Below, piece by piece: positions 1 through 64,000 of a stretch of DNA of 64,000 nucleotides (within the stretch, counting starts at the first letter, position 1; each line of letters opens with the position of its first letter). This stretch comes from Clostridia bacterium (GTDB lineage Bacteria > Bacillota > Clostridia > Christensenellales > Borkfalkiaceae), in contig JAFTVF010000013.1 in assembly GCA_017465865.1 (NCBI GenBank), forward strand, positions 62,001 through 126,000, written 5' to 3'. The notes beneath the pieces are model-generated. The model did no database searches. It worked only from the letters and a program-made list of their open reading frames with translations, and was not told where the DNA came from. The translations under genes were made by a program, and so were the position numbers.

Positions 1-65
1 AAGCCTTTTTGCGTGATATTTCGTATTCGCAACAAATCCGTCAAATTCTCTGCAAAATAATTCAT
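1..65 (-). CDS. Partial Xre-type regulator (N-terminus only)
   Basis: Left-edge fragment: only 21 codons are inside the window, read leftward from ATG at 65-63 with an AGGAG Shine-Dalgarno 8 bases upstream. The start (MNYFAENLTDLLRIRNITQ) has the look of helix 1 of an Xre/Cro helix-turn-helix protein and resembles two other Xre proteins in this window (at 3514 and 56254). The DNA-recognition helix lies outside the window, so the family call is an inference from about 20 residues. Confidence 0.5.
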   Translation of the reverse strand, partial: MNYFAENLTDLLRIRNITQKG

Positions 66-93
66 TGTTTTATCTCCTCTTATTAAGAGAATA

Positions 94-1173
94 TCATGCA
101 GATTTTTTACAACTATATGTAACGATAATATTTTGAAAGTAAATTATGTTTTGGATATTATCCGTAGAAAATTTCAAAGTGATACTTTGATTTTTCAAAT
201 CTTCCATATTAGCTCTATATGTAACGGAATATCTGGTCGCTGTTTTTGTTGTAGGTAAATCTTCTTCGATTGTACCTAAACCGTCAGAATTCAAAATAAA
301 AACTTCATATTTAGGAGAACCTGCATACCCCAAAGGCAAGTCATAATCCCTTTCATAATATACTTCATATGAAACAGTTATTTGCATATAATACTGTTTA
401 GACGCTAATAATTCTAAATCAAAACCAGTCGGAGTTATATAATAAGTCGAAGACGAACTATATCCATCCCAATCTTTAATAGAGGTTTCTTCACATGTTT
501 TAGTATCTGTTAAATTCAACCATTTCGCATAGAGCGTTATATTTTTTTCTATCGACAAAGGAAATGATACTGGAGAAACCAATGATTTGTCAAAATACCA
601 ACCACCAAAAAGGCAACCTGATTTTGATGTTGTTGGAGGAGAAGTTATTGTATTTGTCCGAATAGAATTTACAGCCGTTCCCCCATTAGTTTGAAATGTT
701 ACTGTAGGTTTTACTTGTGCATCTGTTTCATTAAAAGCACTGGCATTATTAGGATTTTCCTTAGATTTACCTGAAAAAGAAGCTTCAATATGACTTATTG
801 CAAAATATACATTATAAGTTATCTCTTCTCTGATATTAAACTCTGTATTAGCTTCTATTTTTTTTGCTACTGTTTTTTCAAAAGAGTATAATTCGGTATT
901 GTTTGCCGAATATAGCTTAGCTTTAACAGTGTATTCTGTTAATGAAACTGCACATTTACTTACAACTTCAATTTCATAAGTAGTGCCACTCCCCTGATTC
1001 CCATTAACCCCCATACTAGTTAATACAGCAGTATCATAAGATGCTTGTGCAAAATATTTATTTTCCACCTCATATATTTTAGACTGATCTTTTTTATCCG
1101 ATTTACAAGAAACAAAGCCAACTGATAAAATAAAAACAAGACATAAACAAAATAAGCGCAAAAATTTTTTCAT
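94..1173 (-). CDS. Secreted lipoprotein with InlB-type (Flg_new) repeat
   Basis: A 359-residue surface lipoprotein. Residues 1-22 form a signal peptide (MKKF, hydrophobic core) ending in a lipobox-like FVSC with Cys23 as the predicted lipid anchor; the -3 Phe is slightly off consensus. Around residues 155-218 there is one Listeria-Bacteroides/InlB B-repeat (VTFQTNGG... GGWYFDKS...ITLYAKW), a beta-grasp module common in Gram-positive surface proteins. The regions either side are not recognised. The gene is AT-rich compared with the core genes of the window and has its own promoter at 1231-1259, so it is probably accessory. No neighbouring gene suggests a specific ligand. Confidence 0.75.
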   Translation of the reverse strand: MKKFLRLFCLCLVFILSVGFVSCKSDKKDQSKIYEVENKYFAQASYDTAVLTSMGVNGNQGSGTTYEIEVVSKCAVSLTEYTVKAKLYSANNTELYSFEKTVAKKIEANTEFNIREEITYNVYFAISHIEASFSGKSKENPNNASAFNETDAQVKPTVTFQTNGGTAVNSIRTNTITSPPTTSKSGCLFGGWYFDKSLVSPVSFPLSIEKNITLYAKWLNLTDTKTCEETSIKDWDGYSSSSTYYITPTGFDLELLASKQYYMQITVSYEVYYERDYDLPLGYAGSPKYEVFILNSDGLGTIEEDLPTTKTATRYSVTYRANMEDLKNQSITLKFSTDNIQNIIYFQNIIVTYSCKKSA

Positions 1174-1230
1174 ATTACTACCTTTGTAAAAATATTTTTA
1201 TTAACAAAATATAAAATTAAGTACAAAATT

Positions 1231-1259
1231 ATTATAGCATATGTTTAAGAATATTTCAA
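1231..1259 (-). promoter_or_regulatory. Sigma-A promoter of the lipoprotein gene
   Basis: On the minus strand TTGAAA (1259-1254), a 17-base spacer and TATAAT (1236-1231), about 58 bases before the ATG at 1173. Confidence 0.7.
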
Positions 1260-1393
1260 TTTATTTTTTACCAATTTATGGAAAAATTTACCATTTCAAA
1301 TGTTAACTTATATTGCGAATAAATCATACAAAGCAACTATACAAAATATCTTCTAGTTCCCCCTAACCACAATCGGTTTTTAGTTCGGATTTA

Positions 1394-1455
1394 CGCAGAG
1401 AAGAGGAGGTTGTTGCAGAGCAACAAAGCGTCGCCTCCGCCCCTCGAATCCTCTT
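1394..1455 (-). repeat. Truncated tRNA-Ser-linked repeat unit (L2)
   Basis: Read on the minus strand it starts AAGAGGATTCGAGGGG, like unit L1, but ends like unit R1 near the other tRNA-Ser: a GACGCTTT motif, a small hairpin (GTTGC-tct-GCAAC), AACCTCC and then a copy of the tRNA-Ser(GGA) acceptor end (CTCTTCTCTGCG) without CCA. It looks like a deletion fusion of two unit types. The segment before it (TCTCCGAAAACAG, 1456-1474 side) is also repeated before L1. Confidence 0.6.
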
Positions 1456-1472
1456 CTGTTTTCGGAGACAAC

Positions 1473-1615
1473 AAAAAAGAGGATTCGCGCCTTTAGCGGC
1501 GCGCCCCGCCAAACGATTATCAATCGTTTGTTTTGCCGTCTTTCTCTTCCGTTCGTTTTTCCTGTTTGGGCAAAATGCTCGCTCTCGCTCGCAGCTCCCA
1601 CCCTCGAATCCTCTT
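1473..1615 (-). repeat. tRNA-Ser-linked repeat unit, type A (L1)
   Basis: A 143-bp unit closed by a perfect 11-bp pairing between AAGAGGATTCG (1615-1605) and CGAATCCTCTT (1487-1477); the 3' strand copies the T-arm/acceptor side of tRNA-Ser(GGA). Inside are a GAGA-loop hairpin with tandem G-A mismatches (1576-1593), a hairpin AAACGATT-GAT-AATCGTTT (1511-1529) and CGCGCC-GCTAAA-GGCGCG (1486-1503). It shares an 18-base start (GGATTCGAGGGTGGGAGC), GCGGGGCGCGC and GCTAAAGGCG with unit R2 at 63424-63573, whose stems have different sequence but pair equally well. Whether it is an RNA, a mobile cassette or both is not settled. Confidence 0.7.
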
Positions 1616-1630
1616 CTGTTTTCGGAGACA

Positions 1631-1670
1631 ACAAAACACGGGATACCCGCTTGGGTATCCCGTGTTTTGT
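1631..1670 (-). terminator. Strong terminator hairpin, original tRNA-Ser(GGA) terminator
   Basis: Perfect 18-bp stem (1631-1648 with 1653-1670) and 4-base loop, directly after the displaced copy of the tRNA 3' end and followed on the minus strand by TGT-rich sequence. It is probably the terminator that belonged to tRNA-Ser(GGA) before the element inserted. Confidence 0.7.
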
Positions 1671-1728
1671 GGCGCAGAGAAGAGGATTCGAACCTCCGGT
1701 AAGCTTCAGACCTACACACGATTTCCAA
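1670..1728 (-). repeat. Attachment site copy: displaced tRNA-Ser(GGA) 3' end
   Basis: 59 bases identical to 6440-6498, i.e. the 3' part of tRNA-Ser(GGA) from the anticodon loop to CCA. The tRNA 5' half is absent, so it is not a tRNA gene. It marks the distal end (att) of the integrated element. Confidence 0.9.
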
Positions 1729-2628
1729 GCTTTACATAGCCGACGGAAAAAGTGTGTATTTTTTTGTCGGCAGGCGGAGCATACCCTTAAACCGCCTTAG
1801 AAATTAGGTCAGGTTTCGCGCGGCCAACGCAATAAACGCGCGTAATACGTCGTGGCTGGCGACGTTGGAAAAAGTATAAATAATCAAGTGGTTGGGGAAC
1901 GTTGCCCGTAGGAGCCGAAAAGAGGCTGAACACCGAAAGGCAAGCAGATTTACATATATCTATACCGCTGGGCGTTCGGCGGGTGAGGATATACGACATA
2001 GAACGAAGACGGCGACGGAGAAGTCAAGCTGTACGTTATGTGGTTCTGCCCGTACAGAGGCAGAACCACGCCCAAAAACAGCACCCCGAAAAAGTCAAAC
2101 ATCCGAGAAACGGCGCAAGCCGTTGGTTACTTCCCTTTTCCCCGTCGCATAGGCGACGGTCAGAGACACCGCGCGGGAAGTTAGTTGCGTTAGCAACTCA
2201 TCTTTCCGTGAGGTGTGCCGCCGTAGGCGTAACGCTTGCTACCGTTAAGGCTCTATATCTCCAAACAGGCGCAACGGCGGGTTTCTATTTATCGGCTTTG
2301 CTTGCGAGGTTGCAAAACCTCGCAAGCTACCCGAAAAACGAAACGGCAATTTACAACGGCGACGCCGTATGCTCGCGCGGAAAAAGTGTTGGGGCGCGCA
2401 GAAACGGACAGACAGGCGGGCGGGTGTGAGGGTGGCAGTGCCACCTCAAAACCGCCGACGGGCTGACCGTGCGGCGCGACACAACCCCGCGCGAGCTGGG
2501 GGCGGGGGAAAAACTTTCAGCCACGGCGTGCAATATCCCTTTTCTTCGAACCGCGCAAGCGTGTTTGAAGTCGCCCAACACACCGCAAAAAAAATCTCCC
2601 CCGAACGTAAGCAAGGAGAAAACAAGAT
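1729..2628. other. Gene-poor, hairpin-rich region of the integrative element
   Basis: About 900 bp in which I find no recognisable protein; the open frames overlap in several phases and none has a convincing start signal. It contains near-perfect hairpins: 2040-2069 (11-bp stem, GTGGTTCTGCC arm) and 2300-2327 (12-bp stem, GCTTGCGAGGTT arm, GCAA loop), plus smaller ones near 2185 (GTTGC-gtta-GCAAC) and 2433 (GTGGC-agt-GCCAC). Such structure could serve as a replication or transfer origin or as RNA, but nothing identifies it. Confidence 0.4.
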
Positions 2629-2844
2629 ATGAAAAAGAAAATCGAGGATTTTAACCCCACCATACGGGCGATTTACGCCTATTTACAAAAAGAACTTGCC
2701 GACGGGGCAAAATATATCAGCTATTACGTAATCGGGCGAAATATCACCCCTGCGCGTTCTTGGCGCACCGTTTCCTATTCTATCGATAAATTGGTATATC
2801 ACGGTTTCGTATTTATAAGAAACGGGCGACTTTCCCTAAAATAA
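2629..2844 (+). CDS. Small protein, possibly winged-helix
   Basis: 71 residues starting at ATG 2629 with AAGGAG about 10 bases upstream. The sequence (TIRAIYAYLQKELADG..., then SWRTVSYSIDKLVYHGFVFIRNGR) has the helix-turn-helix plus beta-wing spacing of a small winged-helix DNA-binding protein, but I do not recognise the family. It is the first gene after the noncoding part of the element and could act in its regulation or excision. It reads rightward toward the convergent RelBE-type pair. Confidence 0.5.
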   Translation: MKKKIEDFNPTIRAIYAYLQKELADGAKYISYYVIGRNITPARSWRTVSYSIDKLVYHGFVFIRNGRLSLK

Positions 2845-2883
2845 CTACACCCCGCAGAGTTGCGCCATTTCCGACGTCGGAAC

Positions 2884-2915
2884 TAAAAAAAATACCCGCT
2901 CAGATCTGAACGGGT
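2884..2915 (-). terminator. Terminator of the relBE-type operon
   Basis: On the minus strand a CACCCG-TTCAGATCTGA-GCGGGTA hairpin is followed by eight T residues, 18 bases after the toxin stop codon. Confidence 0.75.
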
Positions 2916-2932
2916 GAAAAAGGATTTGTAAT

Positions 2933-3217
2933 TTAACTATCGTATACGTTCTTTCTGTGTCCTACCTCCAATATAAAAACGGTAACGATATTTTCTTCAA
3001 TTTTTGCTATCAAGCGGTAATCCCCTATCCTATAGCGCCATTGCCCCGAACGGTTCGCAACCAACGCTTTACCGTGTTGGCGCGGATTTTCGCAGTTTTC
3101 AAGGTTTTTTGCAATCCAATTCGTAATGATAATAAACCGCTGTTTATCCAATTTATGCATTTGCTTCATTGCGCGTTCGGTAAATCTTACCTGATAGCGC
3201 GGTTTCTCATTTTCCAT
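2933..3217 (-). CDS. relE: RelE/ParE-family toxin
   Basis: 94-residue protein of the RelE/ParE superfamily, whose members are ribosome-dependent mRNA endonucleases or gyrase poisons. It has the typical start YQVRFTERAMKQMHKLDK, the central GQWRYRIGDYRLIAKIE (R-x-R-x-G-D-Y-R core) and the C-terminal strand VTVFILEVGHRKNVYD. Its ATG overlaps the end of the antitoxin gene by 11 bases, the usual arrangement for translational coupling. It lies inside the integrative element and may stabilise it by post-segregational killing. Confidence 0.88.
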   Translation of the reverse strand: MENEKPRYQVRFTERAMKQMHKLDKQRFIIITNWIAKNLENCENPRQHGKALVANRSGQWRYRIGDYRLIAKIEENIVTVFILEVGHRKNVYDS

Positions 3218-3425
3218 AACGCGCTATAACCTCTTGTAAACTGTAAGTTTTGGGATTTTGGACAAATTCCGCCATCGCCTCCTCATAAGCCTTTAAGTCG
3301 AATTCGTCTTCGATCCGTTCCATCACGATTTTACGGATATACTCCGAAACGTTTAACCCGTACAATCCCGCAAACTCTTTTATAAGCTCTTGCTCTTTTT
3401 CGTTTACTCGCATTGTAATAGACAT
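3207..3425 (-). CDS. relB: RelB-type ribbon-helix-helix antitoxin
   Basis: 72 residues from the start MSITMRVNEKEQ, preceded by GGGAGGG; an upstream ATG at 3455 has no ribosome-binding site. The N-terminal 45 residues look like a ribbon-helix-helix DNA-binding domain (SITMRVNEKEQELIKEFAGLYG...SEYIRKIV), with a C-terminal tail (AYEEAMAEF...EVIARYGK) likely to wrap the toxin. It is expected to neutralise the downstream RelE-type protein and to repress the promoter at 3455-3483. Confidence 0.85.
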   Translation of the reverse strand: MSITMRVNEKEQELIKEFAGLYGLNVSEYIRKIVMERIEDEFDLKAYEEAMAEFVQNPKTYSLQEVIARYGK

Positions 3426-3454
3426 AGTCAACCCTCCCTTTTTATTGTAAGACA

Positions 3455-3483
3455 ATTGTAATACATATTATGCAATTTGTCAA
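3455..3483 (-). promoter_or_regulatory. relBE promoter with palindromic operator
   Basis: Minus-strand TTGACA (3483-3478), 17-base spacer, TACAAT (3460-3455). Imperfect inverted repeats (ATTGTAA/TTGTAAT, ATTGCATAATATG) overlap the spacer and the -10, as expected for antitoxin autorepression. Confidence 0.65.
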
Positions 3484-3513
3484 GGGGTTTTTGAAAAATT
3501 TTTTGAAAAAAGT

Positions 3514-3780
3514 CTAAAAATTAACGTTGCCGTTGTGCGTGCCGTAGTTGTTATAGTTGTTGTACGTCTTCGCCCCCGTCTCGTCCTCCAAGCCGAGCAG
3601 GTAGTCTGCGGAAACATCAAGAAAAATAGCCATATTTTTAAGGGTGTCATACCCTGGCTTTGCTTTCCCTTTTAGCCATTCGCTTACCTGTGCTTGTTTT
3701 GCCCCTATCTTTTGCGCTAATTGGGTTTGATTTATATTTTGTTCAAGCATTAGATTTCTTAATATTGTAACAAATTCCAT
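3514..3780 (-). CDS. Xre-family repressor of the integrative element
   Basis: 88 residues with a complete Xre helix-turn-helix at residues 6-62 (LRNLMLEQNINQTQLAQKIG...QAQVSEWLKG...DVSADYLLGLED), followed by an Asn/Tyr-rich tail (YNNYNNYGTHNGN). The gene is divergent from the sigma-like/integrase operon, and four copies of an ATAGAAA-type palindrome cover the intervening promoter. By position it is the likely master repressor that keeps the integrase operon silent and controls its own expression. Confidence 0.85.
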   Translation of the reverse strand: MEFVTILRNLMLEQNINQTQLAQKIGAKQAQVSEWLKGKAKPGYDTLKNMAIFLDVSADYLLGLEDETGAKTYNNYNNYGTHNGNVNF

Positions 3781-3791
3781 ACAAGAATTTT

Positions 3792-3870
3792 ATAGAAAAT
3801 TCTATTATAAGTGTTGACTTATAGAAAATTCTATGCTATAATATAGAAAATTCGATATAGAAATTTCTAT
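3792..3870 (+). promoter_or_regulatory. Rightward promoter overlaid by four Xre operators
   Basis: Promoter TTGACT (3814-3819), 17-base spacer, TATAAT (3837-3842). The palindrome ATAGAAAATTCTAT occurs at 3792-3805 and 3821-3834 (inside the spacer), with variants at 3843-3856 and 3857-3870. Binding at the second to fourth sites would block RNA polymerase. A weak terminator-like hairpin (AGCC-ttaaa-GGCT plus six T) lies at 3979-3998 between promoter and first gene. Confidence 0.8.
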
Positions 3871-4030
3871 TCCGAGTTTATCTCCCAAGTACAATTAAAG
3901 CGATCTTAAACGGCGAGCGACCGAAAGCGCAGCCGAAAAGATAATCAACAGGAAGAAACAGCTTTTGAGGTTTGGGAGAGCCTTAAAGGCTGTTTTTTCG
4001 ATAAACTACAATACAGGAGGTAAAAAGGCA

Positions 4031-4516
4031 ATGGACACTAACGCGGAGATACGGAAAGAGGCAGAAAGCGGATTTACGGTTGATTTGTCCGCGTTGGTGG
4101 CACAAGCCCTCCAAGAGAAACGGGAAAAGGCGAGCGAGAAATACGCGCACGTAGAGCAAACGCCCGAGGGCGAGCGGTTGACGTGGAACGCAACGCCCGA
4201 ACAGGTAGCCCGTATTAACGCTGGCGAGCGCGAGGCATTGGACAAGTTTTATTTTGATAACCTGCAACGGTTGACGTATTGCGCGTATCGGTTTATGCGG
4301 AATAACGCGTACGTAAAGGCGGTTGCGTCCTACGAGGATTTACTGCAACAAGTCTATTTTGATTTACGGACGGGAGCGGTAAAGCTACGCCCCTATGATC
4401 GGGCAATATCAAGCGCGGTGTTTCACTCGTTTAGGTTTGCGCCCGTTGGGGGCTATGACGAGGTTTATATTTACAAAGTAAAGGAGAGCGGACAATGTCA
4501 AAGAGTGGCGAATTAA
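4031..4516 (+). CDS. Sigma-region-2-like protein of the element
   Basis: 161 residues from ATG 4031, chosen because AGGAGG lies about 11 bases upstream; the longer frame from 3965 has no such signal. The central part (REALDKFYFDNLQRLTYCAYRFMRNNAYV...SYEDLLQQVYFDL) resembles region 2 of sigma-70-family factors, which binds the RNA polymerase clamp and the -10 element. There is no region 4. The next gene overlaps by 22 bases and carries an HTH-like segment, so the two may act together. First gene of the Xre-controlled operon. Confidence 0.5.
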   Translation: MDTNAEIRKEAESGFTVDLSALVAQALQEKREKASEKYAHVEQTPEGERLTWNATPEQVARINAGEREALDKFYFDNLQRLTYCAYRFMRNNAYVKAVASYEDLLQQVYFDLRTGAVKLRPYDRAISSAVFHSFRFAPVGGYDEVYIYKVKESGQCQRVAN

Positions 4517-5463
4517 GGATACTTCGATATGGTCGGAGCGTAGACGCGCCCGTAAATTACCACCATTACCACCACCGCACGGACGACGTAGACGGGAACG
4601 GCTGGAAATGGCTTGACCTGTACGCCCACGCGGAGAGCGCGGAGGACGTATTCTTCGGGAGCGCGGACGAACGGGCACGCGAAATGTTCTTGAAAGGGTT
4701 TCGGGTATATCTGAAAAAGGTATTTACCGAGCAGGAGCGGGAATTTCTGAAAGGCATACTTGCAGGCAAGGAAAGCCCCTACCAAGTCGGGCGCGCGTTA
4801 GGCGTGGAGCATTTCGCCTTTTTGCAGGGAATACAGCGCAAAGCGTATAAGAACGTCAAACCGCTTGCCAAGCTGGCACGGCTCACAGGTTGGAGCGGTG
4901 CGGAAAGTTTCACGCAAACGATCTATCAGCGGTTAGAGCAATTAAACGCAGGCTTTGCGCTTAACGATATTATCCCGCAGAACCGAAGAGCGCAGAAACG
5001 GCGCGAAAGAATAAAGAAACAACAAGCGGAATATCGCGTAAAAAACATTGAGCGTATTAGACTAGTAAAAAAGCAATATCGAGAGAAAAACCGCGAAAAA
5101 ATCAAAGAGAGAATGGCAAAATATTACATACGAAAAAAAGCGGAATATACCGAAAGCGACATTGAAAGAATTAGGCAATATCAAGCCGAATGGCGCGAGA
5201 AAAACCGCGAAGAAAAGAACCGTAAAGAACGTGAAAAAAGACGAGCCAACCGCGAAGAATACAACAAAAAACGGCGCGAACAATATTCCAAAAAATCAAG
5301 AAAAAGTAAAGATAAACTTAAAGAGTATCAAGCGATATACCGAGCAGAACATAAAGAACAATTAAAACAATATCAAAAACAATATCAAAAACAATATCGA
5401 GCCAAAAAGAAAGCCGAACGCGAGGCGAAAATGCTTGCTTCCATCGAGGAGGCGAGCTTATGA
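4495..5463 (+). CDS. HTH-like protein with long basic coiled-coil tail
   Basis: 322 residues. The N-terminal half has a region-4-like segment at about residues 77-125 (FTEQEREFLKGILAGKESPYQVGRALGV...). From about residue 165 the protein becomes a Lys/Arg/Glu-rich helical repeat (Q-A-E-Y-R-x-K-N-x-E-x-I-R periodicity), likely a coiled coil or nucleic-acid-binding rod. It overlaps the preceding gene by 22 bases (AAGGAG 8 bases before its ATG) and the integrase by ATGA, so all three are translationally coupled. Not recognised as a known family; a role as partner of the sigma-like protein is inferred from gene order. Confidence 0.55.
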   Translation: MSKSGELRILRYGRSVDAPVNYHHYHHRTDDVDGNGWKWLDLYAHAESAEDVFFGSADERAREMFLKGFRVYLKKVFTEQEREFLKGILAGKESPYQVGRALGVEHFAFLQGIQRKAYKNVKPLAKLARLTGWSGAESFTQTIYQRLEQLNAGFALNDIIPQNRRAQKRRERIKKQQAEYRVKNIERIRLVKKQYREKNREKIKERMAKYYIRKKAEYTESDIERIRQYQAEWREKNREEKNRKEREKRRANREEYNKKRREQYSKKSRKSKDKLKEYQAIYRAEHKEQLKQYQKQYQKQYRAKKKAEREAKMLASIEEASL

Positions 5464-6332
5464 ACAACGAGCAATGGACGTTGGGCGCGTGGCTTTGGGA
5501 ATGGTACGAGATTTACAAACGCCCGAGCCTTGCCCCCTATTCCCTGCGGAATATCGAGCAAATGATACGGTTGCATATTCCCGACAGCTTAAAACGGCTA
5601 CCCCTTACCGAGCTACACCCCTACGTTATCGAAAAAGAGCTATTACCGTTAGGCAGAACCCGTACGGCAGTTTACGCACGGCAGGTACTCTTTTCCGCGC
5701 TGGCGAAAGCCGCGCGTTTGGGGTTTATGCCTCATAACGTTATGGAGGCAGTAGACAAGGTACGCTATAAACAGCAACGCGGAAAGGCGTTGACCGCCAC
5801 CGAGCAAGCCGAATTTTTGCGCGCGCTGGAAAACTCGCGCTATAAATGGCTTATGTTATTTTACCTATATACGGGCGTTCGGCGTGCGGAGGCGCTCACT
5901 CTCGAATGGAAAGACGTTGATTTTGAGGGGCGCGTGCTTCTGATCAGAGGCACGAAGACGGAGGAAAGCCTCCGATATATCCCCTTAACCGACGACGTGG
6001 CGGCAATTTTAGAGGGGCAACGCAAGCAAAACAGAAAGGAAAGAGTGAAACGCAAGCAGGGAAAATACCACGACGCGCCGCCGTCGGTTGTATTCCCCTT
6101 TGCCAAGGAGCAGACGAGCCGAGCCTTTAAGGCTCTGTGTCCGAACCACCATTTACACGATTTAAGGCATACCTTTATCACGCGTTGCGCGGAAAGCGGC
6201 GTTAACGTTACCGTATGTCAACAGATCGTCGGGCACTCTACCGCAGATATGACGTTAAACGTGTATACGCACGTTATGGACGAATTCAAGAAAAAGGAGA
6301 TACAAAAATTTTCCATAAACCCGAAATTTTAA
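5460..6332 (+). CDS. int: Tyrosine recombinase (integrase)
   Basis: 290-residue phage-type integrase that would catalyse recombination between the element and the 3' end of tRNA-Ser(GGA). Residues 1-100 form the arm/core-binding region; the catalytic domain shows Arg141 (TGVRRAEAL), Lys166 (GTKTE), His233/Arg236 (HDLRHTF), His259 (GHS) and the nucleophile Tyr269 (VYTHV), so the active site is complete. The start overlaps the stop of the previous gene (ATGA). It ends about 110 bases from the tRNA, as is typical of integrases next to their att site. No excisionase is recognised; the small wHTH-like ORF at 2629 is a candidate. Confidence 0.93.
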   Translation: MNNEQWTLGAWLWEWYEIYKRPSLAPYSLRNIEQMIRLHIPDSLKRLPLTELHPYVIEKELLPLGRTRTAVYARQVLFSALAKAARLGFMPHNVMEAVDKVRYKQQRGKALTATEQAEFLRALENSRYKWLMLFYLYTGVRRAEALTLEWKDVDFEGRVLLIRGTKTEESLRYIPLTDDVAAILEGQRKQNRKERVKRKQGKYHDAPPSVVFPFAKEQTSRAFKALCPNHHLHDLRHTFITRCAESGVNVTVCQQIVGHSTADMTLNVYTHVMDEFKKKEIQKFSINPKF

Positions 6333-6439
6333 CGGGTTTTATCATCGCGACAATAAGCTAAAAATCGAGCGTAGGCAAGGCAAACCGCGCCAAAAACAGA
6401 AAAAGACCCCCGAAAATAATTCCGAAAGTCTTTTCAATT

Positions 6440-6498
6440 TGGCGCAGAGAAGAGGATTCGAACCTCCGGTAAGCTTCAGACCTACACACGATTTCCAA
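6440..6498 (-). repeat. Attachment site copy within tRNA-Ser(GGA)
   Basis: The 3' 59 bases of the intact tRNA gene, identical to 1670-1728. Downstream on the minus strand (6433-6402) an AAAAGAC/GTCTTTT stem carried by the element could terminate the tRNA transcript. Confidence 0.9.
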
Positions 6499-6530
6499 TC
6501 GTGCTCCTTAAACCACTCAGACATCTCTGC
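6440..6530 (-). tRNA. tRNA-Ser (anticodon GGA)
   Basis: 91 bases including encoded CCA. Acceptor GCAGAGA pairs with TCTCTGC; discriminator G; anticodon stem CACGA/TCGTG with loop TTGGAAA gives GGA (UCC/UCU codons); a long variable arm marks class II; T arm GGAGG-TTCGAAT-CCTC. Promoter-like TTGCAT-17-TAATAT lies upstream on the minus strand (about 6556-6596). It is the integration target of the element to its left. Confidence 0.97.
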
Positions 6531-6649
6531 ATAAATAGACGCTCTTTCTCAAAGCGCCTATTTATATTACTGTATTTTTTCAAAAAATGCAAGCGTTTTT
6601 ATCCTACTTTCGAAAAATTTCCGAAAATTTTATCCGTCCCGCTTTTCGC

Positions 6650-7051
6650 TTATTTTTCCAGACTTTCGTCTACGATCTCCGCGTCTACCGCGTTCACCGA
6701 AACGCTCTTGATCCCGTTCATAACCCCGCTCTTGGATTTATACCCCTCTTCGCTCATCGCGATACTTTCGCCGTTCGTCGCGATCAGCCTGTAACGGTAC
6801 AGCCCCGCTTTGTCGTAGTACACCTCGAATTTCGGGCAGGTCTTCGCCGTGGGATTTTTCAAGGTCTGATCCTCTACCCTGTTCTCGGCAATACATTTCG
6901 CCGCGTTTTTACCGATGCTTTCCATGCCTTTTTTACAAGCCGATTTCGTAGAATATACCTGCGAAGAAACTGCGATCTTTTCCTTGTTCGCCGCGTATAA
7001 ACTGAAATTGAACGCGCCCGTAGGCGTCTTTTTGATTACGAATTTGCCCAT
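6650..7051 (-). CDS. DUF1508 (YegP-type) protein with two repeats
   Basis: 133 residues made of two copies of the about 50-residue DUF1508 fold: residues 1-50 (MGKFVIKKTPTGAFNFSLYA) and 72-122 (KFEVYYDKAGLYRYRLIATNG), each with the SEx(x)Y(K/S)SK...G(I/M)xS(I/V) ending. The two-repeat layout and length are usual for the family. The molecular function of DUF1508 is not established; it is often a small abundant cytoplasmic protein. Good Shine-Dalgarno (AAAGGAG) upstream. Monocistronic between the tRNA and the phosphate transporter. Confidence 0.88.
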   Translation of the reverse strand: MGKFVIKKTPTGAFNFSLYAANKEKIAVSSQVYSTKSACKKGMESIGKNAAKCIAENRVEDQTLKNPTAKTCPKFEVYYDKAGLYRYRLIATNGESIAMSEEGYKSKSGVMNGIKSVSVNAVDAEIVDESLEK

Positions 7052-7128
7052 AGTTTTTCTCCTTTGTTTATGATATGTTCATTATACCACAATTTTTCCC
7101 GTTTGTAAATAGGCAAACCGCAATTTTC

Positions 7129-8796
7129 TTATTTTTCTTCCAGCACTTTTTTCGCTTCGCTCTGCGAACCCGTAGGGTTCAAAATACTGTATCCCACGTT
7201 GACTAAGTGATCGGCAACCCTCTCAAGCCCCGAAACCACCGACGAGAAATACGGGCTAAGTTCCACTTTGCAATTCCCCTCCGCAAGACGGGCAAAATGA
7301 CGGGCAGAAAGCTCTTTTTTCATTCTATCCACTTCGTTTTCGAGCGCGGTCAGCTCGCCCAAACGGTTGCTTTCCGAGTTGTCGAACGCTTCCGTTGCGA
7401 TCTCGAACATACGCAACACCGCGTCGCTCATTTCACGCAGCTCCGCTTTCGCGTTGTCGGAGAACGCAAGTCCGCTCTGTTGCATTTGCATACCGATCTC
7501 GTAGAAATTCTCCGCGTGGTCGCCGATACGCTCCAAGTCGTTCAGCACGTGGAAATACGCGCCGATCACCCGTTCGTCGTGCGCGTCCACGAGCGCGGAC
7601 AGCTTGATAAGATATCTCGTCGTGGCGTGGTTTGTAAAGTTGATCGTCGCTTCTCGTTCCAAGATCTCCGCGGAATACTGCTCCGCATTCTCCTGCATCG
7701 CAAGCACCGATTTTTCAAAGTTCGTCCCTGCAAGCGCCGCCATATACTCGACCTCTTTCTTTACCTGCATAAGCGCAACGGACGGGGTTTTCAACAGACG
7801 GTCGTCCACGTATTTGAGCTGACGGCTCTCCTCGCCGTCCGATTTCTTTTCGGGAATGACAGTCGTTGCAAAGGCGACGAGCTGTTTGACAAACGGCAAC
7901 AGGATCGCCGTCGTCGTAACGTTAAAGATAACGTGGAACCAAGCGAGTTGCATTTCCGAGCCGCCGGGGATCTTCGTCAGCAACGACACGGTTTGCGATT
8001 TCAAAGGCCAGATCAGCGCCGTGAACAGGATCGTACCGATGACGTTGAACGACAAATGGATAAGCGCCGTACGCTTCGCGTTGACCGTCGCGCCGATACA
8101 AGCGAGCACCGCCGTAATACAAGTACCGATATTCGAGCCGAGCACCAAAAACAGTGCGTTTTCCAGCCCTAACGCGCCCGAGCCGACCATGGTAATAAAG
8201 ATACCCGTTGCCGCAGACGAGCTTTGGATCAGCGCGGTAAACACCGTACCGAACAGAATAAGAAGCAACGGAAAATCGATTTTCAAGAACAGCTCCTCGA
8301 AAAATTCGTTGATCCCCTCGCATTCTTTCAAGGACGAGCCCATCAGCTCCAACCCGACGAAAATCAGACCGAACCCGCACAAGATCCCGCCGATCTGCTT
8401 TATCTTTTCGGGGTTGAAAAAGGTCATCATAACGCCAACGAACGCAAGCACCATTGCAAAATCGGAAATGGGCAGGGATTTCAAGGACACCAAAATACCC
8501 GTGATCGTCGTACCGATATTCGCGCCCATAATAATCGCCGTCGCCTGCACGAGGCTCATGATCCCCGCGTTTACGAACCCGATGACCATAACGCTAGTCG
8601 CGGACGAGCTTTGAATGATCGCCGTTACCCCCGCGCCGATCCCTACGCCCGCAAAGCGGTTGTTGCTGATCTTGCCCAAAAGGCGTTTCAAGCCGCCGCC
8701 CGCGCTCTTTTCCAATTCGCCGCTCAGCATATTCATACCCGCGATAAACACGCCCACGCCCGCGAGCAGTAACAATGTTGCTTCTAAAATCGTCAT
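7129..8796 (-). CDS. Na/Pi cotransporter family protein with PhoU-like tail
   Basis: 555 residues from the ATG at 8796 (AGGAGAG 6-7 bases upstream); the longer frame to 8955 lacks a start signal. The N-terminal half (residues 1-330) holds two Na_Pi_cotrans repeats with the signature QSSSATSVMVIGFVNAG and QSSSAATGIFITMVGSG, forming about eight membrane spans that would import phosphate with sodium. Residues 345-555 are a helical PhoU-like cytoplasmic domain (DLERIGDHAENFYEIG, GLERVADHLVNVGYSI), whose E/D-R-x-x-D-H motifs bind metal clusters in PhoU. Transporter and regulator-like domain are fused, as in NptA/YjbB-type proteins. Monocistronic. Confidence 0.92.
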   Translation of the reverse strand: MTILEATLLLLAGVGVFIAGMNMLSGELEKSAGGGLKRLLGKISNNRFAGVGIGAGVTAIIQSSSATSVMVIGFVNAGIMSLVQATAIIMGANIGTTITGILVSLKSLPISDFAMVLAFVGVMMTFFNPEKIKQIGGILCGFGLIFVGLELMGSSLKECEGINEFFEELFLKIDFPLLLILFGTVFTALIQSSSAATGIFITMVGSGALGLENALFLVLGSNIGTCITAVLACIGATVNAKRTALIHLSFNVIGTILFTALIWPLKSQTVSLLTKIPGGSEMQLAWFHVIFNVTTTAILLPFVKQLVAFATTVIPEKKSDGEESRQLKYVDDRLLKTPSVALMQVKKEVEYMAALAGTNFEKSVLAMQENAEQYSAEILEREATINFTNHATTRYLIKLSALVDAHDERVIGAYFHVLNDLERIGDHAENFYEIGMQMQQSGLAFSDNAKAELREMSDAVLRMFEIATEAFDNSESNRLGELTALENEVDRMKKELSARHFARLAEGNCKVELSPYFSSVVSGLERVADHLVNVGYSILNPTGSQSEAKKVLEEK

Positions 8797-8963
8797 TTCT
8801 TCTCTCCTATATTTTCTGCTTTTGTATTTTTCATGTTTTTTCCTCATTTTATTATACCACCATTCCCCTTTTTTTGCGGTAAAGCCCCCGTAAACCGAAT
8901 GTAAAGTTTTTGTAAATTTTACTTTTTTCTTACAAAAACTTGAAATAAAATGCAAACAAATGT

Positions 8964-8993
8964 TTGACTTTTAATTACCGTTGGGTATATAAT
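8964..8993 (+). promoter_or_regulatory. Promoter giving a leaderless mRNA
   Basis: TTGACT (8964-8969), 18-base spacer, TATAAT (8988-8993). Only six bases separate the -10 from the ATG at 9000, so transcription should begin at or next to the start codon, and there is no Shine-Dalgarno. Confidence 0.65.
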
Positions 8994-8999
8994 GGGAAT

Positions 9000-10271
9000 A
9001 TGATCACGGAAGAGAAGCTGAAAATTTTAACGGAGAGCGCGAAATACGACGTGTCGTGTTCGTCGTCGGGGAGCGGACGGAAAAACGCGGGCGGTATGGG
9101 CAACGGGTACGTTGCGGGGTGCTGTCATTCGTTCACGCCCGACGGGCGGTGCGTGTCGCTGCTGAAAATTTTGTTGTCCAACGACTGTATTTATAATTGT
9201 AAATACTGCCCCAACCGTTTGGATGCGGACGTGCCGCGCGCGACGGCAACGCCCGAGGAGATCTGCGAGCTTACGATCGATTTTTACAAGCGGAATTATA
9301 TCGAGGGCTTATTCCTCTCCTCCGCGGTGTATAAAAATCCCGATTACACGATGGAACGGCTGTTGCTCGTCGTCAAAAAACTGCGGACGGAATACCGTTT
9401 CCACGGGTATATACATTTGAAAGGAATACCCCGCGCAGACGAGAAATTAACGGAAGAGGCGGCGCGGTACGTGGACAGAATGAGCTATAATATCGAGCTG
9501 CCGTCCGAACAGAGCCTAAAACTCCTTGCCCCGCAAAAGAGCAAAGAAAGCCTACTATTGCCTATGAAAAAACTAACCGAGCAGTCCGAGGCGTTCCGCG
9601 AAGAAAAGAAAAAAGGCTTGGTAAAGGGGTATTTTCTGCCTGCGGGACAGACTACGCAAATGATCGTCGGGGCGTCGCCCGAGCGCGACGGACAGATCCT
9701 TAGGCTCACGCAGGCGCTGTATCGGAAAAACGGGTTAAAGCGGGTGTATTATTCCTCGTACGTGCCCGTGGTAAAGGACAAGCTGTTGCCCGAAGTCGGC
9801 GCGGGACAGCTTCGCGAGCATCGGTTGTATCAGGCGGACTGGCTGTTGCGGTTTTACGGGTTTTCCGTGGAAGAGATCGTAGACGAGGGCGAAGATCTGG
9901 CTATGGAGCTTGATCCCAAATGCGCGTGGGCGCTGCGGAATATGCATCTTTTCCCCGTGGAGATCAACCGCGCGCCCTTGGAAGTGCTGTTGCGCGTGCC
10001 GGGGATCGGCGCGAAAAACGCGTACAAGATCATGGAAGCGAGGAAATATACCAAACTTTCCTTTGAGGATTTGACGAAAATGCGGGTGGCGCTCAAACGC
10101 GCAAAACATTTTATTACCTGTAACGGGAAATTTTTCGGTGCAAAAAACGAATACGCGGTGCGAGGACTGCTCGCCCAAGCCGAAACGCAGGAAAGCGCGG
10201 AGCAGCTCGATCTGTTCGGTATGCTTTCCACACCGCAAAACGCGTTGATCGCGTTGCACGGACAGCTGTAA
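9000..10271 (+). CDS. Radical SAM protein, putative DNA modification/repair
   Basis: 423 residues. Start at 9000 fits the family's conserved beginning (ILTESAKYDVSCSSSG). The radical SAM CX3CX2C is C63-IYN-C67-KY-C70, binding the 4Fe-4S cluster that cleaves S-adenosylmethionine. A C-terminal helix-hairpin-helix (VPGIGAKNAYKIMEARKY) suggests DNA contact. It matches the 'rSAM linked to UDG' family (TIGR03916 type), which is found beside a DUF4130 protein, as here 11 bases downstream. The chemical reaction is not known; a DNA repair or modification role is inferred from the association with uracil-DNA-glycosylase-like proteins. Confidence 0.9.
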   Translation: MITEEKLKILTESAKYDVSCSSSGSGRKNAGGMGNGYVAGCCHSFTPDGRCVSLLKILLSNDCIYNCKYCPNRLDADVPRATATPEEICELTIDFYKRNYIEGLFLSSAVYKNPDYTMERLLLVVKKLRTEYRFHGYIHLKGIPRADEKLTEEAARYVDRMSYNIELPSEQSLKLLAPQKSKESLLLPMKKLTEQSEAFREEKKKGLVKGYFLPAGQTTQMIVGASPERDGQILRLTQALYRKNGLKRVYYSSYVPVVKDKLLPEVGAGQLREHRLYQADWLLRFYGFSVEEIVDEGEDLAMELDPKCAWALRNMHLFPVEINRAPLEVLLRVPGIGAKNAYKIMEARKYTKLSFEDLTKMRVALKRAKHFITCNGKFFGAKNEYAVRGLLAQAETQESAEQLDLFGMLSTPQNALIALHGQL

Positions 10272-10282
10272 AGGAGCGGGGT

Positions 10283-11020
10283 ATGGTGTATATATTCGAC
10301 GGTACGAAATCGGGCTTTCTCACGGCGTTTCTCGTGGCGTATGCCGATCCCGAAGCGGTGCTCGCTTCCGAAAAAATACAGTTGCCGTTGGGGCAAACGC
10401 CCGTGTTTGTGGCAACGGACGAGGCGCGCGCGGAAAAAGCGAAAAACCGTTTGCTTGCCTTTGACCGCGATTGCATGCGCGATCTTGACACTCTGCTTCG
10501 GAGCGGTATGGAAAACCGCGAACAGATCGCGCTAGGGTATTTCCGCGTACTGGCCAGAGAAAAACGCCCCGTTTCGAAACGGCTTGCCGAAAGAGAGGTA
10601 TTCGAGGCGGTGGAATGTATGAAAAAAGTAGGACACGAAATACATAAATTTCACGGGTTTATCCGATTTATGGAAACGGCGAGCGGCGCGCTGTACGCCC
10701 CCTTTGCGCCCGACAACGATATTTGCGATCTGCTGTTGCCGCATTTTCGGGCGCGGCTGCCGCAGTTCCCGTTCGTGCTGCACGATATAAAACGCAAAAA
10801 AGCCGCCGTATACGACGGACAAAATTCCTTCGTCGCGCCGCTTGAACGGGCGGAGATTTTACTGTCGGCAAACGAGACGGGTTGGCAGGCGCTGTGGAAA
10901 CGGTATTACCGCGCCGTGAATATCCCCTCGCGCGAAAGATTGAAACAAATGAAAGGATATATGCCCGTGCGGTATTGGAAATTCCTGCCCGAAACGCAAA
11001 CTTCGGCGGAGGATTTGTGA
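10283..11020 (+). CDS. DUF4130 protein, partner of the radical SAM enzyme
   Basis: 245 residues matching the 'probable DNA metabolism protein' family (TIGR03915/DUF4130): start MVYIFDGTKSGFLTAFLVAY, central EIHKFHGFIRFMETASGALYAPFAPDND with the conserved K-F-x-G-x-I/L-R-F core, and end RERLKQMKGYMPVRYWKFLPE. In many genomes the same domain is fused to a uracil-DNA glycosylase; here it stands alone. Operon with the upstream radical SAM gene (GGAGCGGGGT before the ATG). Expected to act on DNA, but the activity is not established. Confidence 0.88.
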   Translation: MVYIFDGTKSGFLTAFLVAYADPEAVLASEKIQLPLGQTPVFVATDEARAEKAKNRLLAFDRDCMRDLDTLLRSGMENREQIALGYFRVLAREKRPVSKRLAEREVFEAVECMKKVGHEIHKFHGFIRFMETASGALYAPFAPDNDICDLLLPHFRARLPQFPFVLHDIKRKKAAVYDGQNSFVAPLERAEILLSANETGWQALWKRYYRAVNIPSRERLKQMKGYMPVRYWKFLPETQTSAEDL

Positions 11021-11037
11021 TTTTTCCGTTCAAACCG

Positions 11038-11066
11038 TTGACAAAACCGCATAAAAGTCGTATAAT
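11038..11066 (+). promoter_or_regulatory. Consensus promoter of glnN
   Basis: TTGACA (11038-11043), 17-base spacer, TATAAT (11061-11066): a perfect sigma-A promoter 100 bases before the glnN start. Confidence 0.85.
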
Positions 11067-11078
11067 GAACGTATCAAC

Positions 11079-11123
11079 GGCAAAGGTGCAAGAGGTGAAT
11101 CCCCTGTTGCCTTTGCCTTTTTT
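11079..11123 (+). terminator. Leader terminator/attenuator upstream of glnN
   Basis: GGCAAAGG (11079-11086) pairs with CCTTTGCC (11110-11117), extended by weaker pairing around the loop, followed by six T. It lies between the glnN promoter and gene, so readthrough must be controlled. No known glutamine aptamer is recognisable in the short leader. Confidence 0.7.
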
Positions 11124-11168
11124 CGTTATTTTTTGTTATTTTTGTATTTTCACGAAAGGAGTTATGTT

Positions 11169-13259
11169 ATGAAACTCGTGTCTGACTATTTCGGTTGTAT
11201 GGTTTTCAACGACGAGGTGATGAAAAATCGGCTCGACCCCGAGGTGTACAACACCCTGAAACGGACGATGGAGCACGGCAGGAGCTTGAACTTATCCGTT
11301 GCGAACGCCGTGGCGAGCGCGATGAAAGACTGGGCGGTGGAATTGGGCGCGACCCATTACACGCACTGGTTTCAGCCCATGACGGGGATCACCGCCGAAA
11401 AGCACGACAGCTTTATCTCCCCCGACGAGGGCGGGAAAGTGATTATGGAATTTTCGGGCAAAGAACTCGTCCGCGGCGAAACGGACGCGTCCTCTTTCCC
11501 CTCCGGCGGCTTACGCGCGACTTTCGAAGCGCGCGGCTATACCGCTTGGGACGCGACTTCGTACGCGTTTATCAAAGACGGCGTGCTCTGTATCCCCACG
11601 GCGTTCTGCTCGTACGGCGGCGAGGCGCTGGATAAAAAGACCCCTCTGCTCCGTTCGATGGAAGCGATCAACCGTCAGGCGATGCGGGTGTTGAAGCTGT
11701 TCGGAAACGAAGAGGTTACTTCCGTCAAAACGACGGTAGGCGCGGAGCAGGAATATTTCCTCGTGGACAAGCAGACCTTTAAGCAGAGAAAGGACCTCGT
11801 TTATACGGGGCGTACTCTGTTCGGCGCGAAACCGCCCAAGGGTCAAGAGGTCGAGGGGCATTATTACGGGGTGATCAAACCCCGCGTGCAGGCGTATATG
11901 AAAGATCTGGACGAGGAGCTGTGGAAGCTCGGCGTTCTCGCTAAGACCGAGCACAACGAAGCCGCGCCCTCTCAGCACGAACTTGCGCCTATTTTCGCCT
12001 CGACGAATATCGCAGCCGATCATAACCAGCTGACGATGGAGATCATGCAAAAGGTGGCGAAGAAACACGATTTCGTTTGTCTTTTACACGAAAAACCGTT
12101 CGAGGGCGTAAACGGCAGCGGTAAGCACAACAACTGGTCTATGTCCACGAATACGGGCGTAAACCTGTTAGAGCCGGGCGACACGCCCAGCGAAAACGCG
12201 CAGTTTTTGCTGTTCCTCTGCTCGATCATCAAAGCCGTGGACGAATATCAGGATCTGCTCCGCGTTTCCGTGGCTTCCGCGGGCAACGATCACCGACTCG
12301 GCGCGCACGAAGCGCCCCCTGCGGTCGTATCTATGTTTTTGGGCTCGGAGCTGACGGAAGTGCTCGAATGTATCGAAAAGGACCTGCCCTACGGCGCAAA
12401 AGAAAAGGAACTGATGCGTATCGGGGTACATACTCTGCCGAAATTTCCCAAGGATACGACGGACAGAAACCGTACCTCCCCCTTTGCGTTTACGGGGAAT
12501 AAGTTCGAGTTCCGTATGCTGGGTTCGGCGGCGTCCATTTCCGATTGCAACACCGTTTTGAACACGGCGGTTGCGGAGGCTTTGAAACAATTCGCGGACG
12601 AGTTGGAAACCGCGGAGAATTTCGAAACGGCGTTACACGAGCTGATCAAGCGCACGATCACCGCGCACAAACGGATTATCTTCAACGGCAACGGCTACGA
12701 CGACGCGTGGCTGAAAGAAGCGGAAGCGCGCGAACTTTTGAATTTGCGCTCCACGCCCGACGCGATGCCGAGCTTCATCAAAGAAAAGAATATTCGGCTG
12801 TTCACCGAGCACAAGGTGTTTACCGAGCGTGAAATGCACTCTCGCTACGAGATCTTGCTCGAAAGCTATTGCAAGCTGACGAATATCGAAGCTCTGACCA
12901 TGGTCGAAATGGCGAAAAAGGAGATCCTGCCAGCCGTCAGCGAGTATTCGCAGGTGCTTGCGGATACCATTCTCGCAAAAAAATCGGTATGCAAAACGCT
13001 GGATTGCACCTATGAAACGGAAGCTCTTAACGAGATATCCTCGCTTACGGCAAAGGCGTACGCGGGCGTAAAAGCGTTGGAAACGGCGCTTGAAGAAACC
13101 AAGAAGATCGACGATATTACCGCGCTTTCCGTGTGGTATAAAGACGAAGTGCTCGTGAAAATGGCAACGCTCCGCGCGGCGGCGGACGCGCTCGAAGGCT
13201 TGGTTTCGGCGGATTACTGGCCGATGCCGACTTACGGGGATCTGCTGTTCGAGATATAA
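11169..13259 (+). CDS. glnN: Type III glutamine synthetase
   Basis: 696 residues, the large (about 700-residue) dodecameric GSIII class found in Bacteroidetes and some Firmicutes. It makes glutamine from glutamate, ammonia and ATP. Active-site signatures: GAEQEYFLVD (residues 193-202, metal-ligand glutamates), KTEHNEAAPSQHELAP (about 260-275) and GSGKHNNWSMSTNTG (about 316-330). Start ATG 11169 is set by AAAGGAG 7 bases upstream rather than the ATG at 11133. Transcribed from its own promoter through an attenuator-like hairpin; nadE, an ammonia user, follows after a terminator. Confidence 0.96.
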   Translation: MKLVSDYFGCMVFNDEVMKNRLDPEVYNTLKRTMEHGRSLNLSVANAVASAMKDWAVELGATHYTHWFQPMTGITAEKHDSFISPDEGGKVIMEFSGKELVRGETDASSFPSGGLRATFEARGYTAWDATSYAFIKDGVLCIPTAFCSYGGEALDKKTPLLRSMEAINRQAMRVLKLFGNEEVTSVKTTVGAEQEYFLVDKQTFKQRKDLVYTGRTLFGAKPPKGQEVEGHYYGVIKPRVQAYMKDLDEELWKLGVLAKTEHNEAAPSQHELAPIFASTNIAADHNQLTMEIMQKVAKKHDFVCLLHEKPFEGVNGSGKHNNWSMSTNTGVNLLEPGDTPSENAQFLLFLCSIIKAVDEYQDLLRVSVASAGNDHRLGAHEAPPAVVSMFLGSELTEVLECIEKDLPYGAKEKELMRIGVHTLPKFPKDTTDRNRTSPFAFTGNKFEFRMLGSAASISDCNTVLNTAVAEALKQFADELETAENFETALHELIKRTITAHKRIIFNGNGYDDAWLKEAEARELLNLRSTPDAMPSFIKEKNIRLFTEHKVFTEREMHSRYEILLESYCKLTNIEALTMVEMAKKEILPAVSEYSQVLADTILAKKSVCKTLDCTYETEALNEISSLTAKAYAGVKALETALEETKKIDDITALSVWYKDEVLVKMATLRAAADALEGLVSADYWPMPTYGDLLFEI

Positions 13260-13265
13260 AAAACA

Positions 13266-13297
13266 AAGTCTTTGGTTTATTCCAAAGACTTATTTCT
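13266..13297 (+). terminator. glnN terminator
   Basis: AAGTCTTTGG (13266-13275) pairs perfectly with CCAAAGACTT (13282-13291), followed by ATTTCT; the T-run is modest. Confidence 0.6.
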
Positions 13298-13332
13298 CCC
13301 CTTTCGGGGTATACTGATAACGGAGGCTGGAT

Positions 13333-14073
13333 ATGTTCAACGCAGAAAAGACAACGAACGAAGCCGTACAATGGATACGCGACTGGTTCGAAAAAAACGG
13401 CAAAGGCTGTAACGCGGTCGTCGGGATCTCGGGCGGAAAAGATTCGAGTATCGTGGCGGCGCTGTGCGTACAGGCGCTTGGGAAAGACCGCGTGATCGGC
13501 GTGCTCATGCCCAACGGCGAGCAGAGCGATATCGACTGCGCGCAAAAACTCGTTACGCACCTGGGTATTGAAAATTATACCTGTAATATCAAAAAAGCGG
13601 TAGACGGGGTATTGGAAAGTCTTTCGGAAAGCGGCGTGGAAGTCAGCCGTCAAACGACGGTCAATCTGCCGCCGCGTATCCGTATGGCAACCTTGTACGC
13701 GTTGTCGCAGTCGAGAAACGGACGGGTCGCCAACACCTGTAATTTGTCGGAGGATTGGGTAGGCTATTCCACGCGCTACGGCGACGCCGCGGGGGATTTC
13801 TCGCCGCTTGGCAAACTCACCGTACAGGAAGTGAAAGAGATCGGCAAATATTTGGGCTTGCCGATCGATCTTGTGGATAAAGTGCCCTCGGACGGGTTGA
13901 GCGGAAAGACGGACGAGGATAATCTCGGTTTCACCTACGCGGCGCTCGATCGATATATCCGCACGGGCGTATGCGAGGACGAGGCGACAAAGGCGCGGAT
14001 CGACAGACTGCATACGCTGAACGAATTCAAGTTAAAACCGATCCCCTGCTATGAATATTCGCCGAAGGCGTAA
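13333..14073 (+). CDS. nadE: NAD(+) synthase, ammonia-dependent
   Basis: 246 residues. Catalyses the last step of NAD synthesis: deamido-NAD + NH3 + ATP. The N-type ATP-pyrophosphatase P-loop SGGKDSS is at about residues 33-39, followed by GVLMPNGEQSDI and the NLSEDWVGYSTRYGDAAGDFSPLG substrate loop. There is no N-terminal nitrilase domain, so the enzyme uses free ammonia rather than glutamine. GGAGG precedes the start. pncB, which supplies nicotinate mononucleotide to the same pathway, is also in this window. Confidence 0.95.
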   Translation: MFNAEKTTNEAVQWIRDWFEKNGKGCNAVVGISGGKDSSIVAALCVQALGKDRVIGVLMPNGEQSDIDCAQKLVTHLGIENYTCNIKKAVDGVLESLSESGVEVSRQTTVNLPPRIRMATLYALSQSRNGRVANTCNLSEDWVGYSTRYGDAAGDFSPLGKLTVQEVKEIGKYLGLPIDLVDKVPSDGLSGKTDEDNLGFTYAALDRYIRTGVCEDEATKARIDRLHTLNEFKLKPIPCYEYSPKA

Positions 14074-14077
14074 ACGA

Positions 14078-14110
14078 AACCCCACTTTTTGAAAAGTGGG
14101 GTTATTTTTT
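14078..14110 (+). terminator. nadE terminator
   Basis: AACCCCACTTTT (14078-14089) pairs with AAAAGTGGGGTT (14092-14103), followed by ATTTTTTATT. It also sits at the 3' end of the convergent gene at 14109. Confidence 0.88.
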
Positions 14111-15497
14111 ATTTCTTTTGTTTTTGATGGAGAAGGTTGGTTTTCCGATCGTCGTATTCGGAGGATTTTTCGATCACGAGCAACAACGCCGCGTAATAGA
14201 TGGTAAAATACGTTCGGAAGAACAGCGGATCGAGGAGCGACGCGATCACGCCCGTAATCAAGCACGACCCGACGAACAAACGCTCGAAGCTCGGTTTTTT
14301 AACGAAGAGCACGACGGTCTGGAAACGGTGGAAAAGGTAGAGCGCAAGCCCGACGATACCTGTACTGGACAGCATTTGGAGCAGGGTGTTATGGGCGTTG
14401 AGCGGTTCGCCGGGATACAAAATACGGTGCGCCGCAAAGCCGACGCCGAGCACGGGATTTTCCTTGAACATTTCGATATATTCTTTCCAGATCTTGAATC
14501 TTCCGTTGTCGTCCAATTTCGCTTTGGAAAAGAACGCAAGTAAAAATTTCAATTTCCCCGCTTCTTTCAAGGACAAAACGACCATCAAACCTACAACAAG
14601 TATGGTAACGGCTATACACGCGTTTGCTTTGCGGTTTTGCCCCACGAAGCAATTTACGACGATGCCTACGAGCACGACGCAGCTCGAACAGATGAGCGCG
14701 TTCCTGCCCAAAGTGAAATACACCGCCACGTATCCCACCACTACCGCCAAATAATACAAATACCCGCGGTTTTCTTTATAAATTAAATAGAACACGGCGG
14801 GAAAGAGCATCGCGGACATCTCGCCTACGAGATTGCTAATTCCCCAGCCCAAAAGAATTTTACTCTTCCATATCGCGTCCAAGGGCGTGCCCATTGTATA
14901 CTCGCGGATATAAAAATCAAGTACCTGCACGGCGATCACGCACAGTGCAATCGTACAGATCCGCGCGATATACAAGAGGTTGTCCTCCCGATGTTTCAGC
15001 GTATACGAAAAGAGCAGATACACCCCGCAAAAACCGCCCGTCAGCGCCAAGGCGTTATAGATATTGTGCATACGGTAATAATCGGAAAAAGCACCGCCGA
15101 TAAACAACGCCGCACACATTAAAACAAGCCCGAACAAAAGGCTGTGTTTGTGTTTCGGCGTTTCATACGCAAAAAACCGAACGACGATAGAAGCCAACAC
15201 GACAGGCCCGAACACGCAATAACAAACGATCGCGGAGGTCGAAAGATACGCGCCGACGTCGTATTTATAACGCAACGTCAAAAACGCGAGCAACGCCACC
15301 GCCAAGGCGGGACGGGTATCGTCGCAGAAAAAGAATACGAACGCAAAAACAAGACCGAACGCTACGAGCCCCAACATCGGCAACGCCAAAATATAAAAAA
15401 GCAACGCCGCCGCCCCCAGCACCGCAGGGAACAACGGGCTGTCGAGAAAGGCGCATATCGCCGCGACGGTCTTATTGTTTCGTATCTTTTCGAGCAT
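14109..15497 (-). CDS. O-antigen ligase/polymerase-like membrane protein
   Basis: 462 residues from ATG 15497 (AGAGGAAGT upstream). About eleven hydrophobic segments surround an exposed loop, and the C-terminal part carries the Wzy_C pattern (NGRFKIWKEYIEMFKENPVLGVGF...YPGEPLNAHNTLLQMLSSTGIVGL) in which Arg and the AHN/H region are typical of O-antigen ligases and related polymerases. In a Gram-positive it would act on lipid-linked or extracellular glycans such as teichoic acid or exopolysaccharide. No other polysaccharide genes flank it, so the substrate is unknown. Confidence 0.8.
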   Translation of the reverse strand: MLEKIRNNKTVAAICAFLDSPLFPAVLGAAALLFYILALPMLGLVAFGLVFAFVFFFCDDTRPALAVALLAFLTLRYKYDVGAYLSTSAIVCYCVFGPVVLASIVVRFFAYETPKHKHSLLFGLVLMCAALFIGGAFSDYYRMHNIYNALALTGGFCGVYLLFSYTLKHREDNLLYIARICTIALCVIAVQVLDFYIREYTMGTPLDAIWKSKILLGWGISNLVGEMSAMLFPAVFYLIYKENRGYLYYLAVVVGYVAVYFTLGRNALICSSCVVLVGIVVNCFVGQNRKANACIAVTILVVGLMVVLSLKEAGKLKFLLAFFSKAKLDDNGRFKIWKEYIEMFKENPVLGVGFAAHRILYPGEPLNAHNTLLQMLSSTGIVGLALYLFHRFQTVVLFVKKPSFERLFVGSCLITGVIASLLDPLFFRTYFTIYYAALLLVIEKSSEYDDRKTNLLHQKQKK

Positions 15498-15605
15498 ACT
15501 TCCTCTTGCCAACGTTTCCAAATGGAAACTTTTCACAGAATTTACACATTTTATTATAACACGCCCAATAGGTACTTGTCAAGATTTTTTCGACAAGAAA
15601 TCCCC

Positions 15606-15642
15606 AAAAGAAAACACGGCTCGCTGAAAACCGAAACCGTGT
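15606..15642 (-). terminator. Terminator of the glycosidase pair
   Basis: ACACGG/CCGTGT stem with internal pairing; on the minus strand followed by TTTCTTTT, directly after the GH127-like stop codon. Confidence 0.6.
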
Positions 15643-15652
15643 CTTTTATTCG

Positions 15653-16852
15653 TTAGTACAACACTTTGACTTGCAAAGCTCTCGCCGCGTTTTCCTCGAT
15701 CGTATTGCAGGAGAAGATCGGCATTTTTCTGCCCTCGTATTCGACGATGAGCTTATCGTCCACAAAATGCCTGCCGTATTCATCCGCGATCTCTTCCGCG
15801 TTCTCGTCCCAAGCAAACATTTCGCTGTTTTGCGCGTATTCCAACAGCCCTTCCGCATACCGCATCGTACAGCAGAACGGCGCTTCGTACATATGTACTT
15901 TCAAGATCGGTTGCCCCACTTTTACGCAAGTATTCGGACCTGCGCCGCCGTGCGAGCGCTGGCAGAACTGCAAGCCGTTGAACCAGATCCGCCTTGCAAG
16001 CGTTAAATACTCCGCTTTACCCGTGATCTTATACAGCTCGGTCGAAAGAATAAAACTGTCCACGATCGCGCAAGGCTCCGTCCAAGTATCCTCTCGACCA
16101 AACCAGTTGAAGTTCTCATACGTCAACGTCATACCGTGCTGTAAATACCGCTCGAATTTCTCGCATACGGTATCGAGATACGCTTTTTCTCCCGTGCTTT
16201 TATACATAGTCAAAATCCCGCGGATACAGGTGAGCGTCGTGTGCGTTTGAAAACCGTATTTCACAAAATCGGTAGCGCGGAACGTATCGATGATCTTATC
16301 CACCGCCGCGCGCACGTTTTCGTCTTTCGTCGCTTCGTAATAATGCGCCAAGCCGTCTACACACATATACGTACAACCGATATCGGTAGACAGCTTCCAG
16401 CCGTTGACAACGTTCAACGCGTGTCCGCTCACGCCGCCCTCTTTCTTTTCCCGCTCCAAGGGGTATTTATCAAACCACGACAGCATAGGCAGATATAAAT
16501 TCTCCACCGTACTCTTCGCCGCGCGCATGGCAAGCTCGCTATTGAAATTTTTTGCGTATTTCACAAGCCCGCGCAAATACCAGTTATGTCCAGATATTTG
16601 CTGCTCGTCCACCGTTTGCCCGTCGAATTCGTTGCCCAAATACAGTTTTTCGTTCGTGTGCTCGGTCAGCTCGTTCATCATTTGGTGCATGCAGGGGATC
16701 TCCGCGCCGTTGATCTCGTAATGACAGTTAAACGCAAGCAGCGCTCTGCCCTCCCAATCCCCTTGCCAAGAATAGGACAGCCCCTTAAACACCTTTTCGA
16801 TGCGGTAAATATCGTCGTTCAATCTTCGGTTGTTCAATTCGATATTTCTCAT
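15653..16852 (-). CDS. GH127/DUF1680-like glycosidase
   Basis: 399 residues of (alpha/alpha)-barrel type sequence resembling beta-L-arabinofuranosidases of family GH127. The zinc-thiolate site of that family appears kept: Glu259-x-Cys261 (TWTEPCAIVDS) and the Cys327-Cys328 pair (APFCCTMRYAEG). The protein is much shorter than the usual 600-plus residues because the C-terminal beta domains are missing, so substrate and even activity are uncertain. There is no signal peptide, implying cytoplasmic action on imported oligosaccharides. It is 11 bases downstream of a GH28 gene, suggesting joint processing of pectin-derived sugars. Confidence 0.72.
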   Translation of the reverse strand: MRNIELNNRRLNDDIYRIEKVFKGLSYSWQGDWEGRALLAFNCHYEINGAEIPCMHQMMNELTEHTNEKLYLGNEFDGQTVDEQQISGHNWYLRGLVKYAKNFNSELAMRAAKSTVENLYLPMLSWFDKYPLEREKKEGGVSGHALNVVNGWKLSTDIGCTYMCVDGLAHYYEATKDENVRAAVDKIIDTFRATDFVKYGFQTHTTLTCIRGILTMYKSTGEKAYLDTVCEKFERYLQHGMTLTYENFNWFGREDTWTEPCAIVDSFILSTELYKITGKAEYLTLARRIWFNGLQFCQRSHGGAGPNTCVKVGQPILKVHMYEAPFCCTMRYAEGLLEYAQNSEMFAWDENAEEIADEYGRHFVDDKLIVEYEGRKMPIFSCNTIEENAARALQVKVLY

Positions 16853-16863
16853 TTCCTTTCTCC

Positions 16864-18264
16864 TTATTTCAAGATCAAGTTGTTTACGTCATCGAACACC
16901 AACGGTTCGCGCACGTCCGCGCGGTAGGTATCGATCTCTACGTTTTCTACCGTTAAGCCCTCAATATGTCTAAAATAGATCCCCTTTGCAGGCAAAATCC
17001 GTCCGTATACGTATACTTCGGGATAATCCTGCGCCTCTTCGGGCACTTCGCGCTTGTAGTCTTTCACACCGCCGTCGAGCTTGAAACGGATATTCCGCAA
17101 CGTGATATTCCGTAAGGGATAGCCCTGCAACCCGCAGACGTTCGAGGTCATCTGCCAATCGCTTTCCGCGGTATTGCCCGACTTCGTATCGTCAAAGCTC
17201 TCCGCAACGCCGAAGATCCAAGGATACTGATAAAAATCGTTCGCCTTATAGCTGAAATAGTTCCACGCGACGATCTCGTACGGCTCGTACGGACCTTCCG
17301 CCGTGATATTTTCCAAGGTCAGATTGTTGATCTGCCCGATCTCCCTGCCCTCAGGTCCGCGCATACGCGAACCGATATGCACGAACAAAGGCGCGTTTAC
17401 GTTTTTCATCTCCACGTTACGGATCGTAACGCCGTCTAAAATCGCGCCGTCCACGCTCTCTACGGCAATACCCGTAATGCGCGTGTCGCGGATCTTGATA
17501 TTCTCGATCAAGATATCCTCAAACCCGCCGTTCGTTTCCGTACCGAACTTGATCGCGTTGCAACGGCTCTTCAAACGGCAATCCCACACGCGGATATCCT
17601 TACAGATATCCAATCGGTTGAGTGTATACGAGGATTTGAACACGATCGCGTCGTCGCCCGCCTCCACGTCGCAATCGTAAATTTTGACGTGTTTGGAGTT
17701 GTCGGGACTGATCCCGTCTATGTATCCGCGCAGGTTTATCCCGTGCACGTCCACGTTCTCACAGCCCGCAAAATACACCGCAAGGTCGGTAACGTTATCG
17801 ATCGTCAAGCCGCTGATCTCGACGTTTTTACATTCCTTTAACGCGATACATTTCGGTCCGCGGTGCTTGATCGCCGCGCCACGCACGCCGTCCTCGTCCC
17901 AAACCGAACGCATATCGATTTTGCCCTTGCCTTTGATCGCGATATTTTCACAATCCCGCGCCACGAACATAGACAGATCGAAATAGGTATGCGATGCGTC
18001 CTGATAAATGGGATAATCGATTTTTTCCTGTTGCGCGTATTCGTAGAAATCCAAGCTCCCGAGTATGCGCGCACCCTCGGCAATTTCGATGCTCACGTTG
18101 CTTTTCATAAACACGGTGGACAGTACGAAATCCCCGTTATCGAACAGCACCGTACCGCCGCCCGAAGCCGAACAAGCGTCCACCGCCGCTTGTACCGCCG
18201 CGCTGTTTAAGGTTTTTCCGTCGGCGATCGCGCCGTAATCTTTTACGTTAAAAATTTTATCCAT
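16864..18264 (-). CDS. GH28 family glycosidase (polygalacturonase-like)
   Basis: 466 residues forming a right-handed parallel beta-helix after an N-terminal NVKDYGAIADGKTLNSAAVQAAVDAC segment. GH28 catalytic signatures are partly kept: DGISPDNSKHVKI and EAGDDAIVFKS supply the three aspartates, but the usual H-G and R-I-K motifs are altered (SRCNAIKFGTETNGG). It therefore belongs to the divergent intracellular GH28 group that acts on pectic or rhamnogalacturonan oligomers. No signal peptide. First gene of a two-gene operon with the GH127-like gene. Confidence 0.82.
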   Translation of the reverse strand: MDKIFNVKDYGAIADGKTLNSAAVQAAVDACSASGGGTVLFDNGDFVLSTVFMKSNVSIEIAEGARILGSLDFYEYAQQEKIDYPIYQDASHTYFDLSMFVARDCENIAIKGKGKIDMRSVWDEDGVRGAAIKHRGPKCIALKECKNVEISGLTIDNVTDLAVYFAGCENVDVHGINLRGYIDGISPDNSKHVKIYDCDVEAGDDAIVFKSSYTLNRLDICKDIRVWDCRLKSRCNAIKFGTETNGGFEDILIENIKIRDTRITGIAVESVDGAILDGVTIRNVEMKNVNAPLFVHIGSRMRGPEGREIGQINNLTLENITAEGPYEPYEIVAWNYFSYKANDFYQYPWIFGVAESFDDTKSGNTAESDWQMTSNVCGLQGYPLRNITLRNIRFKLDGGVKDYKREVPEEAQDYPEVYVYGRILPAKGIYFRHIEGLTVENVEIDTYRADVREPLVFDDVNNLILK

Positions 18265-18389
18265 ATCTTTTCACCTTTTTATTTGGTCTTGCGTTTATTA
18301 TAGTCTATTCCCGCCCTTTTGTCAAGCCTTCGACCTTGCATTTTTCGCCTTTGTTTTTATGATTTTTTGACCTGATCCCACACACGACA

Positions 18390-18424
18390 AGAACGCTGTA
18401 AAACACGGGGTTTTACAGCGTTCT
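18390..18424. terminator. Strong bidirectional hairpin after degV
   Basis: AGAACGCTGTAAAAC pairs perfectly with GTTTTACAGCGTTCT (15 bp). The T-run is better on the plus strand (TTCTTTTT); on the minus strand it follows the DegV stop directly. Confidence 0.65.
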
Positions 18425-18430
18425 TTCTTT

Positions 18431-19294
18431 TTATTTCTCTTTGCTGTGGAAGATAAGTCCGATCGTACCCGGCCCGCAATGCGCGCCGATGACAGGCCCT
18501 ACGGGCTGGATCTCAATATCCAAAGCTCCGAATTTCGCCCTGATACTTTCCGCAAACGCCTCCGCTTCTTTTTCGCAGTCCGCTTGCAAAATATACACCT
18601 TGTATTTGTCCAGCTCGCTGCCTTTCGCTTTCATATAATCGAGCAGCGCCGCCAAGGCCTTTTTGAAGCCTTTTACTTTGTTGATATTGACGATCTTGCC
18701 CTCCTCGTTAAAGTAGAGCACGGGCTTGATCCCGAGCAGATTTCCAATCACTTTGGAAAGCCCCGAAACTCTGCCGCCGCGGTGCAGGTAGGTGAGATCG
18801 TTTACGACGAAATACGTCGCCGTGTGCGCGGACAGCTCGGTGAGATATTCGTCCATTTCGTCCATCGTCGCGCCCTCTTTGTATTTCAACGCGCCGTAAT
18901 AGGTAACGAACCCGCTTCCCAAGGAAATCAGCTTGCTGTCAAAATAACGGATCTCTCTTTCGGGATATTTTTCTTTGAGCTGCGCGATCACGTTTTTCAT
19001 CGCGTTGAACGTACCGCTCATCTGGTGCGAGAACGTGATATAATAGATATCCTCGCCGCGCGCAAGAACAGGCTCGAAATATTCGGTGTACGCGTATTCG
19101 TTGAGCGCCGCGGTTTTCGGCGTTGCGCCCGCCCGCATTTTATCGAAAAAGCCCTTGAAATCGGTGTTTTCGCCCATATCGTAAAGATACTCTTCGCCAT
19201 CTAAAATATACGGCATACGGATCACGTTCAATCCGAGTTCTTTCACCGTAGTATGCCACAGTTCACAATTCGAATCGCAAAATAATTGATACAT
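18431..19294 (-). CDS. DegV family fatty-acid-binding protein
   Basis: 287 residues from ATG 19294 (AGGAGA upstream). DegV/FakB-like protein: such proteins hold a fatty acid between two domains and present it to the kinase FakA. Seen here: FCDSNCELW start, SHQMSGTFNAMKNV (the conserved TISxxLSGTYxSA-type loop, with an unusual His-Gln-Met), YFDSKLISLGSGF, LHRGGRVSG and the GPVIGAHCGPGTIGLIF end that contacts the carboxylate. No fakA is present in the window. Promoter at 19357-19385. A second DegV gene lies at 37303. Confidence 0.93.
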   Translation of the reverse strand: MYQLFCDSNCELWHTTVKELGLNVIRMPYILDGEEYLYDMGENTDFKGFFDKMRAGATPKTAALNEYAYTEYFEPVLARGEDIYYITFSHQMSGTFNAMKNVIAQLKEKYPEREIRYFDSKLISLGSGFVTYYGALKYKEGATMDEMDEYLTELSAHTATYFVVNDLTYLHRGGRVSGLSKVIGNLLGIKPVLYFNEEGKIVNINKVKGFKKALAALLDYMKAKGSELDKYKVYILQADCEKEAEAFAESIRAKFGALDIEIQPVGPVIGAHCGPGTIGLIFHSKEK

Positions 19295-19356
19295 GCTTGT
19301 TCTCCTGAACAATTTATAGTCTATCTTAATCATCTTGTTGAAAAATCAACAATTGT

Positions 19357-19385
19357 ATTATACCATAAATCCACAAGAAAGTCAA
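19357..19385 (-). promoter_or_regulatory. Promoter of degV
   Basis: Minus-strand TTGACT (19385-19380), 17-base spacer, TATAAT (19362-19357). A TTGTTGA-tttt-TCAACAA hairpin follows in the leader. Confidence 0.75.
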
Positions 19386-19422
19386 ACTTATAGCGCATAT
19401 TTTGTAAATTTAGTTGACAGAG

Positions 19423-19450
19423 AAAAAAGACGCCCGAAAGCGTCTTTTTA
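19423..19450 (-). terminator. Terminator ending the ssrA-linked cassette region
   Basis: AAAAAAGACGC-CCGAAA-GCGTCTTTTT stem with A/T runs on both sides; the last hairpin downstream of cassette 1 and possibly the ancestral ssrA terminator. Confidence 0.75.
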
Positions 19451-19473
19451 ACGGATATAAGAACTTACTCGGT

Positions 19474-19506
19474 TGGTGGAGCAAGTGAAACGTAAGTTGG
19501 ACCGCT
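19474..19506 (-). repeat. Degenerate copy of the tmRNA 3' end (cassette 1)
   Basis: On the plus strand TGGTGGAGCAAGTGAAACGT then AAGTTGGACCGC. The outer parts match the tmRNA 3' end (TGGTGGAG...AGTTGAACCG) but the inner 8 bases are replaced by 13. It begins directly after the immunity-gene stop codon and is nearly identical (three mismatches) to 20533-20564. Confidence 0.7.
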
Positions 19507-19788
19507 TTATTTTCTAAATAAATCCTTAAACTCTTTCACGAGCTTTTGGTCGGCAACTGAACCCGAAATCACGCGAAAATCCTCTTTTTTAATTTCTATA
19601 ACAGGTTGGATACTTTTCCCCGTAAAGGGATTATAAAAATCCGCAACAACGAAGCCGTATTTTTCAATAAAATTAGACATTACAGCACCAATATATCCCT
19701 TAAACAATCCTTGGTCTGCATAATTATCGTTTAATAAAATAATTGCGTCCATTTCTTCTACTAATGCATTGTTTTTATATTTATTCAT
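19507..19788 (-). CDS. Putative immunity protein (DUF4926-like), cassette 1
   Basis: 93 residues from ATG 19788 with AAGGAG upstream, 10 bases after the toxin-like gene. The segment LVEEMDAIILLNDNYADQGLFKGYIGAVMSNFIEKYGFVV resembles the small SH3-like DUF4926 fold (D-x-V-x-L...GL-x-x-G-x-x-G-x-V) used by several immunity-like proteins. The upstream protein has a homologue with its own DUF4926-like partner in cassette 2, so a toxin-neutralising role is inferred from paired gene order. AT-rich compared with core genes, consistent with transfer. Confidence 0.6.
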   Translation of the reverse strand: MNKYKNNALVEEMDAIILLNDNYADQGLFKGYIGAVMSNFIEKYGFVVADFYNPFTGKSIQPVIEIKKEDFRVISGSVADQKLVKEFKDLFRK

Positions 19789-19798
19789 AACTTTCTCC

Positions 19799-20347
19799 TT
19801 AATAATTATGTCCCGAATAAGGTGCAATAAGGTCTATTGTGCCTTTTTGACCCAATTTCCATATCGTATTTATATGTTGTTCTACTCCATTTTGATTTGT
19901 TAAAGTGATTGTAATACTTATTTTTGCAGAATGGTCATTTACTCCCACATACTGATATTGCCCGTCACAATATTTTTGTATTGCTTGTGAAATATAAAGC
20001 TGTTGTAAATATCCACTATCTTCTATCGTATATCCCCAACTCTCGAACAATTCCTTTTTGCCGTCGTCATACTTATCACTAAAAATATACCCTGTAAATT
20101 TACGGATATCACAAGTTGCCTTTGCCGTAATATTCGGTATCGGCTCTGCAATTTTTTTAAGCCGACATCGACATCTTGGATGCTGTGGATATTTGGGCAT
20201 TTGTTTTACGATAAAATAACAACTGTTAAATTTATCACAATCGTCCTGCCAATCGTTTGGCTGCGCTATCCACTCAATCCAATCGTCTTTTTTTAGCGAC
20301 AAAAAGTTTTTTAGTAACTTTTCCGCTATTTCGTTTAGTAATCCCAT
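19799..20347 (-). CDS. MuF-like/DUF6883-type toxin candidate, cassette 1
   Basis: 182 residues from ATG 20347 (TAGGAGG upstream); the longer frame to 20497 covers promoter sequence. A short N-terminus (MGLLNEIAEKLLKNF) is followed by a HPRCRCRLKK motif, like the HPNCRC ending of phage Mu gpF-type head proteins. Residues 75-182 (CDIRKFTGYIFSDKYDDGKKELFESWGYT...ISITITLTNQNGVEQHINTIWKLG) resemble DUF6883, a domain seen at the C-terminus of polymorphic toxins. Activity is not known. It has its own promoter and is followed by an immunity-like gene. A paralogue is in cassette 2. Confidence 0.6.
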   Translation of the reverse strand: MGLLNEIAEKLLKNFLSLKKDDWIEWIAQPNDWQDDCDKFNSCYFIVKQMPKYPQHPRCRCRLKKIAEPIPNITAKATCDIRKFTGYIFSDKYDDGKKELFESWGYTIEDSGYLQQLYISQAIQKYCDGQYQYVGVNDHSAKISITITLTNQNGVEQHINTIWKLGQKGTIDLIAPYSGHNY

Positions 20348-20370
20348 TATATCATACCTCCTAAAATAAA

Positions 20371-20406
20371 GCAAACAAACGAACCCGCTCGGATTCGTTT
20401 GTTTGC
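20371..20406 (-). promoter_or_regulatory. Palindrome at the cassette 1 transcription start
   Basis: GCAAACAAACGAA (20371-20383) and TTCGTTTGTTTGC (20394-20406) form a perfect 13-bp stem. The predicted transcript of the promoter at 20410-20437 would begin inside it, so it is either an operator or a protective 5' stem-loop; TTTATTTT follows on the minus strand, so it could also attenuate. Confidence 0.6.
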
Positions 20407-20409
20407 CAC

Positions 20410-20437
20410 AGTATAACATAGATTTTTTGTTTGTCAA
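20410..20437 (-). promoter_or_regulatory. Promoter of toxin cassette 1
   Basis: Minus-strand TTGACA (20437-20432), 16-base spacer, TATACT (20415-20410). The block from GGCAGTACTCT to TATA is nearly the same as in the cassette 2 promoter at 21700-21727. Confidence 0.75.
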
Positions 20438-20483
20438 TAGAGTACTGCCACTTTTTTTGCGAAGTATAAATAATTTGTATAGC

Positions 20484-20525
20484 ATAATCCAAACCAATCG
20501 GTTTCCACCAAATGGTTCGGATTAT
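20484..20525 (-). terminator. Hairpin ending toxin cassette 2
   Basis: ATAATCCGAACCA pairs with TGGTTTGGATTAT on the minus strand, just after the degenerate tmRNA end; no long T-run follows. Confidence 0.5.
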
Positions 20526-20532
20526 ACGTCTT

Positions 20533-20564
20533 TGGTGGAGCGAGTGTAACGTAAGTTGAACCGC
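20533..20564 (-). repeat. Degenerate copy of the tmRNA 3' end (cassette 2)
   Basis: On the plus strand TGGTGGAGCGAGTGTAACGT then AAGTTGAACCGC. TGGTGGAG and AGTTGAACCG match the true tmRNA 3' end at 21813; the middle is replaced by the same 13-base type of insert as in cassette 1. It abuts the stop codon of the immunity gene. Confidence 0.7.
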
Positions 20565-21050
20565 TTATTCTACAATGATAAAGTCTTCCCTTGCTACGCT
20601 TATTTCCTCGTCGTGAGCGTTGTTCTCTCCTACGTTACTAAACAAAATACACCATTTTCCGTCTATGGCATAGGGAAATTGTACGCATCCGTATGCGCCT
20701 TTGTGTACTCCTTCCATTGAGTATTGTGGTTTTTCTACAATCAACTGCACCACGTCGTATTCCTTTACGTCGCATTCCGTTAAATGGGTATATTTCTCCA
20801 TTTTTACGTTTGCAAAAAACTCTTCCATTTCCAATAATAGTCTTTCGGGATAAACGATTTTATCGGAAATAAGGTATTTTTTGTTCACCTCGGCAAAAGC
20901 AAATTCGCCCCTGTTGTTTGGATTAAAAAACCAAACGGTATATATATCGCCATTAATTTTTGCGATTGTACCTTCATAACCTTTATGTATTCCTCTTTGG
21001 GCTAGTTCTTCAAGTTCTTCATTCAATTTTACATCTTCTAATACTTTCAT
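20565..21050 (-). CDS. Putative immunity protein, cassette 2
   Basis: 161 residues from ATG 21050 (AGGAGG 5 bases upstream, overlapping the toxin stop codon). It looks like two DUF4926-like modules in tandem: residues 12-60 (LAQRGIHKGYEGTIAKINGDIYTVWFF) and 95-160 (YDVVQLIVEKPQYSMEGVHKGAYGCVQF...). The tight coupling to the toxin-like gene and the similar pair in cassette 1 suggest an immunity role. AT-rich. Confidence 0.6.
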   Translation of the reverse strand: MKVLEDVKLNEELEELAQRGIHKGYEGTIAKINGDIYTVWFFNPNNRGEFAFAEVNKKYLISDKIVYPERLLLEMEEFFANVKMEKYTHLTECDVKEYDVVQLIVEKPQYSMEGVHKGAYGCVQFPYAIDGKWCILFSNVGENNAHDEEISVAREDFIIVE

Positions 21051-21052
21051 AA

Positions 21053-21656
21053 TCAACCTCCTAAGGGTGTAGTACAAACAATTTTCCCAAGTGGATATAC
21101 CATCCAACCTGTAATCAATTTTATATTTTTTCTCGTTGCGCTATTCACGGTTATCGTTATACTAATCCGTTGTCCGTGCTCGTCCAATTTCCCGATTTCA
21201 TAATCTCCGTTTAAGTATTTTTGTTTTGCTTGTACGTCAAATTCCATTTTCAAATATTCAGAATCTTCTTTCCCCAAACCCAAACTTTCAAACAATTCTC
21301 TCTTTCCATTTACCAGATATTTTTCTTCATCAGAAAAAATATACCTTGTAAACTTTTCAATAGGGCAACTTGCCGTTATTTTTCCATTAGGCTTTGTGAT
21401 TCCGGTTAATTTACAATCGCAATTCGGGTGTAATAAACCGTCTCCCTCTGCTTTCTTTTTCGGTAATCGTGATTTTACAAAATAACAACCTGATAATACC
21501 GTACAAGGCTTACAATGCCCTAATCCTTCTAAACGATTTCGTGTTTTTTTCTCTTTCTCTACCTTCTTCATCGGGAACGCCCCAATGAAGCCATTTTACC
21601 CAACTATTGTCTATGATCTCACCGTCTTTATAGGCAAAATTATCAAATATCCCCAT
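21053..21656 (-). pseudogene. MuF-like toxin candidate with frameshift, cassette 2
   Basis: Homologue of the 19799-20347 protein. The natural start appears to be ATG 21656 (MGIFDNFAYKDGEIIDNSWV, like MGLLNE... of cassette 1), but this frame stops soon after a run of seven A near 21555-21561, where the reading switches to the frame that encodes the rest: HCKPCTVLSGCYF, LLHPNCDCKL and the DUF6883-like domain (CPIEKFTRYIFSDE...ISITITVNS). Either a slip in the A7 run broke the gene, or it is decoded by slippage or by internal starts, or the base call is wrong. The C-x2-C...HPNCDC motif is the clearest MuF-like feature of the region. Confidence 0.6.
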
Positions 21657-21699
21657 AATACCTCACTTAAAATTTATTTCGCTTGCAAGTCGTAGAGGC

Positions 21700-21727
21700 A
21701 TTATAACATGGATTTTTCGTTTGTCAA
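21700..21727 (-). promoter_or_regulatory. Promoter of toxin cassette 2
   Basis: Minus-strand TTGACA (21727-21722), 16-base spacer, TATAAT (21705-21700), followed by a 44-base leader. Near-duplicate of the cassette 1 promoter. Confidence 0.75.
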
Positions 21728-21770
21728 CAGAGTACTGCCAACTTTTTTATGATTTTAGCATATTTTTTAT

Positions 21771-21807
21771 AAAAAATAACCTAAATCGAAAAAATTCAAC
21801 TTAGGTT
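21771..21807 (-). terminator. Terminator after ssrA
   Basis: AACCTAA/TTAGGTT stem (21778-21784 with 21801-21807) followed on the minus strand by ATTTTTTAT. Confidence 0.7.
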
Positions 21808-21812
21808 GTTTT

Positions 21813-22179
21813 TGGTGGAGGTGGTCGGAGTTGAACCGACGTCTTACACGGCTGCCAAAAAACTTTCTACATACTTAGTTTATCTATCATTTCTTAATTT
21901 CACAACGCGGGTAAACACGCTTTGTGAAACGCAGAAGGCTGAATACTCTTATAAAAACACCTTCCGATCTTTCTAAGAGTTTTCCGTCTGTTTGACGCCG
22001 CGCCCCCGACCGACGGATAGATCGGGCGCGACGATTCGTTAAAAAACGAAGTTACGCTGCCATAGCGTAGTTTGCATTTCTATCTGCATTTAAATTTAGG
22101 TGGAATGTTTTTACGCAGGCACTCCGTCTGCGGTATGCTTATCCTTTCGCTCACCGGCAATCGAATCCGGGACACCCCC
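21813..22179 (-). ncRNA. ssrA: tmRNA (SsrA)
   Basis: 367 nt including CCA. The 5' end GGGGGTG pairs with CACCTCC near the 3' end, giving the tRNA-Ala-like acceptor; the T arm GTCGG-TTCAACT-CCGAC is complete. The tag frame lies at 22087-22052 and encodes ADRNANYAMAA followed by TAA. tmRNA rescues stalled ribosomes and marks the unfinished protein for proteolysis. Transcribed from TTTACA-17-TATAAT (22230-22202). Its 3' end is followed by two toxin/immunity cassettes that carry degenerate copies of that end. Confidence 0.96.
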
Positions 22180-22201
22180 ATATTCGTTGTTCGGTACTAT
22201 T

Positions 22202-22230
22202 ATTATACACGCCTTTCCCCGAAATGTAAA
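22202..22230 (-). promoter_or_regulatory. ssrA promoter
   Basis: Minus-strand TTTACA (22230-22225), 17-base spacer, TATAAT (22207-22202). Confidence 0.8.
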
Positions 22231-22324
22231 CCGTTTTTTCAAATATACCATAAAATTACAGTCGCGAAAATCTTCCTCGGCTGCATTTTTTGTCATTTTT
22301 TCCAAACGGACAACGATACTCCTC

Positions 22325-23050
22325 TTATTTCTTTTTCTTGGAAAGTTTTTTAATAGAAGTATGATGCTCCTCGCCCGAAAACAAACGCAATAAATTTGCT
22401 CGGTGCGCCCACCACGTCAAAAGATTGATCGCAAGGATCGTCATATAGATACCGACGAGATACGCGCTTACCCCCGCGCCGTGATAGCGGAGCACGAAAA
22501 TCACCGTTTGGATAATACTCAGCCCCGTAACACCGAGCAAAGACCCCAGCGAACCCCATTCCGTCCACGCGATAAAGAATACGACCCCGATCAGGCAGAC
22601 GAACACGAGCAGCGCCCACCAGCCCCAGTCGCAAGGCAGACAAAACCAGAACAGACCGAGCGTGGAAGCAATCCCTTTCCCGCCCTTAAACCGCATGGTT
22701 ACGGGGAAGATATGCCCGATAATGACGAACAGCCCGCAGAAATACCGCGTAAAATCGGCTACCGCCACCGCCGTACCCGCAAACGCATACTTACGGTAAA
22801 TAAAATAGCTGATAAGCGCGGGAATACCGCCCTTTACCGCGTCGCAAATAAAGGTGAGAAGCCCGATCTTCAAGCCGAATTCACGGCTCATATTCATCGT
22901 ACCGGGGTTACCGCTTCCGATCTTGGTGATGTCGCGTTTTTTGAAACGGGAGATCAATCTTGCGAAATTGAAACACCCGATAAGATAGCATACGACCGCC
23001 AAAATCAAAAATTGCCACCAGTCTTGTGAAAAGTAAAAATATTTCATCAT
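22325..23050 (-). CDS. plsY: Glycerol-3-phosphate acyltransferase PlsY
   Basis: 241-residue membrane enzyme that transfers the acyl group from acyl-phosphate to glycerol-3-phosphate, the first step of phospholipid synthesis in Gram-positives. Motif 1 SGNPGTMNMSREFG (about 46-59), motif 2 GHIFPVTMRFKGGKGIAST and motif 3 (HRANLLRLFSGEE) are present. It is longer than typical PlsY (about 200 residues) in the middle and has a basic tail (KKLSKKKK). Last gene after der, 35 bases apart, in a DUF512-der-plsY operon. Confidence 0.94.
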   Translation of the reverse strand: MMKYFYFSQDWWQFLILAVVCYLIGCFNFARLISRFKKRDITKIGSGNPGTMNMSREFGLKIGLLTFICDAVKGGIPALISYFIYRKYAFAGTAVAVADFTRYFCGLFVIIGHIFPVTMRFKGGKGIASTLGLFWFCLPCDWGWWALLVFVCLIGVVFFIAWTEWGSLGSLLGVTGLSIIQTVIFVLRYHGAGVSAYLVGIYMTILAINLLTWWAHRANLLRLFSGEEHHTSIKKLSKKKK

Positions 23051-23085
23051 GCAACCTATTTTTTACGCAGAGCGCGAAAGCCCTT

Positions 23086-24399
23086 TTATTCGTCGTCTTT
23101 TTTCTCTCGGACTACCACCTTGATCGGCGTGCCCGAAAAATCGTACGCCTTGCGAATGGTGTTTTCCAGATACCGCTGGTAGGAGAAATGCAACAGTCCC
23201 TCGTCGTTGACGTGGAGCACGAACAGAGGCGGACGTACGCTGACCTGCGAGGAGAAGAACACCCGCATTCTTCGGCCCTGATAAGAGGGCGGTTCTTGCA
23301 ACCGCACCGCGTCGCCGATCAGGTCGTTCAGCTCGCCCGTAGGCACGCGGAAAGACGCGTGCTCGTACACTTCCTCCGCCGCCGCGAGCAATTTCTCTAC
23401 CCGCTGTCCCGTCTTGGCGGAGATATACACGGATTTGTAATAATCCATAAATTTCAGGTCTTCTTTGAGTTGATCTTCAAATCGATTGACCGTGTGCGTG
23501 TCCTTTTCGATGAGATCCCACTTATTCATAACGATCACGGACGGTTTGCCCTGCTCGTGTACGTAGCCGATGATCTTGACGTCCTGTTCGGTCAAGCCCT
23601 CGGCGCTGTCTACGACGAGTAAGCACACGTCGCTTCTTCTCACCGCATCGAACGCGCGCATATTGCTGTAATATTCCACGTCGTCGTCCACGTTCTTTTT
23701 CTTGCGGATACCCGCCGTATCGATAATGGTATACGCCTTATCCCCGCGATAGAACAGCGTGTCGATCGCGTCGCGGGTCGTACCCGCCATCGGCGTTACG
23801 ATACTTCTTTCGCTGCCCAAAATCTTATTCACAAGGCTGGATTTTCCCGCGTTGGGTTTGCCCACGACCGCGATTTTCAAAGACGGAACAGGCTCGCTCG
23901 TCGTATCGGGGAAGAGCGCCACCGCCTCGTCGAGCACGTCCCCTATCCCCGAGGAATGCTCCGCGGAGATCGCAAACGGCTCGCCCAAGCCCAACGAATA
24001 GAACTCGAACACCTTTTCGGGGGAATACTCGTCGATCTTGTTGACGACGAGGATCACCGGCTTTTTACTGCGACGCAGAATATCCGCCACGTCGTAATCG
24101 GAGGGGTGCAAGCCCTCTCTGCCGTCCGTAAAGAACAGGATAACGTCGGCGGTGTCGATCGCGACGTCCGCCTGTTTTGCGATCTCTTTCCACATGATAT
24201 CCTCGGATTTCAGCTCGATACCGCCCGTGTCTACCATCGTGAAATGCTTTCCGCGCCACGTCGCGTCCGTATACAAACGGTCGCGCGTAACCCCGGGTCG
24301 GTCTTCCGTGATCGAAATCTTCCGTCCCGCTACTTTATTGAAAAAGGTACTTTTTCCCACGTTCGGTCTGCCGACCAACGCGATAAGAGGATTTGCCAT
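23086..24399 (-). CDS. der: Ribosome biogenesis GTPase Der (EngA)
   Basis: 437 residues with two consecutive GTPase domains and a KH-like C-terminus. P-loops GRPNVGKST (residues 10-18) and GKPNAGKSS (180-188); DTGG and DTAG switch II motifs; NKID and NKWD base-recognition motifs. Der binds the 50S subunit during assembly. GGAGG precedes the start. 12 bases downstream of the DUF512 gene, a common pairing in Clostridia. Confidence 0.97.
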   Translation of the reverse strand: MANPLIALVGRPNVGKSTFFNKVAGRKISITEDRPGVTRDRLYTDATWRGKHFTMVDTGGIELKSEDIMWKEIAKQADVAIDTADVILFFTDGREGLHPSDYDVADILRRSKKPVILVVNKIDEYSPEKVFEFYSLGLGEPFAISAEHSSGIGDVLDEAVALFPDTTSEPVPSLKIAVVGKPNAGKSSLVNKILGSERSIVTPMAGTTRDAIDTLFYRGDKAYTIIDTAGIRKKKNVDDDVEYYSNMRAFDAVRRSDVCLLVVDSAEGLTEQDVKIIGYVHEQGKPSVIVMNKWDLIEKDTHTVNRFEDQLKEDLKFMDYYKSVYISAKTGQRVEKLLAAAEEVYEHASFRVPTGELNDLIGDAVRLQEPPSYQGRRMRVFFSSQVSVRPPLFVLHVNDEGLLHFSYQRYLENTIRKAYDFSGTPIKVVVREKKDDE

Positions 24400-24411
24400 A
24401 CCTGCCTCCTT

Positions 24412-25722
24412 TTACTTCTCCGAGGACAAAATCTCGACCAAGCCGTATCCGCCCTCTCTGTTTATTTTGATATTCGTAAACTTAATTTTCTCTTTCAATT
24501 CGTCCAAGGTCATACCGCAAAGGAACACTTCCTCGAACTCTTTCATCGTATTCGCAGGCAACACCACTTCGTCGAATTCCTTGCCCTGCGCGCGGTAGTT
24601 TTCTATCACCTTTGCGATATCCTCGCCCGTCAACAGCCCCGTACAGGTAACCGTTTCGCCGAAAAATTCGTTGACGACGGGCAATACTTTCGCTTGCAAG
24701 CCCTTGATCTTCGCGTTGCATTTTTCCGCGATCCCGCGGTTGATCTCCGCCGCGCTCACACCGCTTACGATCAGGGATTTTTTCGGATTTTTCAAAGCAA
24801 ACGCTTGCAATTCCCCAAGCGCCGTTTCCGCTTCTGATAAGAATTTCGCGGTCATACCGATCCCGTTTTCGATCTGCTCGAATTCCCCGTAAAACGCCGC
24901 GTCCTTAAACGGTCGCCCCGCTTTTACGAAATACTCGTCGGCGGGGAGCAGGAAATTCACGCCGAATTCCGCGTTGAGCTTATCGACGGTATCGAGGAGC
25001 TTTTCGCTGTATTTTTTATCCACGTCGGGAATGGGATACAATCCCTCGCGGTATTTGGTGATCCCCGTCGGCACGCAAGCAACGTCTACTACCGTCGGGT
25101 AATATTTGAACAGCTCCCGCGCGGTGTATTCGAGTTCTGCCCCGTCGTTTTCGCTTGGCACGAGCACCGCCTGACAGTGCATTTTGATACCGCCGTCGGC
25201 TAGCCGTTTTATCTGCTCGACGATCTTACCCGCGTGGCGGTTGCGGAGCAGTTTTACGCGAAGCTGGGGGTTCATCGTATGCACGGAAATATACAAGGGG
25301 GAAAGCCGTAAACGGATAATGCGTTCCAAGCCCTCGTCCGAAAGGTTTGTCAGGGTTACGAAATTCCCGCAGGAAAAGCTCATGCCGTAGTCGTCGTCCT
25401 TGACGTACAGGCTCTCGCGCATGCCCTTGGGCATCTGATCGACGAAACAGAACACGCAACGGTTATGGCAGGTGCGGATACAGGCGTTTTTCTCAAATTC
25501 AAGCCCGAGCTCCTCCCCCTCGTCCTTTTCCACCTCGACCGTGGTTTCGCCCGCGCCGCGTTTATCCCGAACGGTCATGGAAAACCCGTCCGTTTCCATA
25601 TAATATAGATAATCGAGTTCGTCCTCGCAAGGATGCCCGTTGAACGCGGTAATGATATCCCCGATTTCCAGACCGAGCGACTTGGCTATGGAATTGCGTT
25701 TTACTTTCGTGATTTTCAGCAT
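24412..25722 (-). CDS. DUF512 radical-SAM-like protein with PDZ N-terminus
   Basis: 436 residues. Residues 1-65 are a PDZ-like domain (ITKVKRNSIAKSLGLEIGDIITAFNGH). A CX3CX2C cluster follows (C85-HNR-C89-VF-C92, with C81 nearby), embedded in CVFCFVDQMPKGMRESLYVKDDDY, the hallmark of the DUF512/TIGR03279 family of putative FeS oxidoreductases. The C-terminal DUF512 domain ends with NTMKEFEEVFLCGMT. Function unknown; almost always next to der, implying a link to ribosome assembly or translation. Confidence 0.92.
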   Translation of the reverse strand: MLKITKVKRNSIAKSLGLEIGDIITAFNGHPCEDELDYLYYMETDGFSMTVRDKRGAGETTVEVEKDEGEELGLEFEKNACIRTCHNRCVFCFVDQMPKGMRESLYVKDDDYGMSFSCGNFVTLTNLSDEGLERIIRLRLSPLYISVHTMNPQLRVKLLRNRHAGKIVEQIKRLADGGIKMHCQAVLVPSENDGAELEYTARELFKYYPTVVDVACVPTGITKYREGLYPIPDVDKKYSEKLLDTVDKLNAEFGVNFLLPADEYFVKAGRPFKDAAFYGEFEQIENGIGMTAKFLSEAETALGELQAFALKNPKKSLIVSGVSAAEINRGIAEKCNAKIKGLQAKVLPVVNEFFGETVTCTGLLTGEDIAKVIENYRAQGKEFDEVVLPANTMKEFEEVFLCGMTLDELKEKIKFTNIKINREGGYGLVEILSSEK

Positions 25723-25763
25723 ACGGCTTTATTATACCTTTTTTTCTAAAATTTGTAAAGAAA

Positions 25764-25799
25764 AAACGGGGTATTCCCGAAAGAATACTCCGTTTCTAT
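25764..25799 (-). terminator. Terminator of the lgt-pncB-lspA-rluD operon
   Basis: AAACGGaGTATTC/GAATACcCCGTTT stem around TTTCGG, followed by TTTTTTCTTT on the minus strand, overlapping the rluD stop. Confidence 0.85.
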
Positions 25800-26746
25800 T
25801 GTTTTTCGAATTGCGGAAGCTCTACCCCGTAGCGTTTGCAAAGTTTATCGAGTATCTCCGAAAACGCTTCGGGCAGGGGTGCAAAGAAAGTCATTTCCTC
25901 GCCCGTCGTCGGGTGGGTAAGCCGTAACCGCCACGCGTGCAGCAGCTGTCCGTCCGTTTTGAGCTTTTGTTTTTTATACCCGTATACGGGATCACCCGCC
26001 ACGGGATGCCCCAAATGCTTGGCATGGACGCGGATCTGGTGCGTTCTGCCCGTTTGCAGATCGAATTTACACAGGGTGTATTCCGTGCCGAAACGCGCGA
26101 CGACCTCGAAATCGGTAACGGCAATCTTGCCCTTTCCGTCGGGAAGCACCGACATTTTCAGTCTGTCCGTCGGATGTCTGCCGATATCCGTCGTTATTCT
26201 GCCCTTATCCTCTTTCAAATTCCCTTCCAAAAGGGCAAAATAGGTGCGTTTACAGGTCTTTTGCGCGATCTGCGAAGCTAAGGAAACGTGTGCTTTGTCG
26301 TTTTTCGCGACGACGAGCAAGCCCGTCGTGTCCTTGTCGATACGGTGCACGATCCCCGGGCGCAACACCCCGCCGATCCCGCTCAGGCTATCCAGCGCAT
26401 ACAACAGCGCGTTGACGAGCGTACCGCTTTCGTTGCCGTTGCCCATGTGCACGGTCATGCCCTGCGGTTTGTTCACCACCGCAAGATCCCCGTCCTCGTA
26501 TACGATTTCGATCGGGATATTTTCGGGCTGTACCGAATATTCCACGGCATCGGGCACGACGATCGTAACCTCGTCGCCGAGCTTGATTTCCGCGCCCGCT
26601 TTTTTCGTTTGCTTGCCGTTGACGGACACCTGCCCGTCCTCGATCAGCTTTTTCAAGCGCGAACGGGTAAATTCCTCCGTCTGTTCGCTTAAAAATATAT
26701 CCAAGCGCTTGCAGTTTTCTTCGGCTACGAACAGGCGTTTATCCAT
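25796..26746 (-). CDS. rluD: RluD-family 23S rRNA pseudouridine synthase
   Basis: 316 residues: N-terminal S4 RNA-binding domain (residues 13-75, RLDIFLSEQTEEFTRSRLKKLIEDGQVSVNGK) and the pseudouridine synthase domain with catalytic Asp137 in HRIDKDTTGLLVVAK. It isomerises uridines in the large rRNA; exact target positions cannot be told from sequence. Overlaps the end of lspA by 8 bases, a very common Gram-positive lspA-rluD arrangement. Confidence 0.94.
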   Translation of the reverse strand: MDKRLFVAEENCKRLDIFLSEQTEEFTRSRLKKLIEDGQVSVNGKQTKKAGAEIKLGDEVTIVVPDAVEYSVQPENIPIEIVYEDGDLAVVNKPQGMTVHMGNGNESGTLVNALLYALDSLSGIGGVLRPGIVHRIDKDTTGLLVVAKNDKAHVSLASQIAQKTCKRTYFALLEGNLKEDKGRITTDIGRHPTDRLKMSVLPDGKGKIAVTDFEVVARFGTEYTLCKFDLQTGRTHQIRVHAKHLGHPVAGDPVYGYKKQKLKTDGQLLHAWRLRLTHPTTGEEMTFFAPLPEAFSEILDKLCKRYGVELPQFEKQ

Positions 26747-27374
26747 CGTATTCCACTTTTTTCTCTTTCGCGTTTTCCGCCAGCTCGTATTCCTTTGCCA
26801 TCGTCTTATACTTGCCTACGGGGAACAATGCGTCGCGGTCGAAGAACAACAGCGCGAGCACGAGCGCAACCGCGCCGCCCGAGATAAAGAAGTCGGCAAA
26901 GTTACAGATCCCGAACCCAAATCTGCTCAAATCCACCATATCGCGTACGCCGTAGAGCGAGGCGGTATCCCAAACCTGAAAATACACTCTGTCGATGAGG
27001 TTGCCCACGCCGCCCGCGATGACGAACACGAGCGCCCAACGCAGCCAAGTACGGCGTTTGTCGAGGCGGAAATAGAACACGGCAAACAGCGCCATCAGCA
27101 CCGCCGTACCGACGACGACGGCGATCTTCACCCAAGCTCCCGCGTCCTGCAACCAACTGAACGCGATCCCGTCGTTATAGTGCAGGCAAAACGAGATCCA
27201 ACCGTCAATCAACGGCACTTCTTCCCTCGCGCCGGGACGGGTGAAATACGCTTCGGCAACGAATTTCGTCGCTTGATCGATGAATACGAGCACGAAAAAC
27301 AGGAATATGCCCCACCACGCCGAGCCTTTCAGCGAGTAGACTTTTACCTTTTTCGCAAGTTTCTTTTTCGACAT
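26739..27374 (-). CDS. lspA: Lipoprotein signal peptidase
   Basis: 211 residues, four transmembrane helices. Catalytic aspartates Asp128 (GGVGNLIDRV) and Asp161 (CNFADFFI) are both present; N63-D64-G-I-A motif NDGIAFSWL also conserved. It removes the signal peptide from diacylglyceryl-prolipoproteins at the membrane. In one transcript with lgt, which performs the preceding step, so lipoprotein maturation is co-expressed. Long for the family because of N- and C-terminal charged tails. Confidence 0.95.
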   Translation of the reverse strand: MSKKKLAKKVKVYSLKGSAWWGIFLFFVLVFIDQATKFVAEAYFTRPGAREEVPLIDGWISFCLHYNDGIAFSWLQDAGAWVKIAVVVGTAVLMALFAVFYFRLDKRRTWLRWALVFVIAGGVGNLIDRVYFQVWDTASLYGVRDMVDLSRFGFGICNFADFFISGGAVALVLALLFFDRDALFPVGKYKTMAKEYELAENAKEKKVEYDG

Positions 27375-27376
27375 TG

Positions 27377-28828
27377 TTATTTCTCCTTTTTCGAGTGTTT
27401 ACGGATCGAATCAATCATACCGATTTTTAATCTGTGCAGCTTGTCGGACAAGTCCACCTTATACAGCTGGGGTACGTCCAAACGCAAATATTCTTCCCAG
27501 AACTTCGCAAGCTCGCCTTTGGAATATTCGCGGATTTCTTTGAGAGTCGGGAACTCGTATACGAGCTTGCCGTTTTCCACGATCGTCTGTTGCAATTCTT
27601 CCGCGCGGAAGTTCTCTACCTCGTGCTGTTTCCAAGTTTCCACGGGGTGGAACAGGGTGAGCGGCTCGTCGTCGTTCACCGTTTCGTCGCGCAAAGTAAT
27701 CAGGTCGGCGATCGCCATACCGTTTTCTTTGTCGTATAAGCGGTACAGTTTCTTGAACGCGGGGTTTGTAATTTTCGCGGTATTGTCCGAAAGTTTGATT
27801 TTGGGCGTTACCGTGCCGTCCTTTTCAATGACCGCCGACAATTTATACACACCGCCGAGCGCAGGCAGGTCTTCCGAAGTAATTAGTTTCGTACCTACCC
27901 CCCACGAATCGATCTTCGCGCCCTGTTGGATAAGCGAATTGATAGAGCGTTCGTCCAAATCCCCCGAAACGCAAATGATCGCCTCGGGAAAGCCCGCTTC
28001 GTCCATCATCTTACGCGCTTTCTTGGACAAATACGCCAAGTCCCCGCTGTCCAAACGAATGCCCTTGGGTTTATGCCCCGCCGCGCGGAGTTCTTTGAAT
28101 ACCTTAATCGCGTTGGGCACGCCGCTTCGGAGGGTGTCGTAGGTATCGACGAGCAACAGACAGTTGTCGGGATACGCGTCCGCGTATGCGCGGAACGCCT
28201 CGTATTCGGTGGGATAGTCCATGACCCAGCTATGCGCCATCGTACCCGCGACGGGCACGTCGAACATTTGTCCTGCGATGACGTTAGAGGTAGACGAGCA
28301 ACCGCCGATGATCGCCGCTCGCGCGCCGTTGATGCCCGCGTCAGGACCTTGCGCGCGGCGAAGCCCGAATTCCATTACCATGCCTTTCCCCGCCGTCGCG
28401 CGGCAAATTTTAGAAGATTTCGTAGCGATCAGGGTCTGGTGGTTGAGGATATTCAGGAGCGCGGTTTCCGCGAACTGCGCTTGAATCAAGGGTGCTTTTA
28501 CCGTGAGGATCGGCTCGCCGGGGAATACGGGCGTGCCCTCTTTCACGGCGTATACGTCGCCCGTGAATTTCATATTTTTGAGGTATTCGAGGAAGTCCTC
28601 GCCAAAAAGGTTCAGAGAGCGCAGATACGCGATATCCTCGTCGTCGAAACGCCAATTCAGAAGATAGTCCATCGCCTGTTCAAGCCCTGCGAAAATGGAA
28701 TAGGTGATCAGCGCGTTTTTACGGAAGAACAGATCGAACACGACCTCTTCCTCGTGTTTGTCGTGGCGGTAAAAGCCGTAACCCATCGTCAGTTGATACA
28801 AGTCCGTTAAAAGAGTAAGATTTCTCAT
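27377..28828 (-). CDS. pncB: Nicotinate phosphoribosyltransferase
   Basis: 483 residues. Forms nicotinate mononucleotide from nicotinate and PRPP, the entry of NAD salvage, feeding the nadE step also encoded here. Family signatures: LTDLYQLTMGYGFYRH start, FGLRRAQGPDAGINGARAAIIGGCSSTSNV, GTMAHSWVMDYPTEYEAF and GIRLDSGDLAYLSKKARKMMDEAGF. Start overlaps lgt by 4 bases and lspA follows 2 bases after the stop, so translation is coupled. Confidence 0.95.
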   Translation of the reverse strand: MRNLTLLTDLYQLTMGYGFYRHDKHEEEVVFDLFFRKNALITYSIFAGLEQAMDYLLNWRFDDEDIAYLRSLNLFGEDFLEYLKNMKFTGDVYAVKEGTPVFPGEPILTVKAPLIQAQFAETALLNILNHQTLIATKSSKICRATAGKGMVMEFGLRRAQGPDAGINGARAAIIGGCSSTSNVIAGQMFDVPVAGTMAHSWVMDYPTEYEAFRAYADAYPDNCLLLVDTYDTLRSGVPNAIKVFKELRAAGHKPKGIRLDSGDLAYLSKKARKMMDEAGFPEAIICVSGDLDERSINSLIQQGAKIDSWGVGTKLITSEDLPALGGVYKLSAVIEKDGTVTPKIKLSDNTAKITNPAFKKLYRLYDKENGMAIADLITLRDETVNDDEPLTLFHPVETWKQHEVENFRAEELQQTIVENGKLVYEFPTLKEIREYSKGELAKFWEEYLRLDVPQLYKVDLSDKLHRLKIGMIDSIRKHSKKEK

Positions 28829-29616
28829 TTTTCTATCTCCTCAGCGTCCGTTTCGTTTTCCGTCGCAACGGGCGGATTTTTCTTATACAGCCAGCGCACG
28901 AGAAAATATACCCCCACGCCCGCAATCACCATAAGGATAGACCAGAACTGCGAGGGAGAAATGCCCGCGAACAGCTCGCCGCGGTCGTCGTCGCGCAAGA
29001 ACTCGATAAAGAAACGGAAAATTCCGTACGCGATCAGATACACGGACATATTGTGTTTGAAATCCTTTTTCATGAGCAGGATAAAGCAAACGGCGAACAA
29101 AAGGAACAAAAACGCGGCTTCGTAAAGCTGGGTCGCGTGGACGGGGTGCGGCAGGTCGGGGAACTGCACGCCGAGGAAACTGTCCGTTTCCTTGCCGTAG
29201 CAACAGCCCGCGAAAAAGCAACCGACGCGTCCGAACGCGTGCGCGATCAGGATCGCGCACGGGGTCATGGACAACACCTCGTACAGCTTGGTTTTATAAC
29301 GCTTTCTGAAAATCGCGTAGATAATCAGGAAGCAAGCTATACCGCCGATCAAACCGCCGATAAAGGTAATCCCCCCGCCGAGGTCGAACCCCGCTTTCGG
29401 GTTTTCGATATAGTTATAAGTCGCCTGAAAGAGCGCCGCCGCGCCGAAGCCTACGACGATCGAGGCGATCGCGTTATAGAAGATGAAATCGATGAATTTT
29501 TCCTCGATTTTCTTTTTCTTGCCGTAGTAGAAGATCACGCCGAAGCAGGCGAGAATACCCACCGCGATCATAAGCCCGTACATATAGAAAAGACCAAATA
29601 TTTTATCGGGTAACAT
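28825..29616 (-). CDS. lgt: Prolipoprotein diacylglyceryl transferase
   Basis: 263-residue membrane enzyme with about seven helices that moves a diacylglyceryl group from phosphatidylglycerol to the lipobox cysteine. The Lgt signature HAFGRVGCFFAGCCYGKE is at residues 126-143 and contains the essential Arg; a second conserved region HPTQLYE-type reads HPVHATQLYEAAFL. First gene of the lgt-pncB-lspA-rluD operon, from the promoter at 29643-29671. Confidence 0.95.
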   Translation of the reverse strand: MLPDKIFGLFYMYGLMIAVGILACFGVIFYYGKKKKIEEKFIDFIFYNAIASIVVGFGAAALFQATYNYIENPKAGFDLGGGITFIGGLIGGIACFLIIYAIFRKRYKTKLYEVLSMTPCAILIAHAFGRVGCFFAGCCYGKETDSFLGVQFPDLPHPVHATQLYEAAFLFLLFAVCFILLMKKDFKHNMSVYLIAYGIFRFFIEFLRDDDRGELFAGISPSQFWSILMVIAGVGVYFLVRWLYKKNPPVATENETDAEEIEK

Positions 29617-29642
29617 ACCGTTCTCCTCGTATATTTTTTCCT

Positions 29643-29671
29643 ATTATAGCACAATTAAAAAAAATCGTCAA
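29643..29671 (-). promoter_or_regulatory. lgt operon promoter
   Basis: Minus-strand TTGACG (29671-29666), 17-base spacer, TATAAT (29648-29643). It overlaps the terminator of the upstream lipoprotein gene. Confidence 0.7.
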
Positions 29672-29689
29672 CAATGCGCGACGATTTTT
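29656..29689 (-). terminator. Terminator of the lipoprotein gene
   Basis: ATCGTC/GACGAT stem (29664-29669 with 29680-29685) with eight T on the minus strand side. Confidence 0.75.
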
Positions 29690-29705
29690 CTAATTTTTCA
29701 CACAA

Positions 29706-31295
29706 TTATAACGCCTGAAAATACTTAACGACTGAAGCAGGCGGCTCGTAGGTCGCGGCATCCACAACAGTCGGCACGCCGTTTTCATCTGTTATCAACT
29801 TATAAAAAACTGTTTTTTCAATGCTGTCATAGCGAAATTGCAATTCATGAAAATCCAAAGACCAATCGGGATCACATATAGCGTTTTCTAAAAGTGTAGT
29901 CAGTTTTTCTTCCGTTACAATCATACCGTTTCCCTCAGTTTTCCACATACTTGTAAACGCGTTTTCACCCCACACTTTCGCATAATACAGCTTTGCCGTT
30001 CCCGTATAATCACTCCATATTAGCACCGTACTATCATCTATTGGCGCGCTTTTCAAGCAATTGTAGTCCCAATTACCCTCCCCATATCTTATACTGCTAA
30101 CGTTCAGCGTAGTCAAATCCACCCTTTGATAATACGTATATGCAAAACCCAGCACGGAATATAAGTACATATATCCATTCTCAATTCTTGAAATCGTGAC
30201 ATCGGATTTCTCGTAAGTATTATTACTATTCAACGGATTAAAATCAAATCGGAACGTTTCTTCCGCCGTAATCTCGCTCGCGGAAAAATCTTCTTCGATT
30301 TTTACGATTTGTGAATATGCCTCGGGCAACTTTTCATAACTAAAAGCAAAAGCCCCCGTATATTCCAACCGTATCGCCACTCCTTCTTGGGATAAAATGT
30401 AATTGCACGTTTTTGTGTAATATACGGTTTTATTTTCTTCGTCGTAAGCATTCAAATAATCGTTCCTAATATACGTGTGCCCATATTTATCGCGAAATAC
30501 CTCGTATACGGTCAAGGCAGGATTTTTGCATATTTTGTCAAATTGCACCTTGCCGTCCTTAATCGACATACTGCAAAGACTACCGCCATTCTCGTCCGCC
30601 ACGCCCATAAAACCATTGGTAAATTCGCCGATATGTTCGTCAAATGCGTAAAGCTTGCCCGTTTCGTTATCCATTACGTAGCTTTGACAGGTGTCGCCGC
30701 TATAATAATCTCTTGTATAATACTTCGGAATTTCCCCGTCTATGTACATAGAAAGATCGTTATAAGAGGTATCTGCAAACTGTAAGAAAGTATATTTTCC
30801 GCATACATACAATTTATCTATCTCGCCGCTGATTTTCTCCTGCGTAACAGTCAACTCTTTCATAACGTTGTTTTCCGTTTTCGTCATTGTGAACGTAAGC
30901 TCCGTGCCGTCTGCTTTTTGCGCGGTATCCTGCGTGGCGCATACGATACGGTTTTTATAAACGGGCGCGGCATACGCAGTTTCTTCGCTTACAAGCACGC
31001 GATTTATCCCCAAAGCCCCCACGCCGTCAAGATTTGCCGTAAGCCCGTCCAAGTCCTTATAATTCAACGTTTCCTTCAACGTATTATTCGGTTTTTGCGA
31101 AGACGGACCGCCGCCCGACGAATTTTCGGACGAATTTTCGGAAGAATTCCCCAAAGACGGTGCGGGCGTTTCGCTTGTTTCGGGCGGTTTCTGAGGAAGT
31201 TCCGCGTTTTCTTCGCAAGCCGTAAACGCAATCGCCGAAAACGTTGTCGTAAGACAAAGCAACAAACCGACCAATAATTTTTTCGTTCTTTTCAT
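29706..31295 (-). CDS. Lipoprotein of unknown function
   Basis: 529 residues from ATG 31295, preceded by GGAGG; the frame extends to 31379 without a start signal. Signal peptide with lipobox FTAC (Cys27), then a Ser/Asn/Gly-rich linker (NSSENSSENSSGGGPSS) typical of cell-wall-spanning segments, then about 440 residues rich in Tyr, Thr and short beta strands, possibly a beta-propeller-like sensor. No family recognised. Monocistronic, just upstream of lgt/lspA, which would process it. Confidence 0.8.
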   Translation of the reverse strand: MKRTKKLLVGLLLCLTTTFSAIAFTACEENAELPQKPPETSETPAPSLGNSSENSSENSSGGGPSSQKPNNTLKETLNYKDLDGLTANLDGVGALGINRVLVSEETAYAAPVYKNRIVCATQDTAQKADGTELTFTMTKTENNVMKELTVTQEKISGEIDKLYVCGKYTFLQFADTSYNDLSMYIDGEIPKYYTRDYYSGDTCQSYVMDNETGKLYAFDEHIGEFTNGFMGVADENGGSLCSMSIKDGKVQFDKICKNPALTVYEVFRDKYGHTYIRNDYLNAYDEENKTVYYTKTCNYILSQEGVAIRLEYTGAFAFSYEKLPEAYSQIVKIEEDFSASEITAEETFRFDFNPLNSNNTYEKSDVTISRIENGYMYLYSVLGFAYTYYQRVDLTTLNVSSIRYGEGNWDYNCLKSAPIDDSTVLIWSDYTGTAKLYYAKVWGENAFTSMWKTEGNGMIVTEEKLTTLLENAICDPDWSLDFHELQFRYDSIEKTVFYKLITDENGVPTVVDAATYEPPASVVKYFQAL

Positions 31296-31602
31296 AAAAG
31301 ACCTCCATAAAACAAAAAATGCCGCTTCGCAAAACGAAACGACATCTGTAAAAATGTTCTTCTCGCTTTGCTGCGACACAAACTGAAACTACAATTACCA
31401 TTCTCACGAAAATTGTAACGCGAAATAGATACACTTCTACCAAGGAAGTATATTTCGTTTGAATGGTTTTTATTCAGTTTGGTCGCAGTATCATTTTACC
31501 ACCTTTTCCTTTCTTTGTCAATAATTTTGAGCACAAAAAAAAGACCGCACTGAATACGGTCGATTTTTTACACCCTGTCAATGAACGTACTATTATAGTT
31601 TG

Positions 31603-32202
31603 TTATTTTATATCCAACTTCAAAGTTTTTACGTTTTTTAAGATAGGTATCAAGACAAACAACAAAGCGTAATTGACTAAACTGTTCCATATCTGCCCTT
31701 GCACGAACAGTCGCGAGATAAGATACGTGCCGTAACCTACCTTAGAATACAACAGCCAAAACGCTGTCGTGTTGATTGCCACTGTACAAATCGCAAAGGT
31801 TAAAACGCAAGCCAACCCAAGTTTTACATATAAAAACCAACTCTTTTTACTTGGTATCCCCGACACGATCAAACCGAATATGGCGGCGGTCAAGCCCATG
31901 GAAATGCCGATCCAGGGCAAATAAGCAAAGCCCGCGGAATTGTATAAAAAACCGACGAGATCCCCTAAAAAGCAAGCCGCAAAACCAAACAGCGGACCGA
32001 TTAAAAGCCCCGTAAGAGCAGATACGGCAAGCGTGAGTGAAAACTGCGTTTCCGCGAGCTTAAACTCGAAAAACATATTTGCCACGACAGTAAAAGCCGT
32101 CATTACGGCTATATACGCAATTTTTTGGCTTCTGCCCTTAACCGCCAGATTTTCCGAAAAGAGCAGGCGTTTCCATTTGGGGATATCTTTCGTATTTTGC
32201 AT
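31603..32202 (-). CDS. folT: Folate ECF transporter S-component
   Basis: 199 residues with six membrane helices and the ECF S-component look: IAYIAVMTAFTVVANMF (the Ala-rich helix 1 that meets EcfT), LIGPLFGFAACFLGDLVGFL and LPWIGISMGLTAAIFGL. The upstream THF riboswitch gives the substrate: folates. The energising EcfAAT module is not in the window, so it must be shared (group II ECF). Monocistronic. Confidence 0.92.
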   Translation of the reverse strand: MQNTKDIPKWKRLLFSENLAVKGRSQKIAYIAVMTAFTVVANMFFEFKLAETQFSLTLAVSALTGLLIGPLFGFAACFLGDLVGFLYNSAGFAYLPWIGISMGLTAAIFGLIVSGIPSKKSWFLYVKLGLACVLTFAICTVAINTTAFWLLYSKVGYGTYLISRLFVQGQIWNSLVNYALLFVLIPILKNVKTLKLDIK

Positions 32203-32205
32203 AAT

Positions 32206-32368
32206 AAAAAACCTCCCGTTGAGAGGTCCGCAGAGCTATCGGGCGTTTATAAACGCCTTGGTTGTAGCGGACGCGCCCTCGCACCGCAGAAAGTCCAGGC
32301 TTTCTTTCGTTCACCGACAACGTCCCGTTCGATGACACTTTACGCGCAAAAGGCTACTCTTACTTTGT
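32206..32368 (-). ncRNA. THF riboswitch upstream of folT
   Basis: Minus-strand leader with the THF-I core: AGAGTAG near 32356, GCGTAAAGTG, ACGGGACGTTG, GGTGAACGAAAG, GCCTGGAC and closing GCGGTGCGAGGG. Just before the gene, ACCTCTC-aac-GGGAGGT forms a hairpin followed by TTTTTTATT (32206-32229); its 3' arm contains the ribosome-binding site, so it could act by termination or by hiding the site. High folate should turn folT off. Confidence 0.88.
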
Positions 32369-32375
32369 TGGTATT

Positions 32376-32404
32376 ATTATATCCACTTTCCGAGAGAAAT
32401 GCAA
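32376..32404 (-). promoter_or_regulatory. folT promoter
   Basis: Minus-strand TTGCAT (32404-32399), 17-base spacer, TATAAT (32381-32376); the transcript starts just before the riboswitch. Confidence 0.75.
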
Positions 32405-32458
32405 GCGTTTGAAAGAAAAAAACGGAATATTTTTTTTACGCAAACGCAAAATAAGGTT

Positions 32459-33145
32459 ATGGCTCTTATTTTTATCCGAACCCTCGTTATTTTCGTTACG
32501 ACTTTTATCGTTATGCGCCTTATGGGCAAACGCCAGATCGGCGAAATGCAACCCTACGAGCTCGTCATCACCCTCTTGATCGCCGAGCTCGCCTGTATCC
32601 CCATGGCGGACAATTCCATTCCCCTTTTATACGGGATCGTGTCTATTCTCACCGTGTATCTCTTGCACCAGATCGTATGTATACTCGATTTGAAACTCCC
32701 CGGCGCAAAGGTCGTGCTCGGCGGTTCGCCGAGTATCGTGCTCAATAAAAACGGAATCGACGATACCCAACTGAAAAAGAACAATCTCGACGTAACCGAC
32801 CTGATCGCAAGCCTGCGTACGGAGGGGTATTTCGCGCTCGACGCGATCGAATACGCCTTGTACGAGTCGGAGGGTACTTTTTCCGCCCTGCCGAAAAAGG
32901 ATTACGAGCAAATGCAGAGCTCATTGCCGATCATTATCGTAGACGAGGGGAAATTCGACGAAAAGAATATCGAACGGACGAAACGGAGCAAAGCGTATTT
33001 TCTGAATGCGCTTAAAGAGCAGGGCTGTTCTAGCGAGAAAAAATTGCTCGTTATGACGGTAGACGGAAACGGAAAGGTATATATGCAACAAATAGGCAAA
33101 AAATATAAGGTCTTTCACCTTAATTGGGAGGAAAAATTATGGTAA
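32459..33145 (+). CDS. DUF421 membrane protein (YetF/YrbG type)
   Basis: 228 residues from ATG 32459. Three N-terminal helices (FIRTLVIFVTTFIVMRLMGKRQIGEMQPYELVITLLIAELA) with the conserved GKRQIGEMQPYELV motif, then a cytoplasmic DUF421 domain (LPGAKVVLGGSPSIVLNKNGIDDTQLKKNNLDVTDLIASLRTEGYFALDAIEYALYESEGTFS). In spore formers some relatives act in germination, but the biochemical role is unknown. Operon with a DUF4363 gene, the usual partner. The ATG at 32399 upstream lacks a ribosome-binding site. Confidence 0.92.
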   Translation: MALIFIRTLVIFVTTFIVMRLMGKRQIGEMQPYELVITLLIAELACIPMADNSIPLLYGIVSILTVYLLHQIVCILDLKLPGAKVVLGGSPSIVLNKNGIDDTQLKKNNLDVTDLIASLRTEGYFALDAIEYALYESEGTFSALPKKDYEQMQSSLPIIIVDEGKFDEKNIERTKRSKAYFLNALKEQGCSSEKKLLVMTVDGNGKVYMQQIGKKYKVFHLNWEEKLW

Positions 33146-33161
33146 AACGGGAGGTGAAAAT

Positions 33162-33539
33162 ATGATACGGACGCTCGCAAGTATCGTCATTACTCTGCTT
33201 TTGATCTTCGGGCTTTCTTGGTATGAAATGCGCTACGTGGACAGAATTTTCGAGCATTTTAACGCCATGCTGTTATCCCTGCGCCAAAAAACGGAATCGG
33301 GCACGGCACTCTACGAGGACGGTACGGCGGTGCAAACCTATTGGGACAAACAACGCCATCGTATGCATATTTGGTTGCCTCATTCCTCTTTGCTGGAAGT
33401 CGATTATCAAATGGACGAGGCGCTCGGCTTTCTCTATCTCAAAGATTACGAGGGCGCCCTGCCGAAAATCGACGTACTCATCGGGCTGAGCGAAAATATC
33501 CCCGATTCGTATTCGCTCAATCTCGGAAACATTTTCTAA
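33162..33539 (+). CDS. DUF4363 family protein
   Basis: 125 residues: one N-terminal membrane anchor (LASIVITLLLIFGLSWYEMRYVD) and an extracytoplasmic helical domain ending in ALPKIDVLIGLSENIPDSYSLNLGNIF, characteristic of DUF4363. These small proteins accompany DUF421 proteins and probably form a complex with them. GGGAGGTG before the start, 16 bases after the DUF421 gene. Confidence 0.88.
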   Translation: MIRTLASIVITLLLIFGLSWYEMRYVDRIFEHFNAMLLSLRQKTESGTALYEDGTAVQTYWDKQRHRMHIWLPHSSLLEVDYQMDEALGFLYLKDYEGALPKIDVLIGLSENIPDSYSLNLGNIF

Positions 33540-33540
33540 C

Positions 33541-33574
33541 GAAAAAAGCCCGCGTTATTGCGAGCTTTTTTTCG
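33541..33574. terminator. Bidirectional terminator
   Basis: GAAAAAAGCcCGC-gttatt-GCGaGCTTTTTTTC between the DUF4363 gene and the convergent gene at 33576. Confidence 0.75.
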
Positions 33575-33575
33575 T

Positions 33576-33929
33576 TTACGCCAAGCCGTACATATGTACG
33601 ATACGCACGGTCGCCTCGAAGATATTCCGAACGAATTTTTTCACCGCAACGGAGGTCGCCGCGTCGGGCGTGTCGTGATCGTTGCTTTTCATCATCGCCA
33701 CCAGCGCGTTGAAGTTCATGCAAATACTTTGCATCTCCTCTTCGATCGCCGTGTACGCGTCCTCTTCCCCGACGTGCTGAATGGAATACATTTCCTCCAC
33801 CGTCGCGTTCATTTCCGTCAAATGCTTGGTATTCCCCGTGCGGAGCATATCCGCCGACTGATGGTTAAGGTCGGCAAGCAAGCGGATAAAGCGTTGCAGT
33901 TTTTCGTTGCCTTCAAGCTCGGTCGCCAT
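33576..33929 (-). CDS. Small helical protein coupled to the UAP1-like gene
   Basis: 117 residues, predicted mostly helical, with several Met and acidic residues (EMNATVEEMYSIQHVGEEDAYTAIEEEMQSICMNF). Not recognised. Its ATG overlaps the stop of the upstream nucleotidyltransferase (TAATG), so the two are translationally coupled, which suggests a function linked to sugar-nucleotide metabolism or a regulatory partner. No signal peptide or membrane segment. Confidence 0.65.
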   Translation of the reverse strand: MATELEGNEKLQRFIRLLADLNHQSADMLRTGNTKHLTEMNATVEEMYSIQHVGEEDAYTAIEEEMQSICMNFNALVAMMKSNDHDTPDAATSVAVKKFVRNIFEATVRIVHMYGLA

Positions 33930-35158
33930 TACAGTTCCACCCCGTTGCCTTTGAGAAGTTCCCGCGCGCTTTCCACGCTATCCACGCCCGTCTTGTTCTT
34001 GATCGGCGCAAATTCCTTTTCGCGTACGACCTCGAAAGGCAAAACGCTGCCCATGGGCTTAATCAAATCCACGGCAAGGGTTTCGAATTTCTTGCCGTTT
34101 TCCTTTTCGGGCTTTCTCGTTACGCCGTCTTCGCAAAGGCACTCGATCTTCTTTTCGACGATATGCACGGGAATCTTTTTATCCGCGATCTCTTCGAGCT
34201 TGGAAAGGCGGAACAGATAGTTCATGATCGCGCCGTAGCAATACGCAAGGTCGCCGTTTTCGTCCTTTTGGTTTGCCATTTCGTCCGTCAGCTCGTAATA
34301 TTCGATAATGTCGGGCTGCGTACCGTCCATACACAGCACGCCCACCTTTTCGTAAGGGTTGGTCTTGCAAATGACTTTCGCGCCGCAGTTTACCCCGCTG
34401 TCGATCGTCGCGCCCACGAATACGGGGTCGGCGATCCGCTGTAACACGTTATCCACCGCGTAGATATTCAGCCATTCCACGCCCCGAGCGTGCAAGTCCT
34501 CCACAAGCCCCGCCGCTTTGAGCGAGCCGAACCAACCGCCGTTGCCGTTGGGGGAAAGCGCGGGCGTATCCTTGCGTTCGAGAATGATCTTGCCGTCGTA
34601 ATCCACCGCGGGCGCCATTTCCTGTTTGAAGAATTTCACTTCCATTTCGGGATAGCCGAAATACCCGTGTTCTTTCCAAAAGCTCGTCGTCTGCGCGTGG
34701 TTTTTGTCGCTCGTCATAATGTACAAAGGCACGATCACGCCGCATTTTTGCGTTACTTCCATGAGATTTTTCATCTGCTGTTCGAAGATATACAACGGCT
34801 TGGTAACGCCGATATCGTACGCGCCTTTCGGTCCGTCCACGCCAAGCCGCGTGCCCATACCGCCCGCAAGCAATACCGCCGCGACCTTGCCCGCCTTGAT
34901 CGCCTCTACGCCGATCGCTTCAAATTCCGCTTTTTTCGCCTGTATCTGCGCCTGACGAAGCCCTGCGATGGGTTTGATATCGCGGTCTTTCCCGCTCATA
35001 TCCACGGGGTTTGCGAGCGCAGCCTCGAAATCCCAGTTGATATTTTCGATCGCAGTAAGCAGGTTTTCTTTGCCCTGCGCGTCCAGCTCGTCGTAGTATT
35101 TCAAAAGTTGGGTCTGCCCTTTTTTCGTCAAGAGCGCTTGTGCCTGTTCAAAAGTCAT
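33929..35158 (-). CDS. UDPGP-family uridylyltransferase (UAP1-like)
   Basis: 409 residues. N-terminal helical segment, then the nucleotide-binding LAGGMGTRLGVDGPKGAYDIG loop (about residues 97-117), PLYIMTSDKNHAQTTSFWKEHGYFG, LSPNGNGGWFGSLKAAG and WLNIYAVDNVL. These match eukaryotic-type UDP-N-acetylglucosamine/galactosamine pyrophosphorylases (UAP1), which form UDP-sugars from UTP and the sugar-1-phosphate, rather than bacterial GlmU or GalU. Bacterial members occur in gut Firmicutes. Exact sugar specificity cannot be read from the sequence. Confidence 0.88.
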   Translation of the reverse strand: MTFEQAQALLTKKGQTQLLKYYDELDAQGKENLLTAIENINWDFEAALANPVDMSGKDRDIKPIAGLRQAQIQAKKAEFEAIGVEAIKAGKVAAVLLAGGMGTRLGVDGPKGAYDIGVTKPLYIFEQQMKNLMEVTQKCGVIVPLYIMTSDKNHAQTTSFWKEHGYFGYPEMEVKFFKQEMAPAVDYDGKIILERKDTPALSPNGNGGWFGSLKAAGLVEDLHARGVEWLNIYAVDNVLQRIADPVFVGATIDSGVNCGAKVICKTNPYEKVGVLCMDGTQPDIIEYYELTDEMANQKDENGDLAYCYGAIMNYLFRLSKLEEIADKKIPVHIVEKKIECLCEDGVTRKPEKENGKKFETLAVDLIKPMGSVLPFEVVREKEFAPIKNKTGVDSVESARELLKGNGVEL

Positions 35159-35277
35159 AATCGTTCTCCTTTTTTCTTGCTTTTTATTATTGTAACAAAT
35201 TCGAACGCGGATTGCAAGACTTTTGAGGAAATTTTCCCCAAAAATTCTTTCTTTGTTTTTCCGTATTCTTTCTCCGC

Positions 35278-35306
35278 TTTACATTTCCAAAGCGGTATGG
35301 TATAAT
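35278..35306 (+). promoter_or_regulatory. Promoter giving a leaderless mRNA
   Basis: TTTACA (35278-35283), 17-base spacer, TATAAT (35301-35306); the ATG at 35313 follows after six bases, where transcription should start. AAGG in the gap is too close to serve as a ribosome-binding site. Confidence 0.65.
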
Positions 35307-35312
35307 AAGGAT

Positions 35313-35726
35313 ATGAGCATACGGGCGTATTTGAAAAACCTATTCTATAAACGGCGCTTGAAAAAGAGCGGGTTACGTTTCCCCGTCGCTACAAAGCTGC
35401 GCGGGGTCAGCGCGCAAGACCTGCAAGGCGCGCTGATACAAAGCGAACCGCTCGACGAATTACAGATCGTACACTGTCCGTCGGCGGAATTTCCGTTCGG
35501 GGTGGCGGTATACAGTATCCCGCTCAATCGGTTGCTCGGGTATATCGACGAGGGACTGTCTGAAAAGCTGGTATACGCGTTCGGCGAGGGGTTTTGCCGA
35601 GACGGAGAGATCATAAAACGCACGGGCGGAACGGACGGCGGGTATTACGGCTGTAATATCCGTATCTTCGAGAGTATGGAATTTATGTCCGAATACGAGG
35701 ATTTTTCGCACCTGTACGGCGTATGA
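35313..35726 (+). CDS. Small protein with HIRAN-like domain
   Basis: 137 residues from ATG 35313. Residues 20-85 (FPVATKLRGVSAQDLQGALIQSEPLDELQIVHCPSAEFPFGVAVYS...LLGYIDEGLSEKLVYAF) have the layout of a HIRAN domain (a small beta-barrel found in SWI/SNF-like and other DNA-acting proteins): G-V-x-x...L-x-L-V-x-x...A-V-x-V...L-G-Y-I/L. The remainder (KRTGGTDGGYYGCNIRIF) is not recognised. Stand-alone gene. A DNA-related role is an inference from the fold. Confidence 0.55.
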   Translation: MSIRAYLKNLFYKRRLKKSGLRFPVATKLRGVSAQDLQGALIQSEPLDELQIVHCPSAEFPFGVAVYSIPLNRLLGYIDEGLSEKLVYAFGEGFCRDGEIIKRTGGTDGGYYGCNIRIFESMEFMSEYEDFSHLYGV

Positions 35727-35756
35727 AAAAAGGGCTTGATCACAAGCCCTTTTTTA
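35726..35756. terminator. Shared terminator of convergent genes
   Basis: AAAAAAGGGCTTG (35726-35738) pairs with CAAGCCCTTTTTT (35743-35755); the minus gene's stop codon lies in the loop. Confidence 0.9.
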
Positions 35757-36291
35757 TTAGTTTCAGCGCTCTTTGCAGCGGTATAAACAGGATACTTACG
35801 GACACCGCCGTACAGACGACCTGCGGGAGCATAAACGACAGCGAAGCGATAAAATACGCCCGCGCCGCGCGCTTGGTATAGCCGTACCAAAGCGGGGTGA
35901 TGATATTGTCGAGCATCGAAAAGCAAACGGTGCAAAGACACGCGGTCAAAACCATCCACCATAAACAGCGCAGCGGGTCTTTCACCCCGCGTCCGATACC
36001 GCCGAAGATTGCCGTAAGCGCGTTATAATACACGAGATACAATACGAGCACGGTAGGCGCGAACCCGAACAGAAGCTGTCTTAGCAGCGAAAACGCCGTT
36101 GCGGCGATCATTCCCCGCCGTATCCCGAATACGAACGCGTACGACACGAACAGCACGGTAACCAGCTCCACGCCCGGCACGGCGGCAAGACAGAGCTGAA
36201 CCGCAATTACGAGCGCGACGAAAACGGCGAGATAGGCGCATTCTTTTGCGCCCCTCACCGCAAGTCTTTTTCCGTTACGCTCTATTTTCAC
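35740..36291 (-). CDS. ECF transporter S-component, probably cobalamin-related
   Basis: 183 residues with about five or six helices (ECAYLAVFVALVIAVQLCLAAVPGVELVTVLFVSYAFVFGIRRGMIAATAFSLLRQLLFGF). The layout matches ECF S-components with a Arg-Gly-Met loop. It sits 3 bases after a DUF4430 lipoprotein gene in a transcript led by a cobalamin riboswitch, so its substrate is predicted to be vitamin B12 or a precursor (CblT/CbrT-like). The energising module is elsewhere. Confidence 0.8.
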   Translation of the reverse strand: MKIERNGKRLAVRGAKECAYLAVFVALVIAVQLCLAAVPGVELVTVLFVSYAFVFGIRRGMIAATAFSLLRQLLFGFAPTVLVLYLVYYNALTAIFGGIGRGVKDPLRCLWWMVLTACLCTVCFSMLDNIITPLWYGYTKRAARAYFIASLSFMLPQVVCTAVSVSILFIPLQRALKLIKKGL

Positions 36292-36294
36292 AGC

Positions 36295-36723
36295 TTAGAA
36301 AGTCTGGTATTCCCAGATATACACCCCGCCCGAAACCACCGTCAGCGTATCCGCGCCGACGATTGCGCTTGCAAGCGTTTTTCCGTCGTATTCGATCGTG
36401 CCCCATTCCGCGTTCGACATTTCGGTATCCGAAGTGTACAGCATCCAACAGCTGCTGAAATCCGCGGCGTTCTCCTTGCCGTTTACGCTCGTAACCATCG
36501 TACCCGAAAGGGTGAACGTAAGTTTTTCGTCCGCCTGCAATTTTTCCATAACGGAAAGCAGGGTCGCGTTTTCCTCCGCTTCGTTCACCGAAATAACGAC
36601 GCGGGTTTCCGTGCTTTCTTTCACGACCGCCGTCGCTTTGCCTTTACCGCAGCCAAACAGACAGCACACGGACAGTACGAGGGAAAAGAGAAGAGTAACA
36701 ATAACGTTGATTTTGCGTTTCAT
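36295..36723 (-). CDS. DUF4430 (transcobalamin-like) lipoprotein
   Basis: 142 residues. Signal peptide with lipobox LFGC (Cys25), then a DUF4430 domain (ENATLLSVMEKLQADEKLTFTLSGTMVTSVNGKE...SSCWMLYTSDTEMSNAEWGTIEYDGKTLASAIVGADTLTVVSGGVYIWEYQTF), the ubiquitin-like fold found at the C-terminus of intrinsic factor and transcobalamin. With the cobalamin riboswitch and an ECF S-component it probably captures corrinoids outside the membrane. GGAGG before the start. Confidence 0.85.
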   Translation of the reverse strand: MKRKINVIVTLLFSLVLSVCCLFGCGKGKATAVVKESTETRVVISVNEAEENATLLSVMEKLQADEKLTFTLSGTMVTSVNGKENAADFSSCWMLYTSDTEMSNAEWGTIEYDGKTLASAIVGADTLTVVSGGVYIWEYQTF

Positions 36724-37039
36724 AAAACGCCTCCGTAAAAATAAAATTTCCGAACGCCGAAATCCTTTGGCGCACGGAAAAAAGACAAGCCCAAAACACC
36801 GCCTACCGCGGTATTTCTTAACGCAAGTTTCCGCCCGTCCGCAGAAATTTCGTTTCTAAGGCTGCTTCGCAATCAACGGTTGATTAGTAATGCTTACGGT
36901 TTGACGAGAAAAAAACAAGAAAGGCAAGCGTTTTGCAAGGGCGCATACCCTCTGCGGTATGTAACCGAGTGAAACGCATAGCATTTCGCAGATTTTTTCC
37001 GTCAAAAATCAACTGAGGATTGAGAGGAAGCCTTTAAAC

Positions 37040-37200
37040 GCTCGGCAGGTCTCCCGGCTTACAACGCCCTATGCGTTCGTCCTTTTCCTTCCCGCTGTCG
37101 CAGTGAAAAAAGACAAGGCGTTCTTACGGTTGCGGGGGCAGCGGAGTAATACTCTCTTCCCTATTAAATCCCTTCCGCAAAAGGGATACCGCGCGCTCGT
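37040..37200 (-). ncRNA. Cobalamin riboswitch
   Basis: Minus-strand aptamer with the class signature: AATAGGGAA (37165-37157), a CCGCTGCCCCCGCAACCGTAAG block near 37145-37120, and GCCGGGAGACCTGCCG (37058-37043). It precedes the DUF4430/ECF genes by about 320 bases. The intervening leader (36724-37039) holds several hairpins, including one just before the start (TTTCCG...CGGAAATTTTATTTTTA, 36740-36783), which can serve as the expression platform. Confidence 0.93.
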
Positions 37201-37216
37201 ATTCGGTTGTGACTTT

Positions 37217-37245
37217 ATTATACGCCGCATTTCGACAAAAGTCAA
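37217..37245 (-). promoter_or_regulatory. Promoter of the cobalamin-riboswitch operon
   Basis: Minus-strand TTGACT (37245-37240), 17-base spacer, TATAAT (37222-37217). Confidence 0.8.
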
Positions 37246-37248
37246 CGA

Positions 37249-37275
37249 AAAAAACGGCGTTGCCGCCGTTTTTGT
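37249..37275 (-). terminator. Terminator of the second degV
   Basis: ACGGCG-GCAA-CGCCGT stem followed by TTTTTTTCG on the minus strand; it overlaps the next promoter. Confidence 0.75.
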
Positions 37276-37302
37276 TCGTTTTGTTATAGTTTGTTGGTTT
37301 TG

Positions 37303-38205
37303 TTATATCGCAGATTGCAGCTCCGCGCGCGTTTTTTCGGACAGCCAGCCGCAGGACACCGACCCCGGCCCTACGTGCGAGCCGATCACGGGCCCCATGA
37401 TCGTGATAATCGGTTTTACCCCCGTTTTCGCTTCCACGAGCGCCGCAAGCTCTTCCGCGCCCTTGGGATTGTTCGTATGCACGACGACCGCGATCCCCTT
37501 TTCGTCGATCGGCGCAATATTCATATGCTCGATCACGCGTGCAAACGCCTTTTTCAGTCCCTTGCATTTCTCGATGACTTTGAGTTTCCCCTCGGGGTCG
37601 AACGTGAGCATGGGCTTAATGTTCAGCATCGTGCCGAACACCGCTGAGGTCGCCGAAACCCGTCCGCCTTTTTTGAGATAGAACAGGTCGTTGGGGATAA
37701 TACAATGCTGGATATTTTGGCGGACCTGCATTAAATAGTCGTAGGTTTCTTTCGCCGTCATGCCCTTATCCCTGCAATCCGCCGCGAGCAATACGAGCAT
37801 ACCCTGCCCGATCGTCGCCGTCAACGGATCGACTGCGTATACCGTAAAATCGGGGTATTTCTTTTTCATATCCGCAGCCGCCTGCTCGGTGATCGTGATC
37901 GTATTCGCAAGCCCCGACGAGATCATAAAATGCACGACCTCTTTTACGCCCGCTTCCGCCATTTTCGTAAAATGCTCGATATGCGCCTCGTAATTGAGCT
38001 TCGCCGTACGCGGGAAATACCCGTTTGCCACCTTTTCGTAAAAGGCAATATATTCCTCTTCCTTTTGGAAATCGTCCAAGCTCTCTTCGATTTTTCCGTC
38101 CTTTTCCATCGTAAAGGTCAAGGGCACGAACCAAATCCCGCGCGCTTCTCTTTCGTCTTTTTTCAAATCGCAAGTAGAGTCGCTGGAAACTTCAAACAAC
38201 GCCAT
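37303..38205 (-). CDS. DegV family fatty-acid-binding protein (second copy)
   Basis: 300 residues. FEVSSDSTCDLKKDEREARGIWFVPLTF start, HFMISSGLANTITITEQAAADM (fatty-acid headgroup loop), YAVDPLTATIGQGMLVLLA, LKKGGRVSATSAVFGTMLNIKPMLTFDPEGKLKVIEKCKG and the C-terminal GPVIGSHVGPGSVSCGW. It would deliver a fatty acid to FakA. It differs clearly from the DegV at 18431, suggesting different lipid preferences. Monocistronic. Confidence 0.93.
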   Translation of the reverse strand: MALFEVSSDSTCDLKKDEREARGIWFVPLTFTMEKDGKIEESLDDFQKEEEYIAFYEKVANGYFPRTAKLNYEAHIEHFTKMAEAGVKEVVHFMISSGLANTITITEQAAADMKKKYPDFTVYAVDPLTATIGQGMLVLLAADCRDKGMTAKETYDYLMQVRQNIQHCIIPNDLFYLKKGGRVSATSAVFGTMLNIKPMLTFDPEGKLKVIEKCKGLKKAFARVIEHMNIAPIDEKGIAVVVHTNNPKGAEELAALVEAKTGVKPIITIMGPVIGSHVGPGSVSCGWLSEKTRAELQSAI

Positions 38206-38379
38206 CTTTTTTCTCCTCCGCGTCTTCGTGTACTTTTATATTATATCACTTCGCTTTTTCCCTGTCAACGATTACGCCCCTTTTTTTGAAAAAATGTCAT
38301 ATTTTTTTATGACAACCGTTGCTTAAAAAAATATTTTTGCAAGTAACGGAAAATTTTCAGACTTTTTTCCTTAAAAGGC

Positions 38380-38408
38380 TTGAAAAATCGGTAAAAAAAC
38401 GCTATAAT
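38380..38408 (+). promoter_or_regulatory. Promoter of the phosphohexomutase gene
   Basis: TTGAAA (38380-38385), 17-base spacer, TATAAT (38403-38408). Confidence 0.75.
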
Positions 38409-38444
38409 AGAAACGGTATATTTATAAGATAAAGGAGATATGCT

Positions 38445-40004
38445 ATGAACCTGCAAGATTACCTCAGCTTAAAGAACGGCTCGGACGTGCGCGGTATCGC
38501 GTGCGAGGGCGTAGAGGGCGAAGAGGTCAACCTCACGGCGGAAGCGGCGGAAAATATCGCGAAAGCCTTTTGCGTATGGCTCTCTTCTCGGACGGGCAAA
38601 ACGCGGGTCGGCGTTGCCGTCGGGTACGATTCCCGTATCTCCGCGCCCGTGCTTTCAGAAGCGGTGGTAAACGGTATCCTGTCCACGGGCAATAACGCCG
38701 TCGTTACGGGTCTGTCCACTACCCCGTCTATGTTCATGCTCTTAAAAGACGAAAACAGGCAACGGAAAACGCCCTGCCAAGGCTCGATTATGATCACGGC
38801 AAGCCACCTGCCTTTTAACCGCAACGGCTTGAAATTTTTCTCGGAAAACGGCGGGCTGGAAAGCTCGGATATCAAGGAAATTTTAGAGCTTGCGGCAGGC
38901 TACCGCTTTGCGGAAGGGATCGAGGGCGAGAAAACCGTAGCCCCCTATTTGGACGAATACGCGGCTTCGCTGGTTTCGCTCGTGCGCGAGGCGTGCGGCG
39001 AGGACAAGCCCTTATCGGGCAAACGCGTGATCGTGGACGCGGGCAACGGCGCGGGCGGATTTTTCGCCGATAAGGTACTCGCTCCCCTCGGCGCGGACAC
39101 GGCGGGTTCGCAGTTTTTAGAGCCTGACGGAAATTTCCCCAACCATATCCCCAACCCCGAAAACAAAGCGGCGATGCAGTCGATCTGCGAAGCGGTGAAA
39201 AAATCCCGCGCCGATTTCGGGATCATTTTCGACACCGACGTAGACAGAGCGGGCGCGGTGGATAAAGACGGCTCGGAGATCAACCGCAACCGACTGATTG
39301 CGCTCATCTCCGCGATCTTGCTCGAAGAAAAGGCGGGCACGATCGTTACCGACTCGGTAACCTCCGACGGACTGCAAAAATTTATCGCGAAAAAGGGCGG
39401 CAAACACCACCGCTTTAAGCGCGGTTATAAAAACGTTATCAACGAGGCGATCCGCCTCAACAATCAAGGCGAATACACCCCGTTGGCGATCGAAACGAGC
39501 GGACACGCAGCGCTTATGGAAAACTATTTCCTCGACGACGGCGCGTATCTGATCACAAGGCTCTTGATCGCGCTTGCGAACGCGGCGAAAGCGGGCAAAA
39601 CGCTCGGCGACCTGATCGCGGATCTGGAAATGCCCGAGGAGGCGCAGGAGATCCGTTTGCGGTTTATCGGCGGCTGCGATTTCAAAACGCTGGGCGCGAA
39701 TATCTTGAAAGATTTCGAAAACTACGCAAAAGCCCACGCGTACGCAAAGCCCGCGCCCGATAACTACGAGGGTTGCAGGGTGTGCTACGACGGCGACCAC
39801 GGCGACGGCTGGGCGCTCGTTCGAATGAGCCTGCACGAGCCGATCATGCCCATCAATATCGAGAGCAATACGAAAGGCGCGAGCATTAAAATCGTCAAGG
39901 ATTTGTATTATTTCCTTAAAAAATACACCTGTCTTGATATGACCCCGATGGTAAACGTGATCGAGGCATACAGAAAAAGTCTTATGGACGGATTGCTCAA
40001 ATAA
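38445..40004 (+). CDS. Phosphomannomutase/phosphoglucomutase family enzyme
   Basis: 519 residues of the alpha-D-phosphohexomutase family: active-site serine loop ITASHLPFNRNGLKFFSENGG (TASHxP), metal loop DTDVDRAGAVD, sugar-recognition loop IETSGHAALMENYFLDDGAYL and the C-terminal phosphate-binding region. It interconverts sugar-1- and sugar-6-phosphates through a phosphoserine. It resembles the divergent ManB group rather than GlmM. AAAGGAG precedes the start; transketolase follows 40 bases downstream, so both are probably co-transcribed. Confidence 0.9.
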   Translation: MNLQDYLSLKNGSDVRGIACEGVEGEEVNLTAEAAENIAKAFCVWLSSRTGKTRVGVAVGYDSRISAPVLSEAVVNGILSTGNNAVVTGLSTTPSMFMLLKDENRQRKTPCQGSIMITASHLPFNRNGLKFFSENGGLESSDIKEILELAAGYRFAEGIEGEKTVAPYLDEYAASLVSLVREACGEDKPLSGKRVIVDAGNGAGGFFADKVLAPLGADTAGSQFLEPDGNFPNHIPNPENKAAMQSICEAVKKSRADFGIIFDTDVDRAGAVDKDGSEINRNRLIALISAILLEEKAGTIVTDSVTSDGLQKFIAKKGGKHHRFKRGYKNVINEAIRLNNQGEYTPLAIETSGHAALMENYFLDDGAYLITRLLIALANAAKAGKTLGDLIADLEMPEEAQEIRLRFIGGCDFKTLGANILKDFENYAKAHAYAKPAPDNYEGCRVCYDGDHGDGWALVRMSLHEPIMPINIESNTKGASIKIVKDLYYFLKKYTCLDMTPMVNVIEAYRKSLMDGLLK

Positions 40005-40044
40005 CGGCAAACTACTTACGAAAATAATTTTTAGGAGAATAGAA

Positions 40045-42045
40045 ATGGACGTTCAGAAAACCACTATCAACGCGATAAGAATTTTATCCGCGGAAGCAAT
40101 CGAAAAGGCAAAATCGGGGCATCCCGGTCTGCCCATGGGCTGCGCGCCGATCGCGTATACCCTGTTCCAGAATTTCTTGAAATTCAACCCCAAAGATACG
40201 GCTTGGGAAAACCGCGACCGTTTTATCCTGTCCGCAGGCCACGGCTCGATGCTCGATTATTCCCTGTTCCACCTCTACGGCATGGGCATTGAAAAGGAAG
40301 ACCTGATGAACTTCCGTCAGCTCGGCTCGAAAACCCCAGGCCACCCCGAATACGGTCATACCGCGGGCGTGGAAACGACGACGGGACCTTTGGGTCAGGG
40401 CATCGCAAACGCCGTGGGTATGGCGCTTGCAGAGGCGCATCTTGCCGCAAAATACAACAAGCCCGGCTATAAAGTGGTAGACCATTACACCTACGCACTT
40501 TGCGGCGACGGGTGTTTGGAAGAGGGCATCTCTTACGAGGCTTGCTCGTTTGCGGGCACGCACGCGCTCGGCAAGCTCATTCTCCTCTACGACGATAACG
40601 ACATCACCATCGAGGGCGACACGGACGTAACGTTCAAGGAAAACGTCGGCGCGCGGTTTGCGGCGCAGAACTGGCAGGTGCTCCACGTCGATCTCGTAGC
40701 CAGCCCCGACGACGTTGCGGCGCTGTCCGCGGCGATCGAACAGGCTAAGGCAAAGACGGACAAACCCTCCGTCATTATCTGCCATACCCATATCGGCTAC
40801 GGCTCGCCCCTGGAAGGCTCGGCAAAATGCCACGGCGCGCCCTTAGGCGCGGATAACCTGCAAAAATCCAAAGAAAAACTCGGCTGGAACTATGCCCCGT
40901 TCGAATGTCCGCAGGAAGTATTCGACCACTGCGCGATCGCGGCGGAAGCGGGCGCAAAGGCACAGTCCGATTGGGACGCTATGTTCGCGGAATACGAAGC
41001 GGCGTATCCCGAGCTTGCCGACGAGTACAAGAAAGTAATGGCGGGCGAAAAACCCAACTTCGAAGAGATCGAGGGACTGTACGACTTTGAAAAGCCGATG
41101 GCGACCCGTCAGACCTCCGCAAAGGTGCTGAATATCCTTTCGGCGAAAATGCCCCAGCTTATGGGCGGTTCGGCAGACCTCGGCCCTAGCAACCTTTCGG
41201 AAATGAAAGACACCGACGAAATCACATACGGCACGTTCTCGCCCGACAATTTCGCGGGCAGAAATATGCACTACGGTATCCGCGAACACGCGATGTCGGC
41301 GATCGCGAACGGTATGCAGCTCCACGGCGGTATTCAAGCGTATTGCGCTACCTTCTTCGTGTTCTCCGACTACTGCAAGCCCGCTATGCGTTTGTCGGCT
41401 CTTATGAAACTGCCCGTAACCTACATCATGACCCACGACTCGATCGGCGTAGGCGAGGACGGTCCTACCCACCAGCCTATCGAGCATCTGATTATGCTCC
41501 GTTCTATCCCCGGTCTGAAAGTATACCGCCCCGCGGACGGCAAGGAAACGGCGGCGGCTTGGGTATCCGCGCTTTCGGGCAACGAGCCTACCGTGCTCGT
41601 CCTTTCCCGTCAGGCGTTGCCTCAATACGAAAACAGCGGTAAAGCGGCGCTCAAAGGCGGGTATATCCTCGAAGACTGCGAGGGTACGCCCGAAGTGATC
41701 CTGATGGGTACGGGCTCGGAAGTAGACCTTTGCGTAAAAGCCAAAGCCGCGCTTGCGGAAAAAGGCGTAAACGCGCGCGTGGTGTCTATGCCTTGCTTTG
41801 AAGAATTTGAAAAGCAGAGCGAAGAATACAAGGAAAGCGTACTGCCCAAAGCGGTAAAAGCGCGCGTGTGCGTGGAAGCGGCTTGTCCTTACAGCTGGTA
41901 CAAATACGCAGGCGACAACGGCGAGATCGTTGCAATGACCTCGTTCGGCGCGTCCGCGCCCGCAGGCGTGCTCTTCCCCCACTTCGGTTTCACCGTAGAC
42001 AACGTAGTAGCAAAAGCCCTCGCTTCTATCGAAAAGAGCAAATAA
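40045..42045 (+). CDS. tkt: Transketolase
   Basis: 666 residues, full length. Thiamine-diphosphate enzyme of the pentose phosphate pathway. Seen: [20 protein letters not shown] start, catalytic-site H-residues ([17 protein letters not shown]), [17 protein letters not shown], the ThDP motif [19 protein letters not shown]...DDNDITIEG, and the central [19 protein letters not shown]...[15 protein letters not shown] with [25 protein letters not shown] before the start. Strong terminator at 42057-42100. Confidence 0.97.
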
Positions 42046-42056
42046 ACCTATATCGC

Positions 42057-42100
42057 AGCGCGCCCTTTCGGGATCTTTCCGAAAGGGCGCGCTTTTTATT
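42057..42100 (+). terminator. Transketolase terminator
   Basis: AGCGCGCCCTTTCGG pairs perfectly over 15 bp with CCGAAAGGGCGCGCT, then TTTTTATTTTT. Confidence 0.93.
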
Positions 42101-42212
42101 TTTCAACAAATTTTCACAAGACGACAACGCAATTTACGCAAAGACCCGTTATACTGAAAGCACAAAACAAGTTCATCCGTTTCCTTATCAGAAACACCTC
42201 CATAATAAATTG

Positions 42213-42254
42213 CGAAAGCGTATACCCGAAACGGTATACGCTTTTGCATTGCGT
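42213..42254 (-). terminator. Hairpin after the S41 protease gene
   Basis: GCAAAAGCGTATACCGTTTC pairs with the GGGTATACGCTTTCGC arm; no strong T-run, so termination efficiency is uncertain. Confidence 0.5.
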
Positions 42255-42264
42255 TTATTTTATT

Positions 42265-43605
42265 TTAGGAAAACAGTTTTTTAATTGCGTTTGATATCTC
42301 CGTATCGCCCGCGTAGCTCTCCGTTACGGTCAGCGCGCCGTCCTCAGGCAATATCCCTCTGTCGTGGATACAGGTATCCGAAACGGGCCAGATTACCCGC
42401 GCCGTCGTCAGCTTCACCGCGTCTTTTTTGAACAGACTTACCCGATAGGTCGTTTGCATAATCCCCTTGCCGTAGGTTTTGGCAACGCCGCTACGCTCCG
42501 AAAGACAGATATCGGCATAGTCCGTCGCGCCGTAATCGACCATACAGCCAATCAGCGCTTCCGAGGCGGAAGCCGTCGAGCTGTCCGCAAGCACGCAAAT
42601 ACGGCTGTCCTCGGCGAAATATTCGTAATAGATATTGCCCGTAGCTTTGAAATTTTCCCGTTTTTCCCCGTAATCGGCAACCGCCGCCACGGGTTCTTTT
42701 TTCGTCGAGGTTTTACAGAAATATTTCGCAATGCCCTGCATTACGTCCATATATCCCCCACCGTTGCCCCGCAGATCGAGCACGAGGTTTTTCTTGCCCT
42801 GCTCACGAAACAGCGACATGACTTGATCGAATTCGCGCACGGCAGTATTCCCGAACTGGGTCAAACGGATATACGCCGTTTGATCGTCGAGCACGACGAG
42901 CGGCGCGCCCTTTTCCGTCAGCGTTTCCGCGTTCTTGCCTGAAAAGCCGTACGCGGTCGTGTTCGTGCGATAGAACACGCTGCTTTCCGTATACTCACTC
43001 TTGTACAGCGCAACGGTACGCTCTTCCCCGCCGTTTTCCACGCGCAAGTAAAAGGTTTCGCGGTCCGACCGTTCGGCTAAGAATTTGGAAAACTCGTCGA
43101 ACGACACGCTTTCGTTAAGCTCGGCTTCGCTTATCCCGAACCCGATCACGCGGTCCCCCTCTTTTAAGCCCGCTTCCTCCGCAGGGGAATTTCCGCACAC
43201 GCGCACGACGAGCAGCTGTTCTTTGCCCGTTTCGTCCCGTACTTGGAAGACGATACCGATACCGCTGCGACTGCCGGCAAGGTCGCTGTTTGCCGCCGTG
43301 TATTCGTCGGCGGTCATATAGCTTGAATACGCGTCGAGCGTTTCGTTATTCACCGCGTTAAAAATCACGCGGTAAAATTCGTCGTCGGGAATGTCCTCGT
43401 AGTATTCGCGGTCGATCATAAATTTCAGCTTGATCAAGCTGCGCATACCGGGGTCGAGCACGAACCAAAAGGTAACCGCGCCCGCAATAAACATAACGAC
43501 GGCAAGCACGATAGACAACACGGCAAATTTTACTTTGCCGTGTTTTTTCTTTTTCGGTGTCTCTTCTTGGAGTTCTTCGGTGATTTCGTCGGGATCTTTT
43601 TCCAT
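42265..43605 (-). CDS. S41 family C-terminal processing peptidase
   Basis: 446 residues: charged cytoplasmic start, one membrane anchor (about 27-50), PDZ domain (about 115-200, LVVRVCGNSPAEEAGLKEGDRVIGFG) and S41 protease domain with nucleophile Ser346 (STASASEAL) and general base Lys380 (TYGKGIMQ). CtpA/CtpB-like proteases cleave exported proteins near their C-termini, often in signalling or envelope maintenance. The site is complete, so it should be active outside the membrane. Follows a PucR/CdaR-type regulator gene 54 bases upstream. Confidence 0.92.
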   Translation of the reverse strand: MEKDPDEITEELQEETPKKKKHGKVKFAVLSIVLAVVMFIAGAVTFWFVLDPGMRSLIKLKFMIDREYYEDIPDDEFYRVIFNAVNNETLDAYSSYMTADEYTAANSDLAGSRSGIGIVFQVRDETGKEQLLVVRVCGNSPAEEAGLKEGDRVIGFGISEAELNESVSFDEFSKFLAERSDRETFYLRVENGGEERTVALYKSEYTESSVFYRTNTTAYGFSGKNAETLTEKGAPLVVLDDQTAYIRLTQFGNTAVREFDQVMSLFREQGKKNLVLDLRGNGGGYMDVMQGIAKYFCKTSTKKEPVAAVADYGEKRENFKATGNIYYEYFAEDSRICVLADSSTASASEALIGCMVDYGATDYADICLSERSGVAKTYGKGIMQTTYRVSLFKKDAVKLTTARVIWPVSDTCIHDRGILPEDGALTVTESYAGDTEISNAIKKLFS

Positions 43606-43659
43606 ACGCGCCCTCCGTGATACTATGCCCCCGCCGTCGGGGATTTATACGCCGATCGG

Positions 43660-44673
43660 TTATTTTTTGAGTAATTTATGCAGAATGGTCAGCACGCGGA
43701 AAGACACGGCGTCGGAAAAATCGCGTACGTTCAGTCCCGTGGCTTTTTCGATCTTGTCCAAGCGGTATAAAAGGGTGTTTCGATGCATATACAAATTCCG
43801 CGAGGTTTCGCTGACGTTCAAGCTGCTGTCCAAAAACGCTTCCGCCGTACCCAGCATTTCCTCGTCCTCGAAGATCTCTTTCGAGTGCTCGTCCGAAAGC
43901 TCGGAAAGGTATTCCGCCAGCTTGCTTTCGGGGATATCTTCCAGCATTTTTATTAAAATGAAATCGCGGTACGAATGTACGTTGCCGCTCGCCTCGAACA
44001 CGTCCGCATAGCGGAGCGCGTTTTCCGCGCTTGCATACGAGATCGCCGAATCTTTCAGTTCGCGCACGGTCGGGCCTACCCCCGCGTGTACGGTGATGCC
44101 CAGCTCTTCTTTGATCGATTGCACCAAAAATTCCGCATAGTCCACAGAAGAACTGTATTCGCTGTCCTCTTCGAGGAATTTGACGAGCACGCAGTTTTGC
44201 TCGCTCATCTGCACCACGGTATCGAGGCTGTTCCCGCCGTACTGTTCGAGGACGGTTACCGTTTCTTGCAGGAGCTTGGGCACGCGCAAGGCGATGACGA
44301 AACACGCCGCGCCGCGCACGGAATATTTCGTGGTGTATTTATATAAGCCCATCGACGAACATTCGCCGAGCAGTATGCGTTTTAAGTACTCCGTTTTGGA
44401 AAGCTCCGTTTCTTTTTCCGCAAAGCCCTCGATATAGGACGGGAGCAGAAACGCGTAATTGCGTTCGGTATCCGTCGCGCCGCGAAGCGCGCCGACGTAG
44501 CCCACGTTTTTATATAAAAAACGGAAATACGTAAACCCGCCGTCGTCGGTTACTCCCTCGAATTGCCGATCGCATACGGGCACGTCCTTGGGACGGCTGT
44601 TCTCCGCGTAATAATAGAACTCCACGCCCATTTTCTCCGAAATCTCTTTCGCTATCTTTTGCAGCTCGGTCAT
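43660..44673 (-). CDS. PucR/CdaR-type helix-turn-helix regulator
   Basis: 337 residues. The C-terminus is the HTH_30 domain of PucR/CdaR regulators (VSETSRNLYMHRNTLLYRLDKIEKATGLNVRDFSDAVSFRVLTILHKLL). The centre (about 150-240: CFVIALRVPKLLQETVTVLEQYGG...GITVHAGVGPTVRELKDSAISYASAENALRYADVF) is the GGDEF-like domain of the family, without a GGDEF motif. Effector unknown; might control the S41 protease gene downstream or itself. Confidence 0.87.
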   Translation of the reverse strand: MTELQKIAKEISEKMGVEFYYYAENSRPKDVPVCDRQFEGVTDDGGFTYFRFLYKNVGYVGALRGATDTERNYAFLLPSYIEGFAEKETELSKTEYLKRILLGECSSMGLYKYTTKYSVRGAACFVIALRVPKLLQETVTVLEQYGGNSLDTVVQMSEQNCVLVKFLEEDSEYSSSVDYAEFLVQSIKEELGITVHAGVGPTVRELKDSAISYASAENALRYADVFEASGNVHSYRDFILIKMLEDIPESKLAEYLSELSDEHSKEIFEDEEMLGTAEAFLDSSLNVSETSRNLYMHRNTLLYRLDKIEKATGLNVRDFSDAVSFRVLTILHKLLKK

Positions 44674-44846
44674 ACGAACTTTTCCTCCTTCCCGCTCGCA
44701 AGAGCATTATCCCTTACGATATCATTATACAGCAAAGAAAAAATTTTTTCAAGGGTTTTTATCCGATCGCGGCAAAAATCGAGCTTTTCCGCCCTGTTTT
44801 TTTCAAGTTTTTTGACGGGAAAAGGAATTTTTATCGCGTACAGGTA

Positions 44847-44875
44847 TTGACATCGACCTATAAAAGTGTTATAAT
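44847..44875 (+). promoter_or_regulatory. Consensus promoter of the 44964 membrane protein gene
   Basis: TTGACA (44847-44852), 17-base spacer, TATAAT (44870-44875). Confidence 0.85.
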
Positions 44876-44963
44876 AATGTAGAATAATATTTTACGTTCG
44901 CGTCAAAATCACGGGAACGGTATTAAAAAATCCAAACAAATCATTTTTTTCGGGAGACTTATC

Positions 44964-46301
44964 ATGCGTAGACCCAAGAAAAACAAAGCCGAAAATATCC
45001 TTCCGACCGAGCCGGCCCAGAAGAAACAAAACGTTGGTTATAGGCTGCTTGCAGCTCTGTTTGCCGTCGTTTGTATCGGATTCTGCTTCCTGCCTATTCA
45101 CGTTTTCGGAAAAGCGTTCGCAATGCAAGAACAAGCGTTGTGGAAGATCGTAATCGATATCGTGAAATCGGATACCAAGATCTTCGGTTTCCTGCCCGTG
45201 CTTACGGGTACTTCCACCATCGGCATCGGTGCAAGCGCGGCGCTGTATCTGCTCGTAGCCGCGATCCTCGTCGGCGTAGTGCTTTGCATTATCGCTCTGT
45301 TCACGGCGAAAAAATCCCCCGCGCTTTTACGCACGGCGGCGTTCGTCGTTACCGTCGGCGCGGCGGTGTACGCACTGTCGGTGGTTTGTATCTCCGCGTA
45401 TGCGGCGAAGCTCGCCGTTAAATTCGACGTTTGGTCGCTCGTACTCGCAGGCGCAGGCGCGGCGTTGTATTTCGCGCTTATGTTGGCGAAAGTGGGCAAC
45501 GTTGCTTGGCTTAACGCTATGCAGATCGTATTCTCCACGCTCGTTTGCGGCGCGGCAATGCTCGCGGTCGTATACGACGGGCATCTCCTGTCGAAGATCA
45601 TGCACAGCGGTAAGCTCGTATACGAGATCTTGCTCCTTGCCATTCTCGCCCTCGCGCTTTGCAACCTGTTGATTACTGCGATCCGCGCGATGACGAAAAA
45701 AGGTCTTGTATTCGATCTTTGCAGATATATCGTAATGCTCGTCGCAGCGGTCGTCGGTTGTTGCTTGAACTATATTATGAAGCTCGACAGCAAAGCGTTT
45801 ACGCTGTTTATGATCGTTGCGGCGGCGGTATCCCTCGTCCAGATCGTGATCGTCAGCGTTGAGCTTAGATGCCGTTGCAACAAGCACTGTCCTCATAAAG
45901 AAAAAGCGCCCAAGCCCGTCAAGGCACGCGAAGAACGGGTTGCCCGCCCTTACGACGGCGCGCCCGTGCCCGTGAATATGGCGAAAGAACGTCCCGTAGT
46001 CGCCGCGCAAGCCGCGCCCAAGACAACGGTTTCCGCGCCTGTAACGAACGTGGAGCCGTCCCAGATCGGGAACAAGTTCGATCCGTTTATGATGACCTTG
46101 ACCGACGAGGAAAAATCGCAATTCGTCGATCTGTATATCCTCAAATGCAACGGACCTATGCCCGAAATCCCCGCGTATAACGTGGGCGAGGATAACCGTC
46201 AGTTCTTTAATAAGATCTTTATCTATCTCGGTCAGTACCGTGAAAAGATCCCCGACGGATTGCTTGCGAAAATGTATCAATTCACGATGAAGATCAACTA
46301 A
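44964..46301 (+). CDS. Polytopic membrane protein of unknown function
   Basis: 445 residues. A basic start (MRRPKKNKAEN) is followed by about eight hydrophobic helices up to residue 300, then a Cys/His-rich junction (RCRCNKHCPHKEK), a Pro/Ala-rich linker (330-375) and a small C-terminal domain (DPFMMTLTDEEKSQFVDLYI...QFFNKIFIYLGQYREKIPDGLLAKMYQFT). I do not recognise the family. The C-terminal domain is probably cytoplasmic and could bind a partner. Strong promoter and terminator, so it is an independently expressed gene. Confidence 0.75.
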   Translation: MRRPKKNKAENILPTEPAQKKQNVGYRLLAALFAVVCIGFCFLPIHVFGKAFAMQEQALWKIVIDIVKSDTKIFGFLPVLTGTSTIGIGASAALYLLVAAILVGVVLCIIALFTAKKSPALLRTAAFVVTVGAAVYALSVVCISAYAAKLAVKFDVWSLVLAGAGAALYFALMLAKVGNVAWLNAMQIVFSTLVCGAAMLAVVYDGHLLSKIMHSGKLVYEILLLAILALALCNLLITAIRAMTKKGLVFDLCRYIVMLVAAVVGCCLNYIMKLDSKAFTLFMIVAAAVSLVQIVIVSVELRCRCNKHCPHKEKAPKPVKAREERVARPYDGAPVPVNMAKERPVVAAQAAPKTTVSAPVTNVEPSQIGNKFDPFMMTLTDEEKSQFVDLYILKCNGPMPEIPAYNVGEDNRQFFNKIFIYLGQYREKIPDGLLAKMYQFTMKIN

Positions 46302-46314
46302 TTTCAGACAAACG

Positions 46315-46344
46315 AAAAGAGCCGATGCGATCGGCTCTTTTTTT
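46315..46344. terminator. Bidirectional terminator
   Basis: AAAAGAGCCGAT-gcg-ATCGGCTCTTTT with T/A runs both sides, between convergent genes. Confidence 0.92.
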
Positions 46345-46353
46345 ATGCTGTTC

Positions 46354-46713
46354 TTATCTTATTTTGATCCGTACCAAGATCCCGCCGTCGTCGGTAACCG
46401 TGCGTTCCGTACACACGCTGTCCACGAGATACAGCCCTCTGCCGTGCTCCGAATACACCTCCGCGCAAGCCCCCTTTTCGGGCGGAGAATAACGCTTTGC
46501 GCCGAGGATTTTTAATTCGATATGCTCTTCTTCGACCGTTGCGGAAAATTTCGCGCCGCCCTCCGAATGTTTTAATACGTTGCCGAGCAGCTCGAACGCC
46601 GCCAAACGGCTGTCGAAAATCCGCTCGTCGGGGATATCCAAAGAGAAAAGAAAGGCGCAAAAATCGTCCACGGCGCGTTTCAGGCTTTCGTAGCTCGCGA
46701 TCTCGAACACCAT
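46354..46713 (-). CDS. RsbW-like serine kinase/ATP-binding protein (intact)
   Basis: 119-residue GHKL ATPase. The N-box AAFELLGNVLKHS and the G-box GRGLYLVDSVC are intact, so it should bind ATP and can phosphorylate a STAS anti-anti-sigma factor. It is the last gene of the rsbV-rsbW-like-sigma operon, a position held by the phosphatase rsbX in Bacillus. As the other kinase-like gene of the operon has lost its N-box, this one may be the working anti-sigma kinase. Confidence 0.8.
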   Translation of the reverse strand: MVFEIASYESLKRAVDDFCAFLFSLDIPDERIFDSRLAAFELLGNVLKHSEGGAKFSATVEEEHIELKILGAKRYSPPEKGACAEVYSEHGRGLYLVDSVCTERTVTDDGGILVRIKIR

Positions 46714-46729
46714 ATTCTTTCCCTCCTTT

Positions 46730-47464
46730 TCAGAACGTATCTTTGAGTTTTTCTTTGAGTTTTAACAGCAGTTTCCTTTCCATTCTCGATACGAACATCT
46801 GCGAAACGCCCAACCGTTTTGCGATCTCGCTCTGCGACAGCTCATCCGTGTAGCGGTATTTGATGATCGCCTTTTCGGTGTCCGTAAAATCGCGCATAGC
46901 CGCAGTCAGCGCGTCCTTAGTTTCAAATTCCTCGTAGTCCTCCTCGCCGCTTGCAAGCAAGGAATACAGCGAACGTTCCTCGTCGTCCTCGCCCGCCGTC
47001 ATACCGTCTAAGGAAACCGTGCCGCCGACTTCGAGCGCCTTTACCACTTCTTCTTCCGAAAGCGAAAGGGTCTGCGCGATCAGCTTCACGCTCGGTTTAA
47101 TACCCTTTTCCGCTTCGTAGTCCGCGGAAAATTTCTTGACGGAAGTACAGATTTCGCTCAGCCGTCTTGGCAACTTGACGAGCCTTGATTTGTCGCGGAA
47201 ATAGTTCTTGATCTCGCCCGTGATCGTGGGCGTGATAAAGGTGGTGAACTGCATGCCGAGCGCGGGGTCGAAACGGTCGATACCGCGTAGCAAAGAATAT
47301 ACGGCGACCTGTCTTAAATCGTCGTATTCCACTCCCCGCCCCACGAATTTTTTGGCGAGGATATCGGCTATGTAGAGATATTTCTCGGCGATCTCGTTGC
47401 GAAGCGCAATATCGCCGCTCTCTTTGTACTGCTTAAACAGTTCGTTGATCCTCTCGTCCGCCAT
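46730..47464 (-). CDS. SigB/SigF-type RNA polymerase sigma factor
   Basis: 244 residues with region 2 (EYDDLRQVAVYSLLRGIDRFDPALGMQFTTFITPTITGEIKNYFRDKSRLVKLPRRL), region 3 (SVKLIAQTLSLSEEEVVKAL) and region 4 (FTDTEKAIIKYRYTDELSQSEIAKRLGVSQMFVSRMERKLL). The STAS/kinase neighbours place it with partner-switching sigma factors of general stress or sporulation. Starts 2 bases after the upstream gene's stop. Which regulon it serves is not visible here. Confidence 0.92.
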   Translation of the reverse strand: MADERINELFKQYKESGDIALRNEIAEKYLYIADILAKKFVGRGVEYDDLRQVAVYSLLRGIDRFDPALGMQFTTFITPTITGEIKNYFRDKSRLVKLPRRLSEICTSVKKFSADYEAEKGIKPSVKLIAQTLSLSEEEVVKALEVGGTVSLDGMTAGEDDEERSLYSLLASGEEDYEEFETKDALTAAMRDFTDTEKAIIKYRYTDELSQSEIAKRLGVSQMFVSRMERKLLLKLKEKLKDTF

Positions 47465-47466
47465 CG

Positions 47467-47817
47467 TCAGCCTTCAAATACTATCTTTACTACCCTATCG
47501 TTCTCTTTTACAAATTCCACTTCGCCGATTAGCGCGGAAAGCAACGCGCGGGAAATTTCGTCCTCCGCTACGTTCTCTTTTTCGCCCTCGGCTTTGCCGA
47601 TCACCGTACAGCCCAACGCTTCGCCGACCGTAAAGGTAAGCTCCGCGCTCGAAAAACCGTTGCGTTTTAAGATCAGCAGACTTTCGGTAACGCAGACCTT
47701 GTAATCCTCCGCCTCGTCCACGTCAAACCCGACGAGCGCGCAAAGTCCGCCCGTCGTCAGCCGTACCGTCGTGAGATATTCGCCCGTCAAAGGGGTTGTA
47801 ATCGAAAATTTTTCCAT
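47467..47817 (-). CDS. RsbW-like anti-sigma protein with degenerate ATP site
   Basis: 116 residues in the position of rsbW between the STAS and sigma genes. The order of elements resembles the GHKL fold, but the expected N-box Asn (E-x-x-x-N) is replaced (VCVTESLLILKRNG), and no clear GxGL box is seen near the end (RALLSALIGEVEFVKEND). It may bind the sigma factor without kinase activity, or be a distant family member. Confidence 0.65.
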   Translation of the reverse strand: MEKFSITTPLTGEYLTTVRLTTGGLCALVGFDVDEAEDYKVCVTESLLILKRNGFSSAELTFTVGEALGCTVIGKAEGEKENVAEDEISRALLSALIGEVEFVKENDRVVKIVFEG

Positions 47818-47818
47818 A

Positions 47819-48127
47819 TTACGCGATCTCCATAATACTGTCGAGCGAGCAGATGAGGAAAAGTTTCTTAATTTTCGACTGCAACCCGCGAAGTTTCATG
47901 GTATGCCCGTCCGATTTCACGGCTTTGAGGATCTTGACGAACGTACCGAGGGTCGTGCTGTCGATAAAATTCAGCTGTTCGCAATCGAAACAGATATTAG
48001 CGGGCGCGGCGTTGTAAGCCTCCGCAACCACGCGGTAAAATTCTTCGGCTTTGCCCATTTCAATCTCGCCACTGAGCGAGATATGCAAAGCGCCGTTTTC
48101 CATACCCTTGATCGTTACTTCTTGCAT
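47819..48127 (-). CDS. STAS anti-anti-sigma factor (RsbV/SpoIIAA-like)
   Basis: 102 residues from ATG 48127 (AGGAG 9 bases upstream); the frame continues to 48190 without a start signal. STAS domain with the phosphorylatable Ser in FIDSTTLGTFVKILKAVK, and GALHISLSGEIEMGKAEEF at the start. Unphosphorylated it sequesters the anti-sigma kinase and frees the sigma factor. First gene of the four-gene partner-switching operon. Confidence 0.9.
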   Translation of the reverse strand: MQEVTIKGMENGALHISLSGEIEMGKAEEFYRVVAEAYNAAPANICFDCEQLNFIDSTTLGTFVKILKAVKSDGHTMKLRGLQSKIKKLFLICSLDSIMEIA

Positions 48128-48182
48128 TTCATTTTCTCCTTGTATCAGAGTTTTCTTATTTATACCACCTTTCCGACCCTTT

Positions 48183-49133
48183 TCAAACAAGAGAAACGGA
48201 AATCGGATAGACGAGATTGAACAGCAGTCCCACTATAACGGAAACGCCGTAGCAAAACGCGATCAATAAAAGATTGCGTTTCCATTGTCGTACGTTGCGG
48301 AGTAACACGACGAAGCCCATACCCGCGTTCGCGCACAAGCCCGCCACGCACGAGCCGAACGTGATCGCGCCGCTTAAAAACGCCTCGGTGATAACGACGC
48401 TTGACGCGCAGTTGGGAATCAGCCCGATCGCGCAGGCAATCAACGGCTGTAAAAAGCGGTTGCGGTGCATAAACGCCACGAACGCAGCTTCGCCGACCGA
48501 ATGCACGATCCAAGTCAATACGAAATTGACGAGGAAGATAAACGCCGCCACTTTCAGCGTATGCAACAGGGGGTACAGCAAATAATTTTTCCACGCGCCG
48601 TCGCCGTCGTGTTTTCTGCCACAGGAACAGTTGACTTCCACGTCCTTTTCCGCAAGATACCCGCGTATGAAAATCTCGTGCGTGCTTGACGGCTCTTCCG
48701 CGTACGCCTCGGGCATTGCAAGCGTTTGTCTGCGCCCCGCAAGGCGCATTACGCCGTCCACCGCATACCCTACCGCCACGCCGACGAGGATTTTTACCGC
48801 GAGCATGGGCAATACCCACACCGCGCCCGCGCCCGAGGAGAGCATGATGATAAACGCCTCGTCGCTCGTGGACATAAAAATCGCGATCAGCGTGCCGAGC
48901 GTGATATATTTCTGCTCGAAAAGTTTCGCCGCCATTACCGAAAATCCGCATTGCGGGATCAGCCCCGTCGCCGAACCGAGGAGCGGACCGAGTCTGCCGT
49001 TAAAGCGGTTGATTTTCCGAAGATCGGTTTTGTTTTCCAAGAGCTCGATGAGGATATAGATCATCAGCACCCACGGCAAAAGCGGCAGGGTGTCCTCTAC
49101 GGCGTGCATGAAAATTTCCCAAAAATGTTCCAT
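48183..49133 (-). CDS. ArsP_2-type membrane transporter (putative metal permease)
   Basis: 316 residues, about ten helices in two halves separated by a Cys/His-bearing loop (VNCSCGRKHDGDG, about 168-180). Each half has a matching motif: GLIPQCGFSVMAAKLFEQKYITLGTLIAIFMSTSDEA and GLIPNCASSVVITEAFLSGAITFGSCVAGLCANAG. This is the PF11449 family, annotated as heavy-metal or manganese transporter. Substrate not certain. 9 bases before tsaD on the leftward transcript. Confidence 0.85.
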   Translation of the reverse strand: MEHFWEIFMHAVEDTLPLLPWVLMIYILIELLENKTDLRKINRFNGRLGPLLGSATGLIPQCGFSVMAAKLFEQKYITLGTLIAIFMSTSDEAFIIMLSSGAGAVWVLPMLAVKILVGVAVGYAVDGVMRLAGRRQTLAMPEAYAEEPSSTHEIFIRGYLAEKDVEVNCSCGRKHDGDGAWKNYLLYPLLHTLKVAAFIFLVNFVLTWIVHSVGEAAFVAFMHRNRFLQPLIACAIGLIPNCASSVVITEAFLSGAITFGSCVAGLCANAGMGFVVLLRNVRQWKRNLLLIAFCYGVSVIVGLLFNLVYPISVSLV

Positions 49134-49142
49134 ATTCTTTCC

Positions 49143-50222
49143 TTATTCTTTCGCGCGGCGGCTCTGCACCGTTTCCAAGGTCGCCGCAAGCGGTATCGAG
49201 GCTTTCGCCGTCAAATCCATTCCCGCGAAGTTGCCCAAACGGTACTGCACCAGCCCTTCCGAAGCGATCATCGCCGCGTTGTCCGTGCAATAGCGTTTTT
49301 CGGGCAGAACGAGCCGTAACCCGTGCTTTTGACAAGCCGTCTGTAAGCTGTTTCGAAGATAGGTATTCGCAACGACCCCGCCGCCCGCGGTTACCGTATC
49401 TACGCCCTTTTCCTGCGCCGCCGCCACCGTCTTTTCCACGAGCACGTCCACCGCCGCGCTTTGGAACGAAGCCGCCACGTCCGCTTTGGAATATTCCTCG
49501 CCTTTTTGCTCTTTGGTATGACAGTAATTGATGACCGCGGTCTTTAACCCGCTGTACGAGAAATTATACCCCCCGCCGCCTTTGAGCATTTTCGGCATAG
49601 GGATCACGGGCGCGCCGTCTTTTGCACAGCGCTCGATATTCGGACCGCCGGGGTATTGCAAGCCCAGCACCCGCGCCACTTTATCAAACGCCTCGCCCGC
49701 CGCGTCGTCGAGCGTTGCGCCGAGGATCTCGAATTCCGCTTCCGACCCCGCGTACAAGATCGCGGTATGCCCGCCGCTTGCGAGCAGGGTTACGAACGGG
49801 GGCTTTAATTCGGGTGCGTCCAGATACGCCGCCGCGAGATGTCCGCGGATATGATTGACCGCGATTAGCGGTTTATTCAAGGCGTACGCAAACGCTTTCG
49901 CAAACGACACGCCGACGAGCAATGCGCCGAGCAGCCCCGCGCCGTAGGTAACGGCGATAGCGTCGATATCCGCATAGGTAACGCCTGCGTTTTTCACCGC
50001 GCGTTCGACCACCTCCGCGACCGCGTCCGTGTGCGCGCGCGAAGCGATTTCGGGGACTACCCCGCCGAACTGCGCCTGTATCTTCGCCGACGAGGCGATC
50101 TCGTCGGACAGGATCGTCCTGCCCTTGATCACCGCCGCCGCCGTTTCGTCGCAGGAGCTTTCAATGCCGAGAATGATCGGCTCGGATTTCTCCGTATTTA
50201 ATTTTTCAAAAGGATTATACAT
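49143..50222 (-). CDS. tsaD: tRNA N6-adenosine threonylcarbamoyltransferase
   Basis: 359 residues of the Kae1/TsaD ASKHA fold. Installs threonylcarbamoyl on A37 of ANN-decoding tRNAs with TsaB/TsaE. Metal motif NHIRGH (His124, His128); ILGIESSCDETAAAVI start; LASGGHTAILYA and GGVVANTYLRNSL nucleotide loops; PEKRYCTDNAAMIA end. Co-transcribed after prfB. Confidence 0.96.
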   Translation of the reverse strand: MYNPFEKLNTEKSEPIILGIESSCDETAAAVIKGRTILSDEIASSAKIQAQFGGVVPEIASRAHTDAVAEVVERAVKNAGVTYADIDAIAVTYGAGLLGALLVGVSFAKAFAYALNKPLIAVNHIRGHLAAAYLDAPELKPPFVTLLASGGHTAILYAGSEAEFEILGATLDDAAGEAFDKVARVLGLQYPGGPNIERCAKDGAPVIPMPKMLKGGGGYNFSYSGLKTAVINYCHTKEQKGEEYSKADVAASFQSAAVDVLVEKTVAAAQEKGVDTVTAGGGVVANTYLRNSLQTACQKHGLRLVLPEKRYCTDNAAMIASEGLVQYRLGNFAGMDLTAKASIPLAATLETVQSRRAKE

Positions 50223-50271
50223 ACTCGTTTCCCGTTTTCAAAAAGCGACGGCAACCGCCGCCGCTTTCCGT

Positions 50272-51369
50272 TTAAGACTTTTTCAGATAGTCGATGATAA
50301 ATCCGTGCAATTCGCCGTCCATAACCGCCTGTACGTCGCCCTTTTCATAGCCCGTGCGGTGGTCTTTGACGAGGGTGTACGGACAGAACACGTACGAACG
50401 GATCTGCGCGCCCCATTCGATCTTTTTCACGTCCCCTTTCATCGCCTGCGCTTCCGCCTGCCGCTGTTCGATCTTCTTTTCCAAGAGCTTTGAACGGAGC
50501 ATATTAAAGCACATCGCTTTGTTTTGGAGCTGCGAACGCTCGTTCTGGCACTGCACCACGATGCCCGTGGGGAAATGGGTGATACGCACGGCGGACGCAA
50601 CCTTATTGACGTTCTGACCGCCCGCGCCGCCCGAATGATAGATATCGATACGGATATCGTCGTCGTTGATCTCTACTTCGTTGTCGTCTTCGACCTCGGG
50701 CATTACTTCCAACGAGCAGAACGAGGTCTGACGGCGTTTGTTCGCGTCGAACGGGGAGATACGGACGAGGCGGTGTACGCCCATTTCCGCTTTCAGATAC
50801 CCGTACGCATTTTCGCCCTCGACCCTAAAATCCACGCTCTTAAAACCAGCGCCGTCGCCTGCCTCGCGGTCAAGCTCGTATACCTTAAAGCCCATTTTCT
50901 CGCAATACCGACAATACATACGGTAAAGCATTTGACACCAGTCGCAAGCCTCCGTACCGCCCGCGCCCGCGTGGAGCGTGAGCATGGCGTTGTGGTTGTC
51001 GTACTGACCTTTCAAGATCGCGCGGATACGCATATCCTCGATATCCTTTTCCGCGACTTCCAGCATTTCGTCCAGCTCGGAGATAAGACTCTCGTCCTCC
51101 GTTTCCTCGATGAGATCAATAACGTCCTCCGCGTCCGAGAGCGCCGTCGCGCCCTTTTCGTACGCCGTGATCTTGTTACGGATCCCCGAAACCTCTTTGC
51201 CGATCTTGGTGGATTTTTCGAGGTCTTGCCAAACCTCGGGGTTTTCCTGTTCCTTTTCCAGCTCCGCAAGGCGAGGGCGAAGATGCTCGATATCCAGCGC
51301 GTATTCCGCTTCTTTGAGGACTGCGCGCATACCTTGTACTTTTAATCTGTAATCGTCTGCTTTGAACAT
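50272..51369 (-). CDS. prfB: Peptide chain release factor 2
   Basis: 365 residues. GGQ loop at 250-252 (HSGGAGGQNVNK) triggers peptide release; SPF at 205-207 (LVRISPFDANKR) reads UGA/UAA. The whole gene is one open frame: the programmed +1 frameshift that autoregulates prfB in many bacteria is absent. Starts 15 bases after secA, the common secA-prfB order. Confidence 0.96.
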   Translation of the reverse strand: MFKADDYRLKVQGMRAVLKEAEYALDIEHLRPRLAELEKEQENPEVWQDLEKSTKIGKEVSGIRNKITAYEKGATALSDAEDVIDLIEETEDESLISELDEMLEVAEKDIEDMRIRAILKGQYDNHNAMLTLHAGAGGTEACDWCQMLYRMYCRYCEKMGFKVYELDREAGDGAGFKSVDFRVEGENAYGYLKAEMGVHRLVRISPFDANKRRQTSFCSLEVMPEVEDDNEVEINDDDIRIDIYHSGGAGGQNVNKVASAVRITHFPTGIVVQCQNERSQLQNKAMCFNMLRSKLLEKKIEQRQAEAQAMKGDVKKIEWGAQIRSYVFCPYTLVKDHRTGYEKGDVQAVMDGELHGFIIDYLKKS

Positions 51370-51384
51370 AAACTTCCTTAAAAC

Positions 51385-54339
51385 TTACTTATTCTCTTCC
51401 TTGTTTTCCTCTACTTTCTGCGCCGCACGGAACGAGGACATATTCGACAAAGGCTCGGGCATCTGACGGCGGAACACGCGCGCAGGCGCGGGTTTTACCG
51501 CAGGAGTCGCGCCGTTTTCCGTTTTCGGCGTGATATTCACGCGCTGGGTGGGTACGTTTGCGGGACGCACTTCGATCTTCACTTTCAAAAGCACGCTGAT
51601 CGTCGTGCGCTGGATACGCGCTACCATCTCGTCGAACATATCGAAGCCCTCTTTCTTATAAGAGATGATCGGGTCTACCTGCCCGTACGCGCGGAGCGAG
51701 ATCCCTTTACGGAGCTGGTCCATCGCGTCGATATGATCGATCCAATTTCTGTCTACCGTCATCAAAAGCACTCTGCGTTCAACGGAGCTGAAATCCACGC
51801 CCGCCTCTTTGAGTTCTTCGATCTTCTTTTCGTATTCCTTTACGACCTTGTTCGAGATCTTCTTCACAGCAAGCTCGTAATCCCATTTCATCAACCGTTC
51901 GCGGGTAACGTAGTTCGTGCCCTCGGGCAGTACTTTCGCCTCCAACGCCGCGTTAAGCTCCGTTTCGTTCCAAAGCTCGGGCATATCCTCGATATTGACG
52001 ACGGAAGCGATCGTTTCCGCAACGTAATCGGGGATATATTTCAGCACCTGTGCGTGCACGTCCGCACCGCGGAGCACGTTCATACGCTCTTCGTACATCA
52101 CCATACGCTGTTTGTTCATAACGTCGTCGTACTGCAAGACGTTTTTACGGATACCGAAGTTCCTGCCCTCGATATTCTTCTGCGCGTTCTCGATCCCGCG
52201 CGAGAGCAGCTTCGACTGCAAACAGGTATCCTCGTCGATCTTGAAGAACGCGTACAGCGCTTTCATTCTCTCCCCGCCGAACCGCATAACGAGATCGTCT
52301 TCCAAGGACAGATAGAACACCGACATACCGATATCCCCCTGACGACCCGCACGGCCGCGGAGCTGGTTGTCGATACGGCGGGATTCGTGGCGTTCCGTAC
52401 CGATGATACAAAGCCCGCCCGCCGAAATAACCTTTTCTTTCTCCTCGTCCGTTTGCGCTTTGTAGTATTCGTATACTTTCTTGTATCTTTCGCGGAGCGC
52501 CTGAATTTCTTCGCTGACCTCCGTGATATACGTGCTCATGGCAAGCTCGATATCCTCGCGCGCCGCGCCCTCTTCGCGCAGACGCTTTTTCGCAAGGTAT
52601 TCGGGGTTGCCGCCGAGCAGGATATCCGTACCGCGCCCCGCCATGTTCGTGGAAATGGTTACCGCGCCGTATCTGCCCGCCTGCGCGACGATCTCCGCTT
52701 CGCGTTCGTGGTTCTTCGCGTTGAGGATATTGTGTTTTACGCCGTTCCGCTTCAACAAACGGGAAATTTCTTCCGATTTATCAACGGACGAAGTACCGAC
52801 GAGGATCGGCTGACCGCTCTCGTGGCGTTGCATGATCTCGTTGACGATCGCGCGTTTCTTGCCGTCTACCGTCGAATATACCATATCGGGCAAGTCCACG
52901 CGTTTTACGGGACGGTTGGTCGGGATCTCTACGACGTCGAGGGAATAGATCGTTCTAAACTCCGCCTCTTCCGTCTTTGCCGTACCCGTCATGCCCGACA
53001 GCTTTTTATACAGACGGAAATAGTTCTGGAACGTGATCGTCGCGTAGGTCTTGTTCTCGCTGCGTACCTCCACGCCCTCTTTCGCCTCGATGGCTTGGTG
53101 CAGACCGTCGGAATATCTTCTGCCGATCATAAGACGGCCCGTGAACTCGTCTACGATCACCACTTCGCCGTCCTGCACGATATAGTCTTCGTCCAGCTTG
53201 AACAGCTTATGCGCTTTCAACGCCTGTTGGATATGATGGTTCAAATCGGCGTGCGCGATCTCCGCGATATTGTCGATACGGAAAAACCGCTCCGCCTTTC
53301 TCGCGCCGCTGTCGGTAAGCTCTACCGTCTTGTCCTTGCGGTTGATGATATAATCCCAGTCCTTTTGCGCCGCAAGCGATCTTCTGCCCTCGGGCGCAGC
53401 CGCAAGCGCCGCCGCGCGTTTTTCCGCCTGCTCCGCTTCGTAGTTCGCCTGTTCTTCGAGGGTCATTTTCGTATAGTCTACGAACTCTTCCTCGTCCTCC
53501 TCGGTATCCTCGACGGCTTTCTTCTTTTTCTTGTTCTTCTTATCCGCACGGAGCGCCGCGTTCACCGCCTCTTCCGCTTCTTTCAGCTCGTCGTCGAACC
53601 CGCCCGAAAGCGTCCGCACGAGTTTGTCTACCTGCACGTACAGATCGGAAGACTTCTCGCCCTTACCCGAAATGATAAGGGGCGTTCTCGCCTCGTCGAT
53701 AAGAATGGAGTCCACCTCGTCCACGATCGCAAAGGTCAAATCGCGCTGTACCATCTTGGAAAGATCGGTTTTGAGATTGTCGCGCAGATAATCGAACCCG
53801 AATTCGTTATTCGTACCGTACACGATATCCGATTTATACGCTTCGCGCTTCTCGTCGTCTTCCATACCCGGCACGACCACGCCGACGGTAAGCCCCATAA
53901 ATTTATGAACCTTGCCCATCCATTCCGCGTCGCGCTTTGCAAGGTAATCGTTGACGGTAACGATATGCACGCTCTTACCCGTCAAAGCGTTGAGATACGC
54001 GGGCAGAGTGGAAACGAGGGTCTTACCCTCACCCGTACGCATTTCCGCGATACGCCCCTGATGCAGACAGATACCGCCGATGATCTGTACGCGGAAATGC
54101 CGCATACCCAGTACTCGCTTCGCCGCCTCGCGGAGCGCCGCGAACGCGTCGTATAAAATATCGTCGAGGGTCTCCCCGTTTGCAAGGCGTGCTTTGAGTT
54201 CCGCCGTCTGCGCTTTCAGCGTTTCATCGTCCATCGCCTGATATTTGGGCTCTAACTCCTCTACCCTGTCCGCCATCTTATTCAGCTTTTTCAGGCTCTT
54301 TCTTCCGTCGCCGCTCATCAAATATTTAATCAATCCCAT
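51385..54339 (-). CDS. secA: Preprotein translocase ATPase SecA
   Basis: 984 residues. Drives protein export through SecYEG. Walker A MRTGEGKTLVSTLPAYLN (about 101-118), DEVDSILIDEARTPLIISG, PPXD region with an insertion rich in Lys/Glu (about 260-320, KNKKKKK...EEDEEEFVDY), helicase motifs GTSSVDKSEEIS and NMAGRGTDILLGG, ESRRIDNQLRGRAGRQGD. The C-terminal tail ends ...EENKEENK and lacks the CxC...CH zinc/SecB motif often seen. First gene of the secA-prfB-tsaD run. Confidence 0.97.
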   Translation of the reverse strand: MGLIKYLMSGDGRKSLKKLNKMADRVEELEPKYQAMDDETLKAQTAELKARLANGETLDDILYDAFAALREAAKRVLGMRHFRVQIIGGICLHQGRIAEMRTGEGKTLVSTLPAYLNALTGKSVHIVTVNDYLAKRDAEWMGKVHKFMGLTVGVVVPGMEDDEKREAYKSDIVYGTNNEFGFDYLRDNLKTDLSKMVQRDLTFAIVDEVDSILIDEARTPLIISGKGEKSSDLYVQVDKLVRTLSGGFDDELKEAEEAVNAALRADKKNKKKKKAVEDTEEDEEEFVDYTKMTLEEQANYEAEQAEKRAAALAAAPEGRRSLAAQKDWDYIINRKDKTVELTDSGARKAERFFRIDNIAEIAHADLNHHIQQALKAHKLFKLDEDYIVQDGEVVIVDEFTGRLMIGRRYSDGLHQAIEAKEGVEVRSENKTYATITFQNYFRLYKKLSGMTGTAKTEEAEFRTIYSLDVVEIPTNRPVKRVDLPDMVYSTVDGKKRAIVNEIMQRHESGQPILVGTSSVDKSEEISRLLKRNGVKHNILNAKNHEREAEIVAQAGRYGAVTISTNMAGRGTDILLGGNPEYLAKKRLREEGAAREDIELAMSTYITEVSEEIQALRERYKKVYEYYKAQTDEEKEKVISAGGLCIIGTERHESRRIDNQLRGRAGRQGDIGMSVFYLSLEDDLVMRFGGERMKALYAFFKIDEDTCLQSKLLSRGIENAQKNIEGRNFGIRKNVLQYDDVMNKQRMVMYEERMNVLRGADVHAQVLKYIPDYVAETIASVVNIEDMPELWNETELNAALEAKVLPEGTNYVTRERLMKWDYELAVKKISNKVVKEYEKKIEELKEAGVDFSSVERRVLLMTVDRNWIDHIDAMDQLRKGISLRAYGQVDPIISYKKEGFDMFDEMVARIQRTTISVLLKVKIEVRPANVPTQRVNITPKTENGATPAVKPAPARVFRRQMPEPLSNMSSFRAAQKVEENKEENK

Positions 54340-54533
54340 TAGAAAAACTCCGATAGATTTATTTTTTATAGCTTTGTAAGCGTTTCGCGCGTGCGCGCGC
54401 CGTCATACGCTACCATTTTATATTGTACAATATTTTCTCTGAAAATCAAAGCGTTTTCGGGCGGTTTTTATAAAAAATATCGTAAATCCCCCGTCCGAGT
54501 TTGTCGAAACCCCCGTTTGCGTTTTATTTTTCG

Positions 54534-54562
54534 TTGACAACCGCGGCTAAATATGCTATACT
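54534..54562 (+). promoter_or_regulatory. asnA promoter
   Basis: TTGACA (54534-54539), 17-base spacer, TATACT (54557-54562). Confidence 0.8.
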
Positions 54563-54596
54563 ATGATAAATTTTTTCATTCGGAGAAAACGAAAAT

Positions 54597-55604
54597 ATGA
54601 GTAAAATACTCGTTCCGAAAGGCTATCGCTCCACGCTCGGTCTGTACGATACGCAAACCGCGATCGGGCTTTTGAAGCGGACTTTTGAAGAAAGATTATG
54701 CCTTGCCCTCAACTTAAAACGCGTTTCCGCGCCCCTGTTCGTCGATCCCACCACGGGCTTAAACGACGATTTAAGCGGCGTTGAACGCCCCGTCCGTTTC
54801 GACCTCAAAGAAACGGGCAAGGATGCCGTCGTCGTACACTCGCTGGCGAAATGGAAGCGTATGGCGCTTTCCGTCTACGGCTTTTCCGCGGGCGAGGGGT
54901 TATACACCGATATGAACGCGATCCGCCGCGACGAGGAAATGGACAATCTCCATTCGGTATACACCGACCAGTGGGACTGGGAAAAGATCATCACCCGCGA
55001 AACGCGGAACACCGACTATCTGAAAAAGGTAGTGCAGGGCATCGTCGGCGCGATCTGCGACACCCTCGATTTCTTGAAATGCCGTTATCCACAGATCGAA
55101 GTCAATCTCTGCCGTACGGTCAGTTTTATCTCCTCGCAAGAGCTGGAAGATCTGTACCCCGATATGACCTCGAAAGAACGGGAAAACGCCTATCTCAAAG
55201 AACACAAAACAGCGTTTATTATGCAGATCGGCGATACGCTCCGCTCAGGCAAACCGCACGACAACCGCGCGCCCGACTACGACGATTGGTCGCTCAACGG
55301 CGATATTATGTTCTGGGACGACGTTTTGGACTGCGCAATGGAGATCTCCTCTATGGGTATCCGCGTAGACGAAAAGTCCTTGGACGAACAGCTGAAAAAA
55401 GCGAACGCGGACGAACGCCGCGCCCTGCCTTTCCACAAAGCCCTGCTTGCAGGCGAACTGCCTTTGACCATGGGCGGGGGCATCGGGCAATCCCGTCTGT
55501 CTATGCTGCTCCTCGGCAAAGCGCATATCGGCGAAGTGCAGGTATCCCTTTGGGACGACGAAACGCGCAGGGTCTGCAAAGAAAACGGCATCACCTTGCT
55601 GTAA
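54597..55604 (+). CDS. asnA: Aspartate-ammonia ligase
   Basis: 335 residues of the class II tRNA-synthetase-like AsnA family. Makes asparagine from aspartate, ammonia and ATP (via aspartyl-AMP). Signatures: RVSAPLFVDPTTGLNDDLSGVERPV, VVHSLAKWKR, GLYTDMNAIRRDEEMDNLHSVYTDQWDWEK, RAPDYDDWSLNGDIMFW and MGGGIGQSRLSMLLLGKAHIGEVQ. GGAG before the start. Like GlnN and NadE of this window it consumes ammonia. Confidence 0.97.
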   Translation: MSKILVPKGYRSTLGLYDTQTAIGLLKRTFEERLCLALNLKRVSAPLFVDPTTGLNDDLSGVERPVRFDLKETGKDAVVVHSLAKWKRMALSVYGFSAGEGLYTDMNAIRRDEEMDNLHSVYTDQWDWEKIITRETRNTDYLKKVVQGIVGAICDTLDFLKCRYPQIEVNLCRTVSFISSQELEDLYPDMTSKERENAYLKEHKTAFIMQIGDTLRSGKPHDNRAPDYDDWSLNGDIMFWDDVLDCAMEISSMGIRVDEKSLDEQLKKANADERRALPFHKALLAGELPLTMGGGIGQSRLSMLLLGKAHIGEVQVSLWDDETRRVCKENGITLL

Positions 55605-55620
55605 ACAATTTGTAAACGAT

Positions 55621-55648
55621 AAAAAAGAGAGCGGCGCTCTCTTTTTTT
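55621..55648 (+). terminator. asnA terminator
   Basis: AAAAAAGAGAGC-ggc-GCTCTC then seven T. Confidence 0.9.
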
Positions 55649-55668
55649 GTTTTCGCCAAGATTTTTCG

Positions 55669-55891
55669 GTGAATTGCAAACTATGTTTGCGTGAATTGAA
55701 ATAAATTTCGTAAATTGCGCCTTATGGCGCGTGAATTGCACGCCTTTGGCGTGCGTTGTGGGAATATTACAATAACGCGTTGCAAGGCAACGCATTTCAC
55801 GACGGCGTAGCCGTCATTTCACGTTGTCGCAAGACAACATTTCACGCGCAGTACGCGCATTTCACCGTAAAAGGCGCAACGCGCCTTTTAC
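55669..55891. repeat. Palindrome-array element, GTGAATT/ATTTCAC linkers
   Basis: Four short hairpins (GCAAAC, GAAAT, GCGCC and GCACGCC arms) separated by GTGAATT-type heptamers, a central AT-rich 22-bp piece (GTTGTGGGAATATTACAATA), then hairpins with GCGTTGC, GACGGC, GTTGTC and GCGC arms separated by ATTTCAC, and a last 11-bp stem (GTAAAAGGCGC arm) that includes the stop codon of the gene at 55888. Hairpin sequences differ but all are perfect palindromes. Lies between convergent genes. Same architecture as 59292-59544. Confidence 0.85.
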
Positions 55892-56160
55892 TTCATCACG
55901 TCCAACCCCATCAGCACGCCGAACCGAAACCCCTCGCAATAATGCGTATCCAAACTCTCCGCATGCATTTCCTCGTGCAACGCTTCCGCCTTTTCATATA
56001 GCGCCAACAGCTTCGGAAATTTTTTCAACTCCCCTTCAAGCTCTTCCATTGCGTCTATGTATTCCGTCAAAATTTCTTGGTATCTTTGCGAATTTTTAAT
56101 ATACTCGCTCGTACCTCTTCTCCCGAAATACATGTCTTGAATTGCCGAATATTCTTCCAT
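55888..56160 (-). CDS. Small helical protein, possibly DUF6809-like
   Basis: 90 residues: MEEYSAIQDMYFGRRGTSEYIK then long helices (YQEILTEYIDAMEELEGELKKFPKLLALYEKAEALHEEMHA) and the end YCEGFRFGVLMGLDVM, which resembles the GFRLGAxxxxEV ending of small Clostridial DUF6809-like proteins. Function unknown. It is divergent from an Xre gene with three shared operators in between, so the pair is probably co-regulated. Its stop codon lies within the last hairpin of the palindrome array. GGAGG before the start. Confidence 0.7.
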   Translation of the reverse strand: MEEYSAIQDMYFGRRGTSEYIKNSQRYQEILTEYIDAMEELEGELKKFPKLLALYEKAEALHEEMHAESLDTHYCEGFRFGVLMGLDVMK

Positions 56161-56177
56161 AAAACACCTCCGTTTTT

Positions 56178-56242
56178 AATAACTATCGTTATTATATCAA
56201 TAACTTTGGTTATTGTCAATCAATTTTAATAACTTTTGTTAT
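56178..56242. promoter_or_regulatory. Three Xre operators between divergent genes
   Basis: AATAAC-N4-GTTATT palindromes at 56178-56193, 56199-56214 and 56228-56242 (last one GTTAT). The third overlaps a TATAAA-like -10 about 8 bases before the Xre ATG, which has no Shine-Dalgarno. Confidence 0.75.
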
Positions 56243-56253
56243 AAAATATATTT

Positions 56254-56457
56254 ATGAATAAATTTATTGAACGATTAAAACAATTAAGAACTGAAAAAAA
56301 TCTTTCCCAAGCACAACTTGCGAAAGAAATAGATGTTACTCAACCTGCTATCGCATATTGGGAAACGGGTAAAAAAATTCCCAGCGCGCAGGCGATTATT
56401 ACGCTTGCACAATATTTCGGGGTAAGCACCGATTATTTGTTGGGTTTGGAAGATTAA
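56254..56457 (+). CDS. Xre-family transcriptional regulator
   Basis: 67 residues, little more than one Xre helix-turn-helix: FIERLKQLRTEKNLSQAQLAKEIDVTQPAIAYWETGKKIPSAQAIITLAQYFGVSTDYLLGLED. The ending is that of the element repressor at 3514. It probably represses itself and the divergent gene at 55888 through the AATAAC-N4-GTTATT sites. There is no ribosome-binding site, so it may be translated from a leaderless or near-leaderless message. Confidence 0.88.
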   Translation: MNKFIERLKQLRTEKNLSQAQLAKEIDVTQPAIAYWETGKKIPSAQAIITLAQYFGVSTDYLLGLED

Positions 56458-56482
56458 AAAAGCCGTCTGTTGCAGACGGCTT

Positions 56483-57076
56483 TTATTTTTTTATCATCGG
56501 TCGGAGCTTTTTCGTTAAAACCACGGCGGGGAAAATTTTGACGATATCGAGAGGCAGATACGGGAACACGCATAGCGTGAGCGCCGTCCATACGCCTACG
56601 CTTTGCCCTTGCGCCGTTACAAGCAGAAACCAAACCGTGCCGAACGCATAGCAAAGGAGCAAGCCGAAAAACATTCCTACGCCGAGCGCAAGGGTAGCCC
56701 TACCGCTCTTTTTCTCGGCAAACAGATCCCCCGCTACGCCGCAGACAAGACCCGTGCATAAAAAACCGACGAGATACCCGCCCGTGGGCGCGAGGAGTTT
56801 TGCTGCTCCGCCCGTAAAGCCCGCGAACACGGGTACGCCGACAAAACCGAGCAGCAGGTACGCGATGATCGCAAGCGCGGCGCGTTTCCAGCCGAGCAGA
56901 CCGCCGATAAGAAATACGCCGAGGGTTTGCAGGGTAAACGGGATATCGCCTAACGGGAGCGCGATCCACGCGCACACGCAAAGGAGCGCGGTCGCGACCG
57001 CTATATAGCATAGCGAACGCGCCGTAAACGCATACCTGCTCCCTTGTTTTTGAGTTTTTTCCCGTTTTTTCGACAT
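56483..57076 (-). CDS. bioY: Biotin transporter S-component BioY
   Basis: 197 residues from ATG 57076. BioY fold with six helices: AVATALLCVCAWIALPLGDIPFTLQTLGVFLIGGLLGWKRAALAIIAYLLLGFVGVPVFAGFTGGAAKLLAPTGGYLVGF contains the conserved P-F-T-L-Q-T and G-P-T-G-G-Y-L-like motifs. C-terminal P-L-D-I-V-K segment is also typical. Works with a shared ECF module or alone. No biotin operator is obvious. Monocistronic before metK. Confidence 0.93.
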   Translation of the reverse strand: MSKKREKTQKQGSRYAFTARSLCYIAVATALLCVCAWIALPLGDIPFTLQTLGVFLIGGLLGWKRAALAIIAYLLLGFVGVPVFAGFTGGAAKLLAPTGGYLVGFLCTGLVCGVAGDLFAEKKSGRATLALGVGMFFGLLLCYAFGTVWFLLVTAQGQSVGVWTALTLCVFPYLPLDIVKIFPAVVLTKKLRPMIKK

Positions 57077-57128
57077 TCCTGTTCCTTTCAAAAAACAGTC
57101 GGACAAGTTCTGCCCGACTGCGTTTGTT

Positions 57129-58295
57129 TTAGTTGAGATATTTTTTCAGCGTTTCCGCTCTGTCCGTCTGTTCCCAAGTAAAGCCCTTATACCCGAAATG
57201 CCCGTACGCCGCGGTTTTTTTGAACACGGGTCTGCGCAGATCGAGTTCGCGAATGATCGCGTAGGGGCGAAGATCGAATTCCTTTTTCACGATCTCCGCG
57301 AGGCGTTCGTCGCCCACTTTGCCCGTGCCGTGGCTGTCTACGAACACGGAAACGGGGTTTGCAACGCCGATCGCGTACGCGACTTGGATTTCCAGCTCGT
57401 CCGCAAGCCCTGCCGCCACGAGATTTTTCGCGATATACCGACAGTAATACGCCGCGCTTCTGTCCACTTTCGTAGGGTCTTTACCCGAGAACGCGCCGCC
57501 GCCGTGGGCGCATCTGCCGCCGTAGGTATCGACGATGATCTTTCTGCCCGTAAGCCCGCTGTCGCCCTCAGGACCGCCGATCTCGAAACGGCCCGTGGGG
57601 TTGATATAGATTTTCGTCTGCTCGTCCATAAGGTTTGCGGGAATGATCTCGTCGATGACGTATTTTTTCATATCCTTGCGGATTTGTTCCTGCGTAACCT
57701 CCCCGTCGTGCTGGGTGGAAACGACGACGGTATCCACGCGTTTTGCAACGCCGTCCTCGTACTCGACGGTAACCTGCGTTTTCCCGTCCGGGCGCAGGTA
57801 TGTAAGCAGTCCGTTTCTGCGTACGTCGGTGAGGCGTTTTGCCAAGCGGTGAGACAGCGACAGGGTCAACGGCATCAGTTCCTTGGTTTCGCGGCACGCG
57901 TAACCGAACATCATACCCTGATCGCCCGCGCCGAGCTGGTCGGCTTCGTCGCCGCCCTCCGTCTTTTTCTCCAAAGACGCGTTCACGCCCATGGCGATAT
58001 CGGGAGATTGCTGATGTATCGCCGTAACGATCTTGCATTTGTCGTATGCAAACGTACCGAAATCGTAGCCGATCTCTTTGATGATCTCGCGCGCTTTCGC
58101 CTCGTAATCGATCTCCGCGGTCGTCGTTACTTCGCCCATGATCAAAAGAGTATCGTACGCAGCCGCGCACTCGATCGCCGCGCGCGCGGTGGGGTCTACC
58201 GCCAAGATCGCGTCCAAGATCCCGTCGGAGATATTGTCGCAAACCTTATCGGGATGTCCTTCCGTAACGCTTTCGCTTGTAAAAAACTTCTTCAC
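57129..58295 (-). CDS. metK: S-adenosylmethionine synthetase
   Basis: 388 residues from a GTG start at 58295 (GAGGAAG upstream). Makes SAM from methionine and [22 protein letters not shown] (residues 6-24), [61 protein letters not shown], all canonical. No SAM-riboswitch is recognisable in the short upstream region shared with the divergent radical SAM gene. Confidence 0.97.
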
Positions 58296-58372
58296 TTGTG
58301 CTTCCTCGTTGACTTTTTCTTTTTTCGTTCCCTATTATAACCCTTTTTACCTGCTTTGTCAAGTTATTATGA

Positions 58373-58401
58373 TTGCAAAAAAATTTTATTCGTGTTATAA
58401 T
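58373..58401 (+). promoter_or_regulatory. Promoter giving a leaderless mRNA
   Basis: TTGCAA (58373-58378), 17-base spacer, TATAAT (58396-58401); ATG 58409 follows after seven bases with no Shine-Dalgarno. Confidence 0.65.
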
Positions 58402-58408
58402 AAAAGAT

Positions 58409-59290
58409 ATGCAAAACCAAACGGAAATTCTCGAAAACTGCAAACTCTGCCCCGTGGAATGCGGCGCGGACCGAACACAAAGCGCGGGCGCGTGCGGCGC
58501 GCAGGGGCTTCGGATCGCGAAATACTATCTGCACCCGTTTGAAGAGCCGTGCATTTCGCATAAAAACGGGAGCGGTACGGTCTTTTTTTCGGGCTGTAAT
58601 CTGCGTTGCGCGTTTTGTCAGAACTACGAGGTCTCGCGCGCGAAACGGGGTAAGGAGATCACGCCGAGCGAGCTTGCGGATATTTTCAAAGAGCTGGAAG
58701 ATATGGGCGCGGAGAATATTTCTTTGGTAACGCCCTCGCATTTCGTTTTACACCTGGTTCGCGCTTTTGAGATTTACCGTCCGAAAATCCCCGTCGTTTA
58801 CAACACGGGGAGCTATGAAAAAGTCGATACGCTCAAACGCATCGATCCGTTCGTGGATATTTATCTGCCCGATATGAAATTCTATTCCCCTGCCCTTTCC
58901 AAACGGTATCTGGGCAAGGAAGATTATTTCGATATTGCAAGCGAGGCGGTGGCGTTTATGGCAAACGCGAAACCGCTGAAAATGACGGCGGATAAGAAAA
59001 TGCTGTCGGGCTGTATCGTTCGGCATCTCGTGATGCCCCTCTGCACGGGCGATTCCAAAGCCGTGTTGAAATGGTTCGTACGGGAGCTTCCCCGCGATAC
59101 CTATTTGAGCCTGATGAGTCAATACACGCCGTTTGGGGAAATTACGGGTATGCCCGAACTGTCGCGCGCGGTTACGGCGCGCGAATATTCCGCGGTCGTG
59201 GATACGGCGTTTGCGCTGGGTATCGAAAACCTGTTTTTGCAAGAGCGCGATTCGAGCGGCAAAGGCTATATCCCGAGCTGGGATTTTTAA
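58409..59290 (+). CDS. Radical SAM protein, PFL-activase-like
   Basis: 293 residues. An N-terminal Cys-rich stretch (CKLCPVECGADRTQSAGACGA) and the radical SAM CX3CX2C motif CNLRCAFCQNYEVSR match the group related to pyruvate-formate-lyase activating enzymes (PflX/YgkC type, PIRSF004869). Further: MGAENISLVTPSHF, VYNTGSYEKVDTLKRIDPFVDIYLPDMKFYS. The substrate protein is not known. Divergent from metK, which provides its cosubstrate; very short upstream region. Confidence 0.9.
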   Translation: MQNQTEILENCKLCPVECGADRTQSAGACGAQGLRIAKYYLHPFEEPCISHKNGSGTVFFSGCNLRCAFCQNYEVSRAKRGKEITPSELADIFKELEDMGAENISLVTPSHFVLHLVRAFEIYRPKIPVVYNTGSYEKVDTLKRIDPFVDIYLPDMKFYSPALSKRYLGKEDYFDIASEAVAFMANAKPLKMTADKKMLSGCIVRHLVMPLCTGDSKAVLKWFVRELPRDTYLSLMSQYTPFGEITGMPELSRAVTAREYSAVVDTAFALGIENLFLQERDSSGKGYIPSWDF

Positions 59291-59291
59291 A

Positions 59292-59544
59292 GAGTGAAAT
59301 GAATGCCTAACGGCGCGATATTTGCCTATGGCAAGCGATATAAGCGTAGCTTGCGATATGCCCTATCGGGCGCGATATGTTTTGTCGTACGAGTACGCCA
59401 AAACGTAGTGGTAAAATTTATAAATATTCCCTTTACGCTTGGCATAGCCAAGCATATCGCACGAGCGTTAGCGAGTATATCGCATTGGAAATATATCGCA
59501 CGTTCGTATATCGCGTTTTCGCACAGCGAAAACACATTTCACTC
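59292..59544. repeat. Palindrome-array element, GCGATAT/ATATCGC linkers
   Basis: Ends are perfect 10-bp inverted repeats GAGTGAAATG (59292-59301) and CATTTCACTC (59535-59544). Inside, hairpins (arms GCC, TTGCC, AAGC, GCCC, and GTTTTG with inner CGTAC) are separated by GCGATAT at 59315, 59335, 59353 and 59372; a central AT-rich piece (59405-59436) follows; then hairpins (arms GCTTGGC, ACGAGC, ATT, ACG, GTTTTCGC) separated by ATATCGC at 59454, 59477, 59493 and 59508. The linker halves are exact reverse complements. No coding capacity. Confidence 0.88.
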
Positions 59545-59670
59545 ATCAAATACCCGTGCTTTCCATTTGACGATCTTGCTCGTGAGCTTTGCGGCGCGCG
59601 CAGGGTCGGCGTAAGCAAGCTCGGCTTCCGATTTTCGGATTTTTTGCAGGGTTTTTTGCCTGTCTTTCAT
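59539..59670 (-). CDS. Possible 43-residue protein
   Basis: Short open frame from ATG 59670 to TGA at 59541-59539: Lys/Arg-rich start (MKDRQKTLQKIRKSEAELAY), then ADPARAAKLTSKIVKWKARVFDE. Composition and helix pattern look protein-like and the codons resemble local genes, but no ribosome-binding site is visible. Its stop codon lies in the terminal inverted repeat of the palindrome array, so the array is directly downstream of it. Not recognised. Confidence 0.35.
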   Translation of the reverse strand: MKDRQKTLQKIRKSEAELAYADPARAAKLTSKIVKWKARVFDE

Positions 59671-59711
59671 AAAATTATTTTGTTCGTTCTATTTAGAATT
59701 ATGAGGCTTGT

Positions 59712-61610
59712 ATGTTGATCTCCTCCGAAAATTTATATTTTGGTTTTAACGGCGGGTCGCTGCTCGAAGCGGTTACGTTCACCTTAAACGAGGTCGAGCG
59801 CGTGGGCTTGATCGGCGGGAACGGCGAGGGTAAGACCACGCTGATCCGTTTGATTTTATCCGAGCTTGAACCCGAAAACGGCACGCTGTTCCGTAAAAAC
59901 GGGATCCGTATCGGGTATTTGGCGCAGAACGGCGGTTACGATTCCGCCAACACCGTGTTCGAAGAAATGCGGGAGATCTTTACCGCAGATATCCGCGCGA
60001 TCGAGGCGCTGCGCGAGATAGAACGGAAAATTTCTTTCGAAAAAGAAAGCTCGGAGGAATACCGCGCGTTGTCCGCAAAATACGAGGCGTTGAACAAGCA
60101 AATCGCCTCGCGCGACAGCTATCATTTCGAAGTGCGTATCCGTACCGTGCTCAACGGTATGGGTTTTGAAAACAATTACGATCAGCCCATCTCCACGATG
60201 TCAGGCGGGGAAAAAACGCGGTTAAAGCTTTGTCGGCTGTTGCTCGAAGAACCCGAGCTTTTGATTTTGGACGAACCGACCAACCACTTGGATATGAAAA
60301 CGCTGTTTTGGCTGGAAGAGTATCTTTCGGCGTTCAAAGGCGCGATCCTTACCGTTTCGCACGATCGGTATTTCCTCGATCGGCTGGTTTCGCAGATCTA
60401 CGAGCTGGAAAACAAAAAGCTGTCCGTGTTCAAGGGCAATTATTCCAAATACAAAATCCTCAAAGCCGAAAAGACGGCGCGGCTTTTGAAAGAATACGAA
60501 AAGCAACGGGAAGAACGCGCGCATATGCAAGAATACGTGGACAGAAACCTCGTCCGCGCAAGCACGACGAAAATGGCGCAATCGCGCAGAAAAGCGCTTG
60601 AAAAAATGGAGCTTGTCGAAAAGCCCGCCCTACCGCCCGCGCCGCCCGTGTTCCGTTTTTCGTACGCGGACAAGCCCTATGAAAAGGTGCTCGAAGTTAC
60701 CGCGCTCAAACTTACGGCAGGCGATAAGGTTTTATTAAACGGCGCGGATTTTACGCTGACGCGCGGGGAAAAATGTGCGATCGTCGGCGACAACGGCACG
60801 GGCAAATCCACGCTTGTCAAAGAGCTTGTAAAAGGCAAAAATCCCGCGATCCGTCTTGGACGGTTCGTCAAGATCGCCTGTTACGATCAGGAAAACGCCA
60901 ACCTCGACCAAAACGAGAGCGTGCTTAATGAGCTTTGGGGCAGACACGTTACTTGGGATCAAACCCGCGTCCGCGCGATCCTCGCGCAAGCGGGGCTGGT
61001 CGCCGAGGATATGGATAAAAAGGTGCGTATGCTGTCGGGCGGTGAACGGGCAAAGCTCGCCCTTGCTGTGTTCGAATGTGAAAACGGGAATTTTCTCGTC
61101 CTCGACGAGCCGACCAACCACCTCGATCTGCCCGCGCGCGAGAGCTTGGAAAGCGCGTTGAAAGAGTTTGACGGCACGGTGCTGTTCGTTTCGCACGACC
61201 GATATTTTATCCGCGCGATCGCGGGGAAGATATTAGAGCTGGAAAACGGCAAAGCGACCGAATTTACGGGCAGTTACGACGAATACACCGCCTATAAAAC
61301 GACGGCAAAAGCACAGGAAAAAAGCGTTGAACGCATACCTGCCCCCGATATTTCGACAAAAACCGACCAAAAAAACGGGCATTATCGTAGCAAGGAAGAA
61401 CGCGCCGCCGATGCCAAACGCCGTACCCGTATCAAAAAGATCGAAGACGAGATCTCCGCTCTCGAAGCCGAGGACGAACGGTTAAATACCGAGCTTTCCG
61501 ACCCCGAGGTTACGGGGAATTTCACTCTGCTCACCGAAAAATGCAACCGCCTCGAAGAGATCAAAACTCTGCTCGAAACCCTGTATTCCGAATACGAAAC
61601 CTTGATTTGA
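59712..61610 (+). CDS. ABC-F family ATPase
   Basis: 632 residues: two ABC domains without membrane part. Walker A GGNGEGKTT (35-43) and GDNGTGKST; signatures MSGGEKTRL and LSGGERAKL; Walker B LLILDEPTNHLD and FLVLDEPTNHLD; Arg/Lys-rich P-site linker (about 230-310, ILKAEKTARLLKEYEKQREERAHMQEYVDRNLVRASTTKMAQSRRKAL) and a C-terminal coiled coil (from about 560). ABC-F proteins act on the ribosome in translation regulation or antibiotic resistance; which one cannot be told. Confidence 0.93.
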   Translation: MLISSENLYFGFNGGSLLEAVTFTLNEVERVGLIGGNGEGKTTLIRLILSELEPENGTLFRKNGIRIGYLAQNGGYDSANTVFEEMREIFTADIRAIEALREIERKISFEKESSEEYRALSAKYEALNKQIASRDSYHFEVRIRTVLNGMGFENNYDQPISTMSGGEKTRLKLCRLLLEEPELLILDEPTNHLDMKTLFWLEEYLSAFKGAILTVSHDRYFLDRLVSQIYELENKKLSVFKGNYSKYKILKAEKTARLLKEYEKQREERAHMQEYVDRNLVRASTTKMAQSRRKALEKMELVEKPALPPAPPVFRFSYADKPYEKVLEVTALKLTAGDKVLLNGADFTLTRGEKCAIVGDNGTGKSTLVKELVKGKNPAIRLGRFVKIACYDQENANLDQNESVLNELWGRHVTWDQTRVRAILAQAGLVAEDMDKKVRMLSGGERAKLALAVFECENGNFLVLDEPTNHLDLPARESLESALKEFDGTVLFVSHDRYFIRAIAGKILELENGKATEFTGSYDEYTAYKTTAKAQEKSVERIPAPDISTKTDQKNGHYRSKEERAADAKRRTRIKKIEDEISALEAEDERLNTELSDPEVTGNFTLLTEKCNRLEEIKTLLETLYSEYETLI

Positions 61611-61640
61611 AAAATTTTTCGACAATTTCCATAAAAACTA

Positions 61641-61679
61641 TTGACAATCGCCTGAATATATGATATCATTTTGATATCA
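61641..61679 (+). promoter_or_regulatory. SPFH-gene promoter with TGATATCA operator pair
   Basis: TTGACA (61641-61646), 17-base spacer, TATCAT (61664-61669). Two copies of the palindrome TGATATCA (61661-61668 and 61672-61679), three bases apart, cover the -10 and start, suggesting repressor control. Confidence 0.65.
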
Positions 61680-61702
61680 ACAAATATCGGAGGTTACATA
61701 GT

Positions 61703-62716
61703 ATGGAAGAAATCTTGTTGAAAAACAAAAAACACGGTATGCGCACGCTGCTTCTGGGATTGCTTGTGGAGCTTATTTCGCTTGCGGCGGTTATCGTGGG
61801 CGCGGTTTATTTAGAAACCGATAACGAGGTGCTCGGCGGAACGCTGTTTATCGCGGGACTGGTATTACTTTGCGTGGGCTGGCTGCCGCTTGCGGGCTTA
61901 CGCGTGTTAAAGCCGAACGAAGCGTTGGTGCTTACCCTGTTCGGGAAATACGTGGGTACGATCAAGGGCGAGGGTTTTTACGCGATCAATCCTTTCTGTA
62001 TCGCGATCAATCCCGCGGCAAAGACCAAACTCAATCAAAGCGGCGACGTAACGCAAAAACCGATACAAACCGCAAGCACGGCACGGGGCTACGAGCTTGT
62101 CAATAAAAAGATTTCGCTGAAAATCATGACGTTGAACAACAATCGTCAGAAGATCAACGATTGTCTTGGCAACCCCGTAGAGATCGGCATTGCAGTCATG
62201 TGGCGGGTAGTTGACACCGCAAAAGCGGCGTTTAACGTGGATAATTATAAGGAATACCTTTCCTTGCAATGCGACAGCGCGCTGCGGAATATCGTGCGCA
62301 TATACCCCTACGACGTTGCGCCCGGGGTAGACACGACGGGCGACGGCGTGGAAGACGACGGAAGTTTGCGCGGTTCGAGCGAAGTGGTTGCTTCGCGTAT
62401 CCGCGACGAGATCCAAAAACGGGTAGACGAAGCGGGCATTGAAATTATCGAAGCCCGTATCACCTATCTTGCGTACGCGCCCGAGATCGCCGCGGTCATG
62501 CTGCAACGCCAGCAGGCTTCCGCGATCATCGACGCAAGAAAAATGATCGTAGACGGCGCGGTGGGTATGGTTGAAATGGCGCTCGAACGCTTGAACGACA
62601 ACGGTCTTGTCCAGCTCGACGAGGAGCGCAAAGCGGCGATGGTGTCTAATTTGTTGGTGGTGCTTTGCGGCAACCACGACGCACAGCCCATCGTCAACGC
62701 AGGCAGTCTGTACTGA
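61703..62716 (+). CDS. SPFH-domain membrane protein
   Basis: 337 residues. Two N-terminal membrane helices (about 14-65), then a SPFH/band-7 domain ([34 protein letters not shown]...[44 protein letters not shown]) and a helical end ([51 protein letters not shown]). Such proteins form scaffolds on the membrane. Paired with a small ribbon-helix-helix-like gene 81 bases downstream, an arrangement common in Firmicutes. CGGAGG before the start. Confidence 0.92.
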
Positions 62717-62797
62717 TAACGGATAAAGAATTTTTTGCGGCGTACGCCGCACTGCGTTTTGGAAAAACGCAGAAAAAACGGAGGCAGGTATAAAACT

Positions 62798-63001
62798 ATG
62801 AACGATAATCAGAAAAAACAAGTCCCCTTGCGTTTATCGCCGAAACTGTATAACGCGATCGCGGCGTGGGCGGAGGACGATTTCCGCTCGGTCAACGGAC
62901 AGATCGAATACCTGCTTTCGGAATGCGTACGCCAACGCAAAAAGAACGGGAAATACGTTTCCGACGAGATCGACGTACCGCCTGAGTTGGATATTGAGTA
63001 A
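62798..63001 (+). CDS. Arc-like ribbon-helix-helix small protein
   Basis: 67 residues from ATG 62798 (GGAGG 12 bases upstream). [44 protein letters not shown] is an Arc/MetJ-like ribbon-helix-helix pattern (strand, helix, N-G-Q-I-E turn, helix), followed by a short acidic tail. It accompanies the SPFH gene and could be the repressor of its TGATATCA promoter or an adaptor protein. No toxin gene follows. Confidence 0.72.
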
Positions 63002-63061
63002 ATGGATAAAAATCCTTTCCGAAGTATACGGAGAGGATTTTTGTTTTGGACTGAAATTTTA

Positions 63062-63090
63062 TTGACAATTTTCTTTTTGTAGTTTATAAT
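63062..63090 (+). promoter_or_regulatory. Consensus promoter of tRNA-Ser(TGA)
   Basis: TTGACA (63062-63067), 17-base spacer, TATAAT (63085-63090), 14 bases before the mature tRNA. Confidence 0.88.
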
Positions 63091-63104
63091 AATATGGTAA
63101 ATAC

Positions 63105-63193
63105 GCAGGCGTATCGAAGCGGTCATAACGAGGCGGTCTTGAAAACCGTTTGGGTGAAAGCCCACGGGGGTTCGAATCCCTCCGCCTGCGCCA
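63105..63193 (+). tRNA. tRNA-Ser (anticodon TGA)
   Basis: 89 bases with encoded CCA. Acceptor GCAGGCG pairs with CGCCTGC; discriminator G; anticodon loop CTTGAAA in stem GCGGT/ACCGT gives TGA; long variable arm (TGGGTGAAAGCCCA); T arm GGGGG-TTCGAAT-CCCTC. Followed by three tRNA-end/terminator units. Confidence 0.97.
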
Positions 63194-63232
63194 TACACAA
63201 AAGGACAGACCTCACGTCTGTCCTTTTGTGTA
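63194..63232 (+). terminator. tRNA-Ser(TGA) terminator 1
   Basis: 17-bp perfect stem (63194-63210 with 63216-63232, arm TACACAAAAGGACAGAC) directly after CCA. Confidence 0.8.
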
Positions 63233-63371
63233 TGGCACAGAACGAGGTTCGCACGGTTCGCCGACTTATCGGGGGTTCGCGCGAGGAGCGAAAAGCGATT
63301 ATGTTGTTTTATCCTCTCGGTGCGCGAGCGACGACGCTTTGGCGAAAGCCAATCTCCCTCCGCCTGCGCCA
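63233..63371 (+). repeat. tRNA-Ser-linked repeat unit, type B (R1)
   Basis: Contains a copy of the T-arm start GGGGGTTCG (63271-63279), a 71-base insert and the tRNA 3' end AATCTCCCTCCGCCTGCGCCA (63351-63371) with CCA. The insert ends GACGACGCTTT-GGCgaaaGCC-AA, matching the end of unit L2 at the other tRNA-Ser locus. It looks like a second tRNA 3' half split at the T-loop. Confidence 0.65.
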
Positions 63372-63411
63372 AAAACCACAAGAGGACATTTTGTTCCTCT
63401 TGTGGTTTTTT
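63371..63411 (+). terminator. Terminator 2 of the tRNA-end array
   Basis: Perfect 16-bp stem (63371-63386 with 63395-63410, arm AAAAACCACAAGAGGA) ending in TTTTTT. Confidence 0.88.
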
Positions 63412-63423
63412 ACACCGCTATTC

Positions 63424-63573
63424 GGAGGGATTCGAGGGTGGGAGCCGTTTTGCGAGAGCAAAACGCTTTGCCACAAAAAAGTCGGATAGCGATAAACTTA
63501 ACGGCAAAGGCGGCAATTGATAATTGCCGAGCGGGGCGCGCTGCTAAAGGCGAGAATCCCTCCGCCTGCGCCA
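63424..63573 (+). repeat. tRNA-Ser-linked repeat unit, type A (R2)
   Basis: 150 bp closed by GGAGGGATTC (63424-63433) pairing with GAATCCCTCC (63554-63563), the latter being part of a tRNA-Ser(TGA) 3' end copy that runs to CCA at 63573. Internal hairpins: CGTTTTGC-GAGA-GCAAAACG (63446-63465) and CGGCAATT-GAT-AATTGCCG (63511-63529); then GCGGGGCGCGC and GCTAAAGGCG. Same core as L1 (1473-1615) with compensatory differences in the stems. Confidence 0.75.
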
Positions 63574-63576
63574 CAG

Positions 63577-63609
63577 ATAAAAAACGGGCATTAGTCCTGT
63601 TTTTTTATT
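63577..63609 (+). terminator. Terminator 3 of the tRNA-end array
   Basis: ATAAAAAACGGG-cattagt-CCTGTTTTTTTAT (one G-U pair) with T-run. Confidence 0.75.
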
Positions 63610-63626
63610 TTTATACTGAAAAATTA

Positions 63627-63655
63627 TTGTAAAAAGACTTTTTTTGTGTTATAAT
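63627..63655 (+). promoter_or_regulatory. Promoter of the 63662 ncRNA
   Basis: TTGTAA (63627-63632), 17-base spacer, TATAAT (63650-63655). Confidence 0.75.
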
Positions 63656-63661
63656 AAACTT

Positions 63662-63873
63662 GCCAAACAAACTAAATATACAGTCAATGGGTTTATTTTC
63701 TTTTTTAAGGATAATTACGCCCTTTTTCGCTCATACTTTTACTGCGATGAATTTGATAAAATGCAAATTCCGTGCAGTAAGAGTATTGTAATATGCCCAT
63801 CTGTATATGGTTTGTTTGGCGACGACTGGAATTTGCGTTTTTGTGCGCTGATTTCGGTCGGCGCACTTTTTTT
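63662..63873 (+). ncRNA. Structured ncRNA, 6S-like
   Basis: Between a promoter and a terminator (GTGCGC...GCGCAC plus seven T, 63843-63873). The ends of a 159-nt core pair: GCCAAACAAAC (63662-63672) with GTTTGTTTGGC (63810-63820), ATATACAG with CTGTATAT (63801-63808), ATGGG with CCCAT; a large asymmetric bubble follows; the top has TTACTGC/GCAGTAA and GAATTTG/CAAATTC. A long rod with a central bubble is the layout of 6S RNA, which mimics an open promoter. It could instead be a leader RNA of the gene at 63917; a 6S call rests on structure only. Confidence 0.55.
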
Positions 63874-63916
63874 AGGAGCAAAGCGCGCGTTAAATTTATA
63901 TCATTTAGGAGGTCTT

Positions 63917-64000
63917 ATGCAACCCAAGTATACTGCAAGGAAGAGTGCAATCGGCTCGTTATCCTTTTGGCTGATTGTATCGTGTATCTTAATCATACCT
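63917..64000 (+). CDS. Partial membrane protein at right edge
   Basis: First 28 codons only (MQPKYTARKSAIGSLSFWLI...), with AGGAGG 5 bases before the ATG. A short polar start leads into a hydrophobic helix; the start resembles bacterial PH-domain (YdbT-like) membrane proteins but too little is present to be sure. Confidence 0.6.
   Translation, partial: MQPKYTARKSAIGSLSFWLIVSCILIIP

Follow-up and report, generated by a model that had tools for sequence, protein, structure and literature searches.

A gene-less array of small hairpins and heptamer linkers in a Clostridia genome, and its probable link to PF05635 proteins

Introduction

Directly behind a radical-SAM gene in the genome of a Clostridia bacterium lies an element in which small inverted repeats are separated by a single heptamer, read in one orientation in the left half and in the other in the right half. 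The locus raises the question of what such an array is, how it came to lie between two ordinary genes, and whether it depends on a particular protein. The DNA analysed, referred to here as the window, is a stretch of 64,000 nt. As set out below, the element is very probably a gene-less member of a mobile family linked to the protein PF05635 (23S rRNA IVP/S23, also S23p; hereafter IVP).

Layout of the element

The initial annotation had described a palindrome-array element with GCGATAT linkers in the left half, the reverse complement ATATCGC in the right half, an AT-rich core between them and 10-bp inverted ends. The coordinates and parts were recovered as described, with four linkers in each half of the 253-nt element (Table 1). 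Ten small inverted repeats do lie between the linkers, but their description as all perfect does not hold, with mismatches in some and very short stems in others. At the outer ends, the sequence resembles a variant of the linker (GTGAAAT/ATTTCAC). The paired-linker pattern GCGATAT-N4-30-GCGATAT, searched on both strands, has six matches in the window, all within the element, against 0.04 expected. There are seven hairpins with a stem of at least 4, where shuffles average 3.35 and 25 of 1000 reach as many, and four with a stem of at least 5, where shuffles average 1.04 and 16 of 1000 reach as many. The folding z-score is -6.9 as RNA and -6.5 as DNA, and none of 200 shuffles is equally stable. 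A search of Rfam 15 gave no family match at the element at gathering thresholds. The element holds no gene; PF05635 is not encoded in the window copy.

Table 1. Features of the array element and of the genes on either side of it (positions in the window)
Feature	Coordinates	Strand	Basis or remark
Radical-SAM gene (Pfam)	58373..59290	+	stop codon abuts element
Left end, 10-bp terminal inverted repeat GAGTGAAATG	59292..59301	+	outer linker variant GTGAAAT at 59294-59300
Hairpin 0, GCC-TAAC-GGC	59305..59314	.	sequence; aligned copies
Linker 1 (reads ATATCGC on - strand)	59315..59321	-	
Hairpin 1, TTGCC-TAT-GGCAA	59322..59334	.	sequence; aligned copies
Linker 2 (GCGATAT)	59335..59341	-	
Hairpin 2, AAGC-GTA-GCTT	59342..59352	.	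sequence; aligned copies
Linker 3 (GCGATAT)	59353..59359	-	
Hairpin 3, GCCC-TATC-GGGC	59360..59371	.	loop is GATA on - strand
Linker 4 (GCGATAT)	59372..59378	-	
Long hairpin 4, GTTTTG...CAAAAC	59379..59404	.	compensatory changes among copies; T.C mismatch
Core GTAGTGG...CCCTTTAC	59405..59436	.	pseudo-palindromic in full-length copies
Hairpin 5, GCTTGGC-ATA-GCCAAGC	59437..59453	.	compensatory changes
Linker 5 (ATATCGC)	59454..59460	+	
Hairpin 6, tandem-GA type AC-GA-GC-GTTA-GC-GA-GT	59461..59476	+	B half; conserved tandem GA/GA mismatch
Linker 6 (ATATCGC)	59477..59483	+	
Hairpin 7, ATT-GGA-AAT	59484..59492	.	weak, at most 3 pairs
Linker 7 (ATATCGC)	59493..59499	+	
Hairpin 8, ACG-TT-CGT or AC-GTTC-GT	59500..59507	.	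weak, at most 3 pairs
Linker 8 (ATATCGC)	59508..59514	+	
Hairpin 9, GTTTTCGC-ACA-GCGAAAAC	59515..59533	.	sequence; aligned copies
Right end, terminal inverted repeat CATTTCACTC	59535..59544	-	linker variant ATTTCAC
ABC-protein gene (ABC_tran, two stretches)	59712..61610	+	right flank of element

Copies in the same genome

The genome that holds the window (G000; 1.42 Mb in 19 contigs, 72.7% complete) contains 12 copies of the element: the window copy used as query, ten more, and a half copy (L012) that stops at the core. The 11 further copies are 74-81% identical to the query over their aligned parts. A copy of a second subfamily is found at C6:9418-9591 (L043); a search of plasmid records with this sequence gave no match. 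Together with the arrays found in many relatives, these copies dispose of the possibility that the locus is the only one of its kind. The segments between the linkers are palindromes common to the copies position by position, with no unique spacers, and the array is not a CRISPR, as had been stated.

Each hairpin position is largely conserved across the aligned copies, with the loops most variable and some compensatory changes. The claim that palindromy is kept while sequence is free holds between species but fails between the copies of one genome. In a covariation test on four helices in 11 copies, with 500 shuffles, the share of paired cells was 94.2% and that in shuffles 90.3%; compensatory cells numbered 15, where shuffles had 6.6, and the covariation score reached 0.131 as opposed to 0.060. 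None of the three values was equalled in any shuffle. Two of the five measures of this control (control a) did not exceed the shuffles: pairs that had changed on both sides numbered 3, with 2.7 in shuffles, and further pair types 4, with 6.0 in shuffles.

Insertion site

The element starts 1 nt past the TAA stop codon of the radical-SAM gene, a gene present in 40 of the 41 genomes of the genus, its own included. Thirty radical-SAM loci were fetched, one being that of the window and 29 those of other congeneric species. The comparison with empty sites that had been suggested gave a uniform picture: the radical-SAM gene is followed by the ABC gene in all 29 species, and a GCGATAT array is found at this site in none of them, with no linker words in 28 and one single word in the other. 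The gap between the two genes is 136-664 nt long in these congeners and 421 nt in G000, where 253 nt of it are the element. By eye, sequence conserved with the closest relative (L516) resumes immediately to the right of the element. The array-free site in the congeners, the 12 copies and the occurrence of arrays in phage contigs bear out the suggestion of a non-autonomous mobile element, in a data set in which all assemblies are MAGs and in which no transposition event was seen between strains of one species.

Comparison of the window site with the congeners by eye revealed no target duplication. Across 35 elements, the longest direct repeat in a search for target-site duplications was 10 nt, against up to 13 nt between unrelated flanks. 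One phage-contig copy (L200, at about 4310-4560) is flanked, as judged by eye, by an 18-nt direct repeat, CCCGGCTAAGCGAGCCGC, part of which is repeated in reverse by the outer hairpin. This repeat lies outside the flank covered by the 35-element search (where the copy is listed as L352), and is possibly the trace of an insertion event.

Two smaller features of the site were also observed. In one congener (L519, from G023), the radical-SAM gene is followed at the orthologous site by a 664-nt, hairpin-rich gap without GCGATAT, which may be the insertion of another family. A 43-aa ORF on the minus strand (59539-59670) converges on the radical-SAM gene of the window; by eye, its stop codon is supplied by the end of the element (GTGA), and similar sequence follows the radical-SAM gene in many congeneric species.

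Distribution in genomes and phages

A triple-linker pattern was detected in 21 of 396 genomes of the order, representing 18 of 142 genera, with none for the reversed-pattern control; among the 21, G038 at least has words with no hairpins in between, and others consist of a single match. At least 120 stretches were matched in genome contigs, and among those listed 72 pass a hairpin filter and 48 fail it. Eighty of the listed 120 are titled. The 47 passing matches among these all carry names of Clostridia and related groups (Oscillospiraceae, Ruminococcus, Christensenella and others), with ruminant gut as a frequent source, and the 33 failing matches belong mostly to other groups. The 1.3-Mb genome G045 alone has 51 matches to one array, and at 9 of 15 loci its copies are flanked by convergent genes. 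Behind several of these copies come a terminator-like hairpin and a word resembling the DnaA box.

Among viral sequences, 71 of 78 pattern matches fail the hairpin filter, and only three of the seven that pass (L200, L239 and L263) were judged by eye to be real. The array directly follows the gene for the major head protein (PHROGs) in phage contig L239 and precedes it in L200. Among 80 relatives of this head protein, 53 were inspected and four have arrays, these being the two seeds, L362, where the array precedes the head gene (by eye), and L408, where it lies elsewhere in the contig (found automatically). The remaining inspected relatives have no array by automatic unit search or in the nearest sequence, read over 90 nt ahead of the gene and 60 nt behind it. 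When part of L239 was searched against phage records, only a short match outside the array was obtained.

Array architecture in relatives

In most full elements, each half has four linkers. In one large subfamily, a word in the core (e.g. GGGATTTATATC) is, by eye, complementary to the outermost hairpin of one half and its linker, and this core word covaries with the outermost hairpin (AAATCCC, AAATTCC, GCATTCC, AGATCC and GAATTCC; L133 has no exact fit). The opposite half in this subfamily has hairpins with tandem GA mismatches. Linker words vary by family, with GTGATAT/GTTATAT in G045 and GTGAATT as an outer linker in G000. A uniform rule for the end that faces the stop codon fits most type-2 elements, but not the family of the window's own genome.

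A row of units at G172:C10:13935-14084 (in L271), with three identical and two near-identical linker-hairpin units in succession, represents array growth by unit duplication. Four half arrays in a single orientation occur in L096 (1732-7960); the three inspected lack another half and lie shortly before an apparent gene start. Two ideas about the architecture were given up. The notion that a pentamer matches five linkers was dropped because linker numbers vary, and the candidate for an autonomous form with genes between a left and a right array over kilobases (L099) has ordinary-looking genes between its half arrays.

A PF05635 protein as probable array partner

Reading of the array neighbourhoods revealed a recurrent ORF of about 114 aa, located beside or inside the arrays. 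The ORF was identified as PF05635 (E 1e-20 to 3e-23 in four proteins) and as the TIGR02436 four helix bundle protein, with a match to PDB 2rld (five chains, E 1.9e-22). Co-occurrence was assessed in 15 array genomes and 25 others. PF05635 is present in 12 of the former and 5 of the latter (Fisher p 3e-4); the protein in G135 is a contig-edge piece only (E 5e-17, family alignment), and with 11 of 15 instead of 12, p is 2e-3. IVPs of the GCGATAT clade (see below) occur in 7 of 15 array genomes (G017, G045, G121, G139, G172, G224 and G250) and in none of the 25 others (p 3e-4).

The enzymes that had been proposed as possible partners, which double as controls, behave differently. IS200/605-type (Y1) transposases are found in 5 of 15 array genomes and 12 of 25 others (p 0.5), and the reverse transcriptase RVT_1 in 4 of 15 and 5 of 25 (p 0.7), with none in G000. 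Y1 (PF01797) is absent from G045, G139, G172, G250 and G261, and G000 has one Y1 gene. An IS200/605 or RAYT partner was rejected on the lack of association and the absence of Y1 from these five element-rich genomes. The likely array partner is PF05635.

The surroundings of the IVP genes agree with this assignment. Among 36 IVP loci of the order inspected by eye, 33 have repeated heptamers adjoining the gene, which alternate with hairpins at 28 and form a bare tandem at five (L458, L466, L467, L481 and L483); of the remaining three, L549 is ambiguous, L548 is truncated where its contig stops, and at L545 there is no array beside the gene. By automatic count, the 380 nt upstream of the IVP contain on average 5.0 hairpins at 29 loci; the corresponding averages are 1.2 for shuffles and 1.9 for 51 genes of the window. 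A score of six or more in the inverted 6-mer statistic is reached by 28 of the 29 loci from the order, 20 of the 29 from the phylum, 23 of the 51 genes of the window and 104 of 580 shuffles of the order set, and this statistic alone separates IVP loci poorly.

Several findings count against the link. No IVP gene was detected in G000, G035 or G252, which are 73, 81 and 71% complete, and the IVPs seen in five further GCGATAT-array genomes (G019, G027, G118, G135 and G261) belong to other clades, so that 8 of the 15 array genomes lack the matching protein. G172 is the genome with the most pattern matches, and its sole matching IVP (L545) is free of arrays over 330 nt on the upstream side and 200 nt on the downstream side.

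Linker words and the IVP tree

With labels set by eye after the trend had been noticed, the linker word requires 14 changes on a tree of 29 IVPs, as few as there can be (shuffle mean 19.5, 0 of 200 as low), and the Mantel correlation is 0.67, or 0.47 with a single GCGATAT row kept (0/10000 each, eye-set labels). The nine GCGATAT rows, which comprise five families and two further MAGs, with G121 represented twice, form one IVP clade with support 99/92. Linkers chosen by rule, some of which are visibly wrong, gave a Mantel r of 0.39 (0/5000), and of 0.28 after removal of four of the five GCGATAT rows (3/5000). One locus viewed after the tree had been built (L461) encodes a protein 91% identical to an IVP with GTGAAAT linkers, and GTGAAAT-type words lie upstream of it. 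Among eight GCGATAT-clade loci measured, six have the end of the last linker 14-40 nt ahead of the IVP start; at L469 there are 59 nt from the last linker to the first ATG of the frame, and at L273 the IVP gene lies inside the core. The earlier reading of the element as an array of binding sites gains support from this agreement between the linker word and the phylogeny of the adjacent small protein gene.

Loop polarity

Loop statistics were compiled from 528 distinct segments bounded by exact linkers, a set that includes chance loci; 263 of the segments are perfect hairpins. On the ATATCGC strand, three-base loops are of the form R..A in 112 of 143 cases and T..C in 2, and four-base loops are R..A in 81 of 102 and T..C in none; tandem mismatches are GA/GA in 34 segments and TC/TC in 0. 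The same bias is seen in both halves, though on opposite strands, and the favoured strand runs outward from the core both ways, which is the 3' half of each strand. Such a layout may correspond to a lagging-strand template or a 3' overhang. The intermediate in single-stranded form that had been proposed is suggested by these strand-polar loops, and remains putative.

Nearest-neighbour energies of the 263 hairpins favour the observed strand in 95 cases against 11 as DNA and in 76 against 26 as RNA, and energy alone thus does not decide between the two. RNA hairpins would favour GNRA loops. The third base of GNNA loops is A in 28, C in 24, T in 11 and G in 2, and this frequent pyrimidine (35 of 65) makes the loops a better fit to stable DNA loops than to RNA GNRA loops. 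In DNA, GNA and GNNA mini-hairpins are reported to be extraordinarily stable and to resist nucleases (PMC4686876, in excerpt). Where a member has an IVP gene, the B half forms the leader of that gene, so that it would fold in the IVP mRNA as well.

Comparison with known systems

The 23S rRNA intervening sequences (IVSs) have the same protein family (PF05635/TIGR02436), complementary ends and heptamer repeats beside the gene, and the four plus four heptamers of the window element are inverted on both sides, as in IVSs. PF05635 is encoded by relatives of the window element with GCGATAT linkers. However, the window element is intergenic, outside the 23S rRNA gene, gene-less and present in 12 copies, with hairpins between its heptamers, whereas classical IVS members often have bare tandem heptamers. 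In Coxiella, tandem GACAGAT heptamers precede the S23p ORF, the S23p of Xanthomonas is a homopentameric ring, and older proposals held that the IVS ORF served mobility (PMC4990558, in excerpt). PF05635 was found in 72 of 398 genomes sampled across the phylum, in 59 of them above the cut-off. In a classical set made up of 29 of the 30 best-scoring phylum loci (one masked), the flanks have a period of 7 nt: mean identity at this lag reaches 0.38 upstream and 0.37 downstream, compared with 0.26-0.29 for the other lags, and lag 7 is the best upstream at 17 of 29 loci and downstream at 16 of 29. Hairpins are not enriched at these classical loci (1.1 against 1.0 in shuffles). Two loci (L502 and L512) apparently lie within the 23S rRNA gene (by eye).

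REP and REPIN elements are short, multi-copy, intergenic, palindromic and non-autonomous, and depend on one protein gene in trans. The window family is likewise small, dispersed, palindromic and gene-less with one protein gene, but the element has eight linkers and ten hairpins rather than a pair, and Y1 was not found in five element-rich genomes. It shares with MITEs (DDE) the dispersal, the lack of a gene and terminal inverted repeats (10 bp in the window copy, shorter elsewhere), and differs from them in the absence of a target-site duplication and in an associated gene that is not a DDE transposase. The DGR protein Avd forms a ring of four-helix bundles. PF05635 proteins resemble Avd (PMC10053308, in excerpt) and S23p likewise forms a ring of four-helix bundles (PMC4990558, in excerpt), whereas the arrays have no association with a reverse transcriptase. 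In the 3' overhangs of Streptomyces telomeres, a row of palindromes has GCA loops with sheared G:A pairs and a dedicated binding protein (PMC4513846, in excerpt). The likeness here, palindromes with loops of the sheared G:A type, is one of working only; the window array is chromosome-internal, with its halves back to back, and no terminal protein is known. By analogy, the element resembles REPIN/RAYT systems in economy and Streptomyces telomeres in DNA form, and is a member of neither.

Interpretation

The explanation that best accommodates these data, with a probability of roughly 0.6 for the whole, is that the element is a gene-less copy of a PF05635-linked mobile family that spreads by an IVP-dependent mechanism. 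Complete members would consist of two inverted arrays, each of 7-nt linkers and small hairpins, around or beside one PF05635 gene. Judging from the sequence comparisons, the IVP probably binds the linkers; that it recognises them on single-stranded DNA is given somewhat less than an even chance. The hairpins would fold on the strand that runs 5' to 3' outward from the core, as lagging-strand template or 3' overhangs, and forks leaving the core would expose the lagging-strand template. Host replication and repair enzymes might then copy and join the IVP-bound folded strand with no dedicated nuclease, although this step is doubtful; joining would take place into small intergenic gaps, often right after stop codons. 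The IVP would act in trans on gene-less copies, and in G000 it would have been lost or would lie in the unassembled part. We know of no DNA-cutting or DNA-joining enzyme in the element, which counts against this explanation.

It is unlikely that the IVP instead binds hairpin-linker units in transcripts and controls their processing or stability, with its own leader, the 3' ends of neighbouring genes and 23S rRNA intervening sequences as targets and dispersal as a by-product of another route. Such a role would suit the location of the B half 14-40 nt 5' of the IVP start in six of eight GCGATAT-clade loci, the many type-2 elements directly after stop codons (by eye), the RNA energies that also favour the observed strand, and the excision of known intervening sequences from 23S rRNA by RNase III (PMC4990558, in excerpt). 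The favoured strand is, however, opposite in the two halves, so that no single transcript would have both in the favoured form, and no Rfam family matches the element at gathering thresholds. Nor are C and T as third base in 35 of 65 GNNA loops what GNRA loops in RNA would lead one to expect.

Less probable again is mobilisation of the arrays by a conventional transposase other than Y1, with the IVP as cargo or regulator. The absence of target duplications speaks against it, as do linkers and hairpins too variable for a fixed transposon end and a linker word that changes with the IVP clade, which cargo would leave unexplained; in its favour are the absence of a known nuclease or recombinase in the elements and of the matching IVP clade from 8 of 15 genomes, and the fact that Y1_Tnp and RVT_1 were the only alternative partners examined. 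Host-kept intergenic elements of a terminator or BIME-like kind, with a role in the cell and spread by ordinary duplication, would account for the preference for gene ends and the placement between convergent genes in 9 of 15 G045 loci. This is very improbable given an orthologous site that is array-free in 29 of 29 congeners, a patchy distribution among genera, the presence in phage contigs and an association that follows the protein family, not the lineage of the host.

If the preferred explanation, a mobile family linked to the IVP, is extended, these elements would be a class of mobile DNA whose sole dedicated protein is a non-catalytic ring of four-helix bundles, and the 23S IVSs would be members of the class that have landed in rRNA; this generalisation is put forward tentatively. 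The ring would read a lineage-specific heptamer between single-stranded DNA hairpins, host replication enzymes would copy and join, and gene-less heptamer-hairpin arrays would be REPIN-like dependents of the IVP class. The open-licence PMC literature yielded no report joining the IVP to hairpin arrays outside rRNA. The lineage-matched heptamer and the gene-less copies offer a concrete candidate substrate for the widespread PF05635/S23p family, which has a solved relative (2rld) and is described as without known function in the excerpt of PMC4990558. The old suspicion that intervening sequences are mobile becomes a testable claim, and, if it is true that no nuclease is needed, the family would represent a novel mode of DNA dispersal.

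Surroundings of the IVP genes

A tRNA gene lies up to about 500 nt upstream at 10 of 28 IVP loci scanned (L455, L458, L464, L466, L467, L468, L472, L480, L481 and L483), and the arrays are thus often just behind tRNA genes. In G172, three loci (L455, L472 and L483) have IVP genes of different linker types, each followed, as judged by eye, by the same Nudix-like ORF or its remains. At G733:C150:4002-8790, four IVP genes, one of them with a stop, are found within 5 kb at intervals of about 1.5 kb.
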